Assembly (NCBI GenBank): GCA_002842205.1
Contig: PHCI01000014.1
Location: forward strand, 1 to 64,000
Direction: 5' to 3'
DNA length: 64,000 nucleotides
Origin: Betaproteobacteria bacterium HGW-Betaproteobacteria-3
GTDB lineage: Bacteria > Pseudomonadota > Gammaproteobacteria > Burkholderiales > Burkholderiaceae_C
In this document: positions 1-64,000 of the stretch, piece by piece
Layout: every line of letters begins with the position of its first letter
Position numbering within the stretch: position 1 is the stretch's first letter
Notes under the pieces: model-generated
Database searches by the model: none
Told to the model about the DNA's origin: nothing
Seen by the model: the letters and a program-made list of their open reading frames with translations, nothing else
Translations under genes and position numbers: made by a program

Positions 1-855
1 CTTGTCGAGCCAGCCCGGCACCACGGCTTTCTGGAAATGTGGGTACAGCACCAGCGGTGCGCCGCCCGTGGCTGGGGCGTTGTACTGCAGGTGCAGGTGG
101 TAGTCGGTGATGCCGCCGTCCCAGTAGGCCCCTGGCGGCGCGCCCGGGATGTCCCGCATCGATTGCAGCAAAAAGGGGATGGAGCAACTGGCCTGCAGCG
201 CCGGATTGAAGTTGGCCGGGCTCAGCGCGATTTGCCGCGTGCGGTAGTCGTGGGTGGCAAATGGCAGGGGCGTGCAGGTGCCACCCGACAGCGGCAGGGG
301 CGACGAGAAAACCACCCGCTCCAGCCAGGCGCCCATGGCCTTGCGGTGCACCGCGTTGGCGAGGAACGCGCCCAGATAACCCAGCGGGGTGCGGATGCGG
401 TGTTCCCGCCCCAGCAGGTGCCGCCCGCGCGAGGTGACGATGTGCAGCCGCAGCCGTGGGTGGTACAGCACCTCGCCCACGCGGCCCCCATAGAACGCCT
501 GCAGGCTTTCGCCAAAGCGTTCGCTGACGTGACGTGCCGAGGGTCTGGTCTGCCCGGGCTCGAGCGTGTAGTCCTGGTGGATGTAGTCGTGCTCCAGTCG
601 CTCGAACGCGGCCGCCGGGGAGGTCAGGCAGGCCGTGGCCATGCGCCACGCGCCAATGGACGCGCCCACCAGATGCACGATGTGGTCGGACCGGGTGAGC
701 CATTCCCCAAAAATGAAGCGGTCCAGCGGACCGAGGATCAGGCCTTTTGGGCCACCCGCCGCCGCCGGAATGACACCGACATCGTGCGGTTGCAGGCCGT
801 GCCGGGCCAGATGCCGACGCGCGCGCGGGCCGACATGGATGTGCAGGGCTTTCAT
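1..855 (-). CDS. Patatin-like phospholipase, C-terminus cut by window edge
   Basis: The reading frame is open from an ATG at 855 to the left edge (285 codons), so the 3' end lies outside the window. It has the patatin layout: a nucleophile elbow GASIG at about residues 64-68 (Ser66) and a DGGITDYH stretch near residue 244 that supplies the Asp of a Ser-Asp dyad. The family consists of serine acyl hydrolases acting on membrane or storage lipids. No signal peptide is seen. It follows the HDOD gene with only 28 bp between, so the two may share a transcript. The substrate cannot be told from sequence. Confidence 0.85.
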   Translation of the reverse strand, partial: MKALHIHVGPRARRHLARHGLQPHDVGVIPAAAGGPKGLILGPLDRFIFGEWLTRSDHIVHLVGASIGAWRMATACLTSPAAAFERLEHDYIHQDYTLEPGQTRPSARHVSERFGESLQAFYGGRVGEVLYHPRLRLHIVTSRGRHLLGREHRIRTPLGYLGAFLANAVHRKAMGAWLERVVFSSPLPLSGGTCTPLPFATHDYRTRQIALSPANFNPALQASCSIPFLLQSMRDIPGAPPGAYWDGGITDYHLHLQYNAPATGGAPLVLYPHFQKAVVPGWLDK

Positions 856-883
856 CCCTGCGATTGTCGCAAATGTGCGAGGC

Positions 884-1756
884 TCAGGCGGCCACGGTAT
901 GGTGGTGGTCGGCGTGCTCGGCGCGCTCGGGACACTCGGGAGTCACGGGGCCATCAGCGGTCTGGCGGATGATGGCCACGCCGCCCAGCAGGCTGTCGGG
1001 GTCCACGCCCAGGGCAATGCCGATCGTGTCCGGATAGGTGTTGACCAGCTGGTTGCCGCTGAGATTGCTCTCTTCGGCCCGGCAGCGCCAGGCGGCCAAG
1101 TGGATGGCGCCGGAAATCGGCTCGTAGTTGCCGTTTTCAAACGGCGTCAGCTGGTGCTCGATGGCGTCCACGATGCGCTTGGGAAACTTCCAGCTGCGCG
1201 CCAGCGATGCCCCCACATCGGCAAAGGTGTAGCCGAACATGGCCGTTTCGGCCTCACCCCGGCGCAGCGCCAGCGGATCGACATGCTGGTTCAGTTCGCA
1301 CATGGCTTCGGGCATGCCGGCGTGCATGATCAACTCGCCAATGCCGTGCAACAGGCCGGCCGTGAAGGCGGTGTTCTCGTCAATGCGCAGCGGCAGGCAA
1401 ATGGTGCGCGCCAGAGTGGCGGTGTTCAGGCTGTAGCGCCAGAACTGTTCGAGTTTCATCCCCGGCACACTGTGAAAACTCACGTCCAGAATGGCCCCCA
1501 GCACCAGCGCCCGCACCTTGACCAGGCCCAGCACGTTGATGGCGTCGCTCACGCTGCTGGCGGCGCGGCTCAACCCGAAAAAGGCCGAGTTGGCGACCTT
1601 GAGCAGTCTGGCGGTGAGCACCGGGTCGGTGCCGATGCAACGCGCAATGTCCTGCAGATCCACCTCGTCCTGATCGAAGGTGGAGATCAGCCGCGCGGCA
1701 ATCTTGGGCACGGTCGGCAGGGACAGGGGCTGTTTCATCAGGGCATCGAGGCGCAT
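884..1756 (-). CDS. HDOD domain signalling protein
   Basis: This 290-residue protein is almost entirely one HDOD domain, a catalytically degenerate relative of HD phosphohydrolases that acts as a signalling or scaffold module. Typical features are the opening LPTVPKIAARL, the block DPVLTARLLKVANSAFFG near residues 43-60, and LLHGIGELI around residue 136, where the HD pair is not preserved. I chose the ATG at 1756 because GGGAGA lies about 6 bases upstream; the frame stays open further up only through a TTG at 1849. It sits between tex and the patatin gene on the same strand. Its partner is unknown. Confidence 0.85.
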   Translation of the reverse strand: MRLDALMKQPLSLPTVPKIAARLISTFDQDEVDLQDIARCIGTDPVLTARLLKVANSAFFGLSRAASSVSDAINVLGLVKVRALVLGAILDVSFHSVPGMKLEQFWRYSLNTATLARTICLPLRIDENTAFTAGLLHGIGELIMHAGMPEAMCELNQHVDPLALRRGEAETAMFGYTFADVGASLARSWKFPKRIVDAIEHQLTPFENGNYEPISGAIHLAAWRCRAEESNLSGNQLVNTYPDTIGIALGVDPDSLLGGVAIIRQTADGPVTPECPERAEHADHHHTVAA

Positions 1757-1886
1757 GGCAATCTCCCGGAGCAGGTTCTTGGGTTTATCTGCCTGTATCG
1801 TCGGCACGGTGGGCGGCGACTTGAGTACTTTGCCTGTATCAAGATGCAAAGACGGCCAGAAACGTTATACCGGCCGTTTCCAGGCC

Positions 1887-4289
1887 TCAATTCCGCCCTT
1901 TGAGCCTGTCAAAAGCGGACGCCATGGCCGTCGAGGTGGGCACGGCGCCGACTCGACCGGGTCGCGCCGAGGCGCCCCGCCCCGCCCCTTCAAACCGGTT
2001 TTCGCGTGGGCCGTCGCGCCGCGCCGGGGCCTCGCCGAGCTTCATGGTCAGGCCGATGCGCTTGCGCGCCACGTCCACCTCGACCACCCGCACCTGGACG
2101 ATGTCACCGGTTTTGACGACCTCGCGGGCGTCGGTGACGAACTTGTGGCTCAACTGGCTCACGTGGACCAGCCCGTCCTGATGGACGCCCAGGTCCACAA
2201 AAGCGCCAAAGGCGGCCACGTTGCTCACGGTGCCTTCGAGCATCATGCCGGGCTGCAGGTCCCGGATGTCTTCCACGCCCTCGTTGAAGCGGGCCACCTT
2301 GAAATCCGGGCGCGGGTCACGGCCGGGTTTTTCGAGTTCGGTGAGGATGTCCTGGACCGTGATGACGCCGAACTGTTCATTGGCAAAAAGCTGGGGCTGC
2401 AGGGTTTTGAGCATGTCGGCGCGGCCCATGAGCGCGGCCACGGGTTGGCCCGTCTGGCGCAGGATGGCCTCCACCACCGGGTAGGTTTCGGGGTGCACGC
2501 CGGTCATGTCCAGCGGGTTGCTGCCGCCGCGAATGCGCAGGAAGCCCGCGCTCTGCTCAAAGGTCTTGGCGCCCAGGCCACTGACTTCCATGAGCTGCTG
2601 GCGGTGGGCAAAGGCGCCATGGGTGTCGCGCCAGCGCACCACCGCCCGGGCCACGCTGGGCGACAGGCCCGACACGCGCGACAGCAGCGGCACGCTGGCG
2701 GTGTTCAGGTCCACGCCCACGGCGTTCACGCAGTCTTCGACCACGGCCTCCAGCGTGCGGGCCAGTTCGCTCTGGTTCACGTCGTGCTGGTACTGGCCCA
2801 CGCCAATGCTTTTGGGGTCGATCTTGACCAGCTCGGCCAGCGGGTCCTGCAGGCGCCGGGCGATGCTGGCCGCGCCGCGCAGGCTCACGTCCACGTCGGG
2901 CATTTCCTGCGAGGCGAACTCGCTGGCGCTGTACACCGAGGCGCCGGCTTCGCTGACCACGACCCTCTCGATCTTGCGATCGCTCAGGCCGGCCAGCCGC
3001 TGGATCAGGTCGGCCGCGAGCTTGTCGGTTTCGCGGCTGGCGGTGCCGTTGCCGATGGCGATCAGGTTCACACCATGCTTTTCGCACAGCTGTTGCAGCG
3101 TGTGCAGCGCGCCGTCCCAGTCGCGCCGGGGTTCGTGCGGGTACACCGTGGCGGTGTCGAGCAGCCGCGACGACGCGTCCACCACCGCCACCTTCACGCC
3201 GGTGCGGATGCCCGGGTCCAGCCCCATCACGACCCGCGGCCCGGCGGGCGCGGCCAGCAGCAGATCGCGCAGGTTGTCGGCAAACACCTTGATCGCCACT
3301 TTTTCGGCGCTTTCCCGCAACCGGGTGAACAGGTCGCGCTCGGTGGACAGGCTGAGCTTGACGCGCCAGGTCCAGGCCACGCACTTGCGGATCAGGTCGT
3401 CGCCCGCGCGCCCGGCATGGCGCCAGCCCAGGTGCAGGGCAATCCGGCCTTCGGCCAGGGACGGCACCGCTGATGGTCCTGATTTAATAGCAAACTGTGT
3501 AGATTCGACGGGGGATGAGGCCTTATTTTGTTCATAAAATGGCTCGGGCGCGACAAGTTTGACGTCCAGAATCTCCAGCGCGCGGCCGCGAAACACCGCC
3601 AGGGCGCGGTGCGACGGCACGCGGGCGACGGGTTCGCTGTAGTCAAAGTAGTCGCGGAACTTGGCCACCTCGGCCTGGTGCTCGTCCTTGCCCTCCATGC
3701 GGCGGCTGGTGAACAGCCCTTCAGCCCAGAGCCATTCGCGCAGCGCCTGCACCAGTGCCGGGTCTTCGGCCCAACGCTCGGACAGGATGTCGCGCACGCC
3801 GTCGAGCACCGCGGGCACCGTGGTGAAGTCTTCACCGCCCTCGCCTTTTTCAGCCCTGACGAAAGCCACGGCCTCGTCGGCGGGGCTGAGCGCGGGGTCG
3901 GCCAACAGCCGGTTGGCCAGCGGCTCCAGGCCAAACTCGCGGGCGATCTGGCCTTTGGTGCGCCGTTTGGGTTTGTAGGGCAGGTACAGGTCTTCCAGGT
4001 CCTGCTTGGTGGCGGCGGCCTGCAGGGCGGCCTGCAATGCCGGGGTCAGCTTGCCCTGCTCTTCGATGCTTTTGAGAACGGCCGCGCGGCGGCTTTCCAG
4101 CTCGCGCAAATAGCCCAGGCGGTATTCCAGCTCGCGCAACTGGATGTCGTCCAGCCCGCCGGTGGCTTCCTTGCGATAGCGCGCAATGAACGGCACGGTG
4201 GCGCCACCGTCCAGCAGCGCCACCGTGGTTTTGACTTGATGCGGCTGAACGCGGATCTCTGCGGCGATCTGGTCGATGATTTTTTGCAT
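1887..4289 (-). CDS. tex: Tex, RNA-binding transcription accessory protein
   Basis: An 800-residue Tex/YhgF protein. It has the N-terminal helical region beginning MQKIIDQIAAEI, a YqgF/RNase H-like domain (GLDPGIRTGVKVAVVD), helix-hairpin-helix segments (VNAVGVDLNTAS) and a C-terminal S1 RNA-binding domain (GTVSNVAAFGAFVDLGVHQDGLVH). Tex is a cytoplasmic nucleic-acid-binding factor that works with the transcription machinery. The ATG at 4289 begins the conserved N-terminus; codons upstream do not resemble Tex. Residues about 250-268 (FYEQNKASSPVESTQFAIKS) come from an in-frame copy of a dispersed repeat and lengthen a linker that is shorter in E. coli Tex. A TACTAT hexamer 6 bases before the ATG hints at a leaderless mRNA. 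Confidence 0.95.
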   Translation of the reverse strand: MQKIIDQIAAEIRVQPHQVKTTVALLDGGATVPFIARYRKEATGGLDDIQLRELEYRLGYLRELESRRAAVLKSIEEQGKLTPALQAALQAAATKQDLEDLYLPYKPKRRTKGQIAREFGLEPLANRLLADPALSPADEAVAFVRAEKGEGGEDFTTVPAVLDGVRDILSERWAEDPALVQALREWLWAEGLFTSRRMEGKDEHQAEVAKFRDYFDYSEPVARVPSHRALAVFRGRALEILDVKLVAPEPFYEQNKASSPVESTQFAIKSGPSAVPSLAEGRIALHLGWRHAGRAGDDLIRKCVAWTWRVKLSLSTERDLFTRLRESAEKVAIKVFADNLRDLLLAAPAGPRVVMGLDPGIRTGVKVAVVDASSRLLDTATVYPHEPRRDWDGALHTLQQLCEKHGVNLIAIGNGTASRETDKLAADLIQRLAGLSDRKIERVVVSEAGASVYSASEFASQEMPDVDVSLRGAASIARRLQDPLAELVKIDPKSIGVGQYQHDVNQSELARTLEAVVEDCVNAVGVDLNTASVPLLSRVSGLSPSVARAVVRWRDTHGAFAHRQQLMEVSGLGAKTFEQSAGFLRIRGGSNPLDMTGVHPETYPVVEAILRQTGQPVAALMGRADMLKTLQPQLFANEQFGVITVQDILTELEKPGRDPRPDFKVARFNEGVEDIRDLQPGMMLEGTVSNVAAFGAFVDLGVHQDGLVHVSQLSHKFVTDAREVVKTGDIVQVRVVEVDVARKRIGLTMKLGEAPARRDGPRENRFEGAGRGASARPGRVGAVPTSTAMASAFDRLKGRN
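3486..3538 (+). repeat. Family A mini-repeat inside tex (antisense to the gene)
   Basis: Reads AATAGCAAACTGTGTAGATT, then CGACGGGGGATGAGGCC and an ATTTTGTTCATAAAAT end. It matches the family consensus (AGCAAAC, then CGGGGG, GGCC, ATTTTG) except that the usual GACCATT is changed. The local sequence is visibly more AT-rich than the surrounding gene. It is read on the opposite strand as Tex residues about 250-268 without a stop. Confidence 0.75.
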
Positions 4290-4295
4290 GGCGAA

Positions 4296-4301
4296 ATAGT
4301 A
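4296..4301 (-). promoter_or_regulatory. Possible -10 hexamer for leaderless tex mRNA
   Basis: TACTAT on the minus strand ends 6 bases before the tex ATG, and no Shine-Dalgarno sequence lies between. The same spacing is seen at map, selO and the dapC start. This is a pattern-based inference; no -35 box is obvious. Confidence 0.35.
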
Positions 4302-4408
4302 GACAGGGGCTTTCGCGCAGGACGGCTCAACCCGGGGGCGCGAGTGTGCCACAGCCGCCGCGTGGCCCGACGCCGCAGGTCCCCGCAGGTCCCCGCACCT
4401 CCCCGCCC

Positions 4409-7400
4409 TCAAAGCGGCGCGCTGCCCAGCGTGAAGTAGAAGGTGGCGCCCTCGCCCGGCGCGGACGCGGCCCAGACCCGCCCGCCGTGGCGCGTGACGA
4501 TGCGCTTGACGTTGGCCAGGCCGATGCCGGTGCCCTCGAATTCCGACGGCGAGTGCAACCGCTGGAAGGCGCCGAACAGCTTGTCGGCAAAGGCCATGTC
4601 AAAACCGGCGCCGTTGTCGCGCACAAAAAAAGCGAGCTCACCGTCGTCCAGCGCCCGCTGCCCAATGGTGACTTCCGCGGGCGCCACGTGGGCGGTGAAC
4701 TTCCAGGCGTTGAGCAGCAGGTTCTGCAGCACCTGGCGGATCAGCCGCGGGTCGCCCTGCGCCCGAAGCCCGGGTTCGACCACGGCCCGCACGGCCCGCC
4801 CGGGATGGGCTTCGTGGTTGAGGGCGACCAGCTCCTGCGCCAGCGCGCTCAGGTCAAACGCCTCCCACTTGAGCTCGGCGCGCGAGAGCCGCGACAGGCT
4901 CAGCAGCGCGTCGGTCATGTCGCCCATCTGTTTGATTCCGGTCTGGATGCGGTCCAGGTAGTGCCGGGCCGATGCATTGCCGTCCTCGGCCACGACTTTG
5001 CCCAGAAGATAGGCAAAACCGCTGACCGAACTCAGTGGCTGGCGAATGTCATGCGCCACCGAATAGGAAAACGCCTCCAGCTCCTTGTTGACCGATTCCA
5101 GTTGCGCGGTGCGGTGGCGCACCCGGTCTTCGAGCTGGGTGGTGAGGCGGGTGATCTGCTGCTCGGTGCGCCGCCGCTCGGTGACGTCGTTGACCAGCGC
5201 CAGGCGGGCGTCCTGCCCTTCGAAGACCATGCTGCTGATCGTGGCCTCCACCGTGACGAGGTCGCCGTTTTTCTTGCGCTGCTGCCATTCGAGCGTGCGG
5301 GGCTCCCGGAACGGGCGCGCCAGCGCCTTGCGCAGCCAGGGTTCCATGCTTCTGGACGACATCGTGTCTTCCACCCCCATGGCCAGAAACTCCGCCGGGC
5401 TGTAGCCGTAAAACGCCACGGCAGCCGGGTTGACGGCCACAAAGCGCAGTGTTTCGGGGTTGTACACCCCCATGGGCTGGGGGTTGCTGTCAAACAGCGT
5501 GCGGTATTTTGCGTCGCTCTGGCGCAAGGCGTCGCGGTAACGCAGGTTCACGATGCCAAAGGCCAGGTTGTCGGCCAGCTCCTGGAGCAGCTGCAGTTCG
5601 CCGGTGGGCAGCACCAGCACATCGGTGCGGTACAGCATGAGCAGGCCGAAAGTGGTGGTGCCACTGCGCAGCGGCAGGCTGATCACGCTGCGAAAGCCGC
5701 GCGCAATGGCCGTGTCCCAGCCGCGCCAGCGTGGATTGCGAATGTCGTGGCGCACCTGCGTGCGGCCGGTGCGAATGGTCTGGCCGGTGATGCCGCCGCC
5801 GCCCGGGGCGGTTTCGAGCCAGGTGAGCTGGACGTCCTCCAGGTAGCCGGCACCGTCACCGGCGTAGCGTTGCACTTCAATGCGCCGGTCGGGCCCGTTC
5901 ATGGCGTAACCCACCCACGCCAGGCTGTAGCCGCCCACATCCACCGCGATCTGGCACACGTTTTGCAGCAATTCGCCTTCACCCGTGGCGCGGATCAGGA
6001 CGTCGCTGCCGCGGCTGAGCATCTGCAGCGCCCGGTTGGTGCGCTGCATTTCGCGCTCGACCCGTTTGCGTGCCGACACGTCGGTGTTGATGGTGAACAC
6101 GCCCGTGGGCGCGCCCTGGTCGTTGCGCACCAGCGTCCAGCCCGCTTCCACGGTCAGCCGCTGTCCGGCCTTGGTGCGGTGCTCCAGCTCGCCCGTCCAT
6201 TCGCCTTTTTCGAGCAGCACGCGCATCGCGGTGTGGAACCCGGCCGCATCGCCGTAGGCCAGTTCGAACACGGTGGCGCCAATGGCCTCCGCGGACGACC
6301 AGCCATACAGGCGCTCGGCGCCCTGGTTCCAGAAGACGACGCGGCCTTGCAGGTCGCGCACCACAATCGCGTCGTGCGCCTTGTCCAGCAGTTTGGCCTG
6401 CTCGCGCACCATGGCGCGCGCGCGCAGCGCCGAAATGCCGTAGGCCAGGTTGGACGCCATTTCGCGCAGCACGGCGAGTTCGCGCGCCGGCAGGTCGGCT
6501 TCTTCGGCATAGAACATGGCGAGCACGCCAAAAGTGCGGTCGCCTTCCATCAGCGGCAAGGCAATCAGGCCCCGGTAACCGCGTGCCTTGGCGGCCTGTT
6601 TGCGGCGCTCGTCCGTGGTGTCATTGTGTGCCAGGTCGGGCACCACCACCATCTCGCCACTTCGGATGGCACGCGCCACGGGCAGTTGGCCCCCTGGCGC
6701 ATCGGCGGCCCAGGTCATGGGGTCATTGGTGAGATAGCCGCCGGTGACGGCGTTGAAAGCACGGCGGTCGATGGTTTTGTTTGCGTCGTCCAGGGCATAG
6801 CCCACCCAGGCCAGGCGGGCACCCCCCACCTGAACCGCAACGCCGCAAATCTCTTCCAGCAGCGCCTGCTCATTGTCGGCCCGCATCAGCGCCGCGTTGC
6901 AGCGGCTGGCCATCTCCAGCGCCCGGCTGGCCCGGGCCAGCGCCGCTTCGTCTCGCTTGCGGGCCGTCACGTCCCTGGCGATGCCGTACACACCGACGAT
7001 GTTCTGATTCACCACGATGGGCATGTTGGTGACGAAAAGGGCCACCCGTTGACCGTCGCCACGGCGGCCCACGGTCTCGTAGCTGACCGGGGTGCCGGCT
7101 GCAGCGCGCAGGAACTGGGCCTGCGTGGCGTCGCGCTGCTCGGGCGCAATGAACGGAAGGTAGGGCTGGTTCAGCATGTCAGCCATGGGATACCCGGTCA
7201 GGCGCTCGAGCCCGCCGTTGGCGGTGAGGATGCGGCCCTCCAGGTCGAGCGAATACACGGCGTCGGGGTTCTGGTCGAACAGCGAGCGGAAAATCTGCTC
7301 GTTGAGTTGCAGCGCGGCTTCGCGGGTGGCGCGCTCGATCACCAGCCCGGTCACCTGGGCGACGGTGTCCACCAGTTCCAGCTCATGTGCGCTGGGGGTG

Positions 7401-8203
7401 TGCGGTTCGCGGTGGTACAGGGCGAACGTGCCCAGCACCCGGCCTTGTTGGTCGACCATGGGCGTGGACCAGCAGGCCCGCAAGCCGTGTTGCACGGCAA
7501 GCGCCTTGTAGTCAGCCCACAGCGGGTCCTGGTGGATGTCGCAAACCACCACCCGGGACTTGCGGAACGCCGCAGTGCCACACGAGCCCGCACACGGGCC
7601 GATGGGCAAACCGACCACAGCGCTGTTGTACGCGGCGGGCAGATCGGGGGCGGCACCGTGTTGCAGCAGGCCGTGCTCGTCAAGCAGCAGAACCGATCCC
7701 ATCGCGCCGGGTATCTGCGTTTGCAAAAGCCTGACCGCGTCCGCGAGTTGCTGCGCCAGCGGCTCGCCACGCATGGCCGATTGGCCCAGACGGCCCACCT
7801 GGGCGGCAAAGTCTTCGGCGCGCTTGCGGGGCGAGACGTCTTCGGCAATGGCCATGAGCGCAATCAGCGCCCCATGGGCGTCGCGCCAGGCCGAGACGCT
7901 GACCCGCGAGAACACGATCTCGCCGTTTTTATGCACGTAGCGTTTGTCGCGCACCGAGTTGTCGCGCGCCCCGCTTTGCATTTCGGCCAGCATGGTGCGG
8001 TGGCCGGCCTGCTCGTCCGGGTGGGTCACGGCGGTGGCGGTTCGGGCCAGCAGTTCGGCTTCGGTGTAGCCCAGCATGTCGCAATAGGCGGCGTTGGGCG
8101 CCAGAAACCGGCCGTCCGGCGCGCACACGGCCATGCCCACGGCCGCCCGTGCAAACATCTGCCGGGTGCTTTGAATGCGCTCGTCAAGCGGGGACGTGGT
8201 CAT
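4409..8203 (-). CDS. Multi-PAS/GAF sensor histidine kinase
   Basis: A 1264-residue soluble sensor kinase with no transmembrane segment. From the N-terminus: PAS (1-135), GAF (135-295), PAS (300-420), GAF (430-590), PAS (595-715), GAF (720-885), PAS (890-1010), then HisKA with the phospho-acceptor in YSVAHDIRQPL and HATPase_c with N box NLLLNAWKFT and G2 box GTGIGLANVK. The second and third GAF domains resemble each other (both have LAWVGYA and a following ALPL/SLPL-type block), suggesting internal duplication. There is no receiver domain and no adjacent response regulator, so the partner is encoded elsewhere. Ligands are unknown; several small molecules or light via bilin are possible, but no bilin-binding Cys motif is clear. 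Confidence 0.9.
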   Translation of the reverse strand: MTTSPLDERIQSTRQMFARAAVGMAVCAPDGRFLAPNAAYCDMLGYTEAELLARTATAVTHPDEQAGHRTMLAEMQSGARDNSVRDKRYVHKNGEIVFSRVSVSAWRDAHGALIALMAIAEDVSPRKRAEDFAAQVGRLGQSAMRGEPLAQQLADAVRLLQTQIPGAMGSVLLLDEHGLLQHGAAPDLPAAYNSAVVGLPIGPCAGSCGTAAFRKSRVVVCDIHQDPLWADYKALAVQHGLRACWSTPMVDQQGRVLGTFALYHREPHTPSAHELELVDTVAQVTGLVIERATREAALQLNEQIFRSLFDQNPDAVYSLDLEGRILTANGGLERLTGYPMADMLNQPYLPFIAPEQRDATQAQFLRAAAGTPVSYETVGRRGDGQRVALFVTNMPIVVNQNIVGVYGIARDVTARKRDEAALARASRALEMASRCNAALMRADNEQALLEEICGVAVQVGGARLAWVGYALDDANKTIDRRAFNAVTGGYLTNDPMTWAADAPGGQLPVARAIRSGEMVVVPDLAHNDTTDERRKQAAKARGYRGLIALPLMEGDRTFGVLAMFYAEEADLPARELAVLREMASNLAYGISALRARAMVREQAKLLDKAHDAIVVRDLQGRVVFWNQGAERLYGWSSAEAIGATVFELAYGDAAGFHTAMRVLLEKGEWTGELEHRTKAGQRLTVEAGWTLVRNDQGAPTGVFTINTDVSARKRVEREMQRTNRALQMLSRGSDVLIRATGEGELLQNVCQIAVDVGGYSLAWVGYAMNGPDRRIEVQRYAGDGAGYLEDVQLTWLETAPGGGGITGQTIRTGRTQVRHDIRNPRWRGWDTAIARGFRSVISLPLRSGTTTFGLLMLYRTDVLVLPTGELQLLQELADNLAFGIVNLRYRDALRQSDAKYRTLFDSNPQPMGVYNPETLRFVAVNPAAVAFYGYSPAEFLAMGVEDTMSSRSMEPWLRKALARPFREPRTLEWQQRKKNGDLVTVEATISSMVFEGQDARLALVNDVTERRRTEQQITRLTTQLEDRVRHRTAQLESVNKELEAFSYSVAHDIRQPLSSVSGFAYLLGKVVAEDGNASARHYLDRIQTGIKQMGDMTDALLSLSRLSRAELKWEAFDLSALAQELVALNHEAHPGRAVRAVVEPGLRAQGDPRLIRQVLQNLLLNAWKFTAHVAPAEVTIGQRALDDGELAFFVRDNGAGFDMAFADKLFGAFQRLHSPSEFEGTGIGLANVKRIVTRHGGRVWAASAPGEGATFYFTLGSAPL

Positions 8204-8228
8204 CGTGGCGGGATCGGTGCCTTTGGTT

Positions 8229-8246
8229 GGGGCTGGGGCTGGGGCT
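8229..8246 (+). repeat. Tandem GGGGCT hexamer, three copies
   Basis: Three perfect copies of GGGGCT, preceded by a partial GGTT, lie 26 bases upstream of the sensor kinase start. On the plus strand the G runs could form a G-quadruplex. Repeat number may vary by slippage. Confidence 0.7.
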
Positions 8247-8390
8247 GAAAGAGCTGCGATCTTCCCATGCCACTATAAGCCCTGACGTTGCAACCGAACC
8301 ACGCATCAATCCAGCAATCGTGACGTATTTCCAGAAATGACCGACGCTGTTGCCCTGGCGGCAGCCTTCCATCCATGTCGGCATTTACTA

Positions 8391-8450
8391 TAATAGTAGT
8401 AGCAAACTATTACCATTTGGCGGGGGCTTCGGCCTGAAAAAGCTTAAAAT
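8391..8450 (+). repeat. Family A mini-repeat, intergenic
   Basis: Reads AGTAGCAAACTATTACCATT, then TGGCGGGGGCTTCGGCC and an AAGCTTAAAAT end. It lies in the 264-bp gap between the SDR stop (8468) and the sensor kinase start (8203). An AT-rich TACTATAATAGT run borders its left side. Confidence 0.8.
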
Positions 8451-8467
8451 CTGCGTGCCCAAGGCAT

Positions 8468-9373
8468 TCAAGCCGCGCGCAGGGCCGATCTGAGCTTTTC
8501 ACCGATGTCGGGCCGCGACTCGAACGGGTCGGGCGGGTTGGTGCCCGCCACGGTGGCTTCCAGGCGCCGCTGCACCGACCCGAGCGCATGGGGGTGGCTG
8601 TAGATGTAGAAGGTGTCGGCCGCCACCGCATCAAACACCTTTTGCGCCATGTCGGCCGCCGTCACCTTGCCGCTGCCCACGGCCTTGTCGTTCATGGCCT
8701 GGCCGATGAGCTGGCTTTGCGTGGGCTGGTCGGCCGCCAGTTCGCCGGGGCGGTTGCGGTGGCTCTGGTGGATGCCGGTGGCGATGAAATACGGGCACAG
8801 CACGCTGCAGCTGATCTGGTCGCTCACGAGGTGCAGGTCGTGGTAGAGGGTTTCGGTCAGCGACACCACGGCGCTCTTGCTCACGTTGTAGATGCCCATG
8901 TTGGGCGGCACCGTCAGCCCGGCCATGCTGGCGGTGTTGACGATGTGGCCGCGCCAGGCTGGGTCTTGGGCCGCGGCGGCCAGCATCATGGGGGTGAACA
9001 GCCGCACGCCGTGCACGACGCCCCACAGGTTGACGCCCAGCACCCATTCCCAGTCCTTGACGGTGTTCTCCCAGACCAGGCCGCCGGCGCCCACGCCGGC
9101 GTTGTTGAACACGAAATGCGGTGCCCCGAAGCGCTTTTGCACTTCCAGCGCGAGCGCCTCCATCTGCACGGCGTCGGCCACGTCCACCTGGCGCGCCAGC
9201 ACGTGCGCGCCCGTTGCCAGCATTTCGGCGCTGGCGCGGTCGAGCGCGTCCTGCTGCACGTCCACCAGCACGAGGTTCATGCCCAGGCGGGCGCCAATGC
9301 GCGCGCATTCCAGCCCGAAACCCGAGCCGGCACCGGTGAGTACGGCGGTTTTGCCTTTGAAATCCGTGATCAT
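8468..9373 (-). CDS. SDR family oxidoreductase
   Basis: A 301-residue classical short-chain dehydrogenase/reductase. The NAD(P)-binding motif is TGAGSGFG near residues 12-19, the structural NNAG is at about residue 90, and the catalytic set is Ser (NTASMAG) and Tyr-x-x-x-Lys (YNVSKSA). Its ATG at 9373 overlaps the stop of the upstream GST gene by 4 bases, so the two are translationally coupled. Membership in the acyl-CoA block suggests a lipid or aromatic alcohol substrate, but that is only context. Confidence 0.9.
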   Translation of the reverse strand: MITDFKGKTAVLTGAGSGFGLECARIGARLGMNLVLVDVQQDALDRASAEMLATGAHVLARQVDVADAVQMEALALEVQKRFGAPHFVFNNAGVGAGGLVWENTVKDWEWVLGVNLWGVVHGVRLFTPMMLAAAAQDPAWRGHIVNTASMAGLTVPPNMGIYNVSKSAVVSLTETLYHDLHLVSDQISCSVLCPYFIATGIHQSHRNRPGELAADQPTQSQLIGQAMNDKAVGSGKVTAADMAQKVFDAVAADTFYIYSHPHALGSVQRRLEATVAGTNPPDPFESRPDIGEKLRSALRAA

Positions 9374-10320
9374 GTGTCTGCTTTCTTCAAGATGTAGCCC
9401 ATACGGGGAAAGTGCACGTGCAAGCTGCCCGCCCGCGGATCGGTGCGGCGCAGGGTGTAGCGGGTGCGGGTGGCGGCGATGAGTTCGCCTTCGGTCGGCT
9501 CGGGGCCGAAGCTCTCGGACGTCACGGTCACATGGCTGCCCAAGGCAAGGCCGTGCTCGTCCTGGAAGGTTTCGTCGTGCAGCGGTGCCGGGGTGCTGGC
9601 CGCCGCCAGGGCGATCGCCTCGGGGGCCGAAAATCGCGTCATGTCGCCCTGCCCCGTGGCGGCCAGGCGGTCCATCCAGGCCAGCACGGCGGGCGTGGCG
9701 TCCAGAATGCCGGCCATGACCGACGCGCAGTGCCGGGTGAACCACAGCGGATGGTAGACGGCGTAGTCGGCCACGCAGGGCGCGTCGCCCAGCAGGTAAT
9801 CCTGGCCGTCGAGCATGTGGGCCAGGCGTCGCAGATAACTCTTGTAGGCGGCCGCGGCGTCGGCGGGCGGCAGGCGCGGCTGGCCCAGCCGCATCTTGCC
9901 GCGGTCTTCGGCGAAGGCCTTGGCTTCGGCGGCCCAGGCCTCGGGGGGTCGCCCGCCGCCCAGCACCTGGGCCACGCCGGCCGGGCTGAAGTTGTAGGCC
10001 ATGGCAACCCAAAACAGTTTTTCGTCGGCCCATTGCGCCAGGATGCGCGCCAGCCCCTTGTTTTGCGCGGGGTACAGCGTGGGCGTGGGCTGCAGGTGCT
10101 CGAGCACGTCGCAGATCAGCGCGGTGTCGCAGTAGATGTCAGCACCGATCTGCAGAAACGGCGTCTTGCGGTAGCCGCCGGTGAGCGCGACCACGTCGGG
10201 TTTGGGCAGGGTGCGCGGCACGATCACCGATTTCCAGGCGAGTTTCTTGGCGCCCAGGATCAGGCGCACTTTCTCGGAGAACGGTGAGGTGGCGTAATGG
10301 TGGAGGATCAGGTCGGCCAT
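9370..10320 (-). CDS. Glutathione S-transferase family protein
   Basis: 316 residues. The N-terminal thioredoxin-like GST fold is clear (YATSPFSEKVRLILG, GYRKTPFLQIG, DTALICDVLE with the conserved Asp-Thr-Ala in the glutathione site). An alpha-helical GST C-domain follows (LLGDAPCVADYAVYH) and then an extra roughly 90-residue tail of unknown role. The ATG at 10320 begins the conserved fold. A tract of G10, T8 and G8 lies just upstream, and no Shine-Dalgarno sequence is visible. It precedes the SDR gene with a 4-base overlap. Confidence 0.88.
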   Translation of the reverse strand: MADLILHHYATSPFSEKVRLILGAKKLAWKSVIVPRTLPKPDVVALTGGYRKTPFLQIGADIYCDTALICDVLEHLQPTPTLYPAQNKGLARILAQWADEKLFWVAMAYNFSPAGVAQVLGGGRPPEAWAAEAKAFAEDRGKMRLGQPRLPPADAAAAYKSYLRRLAHMLDGQDYLLGDAPCVADYAVYHPLWFTRHCASVMAGILDATPAVLAWMDRLAATGQGDMTRFSAPEAIALAAASTPAPLHDETFQDEHGLALGSHVTVTSESFGPEPTEGELIAATRTRYTLRRTDPRAGSLHVHFPRMGYILKKADT

Positions 10321-10328
10321 GGTGTGCA

Positions 10329-10357
10329 GGGGGGGGGGTGGTTTTTTTTGGGGGGGG
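10329..10357 (+). repeat. Homopolymer cluster G10-TGG-T8-G8
   Basis: Three long mononucleotide runs lie in the 67-bp gap between the AidB-like stop (10388) and the GST start (10320). They would be read as C8A8..C10 in the mRNA leader of the GST gene. Such tracts are prone to slippage. They could also reflect sequencing error; raw reads would show which. Confidence 0.8.
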
Positions 10358-10387
10358 TGAGACGGTCGTCCGTGCGCGGTGGGCGGG

Positions 10388-12151
10388 TCAGCGCGGTGCG
10401 GCACGGGTGAGGATGGCGTCCAGGTCGGCGCCCGTGCCCAGCGTGCCAAAGGCGCGGCCGCCCTGGGCATCGGCCAGGCGGGATTCACAGAACGCGCTGA
10501 ACACGGCGGGCGGTGCCGACTGCGCCAGCAGCGCCGCCTGCACCGCCAGGGCCACGTTTTGGGCCAGGCGCCGCGCTTCCAGCTCGGTGGCCATGGCGTC
10601 CACCTGCAGGGGCAGGCTGGCGGCCAGCCGGTCGAGTGCCGGGTGCAGGCCACGGGCGGGCGCCAGTTCGTGGGCCAGCGCGGCGGCGGCGTCGGCCTGG
10701 CGCAGGGCGCGCAGCAAGTCGATGGCCATGATGTTGCCCGCCCCCTCCCAGATGGAATTGACCGGCATTTCGCGGTAGATGCGGGCCATGATGCCTTCGC
10801 CGCCCTCTTCCACGTAGCCGTTGCCGCCCAGGCATTCCATGGCCTCCTGTGCAAAGGCGCTGCCGCGCTTGCAGACCCAGTATTTGGCCACCGGGGTCAG
10901 CAGCCGGGCCATCGCGCGTTCGTGGGCATCGTCAGGGTGGTCGAAGGCCCGCGCCAGCCGCAGGGCCAGCGCCGTGGCGGCTTCGCTTTCAAGGGCCAGA
11001 TCGGCCAGCACGTTGCGCATCAGGGGCTGGTCGATCAGGCGCTTGCCAAAGGCCTGGCGCTGCGCCGTGTGGTCGAGCGCGATGGCCAGCGCCTGGCGCA
11101 TCAGCCCGCTGGTGCCCAGCGCGCAGTCGAGCCGCGTCATCGTGCCCATGGCCAGGATTTGCGGCACGCCGCGCCCCTCTTCGCCCACCCGCCAGGCGGT
11201 GGCACCGGCAAACTCGACCTCGGAGCTGGCATTGGCCTGGTTGCCCAGCTTGTCCTTGAGCCGCTGGATGTGGATGGCGTTGAGCGCGCCCGCGCCACCG
11301 CAAGGCGCTGCCCATGGCGGCAGCACCCGCGGCAGGAACAGGCAGCTCAGGCCGCCCGGCGTCTGCGCGAGGATGAGAAAGGCGTCGCACATGGGTGCCG
11401 ACATGAACCACTTGTGGCCCGTCACGCGGTAGCGCGCGCCCCAGGCATCGGTGCCGTCGGGTGCGGCGGCCGTGGTGTTGGCGCGCACGTCCGAGCCGCC
11501 CTGCTTTTCGGTCATGCCCATGCCCATGGTCAGGCCGGGTTTGTCTGAAAACAGTTTCAGCGCGGGATCGTAGGCACGGCTCGTGAGGCCAGGCGCCCAG
11601 TCGGCGTAGAGGGCGGCGTTGGCGCGCAGCGCGGGGGTGACGGCGTAGGTCATCGAGATCGGGCACAGGATGGAGGGCTCGAGCTCGGTGAACAGCATGA
11701 ACCCGGCCGCCCGCAACACGTGGGGCGATGCCCCGGGCGCCCCCAGCGCCGACGAGCCGCCGCCGGTCGCGCGCGCCGTCTCGGGGCGCAGCGAGGGCAG
11801 GTCAGTGGCGGGCGCGGGGGGCACCGGTTCGGCCCACGGTGTGCCGTGCAGCCCGGCCCCGGTGGCCGCCGACATCAGCGCGTGGTAACTGGGGTGGAAT
11901 TCGACCGCGTCGATGCGGTGGCCCAGCCGGTCGTGGCTGCGCAACGCGGGGGGGTGCACGTTGGCCAGGCGCGCATGGGTCTGCATGTCGGCCGTGCCCA
12001 GCCGCTCGCCGAGCGCCGCCAAAGCGGCGGTGTCCAGCGCGGGCGCGTTGAACTTCAGCGCATCGCGCAGGCCCTGATTGCCGGTGAACAGGTTGTAGTT
12101 GACCAGCGGTTCGGGCTGGTTGAAAACCTCGTGCGTTACTTGCATGCCCAT
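10388..12151 (-). CDS. aidB: AidB-like acyl-CoA dehydrogenase
   Basis: About 587 residues from the ATG at 12151 (a second ATG two codons in is possible). The match to E. coli AidB is seen in GMTEKQGGSDVRANTT, GHKWFMSAP, the FAD-domain block ECLGGNGYVEE and PVNSIWEGAGNIM. AidB is a flavoprotein of the acyl-CoA dehydrogenase superfamily that binds DNA and is linked to alkylation resistance, with only weak isovaleryl-CoA dehydrogenase activity. Here it sits among acyl-CoA genes, so a metabolic role is also possible. Confidence 0.88.
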   Translation of the reverse strand: MGMQVTHEVFNQPEPLVNYNLFTGNQGLRDALKFNAPALDTAALAALGERLGTADMQTHARLANVHPPALRSHDRLGHRIDAVEFHPSYHALMSAATGAGLHGTPWAEPVPPAPATDLPSLRPETARATGGGSSALGAPGASPHVLRAAGFMLFTELEPSILCPISMTYAVTPALRANAALYADWAPGLTSRAYDPALKLFSDKPGLTMGMGMTEKQGGSDVRANTTAAAPDGTDAWGARYRVTGHKWFMSAPMCDAFLILAQTPGGLSCLFLPRVLPPWAAPCGGAGALNAIHIQRLKDKLGNQANASSEVEFAGATAWRVGEEGRGVPQILAMGTMTRLDCALGTSGLMRQALAIALDHTAQRQAFGKRLIDQPLMRNVLADLALESEAATALALRLARAFDHPDDAHERAMARLLTPVAKYWVCKRGSAFAQEAMECLGGNGYVEEGGEGIMARIYREMPVNSIWEGAGNIMAIDLLRALRQADAAAALAHELAPARGLHPALDRLAASLPLQVDAMATELEARRLAQNVALAVQAALLAQSAPPAVFSAFCESRLADAQGGRAFGTLGTGADLDAILTRAAPR

Positions 12152-12280
12152 TCCCCTTTCTCGGCGTCACGCGCGGCCAGCAGCCAGGGCGCACGGCGCG
12201 CACCGCCCGCCACGAAGGTCAGGAACGTGGGGATTGCGTGCACCGCCCAACGCCGCATGAAGGTCGCGCTGTTGCCGCCA

Positions 12281-13297
12281 CTAGATCAGCTTGACCAGCT
12301 GCTTGCCAAAGTTACGGCCCTTGAGCAGCCCCAGAAACGCTTCGGGCGCCGCCGCCAGGCCCTGGGCCACCGATTCACGGGGGCGCAGTTTGCCACTGCC
12401 CACCAGCGCACCCAGTTCGGCCAGCGCTTCGGGCCAGATTTCCATGTGCTCGCTGACGATGAAGCCCTGCACCTTGAGCCGGTTGGTGAGGATCAGCGCC
12501 GGGTAGGCCATGGGCAGCGGCGCGCCGTCGTAGCCGGCGATCATGCCGCACACCGCGATGCGGCCAAAGGCGTTCATGCGCAGCAGCACCGCATCGAGCA
12601 CCATGCCGCCCACGTTCTCGAAGTAGCCGTCGATGCCGTTGGGGCAGGCGTCTTTGAGCGCCTTGGACAGCGACGCGGCGTCCTGGTGTTGTTTGTAGTC
12701 GATGCAGGCGTCAAAACCAAGCTCGTCCACCGCGTATTTGCATTTGTCGGGCCCACCCGCAATGCCCACGGCGCGGCAGCCGCGCGCCTTGGCCAGTGCG
12801 CCCAGTGCGCTGCCCACCGCGCCCGTGGCGGCACTGACCACCACCGTCTCGCCGGCCTTGGGTTCGATGATCTTCACCAGGCCATACCACGCGGTCACCC
12901 CCGGCATGCCGACCGCGCCGAGGTAGTGGCTCAGGGGCACGTGGGTGGTGTCCACCTTGCGCAAGGCGCCCGGCTGGCTGACATCCACCACGCTGTACTC
13001 CTGCCAGCCCCCCATGCCGACCACCTTGTCGCCCACGCGGTATTTGGGCGAGCGGCTCTCGGCCACCTCGCCCGCCGTGCCGCCCTGCATGACCTGGCCT
13101 AGCGGCTGCGGCGCGGCGTAGCTTTTGGCGTCGTTCATGCGGCCACGCATGTAGGGGTCAAGGCTCAGGTAATGGTGGCGCACCAGCACCTGGCCGTCGG
13201 CCAGCGGCGGCGTGGTGGCCTGCACGAGCTTGAAATTGCTGGCCGTGGCTTCGCCCTGCGGGCGGTTGTCGAGATGAATCTGTGCGTTGTTGGGCAT
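12281..13297 (-). CDS. NADP-dependent MDR reductase, CurA/leukotriene B4 dehydrogenase type
   Basis: 338 residues of the zinc-free medium-chain reductase family. It has the N-terminal block SLDPYMRGRM, the cofactor-binding SAATGAVGSALGALAK near residues 155-170, and GYFENVGG, hallmarks of the prostaglandin reductase/CurA group that reduces alpha,beta-unsaturated carbonyls. A family A repeat begins 27 bp upstream of the start. The 129 bp between its stop and aidB hold nothing I recognise. Confidence 0.9.
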   Translation of the reverse strand: MPNNAQIHLDNRPQGEATASNFKLVQATTPPLADGQVLVRHHYLSLDPYMRGRMNDAKSYAAPQPLGQVMQGGTAGEVAESRSPKYRVGDKVVGMGGWQEYSVVDVSQPGALRKVDTTHVPLSHYLGAVGMPGVTAWYGLVKIIEPKAGETVVVSAATGAVGSALGALAKARGCRAVGIAGGPDKCKYAVDELGFDACIDYKQHQDAASLSKALKDACPNGIDGYFENVGGMVLDAVLLRMNAFGRIAVCGMIAGYDGAPLPMAYPALILTNRLKVQGFIVSEHMEIWPEALAELGALVGSGKLRPRESVAQGLAAAPEAFLGLLKGRNFGKQLVKLI

Positions 13298-13324
13298 GAT
13301 GATACCGTGTTGATGACTATATTA

Positions 13325-13380
13325 AATGTAGCTAACTATGACCATTTTACGGGGGCTAAAGGCATATTTGACTGAAAAAA
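13325..13380 (+). repeat. Family A mini-repeat, intergenic
   Basis: Reads ATGTAGCTAACTATGACCAT, then TTTACGGGGGCTAAAGGC and ATATTTGACTG. It occupies nearly all of the 87-bp gap between the thioesterase stop (13385) and the reductase start (13297), so it must lie within or overlap the leader of the reductase gene on the minus strand. Confidence 0.85.
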
Positions 13381-13384
13381 ATGT

Positions 13385-13804
13385 TCAATCGGTTGAAATC
13401 GGGGCGTCCGCGCCCGCCACCCCGCCCTGGCGCTGCACGTACTTGAACGTGCCGGTGGCGTGGGCGCAGGCGCGGCCGTCTTCGTCGTACACCGTGCCCT
13501 CGGTGAAGGCCATGCTCTTGGTGCGGTGCATCAGCCGCCCCTTGCCCGTGAGCTGGCCCCGCGCGGGTTGCATGAAGCTGGTTTTCATTTCGATGGTGAC
13601 CACGCCCATGTCTTTTTGCACGCTGCGCGCGGCCACGGCCATGGTCACGTCCAGCAGCGTCATGATCGCGCCACCGTGGGTCACGGCGAAGGAGTTCAGG
13701 TGTTCCGGCCGGGGCGCGTAGTGCAGCTCCGACAGCCCGGCGTCGAACAACCCCAGCTCAAAGCCGAGGTGGTGGACGAAGGGAATCTCGACGCCGAATT
13801 TCAT
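13385..13804 (-). CDS. PaaI-type hotdog thioesterase
   Basis: 139 residues with a single hotdog fold. The family motif is THGGAIMTLLDVTMAVAA at about residues 38-55, where the HGG and the following Asp form the usual active-site helix. It would hydrolyse acyl- or aryl-CoA esters in the cytoplasm. It follows the SDR at 13811 with a 6-bp gap, so the two are in one operon. The stop lies right against a family A repeat. Confidence 0.88.
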   Translation of the reverse strand: MKFGVEIPFVHHLGFELGLFDAGLSELHYAPRPEHLNSFAVTHGGAIMTLLDVTMAVAARSVQKDMGVVTIEMKTSFMQPARGQLTGKGRLMHRTKSMAFTEGTVYDEDGRACAHATGTFKYVQRQGGVAGADAPISTD

Positions 13805-13810
13805 GAGTGT

Positions 13811-14602
13811 TCAGCCGCCGGTGACCACGCTGACGCCACCGTCCACCGCCATCCACTGCCCGGTGATGTGCCGCCCCGCGTCGGACGCGAACAGCACCGT
13901 GAGGCCCTTGAGGTCTTCGTCGCCACCCAGGCGGCGCAGCGGGGCATGGGCGGCCAGCTTCTCTTCGCCCAGCGCCTGGAGGGTGCCCGCCGTCATGCGG
14001 CTCGGGAAAAACCCCGGGCAGATGGCGTTGACGTTGATGTTGTATTTGCCCCATTCGGCGCCCAGCGCCCGGGTGAAGTTGACGACGGCGCCCTTGGAGG
14101 TGTTGTAGGCGATGGTCTGCATCTCGGGCGGGTTGCCGCCCAGCCCGGCGATCGACGCCAGATTGATGATGCGGCCCGATTGCTGCGGAATCATGCTGGC
14201 CTTGGCGATGTGCTGGCTCAGGATGAAGTAGCCGCGAATGTTGAGGTTCATGACCTTGTCCCAGGCGGCCACCGGGTGGTCTTCGGCCGGTGCGCCCCAG
14301 GCGGCGCCGGCGTTGTTCACCAGGATGTCGACTCGGCCCATGCGCTCCAGGGTTTCGTCGGCCAGGCGGCGGATGTCGGCCTCCTGGGCGCAATCGGCGG
14401 CGATCCAGCGCGCGTCAATGCCGGCGGCCTGCAGTTCGGCCACGGCCTGCTCCAGATCGTCGGCCTTGCGCGAACTCAGCATGACCTTCGCACCCGCCTC
14501 GCCCAGCGCGTGCGCCATCTGCAGGCCCAGGCCACGTGAGCCGCCGGTGACCAGCGCGGTCTTGCCAGTGAGATCAAAAAGCTGTTGCACGGTGCGGGTC
14601 AT
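13811..14602 (-). CDS. SDR family oxidoreductase
   Basis: 263 residues with TGGSRGLG at residues 19-26, NNAGAAW near residue 94 and catalytic Tyr-x-x-x-Lys in YNTSKGA. The C-terminal GQWMAVDGG is typical of FabG-like members. Its start overlaps the stop of the Dabb gene by 4 bases. Substrate unknown; the operon context suggests acyl chains. Confidence 0.9.
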   Translation of the reverse strand: MTRTVQQLFDLTGKTALVTGGSRGLGLQMAHALGEAGAKVMLSSRKADDLEQAVAELQAAGIDARWIAADCAQEADIRRLADETLERMGRVDILVNNAGAAWGAPAEDHPVAAWDKVMNLNIRGYFILSQHIAKASMIPQQSGRIINLASIAGLGGNPPEMQTIAYNTSKGAVVNFTRALGAEWGKYNINVNAICPGFFPSRMTAGTLQALGEEKLAAHAPLRRLGGDEDLKGLTVLFASDAGRHITGQWMAVDGGVSVVTGG

Positions 14603-14895
14603 GGGGTGGTCTCCTGAAGCTGGTAATCGAGCGAATGGCGGGACTTGCGAAGGGCGGCCACCCCGGCGGCGACCGCCTGGTGGTGGGGGTGCTGGAGGTA
14701 GGCGTCCAGCGCCGCCTTGTCGCGGAACTGGGAGTACAGCACAACATCGCAGTTGCCATCGAGTTCGGGTGTCCGGATGGCGACTTCAAACGCCCCCATG
14801 CCATCGACCAGCCCGCGACAGCTGTCGAGGTCGGCCTTGAAGCGCGGAGCATCCGCAGGGTTGTGGAGCGTCCACAGAACGATGTGGCGGATCAT
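14599..14895 (-). CDS. Dabb (stress-responsive alpha/beta barrel) protein
   Basis: A 98-residue protein made of one dimeric alpha/beta barrel domain: the opening MIRHIVLWTL, then DVVLYSQFRDKAALDAYLQHPHHQ. Such proteins form small ferredoxin-like barrels; some are enzymes, most are uncharacterised. It overlaps the next gene by 4 bases. Confidence 0.85.
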   Translation of the reverse strand: MIRHIVLWTLHNPADAPRFKADLDSCRGLVDGMGAFEVAIRTPELDGNCDVVLYSQFRDKAALDAYLQHPHHQAVAAGVAALRKSRHSLDYQLQETTP

Positions 14896-14898
14896 TTT

Positions 14899-15099
14899 TC
14901 ATTTCTCCTTCAGGCGGGAACGAACCCAGATCAGAAATACGCCGACGGCCGCCGCCATGGCGCCAAGGGTCACCAGAACGTCCGCGCCCGACGCGTTTTG
15001 ACGGGTGCCGGCAATGCCCAGCACCATGACCAGCAGGCCACCGAAAATGAGCACCCAGATCAGGCGCTCGATCCAGACCAGGGTACGTGGGGATGCCAT
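14899..15099 (-). CDS. Small two-helix membrane protein
   Basis: 66 residues with two hydrophobic segments (about residues 10-28 and 40-58) separated by a short polar turn, ending in the basic RSRLKEK. I recognise no family. It ends 3 bp before the Dabb start, and 33 bp separate it from the acyl-CoA dehydrogenase stop, so it belongs to the same transcript. Confidence 0.7.
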   Translation of the reverse strand: MASPRTLVWIERLIWVLIFGGLLVMVLGIAGTRQNASGADVLVTLGAMAAAVGVFLIWVRSRLKEK

Positions 15100-15132
15100 G
15101 GGCCTGTCTCCAAGCGTTGAAATTCTGCGCTG

Positions 15133-17007
15133 TCAGAACGCGTCTTCAGGGAACGCCGCGCAGGTGGTGTCGCGATGGGACACCACATGGAGCCAGGCCC
15201 CGATTTTGGGCAATTCGTAGTGAAAGAAGTAGCGCGCGGCGCCCAGGCGGCCGACCTGGGCTGGCGAGGCCGGCGCAGCCTGGGCGGCCAGGGCCACGTC
15301 AAGCCAGATCCACGCCAGCACCATGTGCCCAAACGCCTGCATGTAGGGCACGGCATTGGCCAGTGCCTCGACCGGATTGCCGGTGGCCCAGGCGGCCCGC
15401 GTGGCGTCGCCCACCTGTTGCAGCGCATTGCCCAGCGCATGGGCGTGCGGTGCCAGCGCCGGGTGCCCGGCGGCCTGTGCGATCGTGCCCTGCACGCGGC
15501 CGCCCAGCAGCGACAGGCCACGCCCGCCTTCCATCAACACTTTGCGGCCCAGCAGGTCAAGCCCCTGGATGCCGTGGGTGCCTTCGTGGATCATGTTCAG
15601 GCGGTTGTCGCGCCAATACTGCTCTACCGGAAAGTCGCGCGTGTAGCCGTAGCCGCCGTGGATCTGGATGGCCAGCGAGTTGGCCTCCAGGCACCATTCG
15701 CTGGGCCAGCTCTTGGCGATGGGCGTCAGCACCTCCAGCAGCAGCCGGGCCTCGTCGGCCGGGTCGGGCGAAGCGGTGTGCTGCTCGTCCACCAGCCGCG
15801 CGCAATACAGCTCCAGCGCCAGCGCGCCTTCGCTGTAGGCTTTTTGTGCCAGCAGCATGCGTTTGATGTCGGCGTGTTCGATGATGCGCACCTGGGGTTG
15901 GGCCGGGTCTTTGGCCGCTGTGCCGGTGCCGCTCTGGGCGGCCGACGCCACTGGCCGCCCCTGCGGCCGGTGGCGGGCGTAATCCAGGCTCGCGTGGTAG
16001 CCGGCCATGCCCAGCATGGTGGCGGCCATGCCCACGCCGATGCGGGCCTCGTTCATCATGTGGAACATGCAATGCAGGCCCTTGCCCGGCGAGCCCACCA
16101 GGTAACCAATGGCCCCCGCGCCGTGACCGTCCAGCCCGCCGCCCTGCTCGCCTCGCACGGGGTATTTGCCTTCGCCAAAGTTCAGCAGCGTGTTGGTGGT
16201 GCCGCGCCATCCCAGCTTGTGGTTCAGGCCCGCCAGCGCCACGTCATTGCGCTCGCCCGTCAATTGCCCGTCGATGCCGACCAGTTTCTTGGGCACGATG
16301 AACAGCGAAATGCCGCGTGTGCCGGGCACCAGCTTGCCATCCGGCCCGGGGATCTTGGCCAGCACGAGGTGGACGATGTTCTCGGTCAGCTCGTGCTCGC
16401 CCGACGAGATCCACATCTTGTTGCCCTTGAGGCGGTAGCGCGGACCCAGGGGGTCGTCTTCAAAGCCCGGCCCATCGGGCACGGCGCGGGTGGTGATGTC
16501 CGACAGCGACGAGCCCGCCTGCGGCTCGCTCAGGCACATGGTGCCGGCGAACCGCCCGCTGAATTCGTTGCGTGCAAAAACGTCTTTTTGCGCTGGCGTG
16601 CCGTGCACCAGGAGCAGGTTGGCATTGCCCTTGGTCAACAGGCTGGAGCCGATGCTGACCGAGGCCATGGCAAAAAAGCTGTTGGCCGCGGCCTCGATCG
16701 TGTAGGGCAACTGCATGCCGCCGTCGTCGTAGTCCTGGGCGGCGCTGAGCATGCCGGAGGCGGCATACGCACGGTGCGCTTGCAGCGTGGCCTGGGGCAG
16801 GATCACCTTCTCGCCGTCAAAGCGGGGTTCCTCAACGTCCACCAGACGGTTGAACGGTGCGTATTTTTCGCGGGCGATGCGCTCGCAGGTGTCGAGCACG
16901 GCGTCAAAGGTTTCGCGCGAATGGTCGGCAAAGCGGTCGCGCTGCGTCAACTCTGTGGCCTTCAGCCAGTCGTACAGCAGAAAATCCAGCGTGGGGCGAA
17001 AACTCAT
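15133..17007 (-). CDS. Acyl-CoA dehydrogenase, long form with C-terminal extension
   Basis: 624 residues. It has the FAD/substrate block MCLSEPQAGSSLSD, KGNKMWISSGEHEL, the C-terminal dehydrogenase helix region and IQIHGGYGYTRDFPVEQYWRD with NMIHEGTHGIQGLDLLGR. The length matches the FadE-like acyl-CoA dehydrogenases with an extra C-terminal domain that work in fatty acid beta-oxidation. The ATG at 17007 overlaps the stop of the upstream thioesterase by 4 bases. The linker around residue 350 (VASAAQSGTGTA) appears a little expanded. Confidence 0.92.
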   Translation of the reverse strand: MSFRPTLDFLLYDWLKATELTQRDRFADHSRETFDAVLDTCERIAREKYAPFNRLVDVEEPRFDGEKVILPQATLQAHRAYAASGMLSAAQDYDDGGMQLPYTIEAAANSFFAMASVSIGSSLLTKGNANLLLVHGTPAQKDVFARNEFSGRFAGTMCLSEPQAGSSLSDITTRAVPDGPGFEDDPLGPRYRLKGNKMWISSGEHELTENIVHLVLAKIPGPDGKLVPGTRGISLFIVPKKLVGIDGQLTGERNDVALAGLNHKLGWRGTTNTLLNFGEGKYPVRGEQGGGLDGHGAGAIGYLVGSPGKGLHCMFHMMNEARIGVGMAATMLGMAGYHASLDYARHRPQGRPVASAAQSGTGTAAKDPAQPQVRIIEHADIKRMLLAQKAYSEGALALELYCARLVDEQHTASPDPADEARLLLEVLTPIAKSWPSEWCLEANSLAIQIHGGYGYTRDFPVEQYWRDNRLNMIHEGTHGIQGLDLLGRKVLMEGGRGLSLLGGRVQGTIAQAAGHPALAPHAHALGNALQQVGDATRAAWATGNPVEALANAVPYMQAFGHMVLAWIWLDVALAAQAAPASPAQVGRLGAARYFFHYELPKIGAWLHVVSHRDTTCAAFPEDAF

Positions 17008-17468
17008 GGGACGATCTTTGAAGATGAATCCGTCACCCGGGCAATGGTGCCCTGTGCCAGCGCGCAAAGCTTTTCCTGTCCGTCCTGGACAGAAAACACC
17101 TCGCACACACAGACCGCCTGCGACTTGCCCGCGTGCACGGCCCGCGCACGGGCGATGAGCCGCTGCCCGACGGCTGGCCGGAGGTAGTTGATCTTGAACT
17201 CGGACGTCAGGACGGCCGAACCGTGCAAAGCCGTTCCGCCGGCGAACGTGAGCGCGTTGTCGGCCAGGTAGCTGACGACACCGCCGTGCGCAAATCCGTT
17301 TTGCTGGCGCAGTGCGTCCCGCAGCGGGACCTGCAGCTCAACCTGTCCGGGCACCAGGGCATGCAGCTCGGCGCCCAGCAGCTGGCTGAAAGGCTGGGCG
17401 GCCAGAACGCCCTGGCCCATGCGGAAAACCGCATCGGCCGCAGCATCCTTGTCGCCCGCCACGCTCAC
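17004..17468 (-). CDS. PaaI-type hotdog thioesterase, GTG start
   Basis: 154 residues from a GTG at 17468 that overlaps the thiolase stop. I chose it because upstream codons lie inside the thiolase and do not resemble the family. The hotdog motif is [20 protein letters not shown]. It would cleave acyl-CoA esters and is coupled to the thiolase before it and the dehydrogenase after it, fitting release of stalled intermediates or CoA recycling in beta-oxidation. Confidence 0.85.
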
Positions 17469-18640
17469 AGCACCTCGAACACGCCCGCAGCGCCCATGCC
17501 GCCGCCAATGCACATGGTGACCACCACGCGCTTCGCACCCCGGCGTTTGCCTTCAATCAGGGCGTGCCCCGTGAGGCGCTGGCCGCTCACGCCGTACGGG
17601 TGGCCCACGGCAATGGCGCCGCCATTGACATTGAGGCGGTCCGCCGGAATGCCCAGCTTGTCGCGGCAATACAGCACCTGCACGGCAAAGGCTTCGTTGA
17701 GTTCCCACAGGTCGATGTCGTTCACGCTCAAGCCCAGGCGCTTGAGCGCTTTCGGGATGGCGTACACCGGGCCAATGCCCATCTCGTCGGGTTCGCAACC
17801 GGCCACGGCAAAGCCGAGGAAGCGGCCCAGCGGCTGCAGGCCCTTTTTGCTCGCGAGTTCTTCGCTCATGACCACGCAGGCGCCTGCGCCGTCCGAGAAC
17901 TGACTGGCGTTGCCGGCCGAGATCACACCCCCCGGTATTGCCGGCTTGATGCCGCTGATGCCTTCCTTGGTGGTGCCGGGGCGAATGCCTTCGTCGTTGG
18001 CGACGGTGACCTCCTTGGTGCGCAAGCCCATGACCGGATCGGCCACGCCAGCCTGCACGGTGATGGGCGCGATTTCGTCCTTGAAGCGGCCGGCTTCCAG
18101 CGCCGCCGTGGCGCGCTGCTGGCTGGCCGCACCGTATTCGTCCATGGCGTCACGGCCGATGTTGTAACGCTTGGCCACCTGCTCGGCGGTTTGCAGCATG
18201 TTCCAGTAAATCTCGGGCTTGATCTTCTCAAGCGACGGGTCGCGCAGCATGTGGGTGTTCATTTCCTGCTGCACGCAGGAGATGCTTTCCACCCCACCCG
18301 CCACGAAAATATCGCCCTCGCCGGCGATCACGCGCTGCGACGCCAGTGCAATGCTCTGCAGGCCGGACGAGCAAAAGCGGTTGACCGTCATGCCGGACAC
18401 GGTGATCGGGCAGCCGGCCTTGAGGGCGATCTGCCGCGCGATATTGGCGCCGGTGGCACCTTCGGGGTTGGCGCAGCCCATGATGACGTCTTCGACCTCA
18501 CCGGCGTCGATGCCGGCGCGCTGGATGGCGTGCTGCACGGCATGGCCACCGAGCGTGGCGCCATGGGTCATGTTGAAGGCGCCCTTCCAGCTCTTGGCGA
18601 GCGGTGTGCGGGCGGTGGAAACGATGACGGCTTTGGTCAT
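17465..18640 (-). CDS. Acetyl-CoA acyltransferase (thiolase)
   Basis: 391 residues, normal for a thiolase. The nucleophilic Cys lies in [15 protein letters not shown] near residue 90, and the second catalytic set is the His in [15 protein letters not shown] and the Cys in [13 protein letters not shown] at the C-terminus. It performs the last, thiolytic step of beta-oxidation. The ATG at 18640 starts the conserved [13 protein letters not shown]. It is the fadA partner of the bifunctional enzyme upstream, although an M20 peptidase gene lies between. Confidence 0.93.
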
Positions 18641-18671
18641 GGGAGCTCCTGATGGGGGATGGTGGGACAAT

Positions 18672-20144
18672 TCACCGCGCCGCGCTCTGGGTCAGCAGGC
18701 GGTGGTAGAAACGGATCAGCTCGGCCAGGTTGGCCGATGCAATGCGCTCGTTGGTGCCGTGGAACCGCGCCAAATCTTCGGGCTTGGCGCGCACGGGCGA
18801 GAAGCGGTAAATATGGTCGCTGACGGCCTGGAAGTGGCGGGAATCGGTGGCGGCGATCATCAGGCCCGGGGCCACGATGGTGCCGGGAAACACCTCGCGC
18901 ACCGTGCGCTCGATCAGCCGGTACGACGCGGATTCGGTGGGCGACACCGGTGACGGCTCCGCCGAACCCGGCAGCGCCATCAGCTCGAACCGGTCGCTGC
19001 CCAGGCGGGCTTTCACGTGCTCGGTGATGCTGGCGCGGGTGTCGCCGGGCAGCAGCCGGAAGTTGACCGTGGCCTCGGCCATGCCGGGCAGCACGTTGTC
19101 CTTGTTGCCGGCGTGCACCACGGTGAGTGCAGTGGTGGTGCGCAGCATGGCGTTGGTGCTGGCGCCCTTTTCAAGCTGGGCCTGCACCACGGGCCCGAAC
19201 AGCCACAGATTGGACAGCGCGACCCGGCCAAAGCCACTCATCTCGGGCGCCACGGTGTCAAACATCTCACGAGCCACGCCACGAATGGACGCGGGCAGTT
19301 GATCATCCTCCAGGCGGCGCAACGCGGCGCTCATCATGGCGATGGCGCTGGTGCCCTTGGGTGGTGGCATGGACGAGTGCCCCGGCGTGGCCGGCACCCG
19401 CAGCACCACCGACAGATAGCCTTTCTCGGCAATCCCCACCAGCGCGGCGGGTTTGCTCAGGCCGGGCATGATGCCCTCGGTGATCAACAGGCCTTCGTCG
19501 ATGACGAAGTCGAGCTTGACCCCACGCGACTGCAGCAGCTTGGCAATGACCTCGGCGCCCCGCGTGCCCCCGACTTCTTCGTCATGACCGAACGCGAGAT
19601 AAATCGTCTGCCGGGGCTGGAACCCGCTGGCGGCCAGCATTTCGATGGCTTCCATCTGCGCGATCAGATTGCCCTTGTCGTCCCATGCGCCGCGCCCCCA
19701 GACGAAACCGTCCTTGATCTCGCCGGCGAAGGGCTCGGCCTGCCAGTCTTTTTCGGTGCCGGGTGCAATGGGCACCACGTCCTGGTGCGCCATCAGCAGA
19801 ATGGGTTTGGCCTGCGCGTCGCTGCCTTTCCAGGTGTAGAGCAGGCTCAGGTCGCCCACCGTTTCACGGGCCAGCACAGCGTGTGCCCGCGGGTAGCGTT
19901 GTTGCAGGTAGTCGTGCAGGCGGCGGAACTCGTCGGCGTTGAGCGTCGGGTCGGCGTAGCTGGAGATGGTTTTGAGGCGAATCGCGCCAGCCAGATGCTT
20001 CGCGGCGGCCTTCTCGTCCACGGCCAGCAACGGCGCGGGTGGCACGTCCAGTTGGCGCGAGCTCTGGCGCAAGGTGTTCACGGCCACGATCACCACCAAA
20101 AGCAGGATCAGGCCCATCAGCCCCCAGAGAACGCGCTTGACCAT
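18672..20144 (-). CDS. Membrane-anchored M20 family peptidase
   Basis: 490 residues. One N-terminal transmembrane segment (about residues 5-24) is followed by an M20 metallopeptidase domain with [20 protein letters not shown] and the catalytic Glu region FGHDEEVGG, and a later His ligand near the end. It resembles CPS1-like carboxypeptidases and aminoacylases (PM20D type), some of which make or cleave N-acyl amino acids. AGGGAGA sits upstream of the ATG at 20144. Its place between the thiolase and the FadJ-type gene makes an N-acyl amino acid substrate attractive, but this is inference. Confidence 0.88.
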
Positions 20145-20167
20145 GTTTGCCAATCTCCCTGCGACGG

Positions 20168-22279
<2,112 letters not shown>

Positions 22280-22303
22280 GCGGAAGTCCTCAAAAAATAA
22301 AAA

Positions 22304-22315
22304 GAACGATCGTTC
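22304..22315 (-). promoter_or_regulatory. GAACGATCGTTC palindrome, probable TetR-type operator
   Basis: A perfect 12-base inverted repeat, flanked by A- and T-rich sequence, lies 24 bp upstream of the fadJ ATG. TetR-family regulators of fatty-acid genes in beta-proteobacteria (the FadP/LiuQ group) use sites of this general type; I cannot confirm which from memory alone. Confidence 0.55.
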
Positions 22316-22389
22316 GTTTTTAGAACGGGCCAGTGTATGTTGCAGTGCGGTGCGGCGTTGTCACGGGTGGGACAAACCGGTGATTCACT

Positions 22390-23085
22390 CTACACCTCGA
22401 GCCATTCCTTGCGAATATAGGCGTCGGCGCGGAGCGTGTCTGGCGTGCCTTCAAAGACAATGCTGCCGTGTCCCATGACCAGGACTCGGTCGGAAATGGC
22501 CATCGCGATGGTGAGCTTTTGTTCGATCAGGAGCACCGACACGCCGCGCTCCTTCAGGGTCTTCAGGTATTCGGCCACCAGCTCGACGATCTTTGGCGCC
22601 AGGCCTTCGGTGGGTTCGTCGATGATGATCAGGTCCGGGTCGCCCATGAGCGTGCGGCACAGGGTGAGCATCTGCTGCTCGCCCCCCGACAGCACCCCCG
22701 CTTCGGTGTGCTGACGCTCTTTCAGGCGCGCAAACATGCGGTACATGTCGTCAAAGGACCAGCGGCTGCCCTTGCCGCTGCCCTTTTGCCCCAGCAGAAG
22801 ATTCTGGTGCACGGTCAGCTTGGGGAAAATGTCGCGGTTCTCGGGCACGTAGCCCACGCCCAGGTGCGCGATTTCGTAGGCCTTTTTGCCCAGGGTTTCC
22901 TGGTCTTTCCAGCGCACCGAGCCCTGGCAATCCACCAGGCCCATGATGGCCTTGGCGGTGGTCGAGCGACCGGACCCATTGCGCCCCAGCAGGGCCACGA
23001 TCTCGCCGGGCTTGACGTCGAAATGCACGCCGTGCAGCACGTGGCTCTTGCCATAAAACGCGTGCAGATTTTCAATATGCAGCAT
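22390..23085 (-). CDS. livF: ABC transporter ATPase LivF
   Basis: 231 residues. Walker A is GRNGSGRSTT (residues about 36-45; most family members have GMGKST, here Arg replaces Lys in the listed frame at GSGRST), the signature is LSGGEQQML and Walker B is LIIIDEPTEGL. It is the second ATPase of a branched-chain amino acid type importer and ends in the usual LivF tail. It starts 3 bp after livG ends. Substrates of such HAAT systems in this group include aromatic and dicarboxylic acids as well as leucine-type amino acids. Confidence 0.88.
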   Translation of the reverse strand: MLHIENLHAFYGKSHVLHGVHFDVKPGEIVALLGRNGSGRSTTAKAIMGLVDCQGSVRWKDQETLGKKAYEIAHLGVGYVPENRDIFPKLTVHQNLLLGQKGSGKGSRWSFDDMYRMFARLKERQHTEAGVLSGGEQQMLTLCRTLMGDPDLIIIDEPTEGLAPKIVELVAEYLKTLKERGVSVLLIEQKLTIAMAISDRVLVMGHGSIVFEGTPDTLRADAYIRKEWLEV

Positions 23086-23087
23086 TT

Positions 23088-23960
23088 TCAGTGCACTCCG
23101 GCCTGAGAGTCGGCCACGGCCGAACCAAGATACGCTTCCTGCACCCGCGCATTGGCGCGCACCGCATCGGGCGTGTCAAAGGCAATCACTTCGCCGTAAA
23201 CCACCACGGCGATCTTGTCGGCCAGCCCGAACACCACGCCCATGTCGTGCTCGACCGTGAGCAGCGTCTTGCCCACGGTGACTTCCTTGATCAGGTTGAT
23301 GAATCGTGCGGTTTCGGATTTGCTCATGCCGGCGGTGGGCTCATCGAGCAGGATCACGTTGGCGCCCCCGGCGATGGTGATGCCGATCTCCAGGGCGCGT
23401 TGTTCGGCATAGGTCAGGTTCACGGCCAGCACATCGCGCTTTCGGTCCAGGCGAATCTGCGCCATGAGCTGCTCGGCACGCTCGTTGGCGTCGTCAAGGT
23501 CGGCCAGGAACTTCAGGAAGGTGTATTTATAGCCCAGGCTCCAGAGCACGCCACAGCGCAGGTTCTCGAACACGCTGAGCTTGGGAAAAATGTTGGTGAT
23601 CTGGAAGCTGCGGGACAGCCCCCGCCGGTTGATCTCGAACGGCCGCAGGCCGTTGATGCGCTGGCCGTTGAGCAGCACGTCGCCACTGGAGGGCTCGAAC
23701 CGGCCACTGATCAGATTGAAAAGCGTGGACTTGCCCGCGCCGTTGGGGCCGATGATGGCGACACGTTCTCCGGCGTTGACCGCGAGATTGACGCCGCGAA
23801 TGATCTCGGTTTTGCCAAAGCTCTTGCGCAAGTCTCTCAGTTCAAGTGCAGGTATGGCCCCAACGCTAGTCGCTTCGCGTACTGCGCTGCCCACCGAGGG
23901 GGCTGTGCTTGCTCGGGGCGGCCCTTCGCTGCGCACGTCGTGGCCAGTGTTATCGGTCAT
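23088..23960 (-). CDS. livG: ABC transporter ATPase LivG with repeat-derived N-terminus
   Basis: 290 residues. Walker A is GPNGAGKST, the LivG-type signature region is LTYAEQRALEIG and Walker B is VILLDEPTAGM. Family members normally begin close to the LELRDLRKSFG strand; here about 35 extra residues precede it (RSEGPPRASTAPSVGSAVRE), encoded by a degenerate family B repeat. The ATG at 23960 overlaps the livM stop by 4 bases, so the repeat is translated unless an internal start is used. Confidence 0.9.
   Translation of the reverse strand: MTDNTGHDVRSEGPPRASTAPSVGSAVREATSVGAIPALELRDLRKSFGKTEIIRGVNLAVNAGERVAIIGPNGAGKSTLFNLISGRFEPSSGDVLLNGQRINGLRPFEINRRGLSRSFQITNIFPKLSVFENLRCGVLWSLGYKYTFLKFLADLDDANERAEQLMAQIRLDRKRDVLAVNLTYAEQRALEIGITIAGGANVILLDEPTAGMSKSETARFINLIKEVTVGKTLLTVEHDMGVVFGLADKIAVVVYGEVIAFDTPDAVRANARVQEAYLGSAVADSQAGVH
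23862..23943 (-). repeat. Family B repeat forming the LivG N-terminus
   Basis: On the minus strand it reads GGGCCGCCCCGAGCAAGCAC, then AGCCCCCTCGGTGGGCAGCG and a degenerate end. It aligns with the 84-bp element in purL at about three quarters identity by eye. It is in frame with livG, giving residues about 6-33. Confidence 0.7.
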
Positions 23961-25255
23961 GACAAAGCCTCCCTGCGCTTGATTTCCTTTTCGATGAATT
24001 CCTGGATCAGACCCCACTGCCGCGCAAACTCGCGGCGCGTGACTTCAAACAGGAACAGGCCGGTCAGCATCACAAAGCCGGCGCCAAACCAGCTGTTGAA
24101 TCCTTTGGCGTTGAGGCTCACCCCCATGAAGCTGAGCTGCGGCCCGAGCGCCGCATTCAGCTGCAGGTGGTACACCATTTCAATCATCGCGGCGGCTCCG
24201 ATCAGGGCAATCAGGGCGGTCACGGCCAGCGCCAGATAGCCCACCCAGAGTTCGCGCAGCTTGCCAAAGGCCGCCACGCGCAGGTTCATCATGATCAGGC
24301 TGGCGATGCCACCCGGTGCATACATGACCATGAACAGGAATATGAGCCCCAGGTAAAGCAGCCAGGCTTTGGTCAATTCGCTGAGCAGCACCAGCGCCAG
24401 CACCATCACCACGGCACCGATGATCGGCCCGAAAAAGAAGGTCGCCCCGCCCAGGAAGGTGAACAGCAGGTAGGCGCCCGAGCGGTCTCCGCGCACCACC
24501 TCGGACGTGACGTGTTCGAAGTTCAGCGCGGCGAGACCTCCGGCAATGCCGGCAAAGAAAGCGGCAATCACAAAGGCGATGTAGCGCACCTTCTGCGTGT
24601 CGTAGCCGACAAACTCCACGCGCTCCGGGTTGTCGCGCACGGCGTTGAGCATGCGCCCGAGTGGCGTGCGCGTGAAGGCAAACATCAACGCCGTGCAGAC
24701 AAAGGTGTAGACCGCGATCAGGTAATACAACTGCACCTGCGGGCCAAAACTGATGCCAAACGGCGTTCCCCCGGTCACGCGGTTGCCCGCGATCCCGCCT
24801 TCACCTCCAAAAAACTCCGGAAACATGAGCGACATGGCGTACACCAGTTCGCCAATGCCCAACGTGATCATGGCAAACGGGGTGGCCGCCTTCTTGGTGG
24901 TCACCCAGCCCAGCAGCACCGCCAGCAGCATGCCCGCCAGGCCGCCGATGATGGGGATCAGGCTCACGGGAATGGACCAGGTGCCCTTGGTCACGATGTT
25001 CAGCGCGTGGATTGCCAGAAACGACCCCATGCCGGTGTACACCGCATGGCCGAAGCTCAGCATGCCCCCCTGCCCCAGCAACATGTTGTAGCTCAGGCAG
25101 GCAATGATGGCGATGCCCATCTGCGACAGCAGCGTGTGGCTCAGGCTGCTGGTGAACACCATGGGCGTGACGGCCATGAGCAACGCAAAAAGACTCCAGA
25201 TGACCCAGCGCCCGACGTTGAGTGGCTTGAATTCATAGTAGGGTTTTGTGGACAT
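23957..25255 (-). CDS. livM: ABC transporter permease LivM
   Basis: 432 residues with about ten membrane helices. It contains the family stretches YNMLLGQGGMLSFGHAVYTG and FTRTPLGRMLNAVRDNPERVEFVGYD. An ATG at 25255 starts it 3 bp after livH. The C-terminal part beyond about residue 350 adds two more hydrophobic segments and a basic tail (REFARQWGLIQEF), longer than E. coli LivM's core. Confidence 0.9.
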   Translation of the reverse strand: MSTKPYYEFKPLNVGRWVIWSLFALLMAVTPMVFTSSLSHTLLSQMGIAIIACLSYNMLLGQGGMLSFGHAVYTGMGSFLAIHALNIVTKGTWSIPVSLIPIIGGLAGMLLAVLLGWVTTKKAATPFAMITLGIGELVYAMSLMFPEFFGGEGGIAGNRVTGGTPFGISFGPQVQLYYLIAVYTFVCTALMFAFTRTPLGRMLNAVRDNPERVEFVGYDTQKVRYIAFVIAAFFAGIAGGLAALNFEHVTSEVVRGDRSGAYLLFTFLGGATFFFGPIIGAVVMVLALVLLSELTKAWLLYLGLIFLFMVMYAPGGIASLIMMNLRVAAFGKLRELWVGYLALAVTALIALIGAAAMIEMVYHLQLNAALGPQLSFMGVSLNAKGFNSWFGAGFVMLTGLFLFEVTRREFARQWGLIQEFIEKEIKRREALS

Positions 25256-25257
25256 GT

Positions 25258-26205
25258 TCAACCCTCCCGTGTTCCAAGCAATCCCTTGGGACGGAAGATC
25301 AGGATCAGCACCAGGAACATGTACGGCAGGATCGGGGCGATCTGGCTGATCTTGAGCTTCCACAGCGCATAGCCAAAGGTTTCTGGCGTGATGCTCACGC
25401 CCAGCATCTTGACCGCTCCCATCAACGAACTGTCAATGCCCACGGCGAAGGTCTGGATCACCCCAATCAACACCGATGCGACAAATGCCCCGGACAACGA
25501 GCCCATGCCGCCCACGACCACCACCACAAAGATCACCGAGCCCACGGTGGTGGCCATGCCCGGCTCCGTGACAAAGGCATTGCCGCCAATCACGCCGGCC
25601 AGGCCGGCCAGTGCAGCGCCGCCACCAAACACCATCATGAACACGCGTGGCACGTTGTGCCCAAGGGATTCGACGGTCTCGGGGTGGGTCAGCGCCGCCT
25701 GGATCACCAGACCGATGCGGGTGCGCGTCAGCAGCAGCCAGATGGCCACCAGCATCAAAAGGGCGACCAGCATCATGAAGCCGCGGTACATCGGAAACTG
25801 GGTGCCAAAGATCGTGAACAACGGACCGTCAAGGGCGGGTGGTACGCGGTAGTCCACCGAACTGGTGCCCCACACCAGTTGCACCATTTCCAGGATGATG
25901 AAGCTCAGCCCGAACGTGATCAGCAACTCGGGCACATGGCCGAACTTGTGGACGCGCCGCAGGCAGTATTTTTCGAACAGCCCGCCCAGAATGCCCACCA
26001 GCAACGGGGCCACCACCAGGGCCGGCCAGAAGCCCAGCAGCTCGGTGGTGCTGTAGGCAAAGTAGGCGCCCAGCATGTAAAAACTGGCGTGCGCGAAATT
26101 GAGCACACCCATCATGCTGAAGATCAGCGTGAGGCCCGAGCTGAGCATGAACAGCAGCAGCCCGTAACTGAGCCCGTTCAGCAGGGAAATGGTGAAAAAT
26201 TCCAT
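25258..26205 (-). CDS. livH: ABC transporter permease LivH
   Basis: 315 residues, about eight membrane helices, with FSMMGVLNFAHASFYMLGAY near the N-terminus and VVVVVGGMGSLSGAFVASVLIG in the EAA-like loop. I chose the ATG at 26205; a TTG lies two codons upstream. It pairs with LivM to form the channel. A terminator hairpin lies between livK and this gene, so permease levels may be lower than those of the binding protein. Confidence 0.92.
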   Translation of the reverse strand: MEFFTISLLNGLSYGLLLFMLSSGLTLIFSMMGVLNFAHASFYMLGAYFAYSTTELLGFWPALVVAPLLVGILGGLFEKYCLRRVHKFGHVPELLITFGLSFIILEMVQLVWGTSSVDYRVPPALDGPLFTIFGTQFPMYRGFMMLVALLMLVAIWLLLTRTRIGLVIQAALTHPETVESLGHNVPRVFMMVFGGGAALAGLAGVIGGNAFVTEPGMATTVGSVIFVVVVVGGMGSLSGAFVASVLIGVIQTFAVGIDSSLMGAVKMLGVSITPETFGYALWKLKISQIAPILPYMFLVLILIFRPKGLLGTREG

Positions 26206-26250
26206 GTACAACCTGAAATGAAATGGTCACGCAGCACCGCAGGCGCCAAC

Positions 26251-26282
26251 AAAAAGCCGGGACGGCAAAGGCTATCCCGGCT
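26251..26282 (-). terminator. Rho-independent terminator between livK and livH
   Basis: On the minus strand, the stem AGCCGGGA / TCCCGGCT encloses a 12-base loop and is followed directly by TTTTT. It lies 31 bases after the livK stop and 46 bases before the livH start, so it likely ends most livK messages and lets some read on. Confidence 0.75.
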
Positions 26283-26313
26283 GACGGTCCGGCGGCGCGG
26301 GTGAGGCGGCCGT

Positions 26314-27549
26314 TCAGGCCGGCCGCTTCATCTGGCAGCTGGTCGGCGTGCTAGCCACGTACGGGTCCATCTGTTTGACGGGCGCGAACGTGTAGCCGGT
26401 GTTTTCGACGCTGTAGGGGTTCTTGGCGTCGGCCTTTTGCCATTTGGTCACGAACATCGATTGCTGGAGCTGATGGTCGGACGCGCGCATCTGCACTTCA
26501 CCGGCAAAGCTCTTGACTGACAGCCCTTCCATCGCCTTGGCCACTTTCACCGGATCGGTGGACTTGGCCTTGGCCATGGCAGCACCCAGCAGGTTGATGC
26601 CGTTCAGGGTGGCGTAGGTGTAGTAGTCGTCGTTGAATTTCTTCTTGAAGTCGGCGCCCATCTGCCCGAGTTCGCCGGGGTGGTTGGCGTGGCCGTAGGC
26701 AATCACGTACACCTCGCTGTCGCCACCGGCGGCCAGCGCCGTGGGGGTTCCGGTGACGCCGGCGTAATAGGTGTACATCGGCAATTTCAAACCCGCATCG
26801 TTCAGTGCCTTGACGAACAGCGTCAGGTCGGCGCCCCAGTTGCCGGTGACGATGGTGTCTGCACCCGACTGCTTGATCTTGGCCACATAGGGCGCAAAGT
26901 CCTTGACCTGGCCGATGGGGTGCAGGTCTTCACCGGCAATCTTGACGTCGGGGCGCTTGCGTGCGATGCCTTCCTTGAAGTACTTGGCAACCTGCTGGCC
27001 ATGGGAGTAATTCTGGTTGAGCAGGTACACGCTCTTGACCTTGGGCTGGTCTTTCATGAAAGCGGTCAAGGCTTCCATCTTCATCGTGGTGTCGGCATCG
27101 AGGCGGAAATGCCAGTAGTCGCACTTGTCGTTGGTCAGCGCCGGGTCCACCGCGGCGTAGTTCAGGTACACGACCTCCTTGCCGGGGTTGCGCGCGTTGT
27201 GCTTGGACACCGCGTCCAGGATGGCCATTGCGGCGCCCGAGCCATTGCCCTGCGTGACATAGCGAAAGCCCTGGTCAATCGCGGCTTTCAGCGTGTTCAG
27301 GCTTTCCTGCGGCGAGCCCTTGTTGTCAAAGCCCACGACTTCGAACTTCACGCCGGCCGGGTTTTTGGCGCCCGAGAGCCGCTCGGCCGTGAACTGCCAG
27401 CTCTTGAGCTGGTTCTGCCCCACATTGGCGAACGGGCCGGACAAAGGGTCCATGAAGGCGATCTTCACGGTTTCGCCCTTCTGGGCAAATGCGACACCGG
27501 CGACCACCATGATGGCAGAAGCGGCAACGGCCTTGATGGCAAATTTCAT
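26314..27549 (-). CDS. livK: Periplasmic branched-chain amino acid-type binding protein LivK
   Basis: 411 residues. A signal peptide (MKFAIKAVAASAIMVVAGV, cut after AFA) precedes a type I periplasmic-binding fold: VKIAFMDPLSGPFANVGQNQ, then GSGAAMAILDAV and NYSHGQQVAKYF. AAGGAGACATGC sits before the ATG at 27549. It captures the ligand for LivHMGF; the acyl-CoA ligase just upstream suggests an organic acid as well as amino acids. Confidence 0.92.
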   Translation of the reverse strand: MKFAIKAVAASAIMVVAGVAFAQKGETVKIAFMDPLSGPFANVGQNQLKSWQFTAERLSGAKNPAGVKFEVVGFDNKGSPQESLNTLKAAIDQGFRYVTQGNGSGAAMAILDAVSKHNARNPGKEVVYLNYAAVDPALTNDKCDYWHFRLDADTTMKMEALTAFMKDQPKVKSVYLLNQNYSHGQQVAKYFKEGIARKRPDVKIAGEDLHPIGQVKDFAPYVAKIKQSGADTIVTGNWGADLTLFVKALNDAGLKLPMYTYYAGVTGTPTALAAGGDSEVYVIAYGHANHPGELGQMGADFKKKFNDDYYTYATLNGINLLGAAMAKAKSTDPVKVAKAMEGLSVKSFAGEVQMRASDHQLQQSMFVTKWQKADAKNPYSVENTGYTFAPVKQMDPYVASTPTSCQMKRPA

Positions 27550-27690
27550 GCATGTCTCCTTGGTTGACTGACTGCGTGCAGCGTACCGTTTTTGTGCAGT
27601 GCAGCGCTCAGGGATTGTCCCTAAGCGCACCCATTTCTATCGCACAGGCGACACGCGCCAAAGCCACCGGCGCGCGGCACCCCCTGCGGC

Positions 27691-29319
<1,629 letters not shown>

Positions 29320-29442
29320 CGAAAAGTCTCCTTGGTGGCAAGTGGGATCACGGTGGGACAAGATGGTAGCGCGGACGCGCAGTCCACCGCGAACCGTGCG
29401 CCCGAAATGCCCCTGCACAGCGGCCGGCCGCGTAACCCACGC

Positions 29443-29448
29443 GACAAT
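29443..29448 (+). promoter_or_regulatory. Possible -10 hexamer for leaderless selO mRNA
   Basis: GACAAT ends 6 bases before the selO ATG with no Shine-Dalgarno sequence between. It is similar to the GATAAT boxes before map and dapC. Confidence 0.35.
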
Positions 29449-29454
29449 GCAGGC

Positions 29455-30981
29455 ATGGATTCCGCCACCGATTCGCCGCGTCGGCCCGCCCTTTCCCCGC
29501 TTCTGCGCGAGGCTTTTGCCACGCTGGGCCCGGCGTTCTACACCGACGTTGCGCCCTGGACCCTGCCCGACCCGTATTGGGTGGTGCGCAGCCGTGCCCT
29601 GGCGCGCGAGCTGGGCCTGGACGATGCCTGGCTGGAGTCCGACGAAGCCTTGCAGGCGCTTTCGGGCAACGCGCTGCTGACCGGCAGCACGCCGCGCGCT
29701 GGCGTGTACAGCGGCCACCAGTTCGGCCTGTGGGCCGGGCAACTGGGCGACGGACGGGCCCTGTCGCTGGGCGAGCTGGACGCACCCGGCGGCCCGCAGG
29801 AACTGCAAATCAAGGGCGCCGGGCGCACGCCCTATTCGCGCCGCGGCGATGGGCGGGCCGTGCTGCGATCGAGCATCCGCGAATTTCTGTGCAGCGAGGC
29901 CATGCACGGCCTGGGCATCCCAACGACCCGTGCACTGTGCGTCACCGGCGCCGACGTGCCGATCCGCCGCGAGGAGATGGAAACCGCCGCCGTGCTCACC
30001 CGCACCGCGCCGAGCTTCCTGCGGTTTGGCCACTTTGAGCACTTTTCGCACCATGGCCAGCACGCCGAACTGCGCCGACTGGCCGACCACGTGATCGACC
30101 GCTTCTACCCCGCTTGCCGCGACACCGACCGGTTCTCGGGCAACCCCTACGCTGCGCTGCTGGAGGCCGTGAGCGAGCGCACCGCAGCGCTGCTGGCGCA
30201 ATGGCAGGCGGTGGGGTTTTGCCACGGCGTCATGAACACCGACAACATGAGCATCCTGGGCCTGACGCTTGATTACGGCCCGTTCCAGTTCATGGACGCG
30301 TTCAGCTTCGGGCACATCTGCAACCACACCGATGTGCAGGGCCGCTACGCGTTTGGCAAACAACCCAATGTGGCGTACTGGAACCTGTTCTGCCTCGGGC
30401 AGGCCTTGTTGCCGCTGATCGACGATTCCGACCTTGCGCTGGCGGCGCTGGAGTCTTACAAGACGGTGTACCCGCGCGAATACGAAGGCCGGATGCGGGC
30501 CAAGCTGGGCTTGCCAGATGCCCACCCGGACGACCGCGTGCTGATCGAATCCCTCCTGAAGCTGATGGCGCAGGGCGGCGTGGATTTCACCCTGTTCTGG
30601 CGTCGGCTGAGCCAATGGGCCGCGACCCGCGTCCCCGCCCCCACCGCCTTGCCCGGCGAAGACCCGGCGGCGGCTCCCGTGCGCGACCTGTTTCTGGACC
30701 GCGCTGCGGCAGACCACTGGATGCTTCAATATTCAGAGCGAACTATCGCCATTCCACGGGGGCTAATGGCCAATTTTATGCTAAAAACCAACCCCAAGTA
30801 CGTGTTGCGTAACCATCTGGCCGAGATCGCCATCCGGCAGGCGAAACTAAAAGATTTCACCGAAGTCGAAAACCTGCTGACGGTGCTGCAAAATCCGTTT
30901 GACGAACACCCGGCGCATGAAGACTGGGCCGGCTTGCCGCCTGAATGGGCGGCTGCCATCGAAATCAGCTGCTCGTCCTGA
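29455..30981 (+). CDS. selO: SelO-type protein AMPylase
   Basis: 508 residues of the SelO/YdiU pseudokinase family, which transfers AMP to protein Ser/Thr/Tyr and is linked to oxidative stress. Key features: [31 protein letters not shown] with the nucleotide-binding Lys, the [12 protein letters not shown] Asn/Asp loop, and [12 protein letters not shown] with the metal Asp. The C-terminus ends CSS, matching the place where eukaryotic SelO has selenocysteine-Ser-Ser. Residues about 424-445 ([20 protein letters not shown]), just before the conserved NPKYVLRN, are encoded by a family A repeat that seems to have replaced the usual segment. Confidence 0.95.
30725..30787 (+). repeat. Family A mini-repeat inside selO (sense)
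   Basis: Reads TTCAATATTCAGAGCGAACT, then ATCGCCATTCCACGGGGGCT and AATGGCCAATTTTATGCTAA. It is in frame and encodes SelO residues about 424-445. The local GC content falls sharply compared with the gene around it. Confidence 0.85.
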
Positions 30982-31024
30982 TGCATGTACATTTGCCTCG
31001 TTACCACGCCACCGCACAGACCCT

Positions 31025-31435
31025 ATGCCCTTCAAGATCGAGAAAACCAATGTCGAATGGGATGCATTGCTGACCCAGAAAGGCGCCGAGCCCCTGGCCT
31101 TCATGGTGACCCGCGGTGAAGCCACCGAACCGCCCTTCACGGGGCGGCTGCTCAAGATCAAGGCGGACGGCATTTACGGCTGCGTGTGCTGCGGCAAGCC
31201 CTTGTTTGATTCGTCCTCCAAGTTCGAATCCGGCACCGGCTGGCCCAGCTTCTTCCAGCCCATCAGCAACGACGCCGTGGCCACCAAGGTCGATGGCATC
31301 CTCTGGATGAAACGCACCGAAGTCCATTGCGCCGACTGCGGCGCCCACATGGGCCATGTGTTTGAGGACGGCCCGGCGCCGTCAGGCCTGCGCTACTGCA
31401 TGAATTCGGCGTCGCTGCAGTTCAAGCCCGCATGA
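31025..31435 (+). CDS. msrB: Methionine sulfoxide reductase B
   Basis: 136 residues, complete. It reduces methionine-R-sulfoxide. The zinc-binding CxxC pairs are CVCC and CADC, and the C-terminal catalytic Cys is in [23 protein letters not shown] is the family block. It overlaps yciB by 4 bases and follows selO by 43 bp, giving a redox-repair pairing. Confidence 0.96.
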
Positions 31436-31983
31436 AAATCCTGATCGACTTCTTCCCGATCCTGCTGTTCTTCGGGGCCTACAAGTGGTTTGACATCTAC
31501 ACCGCCACCGGCGTGCTGATGGCCGCCACCGTGCTGCAGATGGCCACCATCTACGCCATCGACCGCAAGCTGCAGACTATGCACAAGGCCACCCTGGTGC
31601 TGGTGCTGCTGTTCGGCGCCCTGACGCTGGCGCTGCACGACGACCGCTTCATCAAGTGGAAGCCCACCGTGCTGTATGCCGCCATGGCCATCGCGCTGGC
31701 GGTGGCGCTGTGGGGGCTGCGCAAGAACTTCCTCAAGCTCATGCTGGGCAGCCAGCTGGACCTGCCCGACGCCGTCTGGGGCCGACTGAACGTGGCGTGG
31801 ATCGTCTACTGCGCGTTCATGGCCGGCATCAACGGCTATGTGGCCGCGTTCTACAGCACCGAAGCCTGGGTCAACTTCAAGCTGTGGGGGTATGCGTTTC
31901 CGCTGGTCTTCATCGTCGGCCAGGGGCTGTACATTTCACGCCACCTCAAACCCGACAGCCCGTCGGACGGCGCCGGAACCTGA
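31432..31983 (+). CDS. yciB: Inner membrane protein YciB (septation protein A family)
   Basis: 183 residues with five hydrophobic segments. Family stretches are [20 protein letters not shown] and [14 protein letters not shown], and [19 protein letters not shown]-like sequence near the C-terminus. YciB helps envelope integrity and cell division in E. coli. It is coupled to msrB and followed by bolA after 3 bp. Confidence 0.93.
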
Positions 31984-31986
31984 GCC

Positions 31987-32253
31987 ATGACCCCACTGCC
32001 CCAAGCCGAACAACTCGACGCCCGGCTGCGCGCCACCCTGCAGCCGACGGCGCTCACCGTCATCGACGAGAGCGCCTCGCACGCGGGCCACGCCGGTGCC
32101 GGCCCCGAGGGTTATGGCACGCATTTCCGCGTGCGGATTTCGACACCTTTATTTACAGGTTTGTCGCGCGTTGCCAAGCATCGCCTTGTGTATGATGCGC
32201 TGCAAGATTTCATCGATCAGGGCGTTCACGCGATCGCCATCGAAGCCATCTGA
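31987..32253 (+). CDS. bolA: BolA family protein
   Basis: 88 residues with the BolA fold: LDARLRATLQPTALTVIDES, a His-containing loop and RVAKHRLVYDALQDFI. BolA proteins bind glutaredoxins and take part in iron-sulfur and stress responses. It sits between yciB and the PpiC gene, a common order in Comamonadaceae. Confidence 0.92.
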   Translation: MTPLPQAEQLDARLRATLQPTALTVIDESASHAGHAGAGPEGYGTHFRVRISTPLFTGLSRVAKHRLVYDALQDFIDQGVHAIAIEAI

Positions 32254-32320
32254 AGCCCACGGTCCATCGCATCCGCAACACCCGCCAACGCCCTTCAAAA
32301 CGGTTTATTTGCTTCATTTA

Positions 32321-32350
32321 AAATAGCAAACAATGACCATTCCGCAAGGG
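32321..32350 (+). repeat. Family A half-copy in the ppiC leader
   Basis: Reads AAATAGCAAACAATGACCAT and then TCCGCAAGGG, matching the left half of the family before the sequence departs. It ends 17 bases before the ppiC ATG, so the ribosome-binding region lies at its edge. Confidence 0.7.
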
Positions 32351-32367
32351 AAAGACAGGAAAAATCC

Positions 32368-33153
32368 ATGAAAAAGCAACTGACCACGGCACTCGCCGCT
32401 GCCGCCCTGCTGGGCGCCCTTGCCGTGCCGGCACAGGCCCAGAACGTGGCCATCGTGAACGGCAAGGCCATCCCGACCGCCCGCCTGGACGCGCTGGCCC
32501 AACAGGTCGCACGCTCGGGCCGCCCGGTGTCGCCCGACATGCAAAACCAGCTCAAGGAAGAAGTGATCGCCCGCGAGATCTTCATGCAGGAGGCGCAAAA
32601 GACTGGCCTTGATGCATCGGACGACTACAAGAACCAGATCGAGCTGGCGCGCCAGACCATCCTCATCCGCGAACTGTTCGCCGACTTCCAGAAGAAAAAC
32701 CCCGTGACCGACGCCGAAATCCAGGCCGAATACGACAAGTTCGTGGCCGCCAACGGGGGCAAGGAATACCGCGCGCGCCATATCCTGGTCGAGAAGGAAG
32801 CCGACGCCAAGGCCATCATCGCGTCGCTCAAAAAGGGCGGCAAGTTTGAAGACATCGCCAAGAAGCAGTCCAAGGACCCGGGCTCCGGCGCCAACGGCGG
32901 CGACCTCGACTGGGCCAACGCCAGCAGCTACGTGAAAGAGTTTTCCGAAGCCATGGTCAAGCTCAACAAGGGCCAGCTGACCGACGCGCCCGTGAAAAGC
33001 CAGTTCGGCTACCACGTGATCCGCCTTGACGATGTGCGCGAAGCCCAATTGCCCAAGGTCGAAGATGTCAAGCCGCAAATCGCCCAGCAACTGCTGCAGC
33101 AAAAGCTGTCCAAGTACCAGGAAGACCTTCGCGCCAAGGCGAAGATCGAATAA
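32368..33153 (+). CDS. Periplasmic PpiC/parvulin peptidyl-prolyl isomerase
   Basis: 261 residues. A signal peptide (MKKQLTTALAAAALLGAL, cleavage near AQA-QN) is followed by a SurA-like N-terminal helical region and a parvulin domain at about residues 130-225 (YRARHILVEKE, GANGGDLDWA, VKSQFGYHVIRLDD). It assists folding of envelope proteins. Just upstream, 113 bp separate it from bolA and contain half of a family A repeat. A strong terminator follows. Confidence 0.93.
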   Translation: MKKQLTTALAAAALLGALAVPAQAQNVAIVNGKAIPTARLDALAQQVARSGRPVSPDMQNQLKEEVIAREIFMQEAQKTGLDASDDYKNQIELARQTILIRELFADFQKKNPVTDAEIQAEYDKFVAANGGKEYRARHILVEKEADAKAIIASLKKGGKFEDIAKKQSKDPGSGANGGDLDWANASSYVKEFSEAMVKLNKGQLTDAPVKSQFGYHVIRLDDVREAQLPKVEDVKPQIAQQLLQQKLSKYQEDLRAKAKIE

Positions 33154-33191
33154 CCCGATCCGCACGGCAGCAGCCGATGCACCTTGAATGA

Positions 33192-33214
33192 AGCGGCCTG
33201 CGGGCCGCTTTTTT
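33192..33214 (+). terminator. Rho-independent terminator after ppiC
   Basis: The stem AAGCGGCC / GGCCGCTT with a 3-4 base loop is followed by a run of T. It lies 38 bases after the ppiC stop and separates it from the convergent membrane gene. Confidence 0.85.
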
Positions 33215-33267
33215 CATGGCAGTGGGCGCGCGGCGCTGTCCGCCACTGACCACCCGCCAACGGTCAA

Positions 33268-34038
33268 TCACTTCAGCGCCGCCAGCGCCATCAGCACACC
33301 GATCAGCACCGGCTGATGCACCATGTAATAGCTGAGAGACCAGCGGCCCAGCCACGCCAGCGGCCGCAGTGCAGCGGGCATGGGCCGTGCCGCGGCCCGG
33401 CCCGGGCGCCGGGCCCGCCACTGGCCGACTGCCACGCCCCACCACATCACCCCGAGCCAGGGGAATACGGGCACGTAATCCTCGGTGACGGGCTTGGCCG
33501 TGATCCAGCCCAGCCAATTGAGCCATGGCGCGTTGAATATTGAAGAAAATTCGGCGCCATCCCCCGTCGAAAGGACATACTTTGCTATCAACGGCGTCGC
33601 AATTGCCAACCCGCCCGCGGGCCACAACCACGCGCCCCACCCGGCGCTCAGGCGCGCCAGCAGCAACATCACGGCCATGCCGTGCAGCACGCCAAAGTAG
33701 ATGAAGCTCTTGGGGTACATCCAGTACGACGCGGCGGTGACCAGCAAGGCGCAACCCGCCACCTGGGCCCAGCGGCGCCAGAACCGGCGCCAGGGTTGCG
33801 CCTGCTGGACGGCAATCGCCTGCCCCATGCCGGCACACAGCAGAAACAGGCTCACGATGGCGGTGCGCTGCCAGGTCCAGAACGGGTCGGTGTAGAAGTT
33901 CTGGCGGATGTAGCCAAAGTGATTCAGGTCAAAACACAGGTGGTAGGCGGTCATCCACACCATGGCCAGGCCACGCAGGGCGTCCACACCGCCCCAGCGG
34001 GAGGGCTCGGAAAAATGGGCTGCAGGGGTGGCACGCAT
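33268..34038 (-). CDS. DUF1624 membrane protein (heparan-alpha-glucosaminide acetyltransferase-like)
   Basis: 256 residues with six or seven hydrophobic segments. It begins RWGGVDALRGLAMVWMTAYHLCFDL, the family signature with conserved Arg and His, and ends with SYYMVHQPVLIGVLM. Members are predicted transmembrane acetyltransferases; function in bacteria is little known. Residues about 150-168 (AKYVLSTGDGAEFSSIF), in a loop between helices, come from a family A repeat. I chose the ATG at 34038 over one ten codons upstream. Confidence 0.85.
   Translation of the reverse strand: MRATPAAHFSEPSRWGGVDALRGLAMVWMTAYHLCFDLNHFGYIRQNFYTDPFWTWQRTAIVSLFLLCAGMGQAIAVQQAQPWRRFWRRWAQVAGCALLVTAASYWMYPKSFIYFGVLHGMAVMLLLARLSAGWGAWLWPAGGLAIATPLIAKYVLSTGDGAEFSSIFNAPWLNWLGWITAKPVTEDYVPVFPWLGVMWWGVAVGQWRARRPGRAAARPMPAALRPLAWLGRWSLSYYMVHQPVLIGVLMALAALK
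33535..33590 (-). repeat. Family A mini-repeat inside the DUF1624 gene (sense)
   Basis: On the minus strand it reads GATAGCAAAGTATGTCCTTT, then CGACGGGGGATGGCGCC and GAATTTTCTTCAATATTC. It is in the same orientation as the gene and in frame. The CGACGGGGGATG core matches the copy in tex most closely. Confidence 0.8.
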
Positions 34039-34133
34039 CCCACCACCATACCTGAAGCGATACCTCAAGCTTCGTCATGGACATGGCTGCGCTGCGCCGT
34101 ATCATGAGGCAGTGCATCACCAAGGATTCGACG

Positions 34134-34586
34134 ATGAAAATACTGCTTCCCATTGACGGCTCGGAACTCTCGCTGCACGAGGTTCGCTTTGCCATGAAGC
34201 TGCTGCGCGAGGGCCTGCAGGCCAACTTCCTGCTGGTCAACGTCCAGGAGCCCGCCACCCTGTACGAGATGGTGACCGCACCGGACCCGGCCGTGCTCGA
34301 ATCCGTGAGCCAGGCCGCCGGCAGCCACGCGCTGCAACCGGCGATGGCGCTGCTCAAGCAGGCCGGCATGGCCTGCGAAACCGCCGTGATCACCGGCGAC
34401 CCGGCCCATGCAGTGCTGGAGTTGATCGAACAACACGGCTGCGAGATGGTCATCATGGGCACGCGCGGCCAGGGCTTGCTGCGCAGCGCATTGACCGGCT
34501 CGGTGGCGCAGACGCTCATGCACGATGCGCCGGTGCCGGTGCTGCTGGTCAAGCCGCCGCCGGACGAGGACACGGCCGACACCTGA
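34134..34586 (+). CDS. Universal stress protein (UspA family)
   Basis: 150 residues: MKILLPIDGSELS at the start, and the ATP-binding GTRGQGLLRSALTGSVAQ at about residues 117-134 (G-2x-G-9x-GS type, so it probably binds ATP). The ATG at 34134 begins the conserved strand. It stands 5 bp before the exchanger and likely shares its transcript. Confidence 0.92.
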   Translation: MKILLPIDGSELSLHEVRFAMKLLREGLQANFLLVNVQEPATLYEMVTAPDPAVLESVSQAAGSHALQPAMALLKQAGMACETAVITGDPAHAVLELIEQHGCEMVIMGTRGQGLLRSALTGSVAQTLMHDAPVPVLLVKPPPDEDTADT

Positions 34587-34591
34587 ACCCC

Positions 34592-35632
34592 ATGTCGGCC
34601 GCAAGCTTGATCTGGCTGCAGTTCGCGGCCTGCGCCCTGCTGATCGGCGCGGCGGGCTTTCAGCTTTCGCGCTACGGCGACGTGATCGCGCGGCGCACCG
34701 GGCTGTCGGGCAGCTGGATCGGCCTGGCCCTGCTGGCCACGGTCACGTCCCTGCCCGAGTTGGCCACGGGCATCACCAGTGTCACGGTGGCCCAGGCGCC
34801 CAACGTGGCCGTGGGCAACGCGTTGGGCAGCTGCGTGCTGAACCTGGTGTTTCTGGTCGTCATTGATTTCATTTTCCGGGAAGAACCCGTCTGGCACCGA
34901 GCCAGCCAGGGGCATGTGCTGGCCGCCGCCTTTGGCGTGGTGCTGCTGGGCTTCACGCTGGTCAGTCTGTTGATGAGCCACCTGACAGCGACGGGCCCAT
35001 CGGGCGCAGCGGCGGCCACGGCGCCGCTGGGCATCGGGCTGGCCACGCCGGTGGTTCTGGCCCTTTATTTTGTGGCCATGCGCACGGTCTTCAGTTACGA
35101 GCGCGCCCATGCCGTGACCAGCACCCTTGGTGACGCGTTGGCGAAACCGCTCCTGACCTTGCGCGTGGCATGCATCCGCTTCGCCATGGCCGCCGCAGTG
35201 GTCGTGGGCGCCGGTCTCTGGTTGCCTTTTGTCGCCGTGCGCCTGGCAGCCGTCATGGGCTGGAACGGAAGCTTTGTCGGCAGCCTGTTCGTGGCGATCG
35301 TCACCACCCTGCCCGAACTGGCCGTCACCATGTCGGCGCTGCGCCTGGGGGCGCTGGACATGGCCATCGGGAATCTGCTGGGCAGCAACCTGTTCAACGT
35401 GACCATCATCGCGGTGGACGACCTGTTCTATCGCCCCGGCTCGCTGCTGGCCCATGTGTCACCGGTGCATGCCGTGACAGCCGGATCGGCCATCATCATG
35501 ACGGGGCTGGCGATGGTGGGCCTGTTTTTCCGCCCCGGTTCTCGGGTGCTGCGCGCGGTGGGCTGGGTGAGCCTGGGGCTGGCGGCGATGTACCTGCTCA
35601 ACACCTATGTGCTGTTCCTCCATGGCGAATGA
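34592..35632 (+). CDS. CaCA family sodium/calcium exchanger-like protein
   Basis: 346 residues and about ten membrane helices in two halves. The alpha-1 repeat is LALLATVTSLPELATGITSV near residue 45, and the alpha-2 repeat is LFVAIVTTLPELAVTMSALR near residue 235 with GNLLGSNLFNV. Both acidic ion-binding Glu residues are kept. It exchanges cations across the inner membrane. Its stop overlaps the start of the P-type ATPase gene. Confidence 0.9.
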   Translation: MSAASLIWLQFAACALLIGAAGFQLSRYGDVIARRTGLSGSWIGLALLATVTSLPELATGITSVTVAQAPNVAVGNALGSCVLNLVFLVVIDFIFREEPVWHRASQGHVLAAAFGVVLLGFTLVSLLMSHLTATGPSGAAAATAPLGIGLATPVVLALYFVAMRTVFSYERAHAVTSTLGDALAKPLLTLRVACIRFAMAAAVVVGAGLWLPFVAVRLAAVMGWNGSFVGSLFVAIVTTLPELAVTMSALRLGALDMAIGNLLGSNLFNVTIIAVDDLFYRPGSLLAHVSPVHAVTAGSAIIMTGLAMVGLFFRPGSRVLRAVGWVSLGLAAMYLLNTYVLFLHGE

Positions 35633-38318
35633 AAAGTCTTCTGTGACGCCCACGCCCACGGCTGCCGCTTCGGCTGCCGAAGACTGGCATCTGCGCGATG
35701 TGCACGAGATCGCCCATGCGCACGGCGTGGACCCATCCCATGGACTGGCGCACACCGAGGCCGAGCGTCGCGCGCAACTGCACGGCGCCAACGCGCTGGC
35801 GAGCACGCCCGGCCGGCGCTGGCCCGGTCTGCTGGCCGACCAGTTCAAGGATTTCATGATCCTGGTGCTGCTGGCCGCCGCCGTGGTGTCGGGCGTGATC
35901 GGCGACCTGGTGGACACACTGGCCATCGTGGTCATCGTGGTGCTCAACGCGGTGGTCGGCTTCGTGCAGGCCTGGCGTGCCGACAAGGCCATGGCCGCGC
36001 TGCGGCAGCTGGCGGCGGCGCACGCCACCGTGCTGCGTGACGGAGCCCCGCGGCGCATCCCGGCCAGCGGTGTGGTGCCTGGCGACATCGTGCTGCTCGA
36101 GGCGGGCAATCAGGTGCCGGCCGATCTGCGCCTGATGGACCTCGCCCAGTTCAAGGTGGACGAGTCGGCACTGACCGGTGAATCGGTGACGGTGGAAAAG
36201 CACGCCTCGACCCTGCGCGGTGCAGTGCATGCGCTTGGCGATCGCCTGAACATGGCTTTCAAGGGCACCACGGCCACGCACGGCCGGGCGCGTGGCCTGG
36301 TGGTGGCCACCGGAATGGCCACCGAGTTGGGCAAGGTCGCGGCGCTGCTGGACCGCGACACCGACCGCAGCACCCCGTTGCAGCGCCGACTGGCGGCGTT
36401 TGGCAAGCGGCTGGCCTTGGCGGTCATCGCGATCTGCGCGGTGATATTTACCGTGGGCGTGCTGCGCGGTGAGTCGCCCCTGCTGATGGCGTTGACCGCG
36501 ATCAGCCTGGCGGTGGCCGCCATCCCCGAGGCGTTGCCGGCGGTGGTCACCGTGTTGCTGGCACTGGGCGCACGAAAGATGGTGAGCTTCCATGCGTTGG
36601 TCCGCCGCCTGCCGTCGGTGGAAACGCTGGGTTCGGTCACCTTCATCTGCTCCGACAAGACCGGCACCTTGACGCAGAACCGCATGCATGCCGAGCTGCT
36701 GTGGACGTGCCATGACACCTGGCGGCCTGGCACCACGCCACCCGGCCCGTTGCCACAGGAGCTGTTGCGTGGGGCCGCCTTGTGCAACGACGCCACCTCC
36801 ACGCCGCAAGGCGGCTGGCAAGGCGATCCGACCGAGACCGCGCTGACGCAGGTCGCCCGCGAAGCCGGGCTTGAAAAATCGGCGCTGGAGCAAATTGCCG
36901 CGCGCGTGCTGGAGTTTCCCTTTGACTCCGAACGCAAGCGCATGACCACCGTGCATGACACCGCCGATGGGCTGGTCGCGTACACCAAGGGGGCGCCTGA
37001 ATCGGTGGTGACGCAATGCACGGCACAGTGGACGCCCGAGGGATCGGCGCCCTTCGACCCGGATGCCGTCCTGCGCATGGCTGACGAACTCGCCTCGCAA
37101 GGCCTGCGCGTGCTGGCGTTGGCACGGCGCGATCATGCCGACCGACCCGACCCGCAAGCGCTGGCGGCCACCGAGAGCGGTCTGTGCCTGATCGGCCTGA
37201 TCGGCCTGATCGACCCACCCCGCCCTGAAGCCGCAGCCGCCGTGCGCGATTGCATCACCGCAGGCATCACGCCGGTGATGATCACGGGCGACCACCCGGC
37301 CACGGCCTGCGCGATCGCCCACCGGCTGGGCATCGTGCCAGAGGTCCAGTGCGCCGTGTTGACGGGGGCTGACCTGGCCGCCCTCGACGACGCGGCGCTG
37401 AGCGCGCGGGTGCGTGCGGTGCGTGTTTATGCGCGGGTCGATCCGGCGCAAAAAATCCGCATCGTCGAAGCCCTGCAGGCGCACGGTGAGTTCGTCGCCA
37501 TGACGGGCGACGGCGTCAACGATGCGCCCGCCCTCAAGCGCGCAGACATTGGCGTGGCCATGGGCCAGGGCGGCACCGATGTCGCGCGCGAGGCGTCCAG
37601 CCTGGTGCTGCTGGACGACAACTTCGCCACCATCGTGGGGGCGGTGCGTGAGGGGCGGCGCATCTACGACAACATCCGAAAATTCGTGCGCTACGCCATG
37701 ACCGGCAACTCCGGCGAGATCTGGACCATCTTCCTCGCGCCACTGCTGTTGTTGCCCATTCCACTGCTGCCCATTCACATCCTCTGGGTCAATCTGGTCA
37801 CCGACGGCCTGCCGGGGCTGGCGCTGGCGGCCGAGCCGGCCGAACGCGGCATCATGCAGCGCCCACCGCGCCCACCCACCGAAAGCCTGTTCTCGCACGG
37901 CATGTGGCAGCACATTCTGGGCTTCGGGTTGCTGCTGGCGGGTTTGTGTCTGGGGGTCCAGGCCTGGGCCATTTCCACCGGGCACGCCCATTGGCAGACC
38001 ATGGTGTTCACGGTGCTCACGCTGGGACAAATGGCGCACGTGATCGCCATCCGTTCCGAAACCGAATCGACATGGCAACTCGGGCTTCTCAGCAACAAAC
38101 CCCTGTTGGGCGCGGTGTTGCTGACCTTTGCACTGCAGATGGCCACCATCTACGTGCCCTGGCTCAACCCGATCTTCAAGACCGAGCCGCTGTCTGCACC
38201 GGAACTGGCCATTTGCGTGGCCGCCGCAGCCATCGTCTGGGGTGCGGTGGAAATTGAAAAGACCTGGCGCCGCCGTCGTGCGGCCACCCGCGACCCCGCC
38301 ATGGATGCATCGGCATGA
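35622..38318 (+). CDS. P-type cation-transporting ATPase (P2A, calcium-like)
   Basis: 898 residues. The N-terminal cation ATPase domain is followed by TGES (in LTGESVTVEKH), the phosphorylation site CSDKTGTLTQN with the Asp near residue 344, and GDGVNDAPALKRADIGVAMG near residue 629. About ten membrane helices and a C-terminal domain complete the type II ATPase. Helix four carries AVAAIPEALPAVV, the calcium/cation-site PEAL/PEGL-type motif. The ATG at 35622 lies inside the exchanger gene, so the pair is co-translated. Calcium is the best guess; sodium or manganese cannot be excluded. Confidence 0.92.
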   Translation: MANEKSSVTPTPTAAASAAEDWHLRDVHEIAHAHGVDPSHGLAHTEAERRAQLHGANALASTPGRRWPGLLADQFKDFMILVLLAAAVVSGVIGDLVDTLAIVVIVVLNAVVGFVQAWRADKAMAALRQLAAAHATVLRDGAPRRIPASGVVPGDIVLLEAGNQVPADLRLMDLAQFKVDESALTGESVTVEKHASTLRGAVHALGDRLNMAFKGTTATHGRARGLVVATGMATELGKVAALLDRDTDRSTPLQRRLAAFGKRLALAVIAICAVIFTVGVLRGESPLLMALTAISLAVAAIPEALPAVVTVLLALGARKMVSFHALVRRLPSVETLGSVTFICSDKTGTLTQNRMHAELLWTCHDTWRPGTTPPGPLPQELLRGAALCNDATSTPQGGWQGDPTETALTQVAREAGLEKSALEQIAARVLEFPFDSERKRMTTVHDTADGLVAYTKGAPESVVTQCTAQWTPEGSAPFDPDAVLRMADELASQGLRVLALARRDHADRPDPQALAATESGLCLIGLIGLIDPPRPEAAAAVRDCITAGITPVMITGDHPATACAIAHRLGIVPEVQCAVLTGADLAALDDAALSARVRAVRVYARVDPAQKIRIVEALQAHGEFVAMTGDGVNDAPALKRADIGVAMGQGGTDVAREASSLVLLDDNFATIVGAVREGRRIYDNIRKFVRYAMTGNSGEIWTIFLAPLLLLPIPLLPIHILWVNLVTDGLPGLALAAEPAERGIMQRPPRPPTESLFSHGMWQHILGFGLLLAGLCLGVQAWAISTGHAHWQTMVFTVLTLGQMAHVIAIRSETESTWQLGLLSNKPLLGAVLLTFALQMATIYVPWLNPIFKTEPLSAPELAICVAAAAIVWGAVEIEKTWRRRRAATRDPAMDASA

Positions 38319-38351
38319 CCGTGCGCGCGGGACCGCGCAACCGGCACGGGC

Positions 38352-39272
38352 TCAGCGCGCGCGGACCCGCCTGAACGCGCGCCGGGTCACCGTCACAACC
38401 GCCAGCACCACGGCGCCCGCCACCACCCCGAACACGGCGCCGCCCGCCAGCGCGACGACTTCGCCGCTCCAGCCACCCACCTGCGCCGCGGTGGCCTCCA
38501 CCGCGTGGTGCAGCCATGGCGTGCCATGCACGAGGATGCCGCCGCCCACCATGAACATCGCCGCCGTGCCCACCACCGACAGCGTCTTCATCAGCCAAGG
38601 CGCGCTGCGCAAAATGCCGGCGCCCAGCCGACGCGTCAATGGTCCGCCGTGGCGCGTCATGTGCAAACCCGCGTCGTCGAGCTTGACGATGCCGGCCACC
38701 AGCCCGTAGACGCCTATGGTCATGACCACGGCCACAATGGCCAGTACCGTCAACTGTTGGGCCCATGGCGCACCGGCCACGGTGCCCAGCGTGATCACGA
38801 TGATCTCGGCCGACAGGATGAAGTCGGTACGGATCGCGCCCTTGATTTTTTCTTTTTCGAGCGCCACCAGGTCCACCGCCGGATCGGCCCGCGCGCTGAC
38901 CAGCACCGCGTGACGAGCCTCGTCCTCCTCGCGCCGGTGCAGGTATTTGTGGGCCAGTTTTTCAAAGCCTTCGTAGCACAGGAACAAACCGCCGGCCATC
39001 AGCAGCGGCGTGATGGCCCAGGGCGCCACGGCACTGATGGCCAGCGCCGCGGGCACCAGGATGGCCTTGTTGACGAACGAGCCCCTGGCCACCGCCCAGA
39101 CCACCGGCAGTTCGCGGTCGGCCCGCACGCCAGACACCTGCTGGGCGTTGAGCGCCAGATCGTCCCCCAGCACCCCCGCCGTTTTTTTGGCGGCCATCTG
39201 CGTCATGACCGACACGTCGTCGAGGATCGACGCGATGTCGTCGAGCAGGGCGAGAAGACTGGCAGCGGCCAT
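38352..39272 (-). CDS. DUF808 family membrane protein (YedI-like)
   Basis: 306 residues. It starts with [20 protein letters not shown], then [21 protein letters not shown] and [14 protein letters not shown], the family signature, followed by several more hydrophobic segments. The function is unknown. It converges with the ATPase gene, whose stop is 33 bp away. Confidence 0.88.
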
Positions 39273-39329
39273 GGGTCGAAGTCCTTGATGCTGAAAATGC
39301 CTGGAGATAGCAGACGACCGAGGATCCCG

Positions 39330-39707
39330 TCAGTCGAAATCCGACTTCGACAGCGCCACGCTCCAGATGATCAAACCATACAAGATCAGTCCAACGCCCA
39401 CGGCAGGAAGGTTGTAGAGAAGTCGCTCGTTGCGACGCAGCCCCTCGCGCAGTTGATGAAACTCGCCAAGACCGATGCCCAAGCCCTGCGCCAGTACCCA
39501 CGCCGCTGCGAGGCAAACGAGGCCGACAACCGCGACCTTCAAGCCGTAGCGCCCGTTCAGCAGGCGGGTGTCGCCCCATAGCCAGCCCCAGGCAAACATG
39601 GCACCGCCCGTCAGCATGGCGATCGCCCACCACGAAGGTTTACCAAGCCAGGCGAGCAACCCGACCAGTAACACGGGGATCAGGTTCGACACACGTTGCA
39701 GGGTCAC
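39330..39707 (-). CDS. Small membrane protein of unknown function
   Basis: 125 residues with four hydrophobic segments (about 8-25, 28-45, 55-75 and 98-118) and a charged loop HQLREGLRRNERLLYN between the last two. I recognise no family. It lies 58 bp upstream of DUF808 and 19 bp after the purL stop on the same strand. Confidence 0.7.
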   Translation of the reverse strand: MTLQRVSNLIPVLLVGLLAWLGKPSWWAIAMLTGGAMFAWGWLWGDTRLLNGRYGLKVAVVGLVCLAAAWVLAQGLGIGLGEFHQLREGLRRNERLLYNLPAVGVGLILYGLIIWSVALSKSDFD

Positions 39708-39726
39708 GTTGTGCCTTCCGCGCGGC

Positions 39727-42700
39727 TCAACCCACCCACTTGCGCGCGTTCTGCCACAGGCGCATCCAGGGGCTGCGCTGGGCGATGTCGCCCGGCGTCC
39801 AGCTCATCTGCACGTTGCGGAAGACGCGCTCGGGGTGCGGCATCAGGGCCGTGAAGCGGCCATCGGCGGTGGTGACGGCGGTCAGGCCGGCCGGGCTGCC
39901 GTTGGGGTTGAACGGGTAGGCCTCGGTGGCGCGGCCGTGGTGGTCCACGAAGCGCATGGCGGCGATGGCCTTGGCCGCATCGCCGCGCCGGGCAAAGTTG
40001 GCATAGCCCTCGCCGTGCGCCACGGCAATCGGCAGGCGGCTGCCCGCCATCCCCGCGAAGAACAGGCTCGGCGACGCCAGCACCTCGACCAGCGACAGAC
40101 GCGCCTCGAAGCGCTCGCTCTGGTTGGTGGTAAAGCGCGGCCAGGCGTCGGCGCCGGGGATGATGTCGGCCAGCTCGGCAAACATCTGGCAGCCGTTGCA
40201 AACGCCCAGGCCGAAGGTGTCGGGGCGGGCGAAGAAGCCCTTGAACTGCGCGGCCAGCACCGGGTTGAAGGTGATGCTGCGGGCCCAGCCGATACCCGCG
40301 CCCAGCGTGTCACCGTAGCTGAAGCCGCCGCAGGCCACGATGCCGCGGAAATCCTGCAACCGGGCCCGACCGGTCTGCAGGTCGGTCATGTGCACGTCGT
40401 GGGCTTCAAAGCCCGCTTCGGTGAAGGCGTAGGCCATTTCAACGTGGGAATTGACGCCCTGCTCGCGCAGGATGGCCACCTTGGGCCGGGCCAGGTTGAG
40501 GTAAGGCGCCGCCACGTTGTCGGCGGCATCGAAAGCCAGATGCACGTGCAGGCCCGGATCGGCCGGATCGCCGGCCGTGGCGTGCTCGGCGTCGGCACCG
40601 GCCGGGTTGTCGCGCTGCTGGCAGATGCGCCAGCTCACCGAGTCCCACACCTGGTGCAGGTCTTGCAGCCTGGCACTGAACACCCGTTGGGTGTCGCGCC
40701 AGACCTGCACTTCGCCCTTGCCGGCGTCCATGGGGGACGCCGCCGGGCGGGTCTTTCCGATGAAGTGGCTGAAGGCGCTCAGGCCGTGCTCACGCAGGGT
40801 TTGCATGACTTCGTTGCGTTCGGCGGTGCGCACCTGCAGCACCACGCCCAGCTCTTCGTTGAACAGCGCCTGGAGCGTCAGTTCATTGCGGCGCGCACCC
40901 ACCTGGCCCGCCCAGTTCTTGGCGTCGCCAGTGTCCATGCGGCTGTCGCCAATGCCGTCGCCCTCGGTCACCAGCAGATCGACATTGAGCGACACGCCCA
41001 CATGGCCCGCGAACGCCATTTCGCAAACCGTGGCGAACAGGCCGCCGTCGCTGCGGTCGTGGTAGGCCAGGATGCGGCCCTGCGCACGCAGCGCGTTGAC
41101 CGCGTGGACCAGTTTCACCAGGTCTTGCGGATCGTCCAGGTCGGGCACGGTGTCGCCGGACTGGTTGAGCGTCTGCGCCAGGATGCTGGCGCCCATGCGC
41201 TTGCGGCCCTTGCCCAGGTCGACCAGCACCAGCGTGGTGTCGGGCTCCGACGCGTCGAGCTGCGGCGTGAGCGTGCCGCGCACGTCGGCCAGCGTGGCAA
41301 AGGCAGTCACGACCAGTGAGACCGGCGAAGTGACCTTCTTTTTTTCGCCATGGGCGCCGGGCGTGGCGGGCGGTTCGGTCCACTGCGTGCGCATGGACAG
41401 GCTGTCCTTGCCCACGGGGATCGAGATGCCCAGTGCCGGGCAGATCTGCAGGCCCACGGTGCGCACGGTTTCATACAGCGCGGCGTCTTCACCGGGTTCG
41501 CCGCAGGCGGCCATCCAGTTGGCCGACAGCTTGACCCGCGACAGCTCAATGGGTGCGGCCAGCAGGTTGGTGATGGCCTCGGCCACCGCCATGCGGCCCG
41601 ACGCAGGGGCGTCGAGCGCGGCGATCGGCGTGCGCTCGCCCATGCTCATGGCCTCGCCGGCAAAGCCCGCGTAGTCGGCCAAGGTCACCGCACAATCGGC
41701 CACGGGCACCTGCCAGGGCCCGACCATCTGGTCGCGGTGGCTCAGCCCCCCCACGGTGCGGTCGCCAATGGTGATCAGGAAGCGCTTGGACGCGACCGTC
41801 GGATGTGCCAGCACCCCGATGGCCGCCTGCTGCAGCGACACGCCGTCCAGGAACAGCGGGCGGAACTGCCGGGCGACCGACGTGACGTCGCGGTGCATCT
41901 TGGGCGGCTTGCCCAGCAGCACCTGCATCGGCATATTCACTGGAGCCCCCACGCTCCCCACTGCGTGTGGTTCGCTGCCCCCCGAGGGGGCTGAGCTTGC
42001 TTGGGAGCGGCCCGGCGCGGCGCTCGGAGCCCCCACGCTCCCCACTGCAGGGGCTGCGCTGCCGGAGTCGCCGTCTGTGAGCACGAGATGGCGTTCTTCG
42101 GTGGCCACGCCCACCACTGCAAACGGGCAACGCTCGCGTTCGCAGAAGGCCCTGAACTGTTCCAGCGACTCCGGCGCGATGGCCAGCACATAACGCTCCT
42201 GGCTTTCGTTGGACCAGATTTCCTTGGGCGAGAGGCCGGATTCTTCCAGCGGGACCGCACGCAAATCAAAGCGGGCGCCACGGCCGGCGTCGTGGGTGAG
42301 CTCGGGGAAGGCGTTGGACAGCCCCCCTGCCCCCACGTCGTGGATGGCCAGGATCGGGTTGGCGCTGCCCTGCGTCCAGCAGTGGTTGATGACCTCCTGC
42401 GCGCGGCGCTCGATTTCCGGGTTGCCGCGCTGCACCGAATCGAAGTCAAGCTCGGCCGCGTTGGCGCCCGTGGCCATGGAACTGGCCGCGCTGCCGCCCA
42501 TGCCGATGCGCATGCCCGGGCCGCCGAGCTGGATCAGCAGCGTGCCCGCCGGAAATTCGATCTTGCGGGTCTGGCCCGCGTCGATGGTGCCCAGCCCGCC
42601 CGCGATCATGATGGGCTTGTGGTAGCCGCGGTGGATGGCGTCCACGTCGGAGACGATGGTCTGCTCGTACTCGCGAAAGTACCCCAGCAGGTTGGGCCGG

Positions 42701-43887
42701 CCAAATTCGTTGTTGAACGCCGCGCCGCCCAGCGGGCCTTCGGTCATGATCTGCAGCGCACTGGCGATGTGCGCCGGTTTGCCGAACGTGCCCATGCCAT
42801 GGTGGGGCCACAGGCGCGAAACGGTAAAACCAGTGAGGCCCGCCTTGGGTTTGGAGCCCCGGCCGGTGGCCCCTTCGTCACGGATCTCGCCGCCCGCACC
42901 CGTGGAGGCACCCGGAAACGGCGAGATGGCGGTCGGGTGGTTGTGGGTTTCCACCTTCATCAGCACATGGTGCAGAGCAGTCTCTTTTTGATAGCTAACT
43001 GAGACCATTTCACGGGGGCTTAAGGCTGATTTTGCTATAAATCTCTCAACCGTCGAACCTTCCATGACCGACGCGTTGTCGGAGTACGCCACCACCGTGT
43101 GCTGCGGGTGGGTCTGGTGCGTGTGGCGGATCATGCCAAACAGGCTCAGGTCCTGCGGCACGCCGTCGATGGAGAAGCTGGCGTTGAAGATCTTGTGGCG
43201 GCAGTGCTCGCTGTTGGCCTGCGCGAACATCATCAGTTCCACATCGCTCGGGTTGCGTTGCAAGCCGGTAAAAGCATCGACCAGGTAGTCGATCTCGTCA
43301 TCCGCCAGCGCCAGACCAAACTGGCGGTTGGCGGCCTCCAGCGCCTGGCGGCCTCCGCCCAGCACGTCCACCCATGCCATGGGTGCGGCGGGCAGTTCGT
43401 TGAACAGGCCATCGGCCCCGGCGCGGTCGAACAGCACGCTTTCGGTCATGCGGTCGTGCAGCAGCTCGGCCACGGCCGCGCGCTGGGCGTCCGACAGCGA
43501 GGGGGTGGCCAGCAGCCCGTTCTTGAGCTGCAGCCGGTATTCGGCGATGCGCTCGATGCGGCGCACGGCCAGGCCGCAGTTGTGCGCGATGTCGGTCGCC
43601 TTGGACGCCCAGGGCGACACCGTGCCCATGCGCGGCGTTACCACGATCAGGGTGCCGTCGGCCGATCCGCTGCCCGGTTCGCCATAGGTCAGCAGGGCGT
43701 CGAGGCGTTCGCGCTCGGCCGCCTGCAGCGGATGATCGGTGGCCACCAGGTGCACATAGCGGGCGGTCAGCCCGGTGATTTTGTCGTGAATGGCCTGCAG
43801 CCGGGGCAGCAACTGCTGCACACGAAAGGCGCTCAAGGCGTTGATGCCAGGGCCGGCGCCCTCAAAGTGGGTGATGTGCAGGGTCAC
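39727..43887 (-). CDS. purL: Phosphoribosylformylglycinamidine synthase PurL, enlarged by two repeat insertions
   Basis: About 1386 residues; E. coli PurL has 1295. It makes FGAM from FGAR, glutamine and ATP. Seen: the N-terminal PurS-like region, [44 protein letters not shown], and the C-terminal glutaminase with the catalytic Cys in [13 protein letters not shown] and His in [12 protein letters not shown]. Two inserts add to its length: residues about 281-300 (family A) just before the MKVETHNH motif, and about 613-648 (84-bp family B unit with flanking direct repeats). The start could be this GTG at 43887, with AAGG upstream, or an ATG at 43923. It diverges from map. Confidence 0.95.
41942..42048 (-). 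repeat. Family B 84-bp element with 23-bp direct repeats inside purL
   Basis: A 23-base sequence beginning GGAGCCCCCACGCTCCCCAC recurs at 41942 and 42026, 84 bp apart. Between lie TTCGCTGCCCCCCGAGGGGG and TTGCTTGGGAGCGGCCCGG. The 84-bp unit equals 28 codons, so the frame holds; the protein shows AVGSVGAP twice. In E. coli PurL the equivalent segment is short. Confidence 0.85.
42990..43041 (+). repeat. Family A mini-repeat inside purL (antisense to the gene)
   Basis: Reads GATAGCTAACTGAGACCATT, then TCACGGGGGCTTAAGGC and TGATTTTGCTATAAA. The ends ATAGC and GCTAT form a short inverted repeat, best preserved here. It encodes PurL residues about 281-300 ([18 protein letters not shown]). Confidence 0.88.
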
Positions 43888-44054
43888 AGTGGTGGCCTTG
43901 GGTTGGGGACTCGATGGGCGCATGGCCTGCCCGGGCGCCGCTGACTGGGGCAATCCGGAAAAACCGTGGTTTTGCAAAGCCCATGATTTTACCTTCCCGC
44001 ATCCCGGTGGAGCGGCATGGGAAGGCGGGCCCTGCCGCCGCGTGGGCCCGGTGG

Positions 44055-44060
44055 GATAAT
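44055..44060 (+). promoter_or_regulatory. Possible -10 hexamer GATAAT for leaderless map mRNA
   Basis: GATAAT ends 7 bases before the map ATG. There is no Shine-Dalgarno sequence, and the following TGCGCCC resembles the TCGCCCC after the dapC box. Confidence 0.45.
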
Positions 44061-44067
44061 TGCGCCC

Positions 44068-44871
44068 ATGACGATTACCTACAAAGATGCCGAAGGCGTG
44101 GCCGGAATGCGCGTGGCCGGCCGCCTGGCCGCCGAAGTGCTGGATTACCTCACCCCCTTCGTAAAGCCCGGCGTGACCACCAACGAGCTTGACAAGCTGG
44201 CGCACGACCTCATCACCCAGGTGCAGGGGGCCATCCCCGCCCCCCTGAATTACCAGCCTTCGGGCTATACGCCCTACCCCAAGTCGATCTGCACCTCGAT
44301 CAACCATCAGGTCTGTCACGGCATCCCGAACGACAAGGCGCTCAAGAAGGGCGACATCGTCAACATCGACATCACCGTCATCAAGGACGGCTGGCACGGC
44401 GACACCAGCCGCATGTTCATCGTGGGCGACGCGTCCATTGCGGCGCGGCGCCTGTGCGCCATGACCTATGACGCGATGTGGCACGGCATCGTCCACGTCA
44501 AGCCCGGTGTGCGGCTGGGCGACATCGGCCATGCGATCCAGCGCTTCGCCGAAGGCCACGGCTTTTCGGTGGTGCGGGAGTTTTGTGGCCACGGCATCGG
44601 CCGCAACTTTCATGAAGAGCCCCAGGTGCTGCACTACGGCAAACCCGGCACGCTCGAAGAGCTCGTGCCCGGCATGACCTTCACGATCGAGCCCATGATC
44701 AACGCCGGCCGTCGCGACATCAAGGAAATGGGCGACGGCTGGACCATCGTCACCAAAGACCACTCGCTCTCGGCCCAATGGGAGCACACCATCCTGGTCA
44801 CCGAAACCGGCTACGAAGTGCTGACGCTGTCCGCTGGCAGCCCGCCGCCGCCGGCCTTTGTCACGGTTTGA
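44068..44871 (+). CDS. map: Methionine aminopeptidase, type I
   Basis: 267 residues. It removes the N-terminal Met from nascent proteins. Metal ligands are visible: Asp in [19 protein letters not shown] (two Asp), His in [12 protein letters not shown], Glu in TIEPMIN and Glu in QWEHTILV. The ATG at 44068 begins the conserved protein. It precedes glnD with a 58-bp gap and diverges from purL. The peptide deformylase gene, its partner in N-terminal processing, lies about 10 kb away. Confidence 0.96.
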
Positions 44872-44929
44872 ATCCACGGCGGGACCGGCGCACCCGGCCC
44901 GCACGCCGCCCTCGCCCGGACCGACGCCC

Positions 44930-47569
44930 ATGAATGACACCCCCGCCCTGCGTGAGCGCTACCGGCAGCAAAAGGATGCGTTGCTGGGCAGCGTACGCAG
45001 TTGCGGCGCGTCCACGCGCGGCATCAAGCGCGCGCTGCAGCAGCTCGCGGCGCTGGCCGATGACGCCCTGCGTGAGCTCTGGCAGCAAGCCGGGTTGGGT
45101 CCGCACAGCGCATTGGTCGCCGTCGGTGGCTTTGGCCGTTGCGAACTGTTCCCGCATTCGGACGTGGACGTGCTGGTGCTGCTGCCCGACGGAGAATCCC
45201 CCGAAGCCGACCCGGCCCTCAAGGCCCGCATTGAGGCCTTCATCGGCAGTTGCTGGGACACCGGGCTGGAGATCGGCTCCAGCGTGCGCAGCGTCTCGGA
45301 CTGCGTGGCCGAGGCCGCCAAGGACGTCACGGTCCAGACTTCGCTGCTCGAATCGCGCCTGATCACAGGCGACCGCCGCCTCTACACCGCGTTCACCGGC
45401 CGCTTCCACGCCGCGCTCGACCCAAGGGCATTTCTGGTGGCCAAGACGCTGGAGATGCGCCAGCGGCACAACAAGTTCGAGAACACGCCCTACGCGCTGG
45501 AGCCCAATTGCAAGGAGTCGCCCGGCGGCCTGCGCGACCTGCAGATCATCCTGTGGGTGGCCAAGGCCGCTGGTTTTGGCAAAAGCTGGGACGACCTCGC
45601 CCGCAAGGGCCTGGCCACCCCTTTTGAAGCTTTGCAGATCAAGCGCAACGAGGCGCTGCTCAGCCTGATCCGGGCACGGCTGCACCTGATCTCGGGGCGC
45701 CGCGAAGACCGCCTGGTGTTTGACCTGCAGACGGCGGTGGCCGAATCGTTTGGTTATGGGCTGGCCGCCACGCCCGGCGGCGCAACGGCTTCTGCGCCGG
45801 GCAAGGTGCGCGCCAGCGAAGCCCTGATGCGCCGCTACTACTGGGCGGCCAAGGCCGTCAGTCAGCTCAGCCAGATCCTGCTGCTCAACATCGAGGAGCG
45901 CCTGAACCCGAGCACCCACGAACTGCGGCCGATCAATGCGCGCTTCAACGAGAAGGCCGGGATGATTGACGTGGCCAGCGATGACCTGTACCTCCAGCAG
46001 CCGCACGCCATTCTGGAAACCTTTTTTCTGTACCAGACCACGGTGGGACTCAAGGGGCTGTCGGCACGCACGCTGCGTGCGCTGTACAACGCCCGCAGCG
46101 TGATGGACGGCAAGTTCCGCAACGACCCGGCCAACCACGCCACGTTCATGCGCATCCTGCGCGAACCCCCATCGGGCATCACGCATGCCATGCGGCTCAT
46201 GAACCAGACTTCGGTGCTCGGGCGCTACCTGTGGGTGTTTCGCCGCATCGTGGGGCAGATGCAGCACGACCTGTTCCACGTGTACACCGTAGACCAGCAC
46301 ATCCTGATGGTGCTGCGCAACGTGCGACGGTTCTTCATTGCCGAACACGCGCACGAATACCCGTTCTGTTCGCAGTTGGCCGCGGGCTGGGACAAGCCGT
46401 GGATTCTTTACGTGGCAGCGCTGTTCCATGACATCGCCAAGGGCCGGGGCGGTGATCACTCCGACCTGGGTCGCCGCGACGTGCAGCGTTTTTGCCGCCA
46501 GCACGGGATCGGTCGCGAAGACGCCCGCCTGATCGAATTCCTGGTGGGCGAGCACCTGACCATGAGCCGCATCGCGCAAAAGGAAGACCTGAGCGACCCG
46601 GCCGTGATCGGCGACTTTGCGCGCCGCGTGGGCAACGAGCGCTACCTGACCGCACTGTACCTGTTGACCGTCGCCGACATCCGCGGCACCAGCCCCAAGG
46701 TGTGGAATGCCTGGAAGGGCAAGTTGCTGGAAGACCTGTACCGCTATACCCTGCGCACCTTGGGTGGGCGCGCCCCCGACCCCGGTGCTGAAATCGAAGC
46801 CCGCAAGCGCGAGGCGCTCGTCATTCTGGCGCTGCACTCGGAGCCGTTCGAAGGCCACAAGGCGCTGTGGGACACGCTGGACGTGGGCTACTTCATGCGC
46901 CACGAGGCGACCGACATCGCCTGGCACACCCGGCATCTGGCGCGCCATGTTCAACCCGTCGCGGCGGCGGGGGCCACGCCGGTGGCGCGTCGGGTCATCG
47001 TGCGTGCGCGCATATCGCCCGTGGGCGAAGGCCTTCAGGTGCTGGTGTATGCCCCCGATCAACCCGACCTGTTTGCGCGCATCTGCGGATATTTTGACCA
47101 GGCGGGGTTCAGCATCCTGGACGCCAAGGTGCATACGGCGCGCAACGGCTATGCGCTGGACACCTTCCAGGTGGTCACCTCCATGCTTCCAGAGCATTAC
47201 CGTGAGTTCAGCAGCATGGTTGAAAGCGGCCTGACCCAGTCCATCGCGCAGGTCGGCCCCTTGCCAGCTCCGGGACGCGGGCGTATTTCAAGGCGGGTGC
47301 GCAGTTTTCCGGTGGCGCCGCGCGTGGAGCTGCGTCCGGATGAAAAAGCCCAGCGTTGGCTGCTCAGTATTTCCGCCAGCGACCGCGTGGGCCTGCTCTA
47401 CAGCGTGGCGCGGGTGCTGGCCCGGCACAAGCTCAACCTGCAATTGGCGAAGATCATGACCTTGGGCGAGCGGGTGGAAGACACCTTCCTGATCGACGGG
47501 CCCGAACTGCAGCACAACAAGGCGCAGATCGCCATTGAAACCGAATTGCTGGAAGCGCTGACGGGTTGA
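44930..47569 (+). CDS. glnD: [Protein-PII] uridylyltransferase GlnD
   Basis: 879 residues. It adds and removes UMP on the PII proteins according to glutamine. Domains: nucleotidyltransferase with [20 protein letters not shown] near residues 66-85, HD domain with [12 protein letters not shown] near residue 500, then two ACT domains (about 700-770 and 805-875). The motifs are intact, so both activities are expected. The ATG at 44930 starts the conserved part; the frame is open upstream from a GTG. Confidence 0.95.
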
Positions 47570-47765
47570 TGCCGTGTTCTGGCGCCCAGCGCACGTGCCA
47601 ACAGACCACTGCACGGGTCCTTGTCGATGACAGCCTCAACGCCGCGCAGTCTGTGGCCATCCGTGTCCATGGCCACCGGGATTCCCCCGCCCCCAGCGGC
47701 AAGTTGCCAAGTTCCTGCTCCAGCAGAGCGCCGATCAAGACCTGGCCCCTGCCATCGCTGTGCGT
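47568..47765 (-). pseudogene. Remnant of a carbamate kinase gene (arcC-like)
   Basis: On the minus strand one frame reads [16 protein letters not shown] (47745-47690 region), like the EGMIGYLLEQEL block of carbamate kinase. A second frame then reads [20 protein letters not shown] and continues [15 protein letters not shown] (47685-47575), like the GGGIPV...[12 protein letters not shown] block. In intact enzymes these two blocks lie far apart, so about half the protein is missing, with a frame change at the join. No intact start is seen. It fills the gap between glnD and the SIS gene. Confidence 0.7.
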
Positions 47766-47814
47766 CAGCATCCGCTGGGTGGATCCGGCAAAAACCGGAT
47801 CAACGCGTTGATGC

Positions 47815-48828
47815 CTAGCGGGTCGTGGTGACCTTGCGCAGCGACGGATGCTCGTCGGGATTGATGCCATAACGCCCGGCAAGATCGGCGCAGGCGAGTT
47901 GCGCGATGTACGCCAGCAATGCGGTACGAGCCCATCGTGCCTCGGGAAACGGCAGCGGCACATGCGCTTCGGGCGTCTGGTCCGAGCCAAGACAAAGGAA
48001 GGGCACCCCCCGAGCCAGCAATGCTGCGGTCACGGCCTGCTTGCTCTGCATCGGATCAATGGCCCCCGAAAACAGTATCACGCGATCTTCGGGGTTTGCC
48101 GACGCGATCGGCCCGTGAAGGTACTCGGCCATGGAGTAGCCGCATGACGGTATGCCGACGCTCTCCTGCATCTTGAGGGCAGCGTCCAGCGCACCGCCAT
48201 ACGACGGCCCGCGGGCCAACCAGGTGACGGTGCGTGCGCCAACCAGGAAATCCGCCAACTTGGCAGGCACTCCTTCCGCGTCGATCCGAAGCAGGCATTC
48301 CGCCACCTCGTTGGCGGCGGCTTCGATGTCGTATCCGGCCAAAGCCGCTGCCACGAAGAGTTGTGCGATCACGCTCTTGGTCGCAGGGACGGCGCGCTCG
48401 GGGCCGCAACCGAGGCGAAGGATGTGATGGGCGGGCTTGAGCAGGTGTGCATCGGCGGAATCGGCCTCGGAAATCGCCACCACCGACGCTCCGTGCGCAC
48501 CAAGCCATTCGGCTGAAGCGGCGACGTCGGTGGACTTGCCCGAGAAGGAAAATGCGTAGACCACCGCGTCGCTCCAGTCCGCGTCAGGCAGCGGCTGAGT
48601 CGTCAGCCACGGCCTGAACTCGATCGGCTGGCGCCCGGTTTGCAGCGCGAACAAATAGGATGCGAACGTGCAAACGTTGCCCGAACTCCCACGGCCGACC
48701 AGTACGGCCAGCGGGCGCCCCGCCACCTGGCGGCGGATTTCACCGGCTTCGCGCTGCCAGCGCGCCGCTTGCGAACGAAGCACCTGTGGTGCCGAGCGAG
48801 CCTCAAGGGCCATGTGACTGTTGGACAT
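47815..48828 (-). CDS. SIS-domain sugar isomerase/deaminase, NagB-II-like
   Basis: 337 residues with two SIS folds, like the isomerase half of GlmS without the glutaminase. Seen: GRGSSGNVCTFASY near residue 46, the FSFSGKSTDV sugar-phosphate loop, PATKSVIAQL, ESVGIPSCGYSMAEYLHGP and the C-terminal INPDEHPSLRKVTTT, a form typical of NagB-II/AgaS proteins. It would convert glucosamine-6-phosphate to fructose-6-phosphate, releasing ammonia. The ATG at 48828 is next to the LmbE stop (48830). It is the last gene of the ggpPS operon. Confidence 0.85.
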   Translation of the reverse strand: MSNSHMALEARSAPQVLRSQAARWQREAGEIRRQVAGRPLAVLVGRGSSGNVCTFASYLFALQTGRQPIEFRPWLTTQPLPDADWSDAVVYAFSFSGKSTDVAASAEWLGAHGASVVAISEADSADAHLLKPAHHILRLGCGPERAVPATKSVIAQLFVAAALAGYDIEAAANEVAECLLRIDAEGVPAKLADFLVGARTVTWLARGPSYGGALDAALKMQESVGIPSCGYSMAEYLHGPIASANPEDRVILFSGAIDPMQSKQAVTAALLARGVPFLCLGSDQTPEAHVPLPFPEARWARTALLAYIAQLACADLAGRYGINPDEHPSLRKVTTTR

Positions 48829-48829
48829 G

Positions 48830-49666
48830 TCATGCCTCCGTGGGGGTTGGGGGTGCAACCGGTTGTGCCCGCCAGTAGAACTCGCTGGGCAATTTGGCGT
48901 GCTGATATCCGGTGATGCGGGCGCGCATGCCTTCGTCGTCGCCGAACAGCGCCGGCACCTGGCTGGCGTAATGTCGCAACAGGGCCATCTTGCCGTCCAC
49001 GTCCACCGGTACCGAGAAATGCCTGGCTGGCGCCAGCCGCAGGCGGGCCAGTGCCTCGCGCGGACCGTCGCGGTCGCCGCGACCAATACGGGGGTCGGCG
49101 ACGTAGGGGAAATCTTCGTAAAACATCAGCGAGGCACCGGCCGCCGCGAGTCGAACGGCCACTTGCGCGGTAATCTGGTGATCCACGTGATGACCAATCC
49201 CCATGGGGCTCAGGAGCAGGATGCCGCCAAGGTCAAGGCAGATGCGTCGCAGCACCAGATACAGCTCCTCGATGTGTGCCATGTCGTCGACACGCGGCGA
49301 ATCCCAGCGCTCGCGCTCGTTGCGATAGATCAGTTTTCCCGTCAACGGGCTCCTGCGATAGATGCCGTCGGAAAAGCTGAGATGCACGAAGTCGGCATTG
49401 ACCGAATGCATCGCCGCGATATCTTCGCGCCGACGAAGCTGCGGACTCACATGGCCTCTGCGATGTGGCAACTTTCTGCTGCCGTCAGCGGCCGTGACGC
49501 GCAGGGTGCCGCAGCATATGCTCACCACCAGGGTCGAAACACGCCCCTGCAGCGCGTGCAGCAAACCACCGCAACTCAATGCCGCGTCGTCGAGATGCGG
49601 CGACAGGATCACCACACGCTCAAAATCTTTCCAGTCCAGTCGATCCAGGAGGGGAACGGTTCTCAT
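48830..49666 (-). CDS. PIG-L/LmbE family N-deacetylase
   Basis: 278 residues. The zinc site is visible as SPHLDDAALSCGG near residues 22-34 (PHxDD) and GIGHHVDHQ near residue 160 (the later His). LmbE proteins remove acetyl groups from N-acetylglucosamine-type sugars or conjugates, as MshB and BshB do. It overlaps the GH4 gene by 4 bases and is followed at once by the SIS gene, so the deacetylated amino sugar would feed that enzyme. Confidence 0.88.
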   Translation of the reverse strand: MRTVPLLDRLDWKDFERVVILSPHLDDAALSCGGLLHALQGRVSTLVVSICCGTLRVTAADGSRKLPHRRGHVSPQLRRREDIAAMHSVNADFVHLSFSDGIYRRSPLTGKLIYRNERERWDSPRVDDMAHIEELYLVLRRICLDLGGILLLSPMGIGHHVDHQITAQVAVRLAAAGASLMFYEDFPYVADPRIGRGDRDGPREALARLRLAPARHFSVPVDVDGKMALLRHYASQVPALFGDDEGMRARITGYQHAKLPSEFYWRAQPVAPPTPTEA

Positions 49667-50946
49667 AGGAAACTTGGCAACAGGGCACCATAGGTCTCGC
49701 GGGCCCTCGCGAGCATGCGAAGGGCGACGGGCTCACCGCCGACCAGTGGGTTGGCGGCCAGCGCCGTCACCAACGCCTGAGCATCGGCGCCAGCAGCGCC
49801 CGCGGCGGCTCGGGCCGTCAGAAGTTGGTAGCGTTCCAGTTGCGCGGCCAGATGGTCAAAAGACGCGGGCATCGATGGTGCCGAGATGCGCTCGACACCT
49901 GCACGCGAGACCCGCACACGGGTTTCGATCACCGTTTGCGGCGCGAACGCCGCGGTCGCCCCATGATTGGGGAGGTTGAGCACCAGTTCGCTGGGGGTGG
50001 CAGATGCCAGGGCCCGAATCACGGTGACGGCCATGTCGCCAAACCCAGGCGATCCGCGGAACCAGCGCAATTGCGGCCGGGCGTTTTTCCCTTCGGCCTC
50101 GAAGTGCGCGTAGTACCGGCCCAGTGAAGCGGCAACCACATCGCTGCGCGGCCCCACCCGACGCGCCTGTTCGACAAAAGCATCCGGAAAAAGGTAATAA
50201 GGAAGATACGAGTTGGGCCAATAGCCAGGATTCTCGCGGGCCAGACGCAGCGAGAGTTCAAATCGCAGCTGGTGCTCCTCGTCGTATTCCCGAGGCGCCA
50301 CCAGCGGGGCAGAAATATCCGCCAGCGCTACACCGTCGATCACGATGTCGCTGTACCACGTGGCGTGATTCAGACCGTTGCAACGAAACGCATACGCCCC
50401 CCGACGACCTAACGCCTGACCAATCGCCTGCAGGTCTTCATCGGATTGATCGCACATGCCAATGACGTTCACGCCGCCGAAATCGGTCAGCGCCTGAGTG
50501 ACAATATTGCTCGGATTGGTGTAGTTGAGAATCGTTGCCTTGGGCGCCAGCGCCTTGACCACCGCGGCAACGCGCAACGCCTCAGGCACCGACCGCAACG
50601 CAAAAAAGAACCCCCCCGGGCCGACGGTCTCCTGACCGGGGATGCCAAACTCCAGCGGCAGGGTTTCGTCGATGCGCCGCGCCGTCAGACCGCCAGGGCG
50701 TGTCGAGTTCAGAACCAGGTCAGCCCCCTCGATCGCCGCTTCCAGCGTACCAGCGACTTCCACGCTGAACGTGCCGGCGTCCCGCGCCATCGCTGCGGTC
50801 AGTCGCCCGACCATCGCCAGTCGCGCCGCATCGGTGTCATACAGCCGAACGGTTTTGAGGGGCAATTCCGCCGCGTGCTGAATCAGCGCCTGCAGCAGGC
50901 CCGGGGTGTAGGCGCTACCTCCGCCCAGGACAGTCAGGACTTCCAT
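49663..50946 (-). CDS. Glycoside hydrolase family 4, NAD-dependent
   Basis: 427 residues. GH4 enzymes use NAD and a metal and act by oxidation and elimination. The N-terminal Rossmann motif is VLGGGSAYTPGLLQAL; later blocks are NYTNPSNIVTQAL, GMCDQSDED (metal-binding Cys region) and GLNHATWY with the metal-binding His. Members cleave alpha- or beta-glucosides, galactosides or their 6-phosphates. The linkage cannot be told. It overlaps the PfkB gene by 13 bp and the LmbE gene by 4. Confidence 0.9.
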   Translation of the reverse strand: MEVLTVLGGGSAYTPGLLQALIQHAAELPLKTVRLYDTDAARLAMVGRLTAAMARDAGTFSVEVAGTLEAAIEGADLVLNSTRPGGLTARRIDETLPLEFGIPGQETVGPGGFFFALRSVPEALRVAAVVKALAPKATILNYTNPSNIVTQALTDFGGVNVIGMCDQSDEDLQAIGQALGRRGAYAFRCNGLNHATWYSDIVIDGVALADISAPLVAPREYDEEHQLRFELSLRLARENPGYWPNSYLPYYLFPDAFVEQARRVGPRSDVVAASLGRYYAHFEAEGKNARPQLRWFRGSPGFGDMAVTVIRALASATPSELVLNLPNHGATAAFAPQTVIETRVRVSRAGVERISAPSMPASFDHLAAQLERYQLLTARAAAGAAGADAQALVTALAANPLVGGEPVALRMLARARETYGALLPSFL

Positions 50947-51812
50947 TCCATCTCCTCCATTAAACCGGCCATGATTCTCGGGTCGAGGACCAGTCCACCG
51001 GTTTGGCTCAAAATTCGGGCTGAGGCACGCGTACCGAGCCGAACCGCTTCGATGGGTGTGGCACCACGTACCAGGCCCGCAATCAAGCCGCCACAGAACG
51101 CGTCGCCAGCGCCGGTCGGATCCCGCATTTGCGCGGGCGCGGCGTCGACCCGCAGGTCTACGCCATTCAGCACACCGAAAACACCATTGGCCCCCAGCGT
51201 CACCAGCACCGAGCTGGATGCCGCTGCCAGTCGCTGCGGCGTCGTCGCGACGTCGCTGCAGGCCGCATGTGCCTCTTTTTCGTTGAGGACCAGCAGGTCC
51301 CAGGGGTGCCCGCCCAGTCCGCAGAGCCGGCTGAGTTGACGCGGGCTCCAGCTTGCACTCACGGAAATGCGTGCACCATCCTGCCTGGCCGCGGCCAACG
51401 GCGACCCCAGACGGTCAGCTTCTTCGAGCCCCGGCACATGCACCCAGGCACTCCGAGGCAACCGCCGCACCCGTGTCAGCACCTCCAGTTCGGCCGTGCT
51501 CACGAACGATCGATCGTTGGCATCGGCAAAAACCAGCGAGATGGCCGGGTTGTCCGGCGCGGCCAAGGGTTCGAGCGTGATGCCAAGGCGTTGCGCCAGG
51601 ATCTCCACCGCCTGATCGACAATGCCACGTCCCATCGGAACGCACAGTGTCACCTTCAGCCCCAGGGCGGCGGCAACCGACGCGGTATTGAGCGCCCCCC
51701 CAAGGGCCAGTTGGATGCCGTCCACAAACAGTTCTTCACCTGGCGCAGGGCGTGCATGGGGCGGTACGAACACTTCAAAGTAGGCCATGCCCACCACAAC
51801 GAGATCACTCAT
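50934..51812 (-). CDS. PfkB family carbohydrate kinase
   Basis: 292 residues of the ribokinase/PfkB fold. The N-terminal signature region is QLALGGALNTASVAAALG, and the C-terminal one is DPTGAGDAFCGGLIAG, with the catalytic base Asp in GAGD. It phosphorylates a sugar or sugar derivative, possibly the amino sugar or glucose released by the GH4 enzyme. It starts 48 bp after ggpPS ends. Confidence 0.9.
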   Translation of the reverse strand: MSDLVVVGMAYFEVFVPPHARPAPGEELFVDGIQLALGGALNTASVAAALGLKVTLCVPMGRGIVDQAVEILAQRLGITLEPLAAPDNPAISLVFADANDRSFVSTAELEVLTRVRRLPRSAWVHVPGLEEADRLGSPLAAARQDGARISVSASWSPRQLSRLCGLGGHPWDLLVLNEKEAHAACSDVATTPQRLAAASSSVLVTLGANGVFGVLNGVDLRVDAAPAQMRDPTGAGDAFCGGLIAGLVRGATPIEAVRLGTRASARILSQTGGLVLDPRIMAGLMEEMEWKS

Positions 51813-51860
51813 GCGCGCACCTCGAACCCGGCGTGACCTGGCACACCCGCCGTCGCTCTG

Positions 51861-54161
51861 TCACGAAGCCTGCACCGCTTGCATGAATTCATTCCCCCAG
51901 TGGGCCACGTCATTGGATTCCACGATGGCCGCCATGCGCTGGCACCGGTATTCGGCTTCGTCAGGCGCCATCGTGAGGGCCTGATACAGTGTTTTTGACA
52001 TCGAGCTCGCATCGTAGGGGTTGGTCAGCAGCGCGCCGTGAAGCTCCACTGCGGCGCCCGCAAATTCCGAGAGAATCAGCACGCCAGGCTTGCCGGTGGA
52101 TTTCTTGGTGGCCACAAACTCCTTGGCAACAAGGTTGAGCCCGTCCCGCAGCGGAGTGATCCACGCGACGTCGCATGCCGCGTAATGCGCGATCACGTCC
52201 TCATAGGGGAGCGAGCGATAGAAATAGCGCACCGGTGTCCACTCAAGCGTTGAAAACCGGCCATTGATCCGGCCGACGATCCGGTCAACCTCAACGCGAA
52301 GGTTTTCGTAAATCTCCATGCCAGGCGCTGCCGGCGTGATGATGTTGAGCAAGGTCACGCCACCCACCAGTTCGGGATGCTCCTCCAGCAGACGCTCGAA
52401 GGCCTGCAGCTTTTCGAGTGAACCCTTGACATAATCGAGTCGCTCGATCGAGACGATCCCCTTGGCACCGTCCAGCAGCGTATCAATCCTGGCAATCTTT
52501 TTTTGCACGGCAGGCTTGGCGACCAGTTGCCGGATCAGCCCCACGTCGATTCCCACCGGATGCGCGCCCAGCGTCACACGACGGCCAGCGACCTCGATCA
52601 CCGAAGTCATCGAGTCCACCCCAAGGGCGCAGCCGTAGGTCACGAACCGGGGTGCACAAGGCACCGTTTCAAGCACGTCGAGCGGTGTGTACGAGCGCAC
52701 CGCATCCACGAAATTCTCGACATAACGCGGAATGTGAAAGCCCACGTAATCGCACTGCAGCAGGCTGCCGATGATGTCGCGCCGCCAGGGGAGGATGTTG
52801 AACACGTCGCTGGACGGAAACGCGGTGTGGTGGAAAAAAGCGATCCGCAGGTCGGGCCTCAACGGTCGCAGGAACGCCGGCACCATCCACAGGTTGTAAT
52901 CGTGAACCCAGACGACGGCGCCTTCGGCGGCCTCACGCGCGGTCTGCTCGGCAAAAATCCGGTTGACTTCCAGATAGCGCTCCCAATGCGCCTGCTCAAA
53001 TTCAGCCTTGTCGGGAAACGAGAAGATGATGGGCCAGAACGCCTCTTTCGAGAATTTTTTGTAGAACACGTCGACGTCGTCTTCTGTCAGCGCAATGCGG
53101 GCGACCTGCAGATTCGGATAGCGCCGGGCGTCCACCGAAACGTGCCGCGCGAAACCCTCAGGTTCCCGGCTGTCCTGCATGGACCATGCCACCCACGATC
53201 CCTTGCGTGTGCCGGCAAAAAAACCAAGCAGTGTCGGAATGATGCCGTTGGGACTCTTGGGCCGTTTCTGCTTGACCACGCCGTCTTCCAGTACCTCGTC
53301 GAACGGCGGCCGGTGGTACACCATGACGAGGTCGGCTTCGCCCCGTTCGTCCATGCGTCGCTGGGCAGTTTCGCTGCTTTTCACCAGCGTGCCATGGTGG
53401 GAAAGCCCTGCCAGTATTCCGCCACAGCCTTCGTCTTTGGCAACAAATACGCGCGGCATCTTGCGAACCCGTTCCACCAGCGCGGATTCGGCGCCACCGA
53501 CCACGATGCCCCGAAAGCCCGTGGTGTACATGGACAGATCGTTGAGTGTGTCTCCCGCCACGATCACGGATTCAAAGTCGAACCCCTCGGCCTGCGCGAG
53601 CAGGCGCAGCGTTGAGCCCTTGCTGACGCCACGCGGCAGAACGTCCAGGTAGCGGTCGGCAGAAAAAAGAAGATCGCAGTCGAGCGCGTCAACGGCTGCA
53701 CGCAATTCATCGCTGATGCCGCCTTCATTGACGAAGAACGAACAGCGTCGCTCCTGTGGCACGGTCTGCCGCAACAAAACCGGAAATCTGGCGAGCGCCT
53801 GCAGCACGTGGTGTGATCCGGGCCACCGAGCGGCGATGTCGTGATGCAGCGGGTCCACGGGCCGCAGGTCGCCATAGAGAACCGTCGCCCCGACGTCGGC
53901 AATGATGTAGTCGGGTTTGGGCAGCGTTGAATCGCTGAGCAGGGGAATGATGGATTCCAGCCCTCGGCCGGTCACATACACCAGCTTGGCGCCAGGCAGG
54001 CCGCCACTGAACAGGTCACGGATTTGGCGCCGTGTCGCCTGCGTACCCGCAAGCAGGGTGCCGTCCAGGTCAGTCGCCAGCACCAGGCGGCCCATGGGTT
54101 CGCACGCGGTGTCCAGGGCTTCGGGGGTTGCCGGATTCGGCTGCAGGTCAAGAGTGAGCAA
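51861..54161 (-). CDS. ggpPS: Glucosylglycerol-phosphate synthase/phosphatase fusion GgpPS
   Basis: 766 residues. The first roughly 265 form a HAD phosphatase (ATDLDGTLLAG near residue 29; GDTLNDLSMY later). The rest is a GT20 glycosyltransferase beginning VMVYHRPPFDEV and containing SPNGIIPTLLGFF, WVHDYNLWMVPAFLRP, SIERLDYVKGSLEKLQAF and LRDGLNLVAKEFVA. The RPPFDE and SPNGI motifs mark glucosylglycerol-phosphate synthases rather than trehalose-phosphate synthases. The pair would join ADP-glucose and glycerol-3-phosphate, then remove phosphate to give glucosylglycerol, an osmolyte. The start is a TTG at 54161, chosen because AAGGAG lies 8 bases before it and no ATG fits. Confidence 0.88.
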   Translation of the reverse strand: MLTLDLQPNPATPEALDTACEPMGRLVLATDLDGTLLAGTQATRRQIRDLFSGGLPGAKLVYVTGRGLESIIPLLSDSTLPKPDYIIADVGATVLYGDLRPVDPLHHDIAARWPGSHHVLQALARFPVLLRQTVPQERRCSFFVNEGGISDELRAAVDALDCDLLFSADRYLDVLPRGVSKGSTLRLLAQAEGFDFESVIVAGDTLNDLSMYTTGFRGIVVGGAESALVERVRKMPRVFVAKDEGCGGILAGLSHHGTLVKSSETAQRRMDERGEADLVMVYHRPPFDEVLEDGVVKQKRPKSPNGIIPTLLGFFAGTRKGSWVAWSMQDSREPEGFARHVSVDARRYPNLQVARIALTEDDVDVFYKKFSKEAFWPIIFSFPDKAEFEQAHWERYLEVNRIFAEQTAREAAEGAVVWVHDYNLWMVPAFLRPLRPDLRIAFFHHTAFPSSDVFNILPWRRDIIGSLLQCDYVGFHIPRYVENFVDAVRSYTPLDVLETVPCAPRFVTYGCALGVDSMTSVIEVAGRRVTLGAHPVGIDVGLIRQLVAKPAVQKKIARIDTLLDGAKGIVSIERLDYVKGSLEKLQAFERLLEEHPELVGGVTLLNIITPAAPGMEIYENLRVEVDRIVGRINGRFSTLEWTPVRYFYRSLPYEDVIAHYAACDVAWITPLRDGLNLVAKEFVATKKSTGKPGVLILSEFAGAAVELHGALLTNPYDASSMSKTLYQALTMAPDEAEYRCQRMAAIVESNDVAHWGNEFMQAVQAS

Positions 54162-54538
54162 AATTTTGTCTCCTTCAGGTGAATGGCGCGGCCAGTCCCG
54201 TGATGGTGCTGGACGGAACCCTGTTGAGAAAACCAGTCAGATCGACGACTGGACGAACGGTGAACGGCAACGCAATGCGCCGGGTTCGGGCATGCCCCCA
54301 AGGCTGCAATTCGTGTGTTTTGGGGCCACTCAGGCCACTTTCGCGCAGATGCGCTCACGCATTGGGGGCCATCAGGGCAGTGACCAACGCACTATTGACA
54401 AGTGCACCCATCGCGAGCCCTGTGACGTCAACTCGGGGCCTGGATCTTCAAACAGAAAAAACGGGCCCAGCCGAGCGACTGGCAACCATTTTAACCCGCT
54501 TCGTACTGCGCCGGCCCATTGCCCCCGCAGCGCTCACC
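54162..54538. other. 377-bp intergenic region before ggpPS
   Basis: No gene is seen on either strand. It must hold the ggpPS promoter, but no clear -10/-35 pair stands out. A TGACGTCA palindrome lies near 54423-54430. On the minus strand a weak GC hairpin followed by TTTTTT near 54458-54486 could end def transcripts. Confidence 0.5.
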
Positions 54539-55078
54539 CTAATCGTCCTCGGTCGGGTCGAGCCCGGGGAACAGCACTTCGGTAAAACCGAACTGTGTGA
54601 AGTCTCGAATCCGCATCGGGTAGAGCGTGCCGATCAGGTGGTCGCATTCGTGCTGCACCACGCGGGCGTGAAAGCCGTCGGCCGTGCGGTCGATCGGGTC
54701 GCCAAACGGGTCGAAGCCGGTGTAGCGGATGCGTGAAAACCGCGGCACCACACCGCGCAGACCGGGCACCGACAGGCAGCCCTCCCAGCCGTCCTCTTCG
54801 TCCAGACCGATGGGGGTGATCACGGGGTTGAGCAGCACCGTGCGTGGGACCGGGGGCGCATCGGGGTAGCGCGGGTTCACGCCGTCGGTGCCAAAGATCA
54901 CGACCTGCAGGTCCACGCCGATCTGCGGCGCGGCCAGGCCGGCGCCATTGGCCGCGCGCATGGTTTCGAACAGGTCGAGCACCAGGGTGTGCAGTTCGTC
55001 CGTGTCAAAACGTGGCACGGGCTTGGCGATCCGCAGCAGCCTGGGATCGCCCATTTTGAGAATGTCACGGACAGTCAT
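54539..55078 (-). CDS. def: Peptide deformylase
   Basis: 179 residues, complete. All three motifs are present: [19 protein letters not shown] and VQHECDHL, giving the metal-binding Cys and two His and the catalytic Glu. It removes the formyl group from new proteins before Map acts. I chose the ATG at 55078 ([15 protein letters not shown]); another ATG three codons earlier is possible. It stands alone, with no fmt gene beside it. Confidence 0.95.
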
Positions 55079-55159
55079 GCGCTGCATTATCGGCGCCGCA
55101 CGCGATGCGTGCACGCCGCCGAAGGTCACCGGGGTTGCCGCCAGCGGCGGCGGCTGCGT

Positions 55160-55405
55160 TCAGCGGTCGTCGCGGTAGCGCGATCCCCGGGGTGGCGGGT
55201 TGACGATGACCACCGGGGGCGCGGACGCCCCGCGGGGGTCGTAGGCCGCCCCGCCCTGCCCACCGCCGTCGTACCGGTAGCCGCCGCGGTCACCCCCATG
55301 ACGGTAGTAGCCCGGGGGCACGATCACGCAGCCTGAAAGCACAACGACGGCGACACCGGCCGCCATGGCGGTGGTCCAGCGAAGCAATGGACGGGGTGGT
55401 TTCAT
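55160..55405 (-). CDS. Small Gly/Tyr-rich lipoprotein
   Basis: 81 residues. A basic N-terminus and hydrophobic segment lead to a lipobox VLSGC, so Cys near residue 27 should be lipidated. The mature part is rich in Gly, Tyr, Arg and Pro (GYYRHGGDRGGYRYDGGG) and of low complexity. I recognise no domain. The ATG at 55405 is chosen for the signal sequence. It may share a transcript with def, which starts 82 bp further on. Confidence 0.75.
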   Translation of the reverse strand: MKPPRPLLRWTTAMAAGVAVVVLSGCVIVPPGYYRHGGDRGGYRYDGGGQGGAAYDPRGASAPPVVIVNPPPRGSRYRDDR

Positions 55406-55536
55406 GAAGGTCTCCAGTAGTGGGTCCCCTTGCAACGGCCTGGCCGTCCGCAATGTCGACCGATGGCGTGCAAAGACACGTAACCCCGTGTAAAGCGGTC
55501 GGGACGACCGGTCGCCAACCCCACGGGGCAGCCGCT

Positions 55537-57768
<2,232 letters not shown>

Positions 57769-58812
57769 TCAGCTGAACAGTCGGCGGGCCAGCGCAGAGC
57801 CGGCGGCAAGGTCGCGCGCCTCCAGGGTGTCGTACAGGCCTTCGAGGTCGGCCCCGATGGCGTCCAGCGCGTCGTTGAACAGCGGCTGGCCGTCGTCGTC
57901 GGTGACGACACCGTCCATCGCCAGGGCCAGCGTGTCGGCGGTTTCGCGCATGCGCACAAAGGGTTGTTCACTGCGGGCCACGTGAGGCACGTCGAGGTTG
58001 AGCGTGACGGCCCGGATGGCCGACAGCGCCGGATCTTCGGCCAGCGCCGCTTGCGGGTCAAACCCCAGGCCCAGAATGGGTGGCAGGCCCGGCTTGCTGG
58101 CAGGCAACACCATGCGCCCGGGAATGGCACCTGGCACAAAACCCATGCGGGCGGCATGCTGCTGGATGTAGCCGGGGCTCCACGCCGCGCTGCGTGTGCG
58201 CAGGGTGAAGCCCAACTGGGCGTCGTGGGCGCTGGCGAACTGGTCGAGCTCGCGGGCACGGGCCACTTCGTCCAGCATTTCCGGAAACTCCGGGGTGCCG
58301 TTGACGGCGTCGGCAAAGGCCTGCGCTTTCATGACGAATTCGGAGTATTCGATCTCATTGAGCGCACCGGTGCGGTTGGCCAGCTGCACCCCGGCCTGGA
58401 ACGCGGCGTAGCGCTGCCCTGCCGCCGGCACCTCCCATTGCCGCGTTTGGGCATTGAAACCCTCGATGGCAAAGGGCTTGCTGCCGACGCGCCGGGTGTG
58501 CGGCAGGGCCGCCAGCGCGGCGTCGCCCGAAACCGGGGCGTCCAGCGCGATGGGCGCGATCACGTCGATCAGCGCGTCCATGCCGCCCGGTCGGCGTTCG
58601 GCGGGTGGCGGCGGCATCAGCGCCTCGTCGAAGGCCGATGAATCCAGACTCGGCTCGATGCCGGCCTGCCGCTCGCCCTCGTCCATCGAGTCCTGCGCCT
58701 CGGGCTGCGCCTGCCGCGGTGCATTGCGGCGCGTGGACCAGGCCCCGTGCGCCACCACCGCCGCCAGCACCAGTCCACCCGCGATGGCCAGGCCCAGGGT
58801 GAGGTTGCTCAC
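57769..58812 (-). CDS. zipA: Cell division protein ZipA
   Basis: 347 residues. One N-terminal transmembrane segment (about 4-22), a Pro/Glu-rich linker and a C-terminal FtsZ-binding domain (about 120-340) ending in DDDGQPLFNDALDAIGADL. Sequence similarity of ZipA is low, but this layout and the position between smc and ligA are the standard arrangement. It tethers FtsZ to the membrane. Its start overlaps the smc stop by 4 bases. Confidence 0.85.
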   Translation of the reverse strand: MSNLTLGLAIAGGLVLAAVVAHGAWSTRRNAPRQAQPEAQDSMDEGERQAGIEPSLDSSAFDEALMPPPPAERRPGGMDALIDVIAPIALDAPVSGDAALAALPHTRRVGSKPFAIEGFNAQTRQWEVPAAGQRYAAFQAGVQLANRTGALNEIEYSEFVMKAQAFADAVNGTPEFPEMLDEVARARELDQFASAHDAQLGFTLRTRSAAWSPGYIQQHAARMGFVPGAIPGRMVLPASKPGLPPILGLGFDPQAALAEDPALSAIRAVTLNLDVPHVARSEQPFVRMRETADTLALAMDGVVTDDDGQPLFNDALDAIGADLEGLYDTLEARDLAAGSALARRLFS

Positions 58813-61800
58813 ACTGCCTCCACCAGGGACACCGCCGATTCCATGTCCACCGCCACGATGCGCGAAACGCCCTGCTCCTGCATGGTCACGCCGATCAGCT
58901 GCTCGGCCATTTCCATGGCAATTTTGTTGTGGCTGATGAAGAGGAACTGCGTTTCGCGCGACATCGCGGTCACCAGCTTGGCATAACGTTCGGTGTTGGC
59001 GTCGTCCAGCGGCGCGTCCACCTCGTCGAGCAGGCAGAACGGCGCCGGGTTGAGCTGGAAGATCGCAAACACGAGCGCAATGGCGGTCAGCGCCTTTTCG
59101 CCGCCCGACAGCAGGTGAATGGTCTGATTCTTCTTGCCCGGGGGTTGCGCGAGCACCTGCACGCCCGAATCCAGAATTTCATCACCCGTCATCACCAGCC
59201 TGGCGTTGCCGCCGCCGAACAGTTCGGGGAACATCTTGCCAAAGTGCGTGTTGACCGCGTTGAAGGTACCGGCCAGCAGTTCACGGGTTTCGCCGTCGAT
59301 CTTGCGGATCGCGTCCTGCAGCGTGTTCATGGCCTCGTTCAGGTCGGCCGACTGGGCGTCCAGAAACTGCTTGCGCTCGCTCGCAGTGGCCAATTCGTCG
59401 AGAGCGGCCAGGTTGACGGCGCCCAGCGCCGCGACTTCGCGGTTGATGCGGTCGATTTCACCCTGCAGGCCGTTCAGGCGCACATTGCCCTCGGTGATGG
59501 AGCGGGCCACGGCCTCGACATCGGCCTGCGCATCGGCCAGCAGTTGGGCGTACTGCTCAAACCCGAGGCGTGCCGCCTGCTCCTTGAGCTGGAACTCGGT
59601 GATGCGCTGGCGCAGCGGGTCCATTTCGCGCTCGAGCTGCAGGCGGCGCTCGTCGCTGGCGCGCAGCTTGGCGGTCAGGTCGTCGTATTCGCTGCGTTTG
59701 GCGCCCAGGGCCTGTTCACGCTCCAGCTTGAGTGCCAGTGCGCTTTGCAACCCGGCCTGGGCGGCCGCGTCGGTCAGGCGCGAGAGTTCGTCGTGGGCGC
59801 GCTGCTCTTCGGCGGCAATGGACGTTGCCTGTTCGGTGGCGGTGGCGATGGCGCGCGCCAGTTCGGCCTGGCGCGCCGCCAGGCTGCGCTGGGAAAAGGT
59901 GGCTTCCTGGGCCTGGCGCTCCAGGCTGCGCTGCTGTTCGCGGCATTCGGCCAGCTTGCGTTCGGCCTCAATCACGCGCTCGTCCAGCTGGGCGTGGCGC
60001 TCCTGGCTGTCGGCCAGCTGCATGTCGAGCTCTTCGAAGCGGGCTTCGGCGGTGACGCGGCGCTCTTGCAAATCGCCCAGCTGGGCATCGATCTCCGCCA
60101 TGTCGGAGGCAATCTGCTCGCTGCGGGCGCGGGTCTGCTCGGCCAGTTGCGACAGGCGCAATGTTTCAACCTGCAGCTCGTGGGCCCGGCTTTGGGCTTC
60201 GGCGGCCTCGCGGCGGGTGGCCACCAGGCGCTGTGAGGCGTCGGTGTAGGCCGCCTCGGCGCGCACCAGCGCACTGCGCGCTTCCTCGGCGATCAGGGCC
60301 TGCGCCCGGAGCTGTTTTTCAAGGTTTTCAATTTCCTGGGCACGCGCCAGCAGGCCGGCCTGCTCGGAGTCCTGCGCATAAAAACTCACGCTGTGCGCGG
60401 TGACGGAATGGCCGGTTTTGACGAAGATGGCTTCGCCCGGTTGCAGCTGCGCGCGGGCGGCCAGTGCGTCTTCAAACGATGCGGCGGTGTAGCAGCCGTG
60501 CAGCCAATCGGTCAGCAGCGCTTTCTGCCCGGCGTCGTTGAGGCGCAGCAGGTCCGACAGGCGCGGCAGCCGCGCGGCGGCTTGTGGCACGGCGGCCGAC
60601 GGGGCGCTGTAAAACGCCAGCCGCGCGGGCGGTGCATCGGCACCAAAGGCGCGCACCATGTCCAGGCGGCTGACTTCCAGCGAGTTGAGGCGCTCGCGCA
60701 GGGCGGCTTCGAGCGCGCTTTCCCAGCCCTGTTCGACGTGGATGCGGCTCCACAGGCCCTGCAGGCCATCGAGCCCGTGTTTGCTCAGCCAGGGCTTGAG
60801 CTTGCCATCGGTCTTGACCTTGTCCTGCAGCGCCTTGAGGGCTTCCATGCGGGCCGACAGATCGGCCTGGCGGGCGCTTTCGGTGTTGACCGCCTGTTGC
60901 CGGGCGCGGCGGTCGTCGTCGAGCTGGGGCACCTGCTCCTGCAGCTCATGCAACCGGGCGTCGCTGACCGTGGCGGCTTCCTGCGCTGTGGCCAGCTGGA
61001 TCTGCAGGTTGAGCAGGCGCTGCTCGTCGGGCGCGGCCAGCGCATTGCGGTCGGCGGCCAGGCGTTCGCGGCGCGCGTTGAACTGGCGGCTTTGCTCTTC
61101 GATGTTGCGCTGGTCGGCGGCCAGCACCTGAATCTGCTGCTGCACCTGGGTGACGCTGCCGCGCTGTTCGTTGGCGCGGGCCTGCGCCTGGCGCAGTGCT
61201 TCTTCCAGATCGGGCAAGGCGCCGGCCTGTTCTTCGACCTGGGCCGCCAGCGTGGCCGCCTGGTCGAGTGCCTGCTCGGACTGCGCCGCCAGCGTCTCGG
61301 TCTGCGCCAGCGCGTCGGTCTTGCGCGCCGACCATTGCGCGGTTTGCTCCTGGAGCTGGGCCAGGCGCTGCTCCACGCGCTGGCGCCCTTCCACCACAAA
61401 GCGGATCTCGGCTTCCAGCCGGCCGACTTCGGCGCTGGCCTCGTACAGCAGGCCCTGCGCCTGGTTGACGTGGTCGCCCGCCGCGTAATGCGCCTGGCGG
61501 ATGGTTTCCAGATCGGCCTCGATGTGGCGCAGATCGGCCACGCGCGATTCAAGGTCGTTCACGGCTTTGTCGGCGTCGGCCTTGATCCGGGCCTGATCGG
61601 CCTCGCTTTCCGAACGCTTCAGGTACCACAGCTGGTGCTGCTTGAGCGTGACGCTGCCTTGCAGCGCGTTGTACTTTTGTGCCACCTCAGCCTGCTTTTC
61701 AAGCTTTTCGAGGTTGGCGTTGAGTTCGCGCAGGATGTCTTCGACGCGGGTGAGGTTTTCGCGTGTGTCGCTCAGCCGGTTTTCGGTCTCGCGGCGGCGC

Positions 61801-62324
61801 TCCTTGTACTTGGAAACGCCCGCGGCTTCTTCAAGGAACAGCCGCAGCTCTTCGGGCTTGGACTCGATGATGCGGCTGATCGTGCCCTGCCCGATGATGG
61901 CGTAGGCGCGCGGGCCCAGGCCGGTGCCCAGAAACACGTCCTGCACGTCGCGCCGGCGCACCGGCTGGTTGTTGATGTAGTAACTGCTGGTGCCATCGCG
62001 CGTGAGCACGCGCTTGACCGCGATCTCGGCAAACTGCGCCCACTGGCCACCGGCACGGTGGTCGGCGTTGTCAAACACCAGCTCCACGCTGGAGCGGCTG
62101 GCCGCCTTGCGCGAGGTGGTGCCGTTGAAGATCACATCCTGCATGGATTCACCGCGCAACTCGCTCGCGCGGGATTCGCCCAGCACCCAGCGCACGGCGT
62201 CCATGATGTTGGACTTGCCGCAGCCGTTGGGGCCCACCACCCCCACCAGTTGGCCCGGCAGCAGGAAGTTGGTCGGTTCGGCAAACGACTTGAAGCCGGA
62301 CAGCTTGATGGAGTTGAGACGCAC
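58809..62324 (-). CDS. smc: Chromosome segregation protein SMC
   Basis: 1171 residues. The N-terminal ATPase part has GPNGCGKSNIMDAVRWVLGE, and the C-terminal part has HLLSGGEKALTAIAL and CLLDEVDAPLDDAN, the Walker B/signature pair. In between are two long coiled coils and a hinge around residues 500-650. It compacts and segregates the chromosome with ScpAB. The start is a GTG at 62324, the first codon of the conserved RLNSIKLSGFKSFA. An AT-rich stretch at 62355-62390 likely holds its promoter. Confidence 0.96.
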   Translation of the reverse strand: MRLNSIKLSGFKSFAEPTNFLLPGQLVGVVGPNGCGKSNIMDAVRWVLGESRASELRGESMQDVIFNGTTSRKAASRSSVELVFDNADHRAGGQWAQFAEIAVKRVLTRDGTSSYYINNQPVRRRDVQDVFLGTGLGPRAYAIIGQGTISRIIESKPEELRLFLEEAAGVSKYKERRRETENRLSDTRENLTRVEDILRELNANLEKLEKQAEVAQKYNALQGSVTLKQHQLWYLKRSESEADQARIKADADKAVNDLESRVADLRHIEADLETIRQAHYAAGDHVNQAQGLLYEASAEVGRLEAEIRFVVEGRQRVEQRLAQLQEQTAQWSARKTDALAQTETLAAQSEQALDQAATLAAQVEEQAGALPDLEEALRQAQARANEQRGSVTQVQQQIQVLAADQRNIEEQSRQFNARRERLAADRNALAAPDEQRLLNLQIQLATAQEAATVSDARLHELQEQVPQLDDDRRARQQAVNTESARQADLSARMEALKALQDKVKTDGKLKPWLSKHGLDGLQGLWSRIHVEQGWESALEAALRERLNSLEVSRLDMVRAFGADAPPARLAFYSAPSAAVPQAAARLPRLSDLLRLNDAGQKALLTDWLHGCYTAASFEDALAARAQLQPGEAIFVKTGHSVTAHSVSFYAQDSEQAGLLARAQEIENLEKQLRAQALIAEEARSALVRAEAAYTDASQRLVATRREAAEAQSRAHELQVETLRLSQLAEQTRARSEQIASDMAEIDAQLGDLQERRVTAEARFEELDMQLADSQERHAQLDERVIEAERKLAECREQQRSLERQAQEATFSQRSLAARQAELARAIATATEQATSIAAEEQRAHDELSRLTDAAAQAGLQSALALKLEREQALGAKRSEYDDLTAKLRASDERRLQLEREMDPLRQRITEFQLKEQAARLGFEQYAQLLADAQADVEAVARSITEGNVRLNGLQGEIDRINREVAALGAVNLAALDELATASERKQFLDAQSADLNEAMNTLQDAIRKIDGETRELLAGTFNAVNTHFGKMFPELFGGGNARLVMTGDEILDSGVQVLAQPPGKKNQTIHLLSGGEKALTAIALVFAIFQLNPAPFCLLDEVDAPLDDANTERYAKLVTAMSRETQFLFISHNKIAMEMAEQLIGVTMQEQGVSRIVAVDMESAVSLVEAV

Positions 62325-62477
62325 GGCAGGCCCTGTAGGCTGACCCAGGTCAGCAGCTAACTTATTGATTTATTTGAATATTATCGCGCCCTCCCGCCGT
62401 TTCCTGGCGGCCTTGGAGCGCGGATAGGTCGTGCAATGTTACCCGAGCGTCCAGGGGTGGGCCAGGGCTCGGCAGGG

Positions 62478-63557
62478 TCAACGCGCGCCGGGCGCAGACC
62501 GGGCCAGCGCGTCCAGCCGCGGATGCATCAGACCGAACCACAGGGGCGGCACCAGCGCCAGCCAGATACAGCCGGCGTAGCCCGTGGGCAGCTGTGGCCC
62601 GGGCTGTGGCACCAGGGTGGGAAACGGCTTCCAGGCGTGCATGTGATGGTCGCTGTGGCGCTGCAGGTTGACCAGCAACGCATTGCTCACCGCGTGGTCG
62701 GCGTTCCAGGCGTGTGCCACGCCAAACGGCTCTCGCGCGCCCTGCGCCGTGGTGTGGCGCTGCAGGCCGTAGTGTTCGATGTAGTTCACTGTTTCCAGCA
62801 GCCCCACCGCCACCACCGATTGCCCGATCCAGAATACTATTACTTCAGTAGCAAACAATGACCAAAGCACGGGGACTAATGCCACATTTAATGCAAAACT
62901 CCAGACCAATGGGCTGCCGAGCCAGCTGCGCCGGTGCTGGCGCAGGCGCAGCGCCTCCAGCCGCCAGGCGCTCGCAAAGCTGCCCCACAGCGTGCGCGGC
63001 AAAAAGCGCCACAGACTCTCGCCGCGACGCGCGCTGGCGGGGTCGTCCCAGGTGGCGGCGCGCGGATGGTGTCCGCGGTAGTGCTCCACCATGAAGTGCG
63101 GGTAATTCACGCTGGTCATCAGCACCCACGCCAGAAAGCGGTCCGGCCGATGGCGGCTGTGGCCCAGCTCGTGCGCAAAGGTGATGCCCTGCGCCCCGGT
63201 GACCAGCCCCACGGCGACCGACAGGCTCAGCGCCACCCCCAAGTCCCCGCGCGCTGCAGCAAGCCCGCCCGCCACCAGCAACGCCAGTTGCAGCGGCACG
63301 AACAGCCGCAGCACCCAGGGCAGCCAGCGCGCCGCCGCTGACCCTTCGGCCACCGGCCCGGGCGAGCGCTGCGCGCCCGGTACGCCCGCGTCCAGCGCCG
63401 CCACCAGCATCAGGACGGCCACCGCCCACAGCCCGGCGCGCGCCGGATCGGTGACCACGTTGAACAGCGCCAGGGCCGGCAACACGACCGCCAGCCCGAA
63501 GCGCAGGTCAGAGAAGCGCCATCGCCCAAGTGTCATCCCCGTATTGCCAAGTGTCAT
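62478..63557 (-). CDS. alkB: AlkB-type alkane 1-monooxygenase
   Basis: 359 residues. A membrane di-iron hydroxylase with all His boxes: HELGHSRH, HYRGHHPRA, NYIEHYGLQR and LQRHSDHH. About six membrane helices are expected. It hydroxylates the end of alkanes, needing rubredoxin and its reductase, which are not in the window. Residues about 220-241 (FALNVALVPVLWSLFATEVI), in a membrane helix, come from a family A repeat. The start is duplicated: a perfect 21-bp tandem repeat gives MTLGNTGMTLG, so the true start could be at 63557 or 63536. Fatty acid desaturase is a less likely alternative. Confidence 0.85.
   Translation of the reverse strand: MTLGNTGMTLGRWRFSDLRFGLAVVLPALALFNVVTDPARAGLWAVAVLMLVAALDAGVPGAQRSPGPVAEGSAAARWLPWVLRLFVPLQLALLVAGGLAAARGDLGVALSLSVAVGLVTGAQGITFAHELGHSRHRPDRFLAWVLMTSVNYPHFMVEHYRGHHPRAATWDDPASARRGESLWRFLPRTLWGSFASAWRLEALRLRQHRRSWLGSPLVWSFALNVALVPVLWSLFATEVIVFWIGQSVVAVGLLETVNYIEHYGLQRHTTAQGAREPFGVAHAWNADHAVSNALLVNLQRHSDHHMHAWKPFPTLVPQPGPQLPTGYAGCIWLALVPPLWFGLMHPRLDALARSAPGAR
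62833..62898 (+). repeat. Family A mini-repeat inside alkB (antisense)
   Basis: Reads TTCAGTAGCAAACAATGACC, then AAAGCACGGGGACTAATGCC and ACATTTAATGCAAAAC. It codes for a hydrophobic helix of AlkB when read on the minus strand. The usual CGGGGGCT is CGGGGACT here. Confidence 0.8.
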
Positions 63558-63567
63558 CCCCGTATTG
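63526..63567 (-). repeat. Perfect 21-bp tandem duplication at the alkB start
   Basis: Two identical 21-base units (minus strand CAATACGGGGATGACACTTG plus G) lie head to tail. Each contains an ATG in the same frame. The duplication is exact, so it is recent. Confidence 0.9.
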
Positions 63568-63597
63568 AACAGGGGGCCAGGCCGTGCGTCAATCCCG

Positions 63598-63603
63598 GAT
63601 AAT
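63598..63603 (+). promoter_or_regulatory. Possible -10 hexamer GATAAT before the dapC start
   Basis: GATAAT ends 7 bases before the ATG at 63611, with no Shine-Dalgarno sequence. It matches the arrangement at map closely (GGATAATT then a short C-rich spacer). Confidence 0.4.
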
Positions 63604-63610
63604 TCGCCCC

Positions 63611-63745
63611 ATGAACCCCCTGTTGTCCCGTCTGCAGCCCTATCCGTTTGAGCGGCTGCGCCAGTTGTTTGCCAGCGTCACGCCCAACCCGCCCCCCAAT
63701 TTACGGGTCGGCCTGACCTGCCGCATGGCCGAACGCCGCCCGTAA
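63611..63745 (+). pseudogene. dapC: Broken 5' end of dapC (succinyldiaminopimelate transaminase)
   Basis: The first 26 codons read MNPLLSRLQPYPFERLRQLF then ASVTPN, the start of Comamonadaceae DapC. After that the sequence departs (PPPNLRVGLTCRMAERRP) and stops at 63745; none of the aminotransferase fold follows. The promoter-like GATAAT is intact. The break point near 63690 is followed by a family A repeat and an IS256-like fragment. A short unrelated peptide cannot be ruled out. Confidence 0.65.
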
Positions 63746-63760
63746 CGGGTGCGCAGCGGA

Positions 63761-63818
63761 TTTTCAAACAAAATTGGCACTAATCTCCCGTAGAATGGCG
63801 ATAGTTTGCTATTTATTA
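63761..63818 (-). repeat. Family A mini-repeat, intergenic
   Basis: On the minus strand it reads AAATAGCAAACTATCGCCAT, then TCTACGGGAGATTAGTGCC and AATTTTGTTTGAAAAT. It lies between the dapC remnant and the transposase fragment. Confidence 0.8.
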
Positions 63819-63939
63819 GGTAGTATTTAACGCACCCCTTACAGGTCAACCTGCCCGGTCCCGAGGCTCAAGTGCGGGCACCGCAACACCTGCGACCCTG
63901 CTCCGGCCGTTGCGTGGCCGGTATTGCCTGGTGCCTAGA

Positions 63940-64000
63940 GCCATGTGATTCCGTTCTTCGCCTTCCCGCCCGAAATGCGCCGGATGATCTACACGAACAA
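63940..64000 (+). mobile_element. IS256-type transposase fragment, cut by window edge
   Basis: From about 63945 one frame reads VIPFFAFPPEMRRMIYTN to the edge, matching the C-terminal FFAFPPE-R-IYTTNAIES region of IS256/Mutator transposases. The codons just upstream hold a TAG and no extended similarity, so the N-terminal part seems missing or out of frame. Its extent to the right is unknown. Confidence 0.65.

Follow-up and report, generated by a model that had tools for sequence, protein, structure and literature searches.

A conserved five-gene operon that may couple the synthesis and dismantling of a glycosylglycerol-type compatible solute

Why would a gene for the synthesis of an osmolyte be packed against four genes whose products resemble enzymes of amino-sugar breakdown? 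The question is raised by a stretch of 64,000 nt of Betaproteobacteria bacterium HGW-Betaproteobacteria-3 (hereafter the window), where five open reading frames, all on the minus strand, lie within positions 47815-54161, flanked by def and glnD. No description of such an operon was found in the open-access papers listed. The explanation that we prefer, with about even confidence, is that of a conserved osmoadaptation operon coupling the synthesis and the dismantling of a glycosylglycerol-type compatible solute. The genes are as follows.

51861..54161, minus strand: ggpPS, 766 aa, an N-terminal HAD phosphatase fused to a C-terminal GT20 glucosylglycerol-phosphate synthase (Pfam S6PP and Glyco_transf_20; TIGR02398)
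50934..51812, minus strand: PfkB-family sugar kinase, 292 aa (Pfam PfkB, 85.7 bits; NxxE and GAGD motifs)
49663..50946, minus strand: GH4 NAD-dependent glycosidase, 427 aa (Pfam Glyco_hydro_4 and 4C, both domains)
48830..49666, minus strand: PIG-L (LmbE) family N-deacetylase, 278 aa (Pfam PIG-L, 44.1 bits)
47815..48828, minus strand: SIS-domain protein, NagB-II-like, a putative glucosamine-6-phosphate deaminase, 337 aa (Pfam SIS)

The locus, its conservation and its neighbours

The packing is tight: 48 bp separate ggpPS from PfkB, PfkB overlaps GH4 by 13 bp and GH4 overlaps PIG-L by 4, while PIG-L and SIS are one base apart. The first gene starts with TTG, AAGGAG lying 8 bases ahead of it; the start of the SIS gene is an ATG that we picked, the mechanical reading frame being longer. 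Reading frames, spacing and Pfam domains thus agree with the five genes as a sequence-only reading had named them. In the window no family of Rfam reached its gathering score and a promoter scan gave no excess over shuffle level, while a terminator scan stood about one standard deviation above it.

That reading was to fall if the genes were not conserved together; they are in fact kept together across two phyla, Burkholderiales being joined by Myxococcota, where one genome has the same gene order plus a Na+/solute symporter. Isolates that bear the module include Janthinobacterium sp. CG3, Massilia eurypsychrophila and Comamonadaceae G21597-S1. Fifteen module loci extend beyond PfkB (L008, L009 and L015, which end before ggpPS, fall outside this count): 13 have ggpPS upstream on the same strand, one has it about 2 kb away, and in the genome of the 15th it lies on another contig; in G237, module and GgpPS co-occur though unlinked. 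Fourteen loci came from a PIG-L query, and L049, L114 and L130, found through GH4, carry PIG-L as well; L054, from the same genome as L011, is counted once, and module counts exclude L017 and L018 (PIG-L only, 33-36%) and L016 (PIG-L and SIS only), the last being retained in the residue check. In the family, 399 genomes were covered: three have a close GH4 (E <= 1e-100) and six a match to both GgpPS domains, the three all lying within the six (hypergeometric 1.9e-6, genomes treated as independent). The five-gene set goes beyond chance. In the stretch read, the ten GgpS loci that the phylum survey gave besides the window have no other module gene (L068 offering only 4.9 kb), and nine further GH4 genes from the phylum of L014 (E 1e-65 to 1e-80) have no PIG-L, PfkB or module-type SIS beside them. 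One of these nine is a second GH4 in G823.

It had been stated that the operon has neither transporter nor regulator. This holds for the window, where no osmotic gene adjoins the five, but not for relatives, which show MscS, a betaine-type ABC component or a symporter. Of 15 Burkholderiales loci, 11 have a mechanosensitive channel (MscS) downstream of the module (L002, which ends right after SIS, is set aside; for the window, L011, L015 and L049 its absence is a judgement by eye), a glycine-betaine binding protein lies upstream in L005, and both Myxococcota loci have the Na+/solute symporter. The recurrent channel points to a role in osmoadaptation, though MscS and a symporter also accompany some GgpS genes without the module. 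The symporter, which ends the Myxococcota operon, would also suit a quite different and decidedly unlikely account, in which the four genes carry out a chitobiose-like catabolism of amino disaccharides without a phosphotransferase system, following the same logic as ChbG and ChbF, and are simply carried and co-regulated with ggpPS. Against this account, no sugar-type transporter adjoins the Burkholderiales loci (by eye, except in those scanned), and GgpPS co-occurs with the module even when unlinked, as in G237. Chitin use seems a less likely main role of the module.

A putative route through an amino-sugar glycoside

On the NCBIfam equivalog TIGR02398, GgpPS scores 690.8 bits, above the cut-off of 569, and its S6PP domain at residues 25-257 is fused to Glyco_transf_20 at 279-764. 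By family membership it would couple a nucleotide sugar with glycerol 3-phosphate and then strip the phosphate. None of the other four proteins passes an NCBIfam equivalog cut-off. The active-site residues checked in them are kept. In PIG-L, H24, D26, D27, H160, D162 and H163 are present in all 17 or 18 relatives covering them, L016 included; they form the HxDD and HxDH motifs, which we take to be those of the zinc site. Among the solved structures that match PIG-L are Dbv21 and Orf2, deacetylases of glycopeptide pseudoaglycones. Plasmid relatives of PIG-L, 28-33% identical, have ABC transporter and Gfo/Idh/MocA genes nearby and no GH4 in the stretch in the three records, out of 11, that were viewed. 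The NxxE and GAGD motifs of PfkB are kept in 15 of 15 relatives covering them. GH4 retains both domains, the NAD motif and the metal-binding Cys and His, and C165, H194, Y247 and R267 are kept in 16 of 16 relatives. In SIS, E222, H238 and K332, presumably the catalytic Glu, His and Lys as in the GlmS isomerase, are kept in 15 of 15, again with L016.

The best solved-structure matches of GH4 are 6-phospho-glucosidases. Its metal motif is of the CD type, as in GlvA, a motif that marks alpha-6-phospho enzymes. R267 and Y247 align with Arg285 and Tyr265 of GlvA, of which the former has a phosphate role; ChbF shares R267, whereas MelA lacks it. GH4 is a putative 6-phospho-glycosidase, and since R267 is common to 6-phospho-specific enzymes, it suggests that phosphorylation precedes cleavage, whereas the sequence-only reading had put cleavage first. 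In other respects that reading is supported: the set is conserved, relatives have osmotic neighbours, and the chain of deacetylase, kinase, GH4 and NagB-II-like deaminase fits amino-sugar chemistry.

What the sequence shows is the gene set, its conservation, the retained active-site residues and, in relatives, osmotic neighbours; from the families we infer each reaction of the preferred route, with its order and substrate. GgpPS would make a glycosylglycerol osmolyte from a nucleotide sugar and glycerol 3-phosphate. PIG-L would deacetylate an N-acetyl-amino-sugar glycoside inside the cell, PfkB would phosphorylate C6 of the product, GH4 would cleave the 6-phospho-glycoside by NAD- and metal-dependent redox elimination, and SIS would convert the freed glucosamine 6-phosphate to fructose 6-phosphate and ammonia, so that the four enzymes would clear or recycle the solute once osmotic stress is over. 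That the module instead builds, modifying glucosylglycerol or a different solute to give an amino-sugar osmolyte with no degradation, seems very improbable: tight packing with ggpPS and the biosynthetic role of PIG-L enzymes elsewhere (as the names Dbv21 and Orf2 indicate) would suit it, but the five genes include no aminotransferase and no glycosyltransferase other than GgpPS, and the chemistry of GH4 and of SIS deaminases is degradative.

Amino-sugar chemistry is favoured by the neighbours of distant relatives and by the distribution of NagA. The module GH4 sequences stand on one side of a branch with 100/100 support, in a tree that carries a long-branch warning, and a Deinococcus GH4 grouping with them (100/99) adjoins genes for a glucosamine-6-phosphate deaminase and a BadF-type kinase; two SIS relatives viewed adjoin nagA. 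NagA over cut-off is found in none of 15 SIS-bearing module genomes, while all three module genomes without SIS carry NagA together with genes for a SIS protein of its own and for a BadF-type kinase (the third, G1315, having been tested after the pattern appeared in the first two). The pattern is confounded by family, since G042, of the family of G1315 and without the module, has NagA too; in the window's family the base rate is seven of 33 sampled genomes. The module SIS itself is only NagB-II-like, at 104.8 bits on NF046059 (cut-off 430). Because SIS proteins of nag operons reach 277-282 bits on the same model, its substrate may differ from the glucosamine 6-phosphate of NagB-II.

Which solute?

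Ordinary glucosylglycerol should contain no amino sugar, so that no single compound yet joins GgpPS to the other four proteins. One way out, which we hold unlikely, is that the module simply breaks down ordinary glucosylglycerol, PfkB phosphorylating it at C6 and GH4 releasing glucose 6-phosphate and glycerol, in place of GghA (cyanobacteria) or GGP (Marinobacter). GgpPS is a good member of TIGR02398 and the GH4 metal motif is that of GlvA; moreover, in the parts of the sources available, breakdown genes adjoin ggpS or ggpPS in cyanobacteria and Marinobacter, and glucosylglycerol breakdown in other heterotrophs is termed mysterious (PMC6753628; PMC10873239). PIG-L and SIS, however, would be left with side jobs although the active-site residues checked in them are kept, and it would find no place for the amino-sugar genes that lie beside relatives of GH4 and SIS.

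A second way out, tentative and on balance improbable, has the GgpPS clade use UDP-N-acetylglucosamine to make N-acetylglucosaminyl-glycerol, an undescribed amino-sugar osmolyte, so that all five genes would share one substrate. The compound would perhaps be stored as cationic glucosaminyl-glycerol after PIG-L had acted, PfkB and GH4 would then yield glucosamine 6-phosphate and glycerol, and SIS fructose 6-phosphate. The donor of GgpPS-type enzymes in Synechocystis is ADP-glucose, with glycerol 3-phosphate as acceptor. GlgC over cut-off is absent from the window's genome, and it is below cut-off or absent in five of eight module genomes tested, the window's included, which is in line with the amino-sugar donor, as are clade-specific residues adjoining what we presume to be the acceptor and base sites. 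Against it, GlgC is also missing in eight of 12 other GgpS genomes, L051 shares five of the clade residues, and the presumed glucose contacts are unchanged. Taken together, 13 of 20 genomes, all chosen for carrying GgpS, lack GlgC over cut-off, while seven of 14 control genomes have it, which raises the doubt whether each TIGR02398 enzyme makes glucosylglycerol from ADP-glucose.

Twelve GgpPS columns are fixed in 12 module-clade sequences and rare (at most two of 16) in the others, L083 giving no match in this comparison; L051, in whose genome no module GH4 was seen, shares all five columns looked up, so that they mark a clade. In the GgpPS tree the module sequences stand on one side of a branch (support 96/94), with a 'module' label that wrongly took in L051, and G371 carries a GgpPS belonging to that clade, with no GH4 seen in its genome. 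The positions of the glucose contacts in OtsA, H155 and D362-L366 (first Met counted), are unchanged in module GgpPS, save Leu/Met at 364. Reading the donor from the GgpPS sequence was accordingly dropped, and a predicted structure of the GT20 part was left unused (mean pLDDT 62.7, long stretches below 50).

Significance and closest known systems

The available part of the Marinobacter study describes glycosylglycerol breakdown by heterotrophs as unclear beyond that genus (PMC10873239). The five-gene operon common to Burkholderiales and Myxococcota is a specific candidate for this function; it suggests that an amino-sugar glycoside takes part in osmoadaptation and hints at a new way of making or recycling a salt protectant.

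In Marinobacter, as far as the available part of that source goes, ggpPS is directly followed by the degradation gene ggp, which codes for a single GH13_18 phosphorylase (PMC10873239), whereas here four unrelated genes of amino-sugar type take its place. In cyanobacteria the synthesis gene ggpS and the degradation gene gghA are co-located, with a single hydrolase and with ggpS and ggpP separate, and PIG-L, GH4, PfkB and SIS go unreported in the part available (PMC6753628). Neither GghA nor GGP is among the five window genes. The chb operon of Escherichia coli resembles the module, by annotation, in pairing a deacetylase, ChbG, with the GH4 enzyme ChbF (27% identical to that of the window) on a mono-acetylated 6-phosphate substrate. 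It differs in having phosphotransferase system genes and no SIS, PfkB or GgpPS; neither such a system nor ChbG, a YdjC-family protein, is found among the five. The NagK-NagA-NagB-II operon occurs here in genomes whose module is SIS-less, and at L101, L102 and L137 it has no adjoining GH4, PIG-L or PfkB. It is like the module in its SIS-type deaminase, there set with nagA, and differs from it in using a NagA-type deacetylase and a BadF-type kinase.

Conservation of the gene set

The sequence-only reading had claimed a tightly packed set of five genes, which the family searches bear out:

54161-47815, minus strand: ggpPS, PfkB, GH4, PIG-L and SIS genes, families confirmed by Pfam and NCBIfam

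The spacings from ggpPS to SIS are, in order, 48, -13, -4 and +1 bases, def and glnD flank the set, and GgpPS is the only one of the five proteins to pass an NCBIfam equivalog cut-off. The observation holds, and on firmer ground than the sequence alone could show. Among the matches listed from the open literature, no description of the gene set was found by title or start of abstract, which is weak evidence, most subscription papers lying outside.

Relatives' loci were collected by scanning genome contigs with the PIG-L protein, yielding 17 loci; most loci of the module (the four genes accompanying ggpPS) were thus selected through PIG-L, and L049 (genome G237), L114 (G823) and L130 (G1315) were added via GH4. 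PIG-L is accompanied by other module genes in 14 of the 17 scan loci (L002-L015), as far as the contigs reach. L017 and L018 carry only PIG-L, and L016, from a proteobacterial MAG, only a PIG-L/SIS pair (9956-11856) without GH4 or PfkB. Conservation of the whole set in other genomes, proposed earlier as the check, was indeed found: a co-oriented ggpPS lies no more than about 530 bases upstream in 13 of the 15 module loci (window included) with sequence extending past PfkB (window, L002-L007, L010-L013, L114, L130), counting L114, where ggpPS is truncated at the contig end. The association of ggpPS with the four genes is real. Gene order in L114 is that of the window, and its genome belongs to the same phylum as that of L014, Myxococcota. 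In L003-L007 the interval between ggpPS and PfkB spans 486-528 bases, and in L003 it holds a bacterial SH3 protein. L014 is arranged differently: some 2 kb separate SIS from a convergent ggpPS, and a symporter gene lies between the two. In G237, ggpPS is on a different contig (L050) from the module (L049). From 12217 onward in L011, the module SIS is followed by genes resembling, by eye, the phage-tail or contractile-injection type.

The distribution of the module is rare and patchy. Both GgpPS domains were matched in six of 399 genomes of the window's family and a close GH4 in three, all among the six; module GH4 was found in two of 379 genomes of the order (E <= 1e-100) and two of 195 of the L014 phylum (E below 1e-170). 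Each of the 15 module loci with enough sequence belongs to a genome that has GgpPS. The reverse rule fails, since the family scan did not find GH4 in G371, G248 and G321 although each genome has GgpPS, and a further ten GgpS loci, from across the phylum, have no module in the stretch read around them.

Osmotic setting and sugar donor

In relatives, the setting of the association is osmotic. Of the 15 Burkholderiales loci whose sequence reaches far enough downstream, 11 have an MscS-type channel after the module (L003-L010, L012, L013, L130); by eye, the window, L011, L015 and L049 have none there. L005 has, upstream, a glycine-betaine binding protein accompanied by ABC genes, similar-looking ABC genes occur in L003 and L007 (by eye), and L014 and L114 each contain a Na+/solute symporter. 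Module-free GgpS loci also have MscS (L051, L052) or a symporter (L053), so that these partners track GgpS, not the module alone. In L053 (G321, 7217-11349), separate ggpP and ggpS precede the symporter, possibly a glucosylglycerol uptake gene.

Module-clade GgpPS proteins cluster in the tree (branch support 96/94), L051 included. Synechocystis GgpS depends on ADP-glucose and does not accept UDP-glucose (PMC6004087). GlgC over the cut-off is absent in the window genome, in five of eight module genomes (window's included) and in eight of 12 other GgpS genomes, and present in only seven of 20 genomes picked for GgpS, which puts the donor in these heterotrophs in question. The positions of the glucose contacts in OtsA do not differ in module GgpPS; positions near the presumed acceptor and base sites do differ, but along clade lines. 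The predicted structure was too poor a model for placing the differing residues. On a Kitasatospora plasmid (L080, NZ_CP108290.1, 7651-11133), a HAD-GT20 fusion that shares about 38% identity with GgpPS adjoins a carbohydrate kinase; such actinobacterial fusions also occur on Streptomyces plasmids, without that neighbour.

Putative chemistry of the module

The window GH4 keeps the NAD, metal and base residues, and one arginine aligns with GlvA Arg285, which has a phosphate role. ChbF and the GH4 proteins of Deinococcus and Nonomuraea share the aligned arginine, which MelA, a non-phospho enzyme, lacks. GlvA and BglT require 6-phospho substrates (PMC10628242). Together, the shared arginine and this requirement favour an order in which PfkB would act ahead of GH4.

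In PIG-L the zinc-site residues are retained; its matches among solved structures are pseudoaglycone deacetylases of glycopeptides and a single chain that bears the name deacetylase. SIS retains GlmS-type residues yet scores far under the NagB-II cut-off; two of its relatives adjoin nagA. No module-like SIS was found at E <= 1e-20 anywhere in two Oxalobacteraceae genomes, G423 (L012) and G424 (L013). NagA is present in both, in nag loci ordered kinase, NagA (over cut-off), SIS; the kinase reaches 160-176 bits on the NagK model against a cut-off of 370, and the SIS 277-282 on NagB-II against 430. G1315, of family f8, was tested after this pattern had been seen: its module likewise lacks SIS (two loci read), NagA is over the cut-off and the nag locus is similar by eye. 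NagA over the cut-off occurs in none of 15 SIS-bearing module genomes, gaps being possible as 11 are labelled MAGs. The base rate of NagA is seven of 33 sampled genomes of the window's family; G042, a module-free genome that likewise belongs to f8, carries NagA, and the Oxalobacteraceae locus L015, with SIS present and NagA absent, is a partial control. The pattern gives moderate support to glucosamine 6-phosphate as product. The nag SIS scores far above the module SIS (104.8) on NagB-II, which argues against plain equivalence.

A search of the open literature for spellings of glucosaminyl-glycerol and N-acetylglucosaminyl-glycerol gave no paper, again weak evidence with most subscription papers outside. 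Amino-sugar breakdown, as first proposed, is the most economical reading of the four putative enzymes; that proposal placed phosphorylation after cleavage, and PfkB before GH4 is now favoured. A second pairing of deacetylase and GH4 is seen in L115 (G812, 6876-9087), where a GH4 of the L014 phylum lies beside a protein of the YdjC family, to which ChbG belongs. The Deinococcus GH4, which adjoins a glucosamine-6-phosphate deaminase and a BadF kinase, groups with the module clade (100/99, in a small tree with a long-branch warning and midpoint rooting only).
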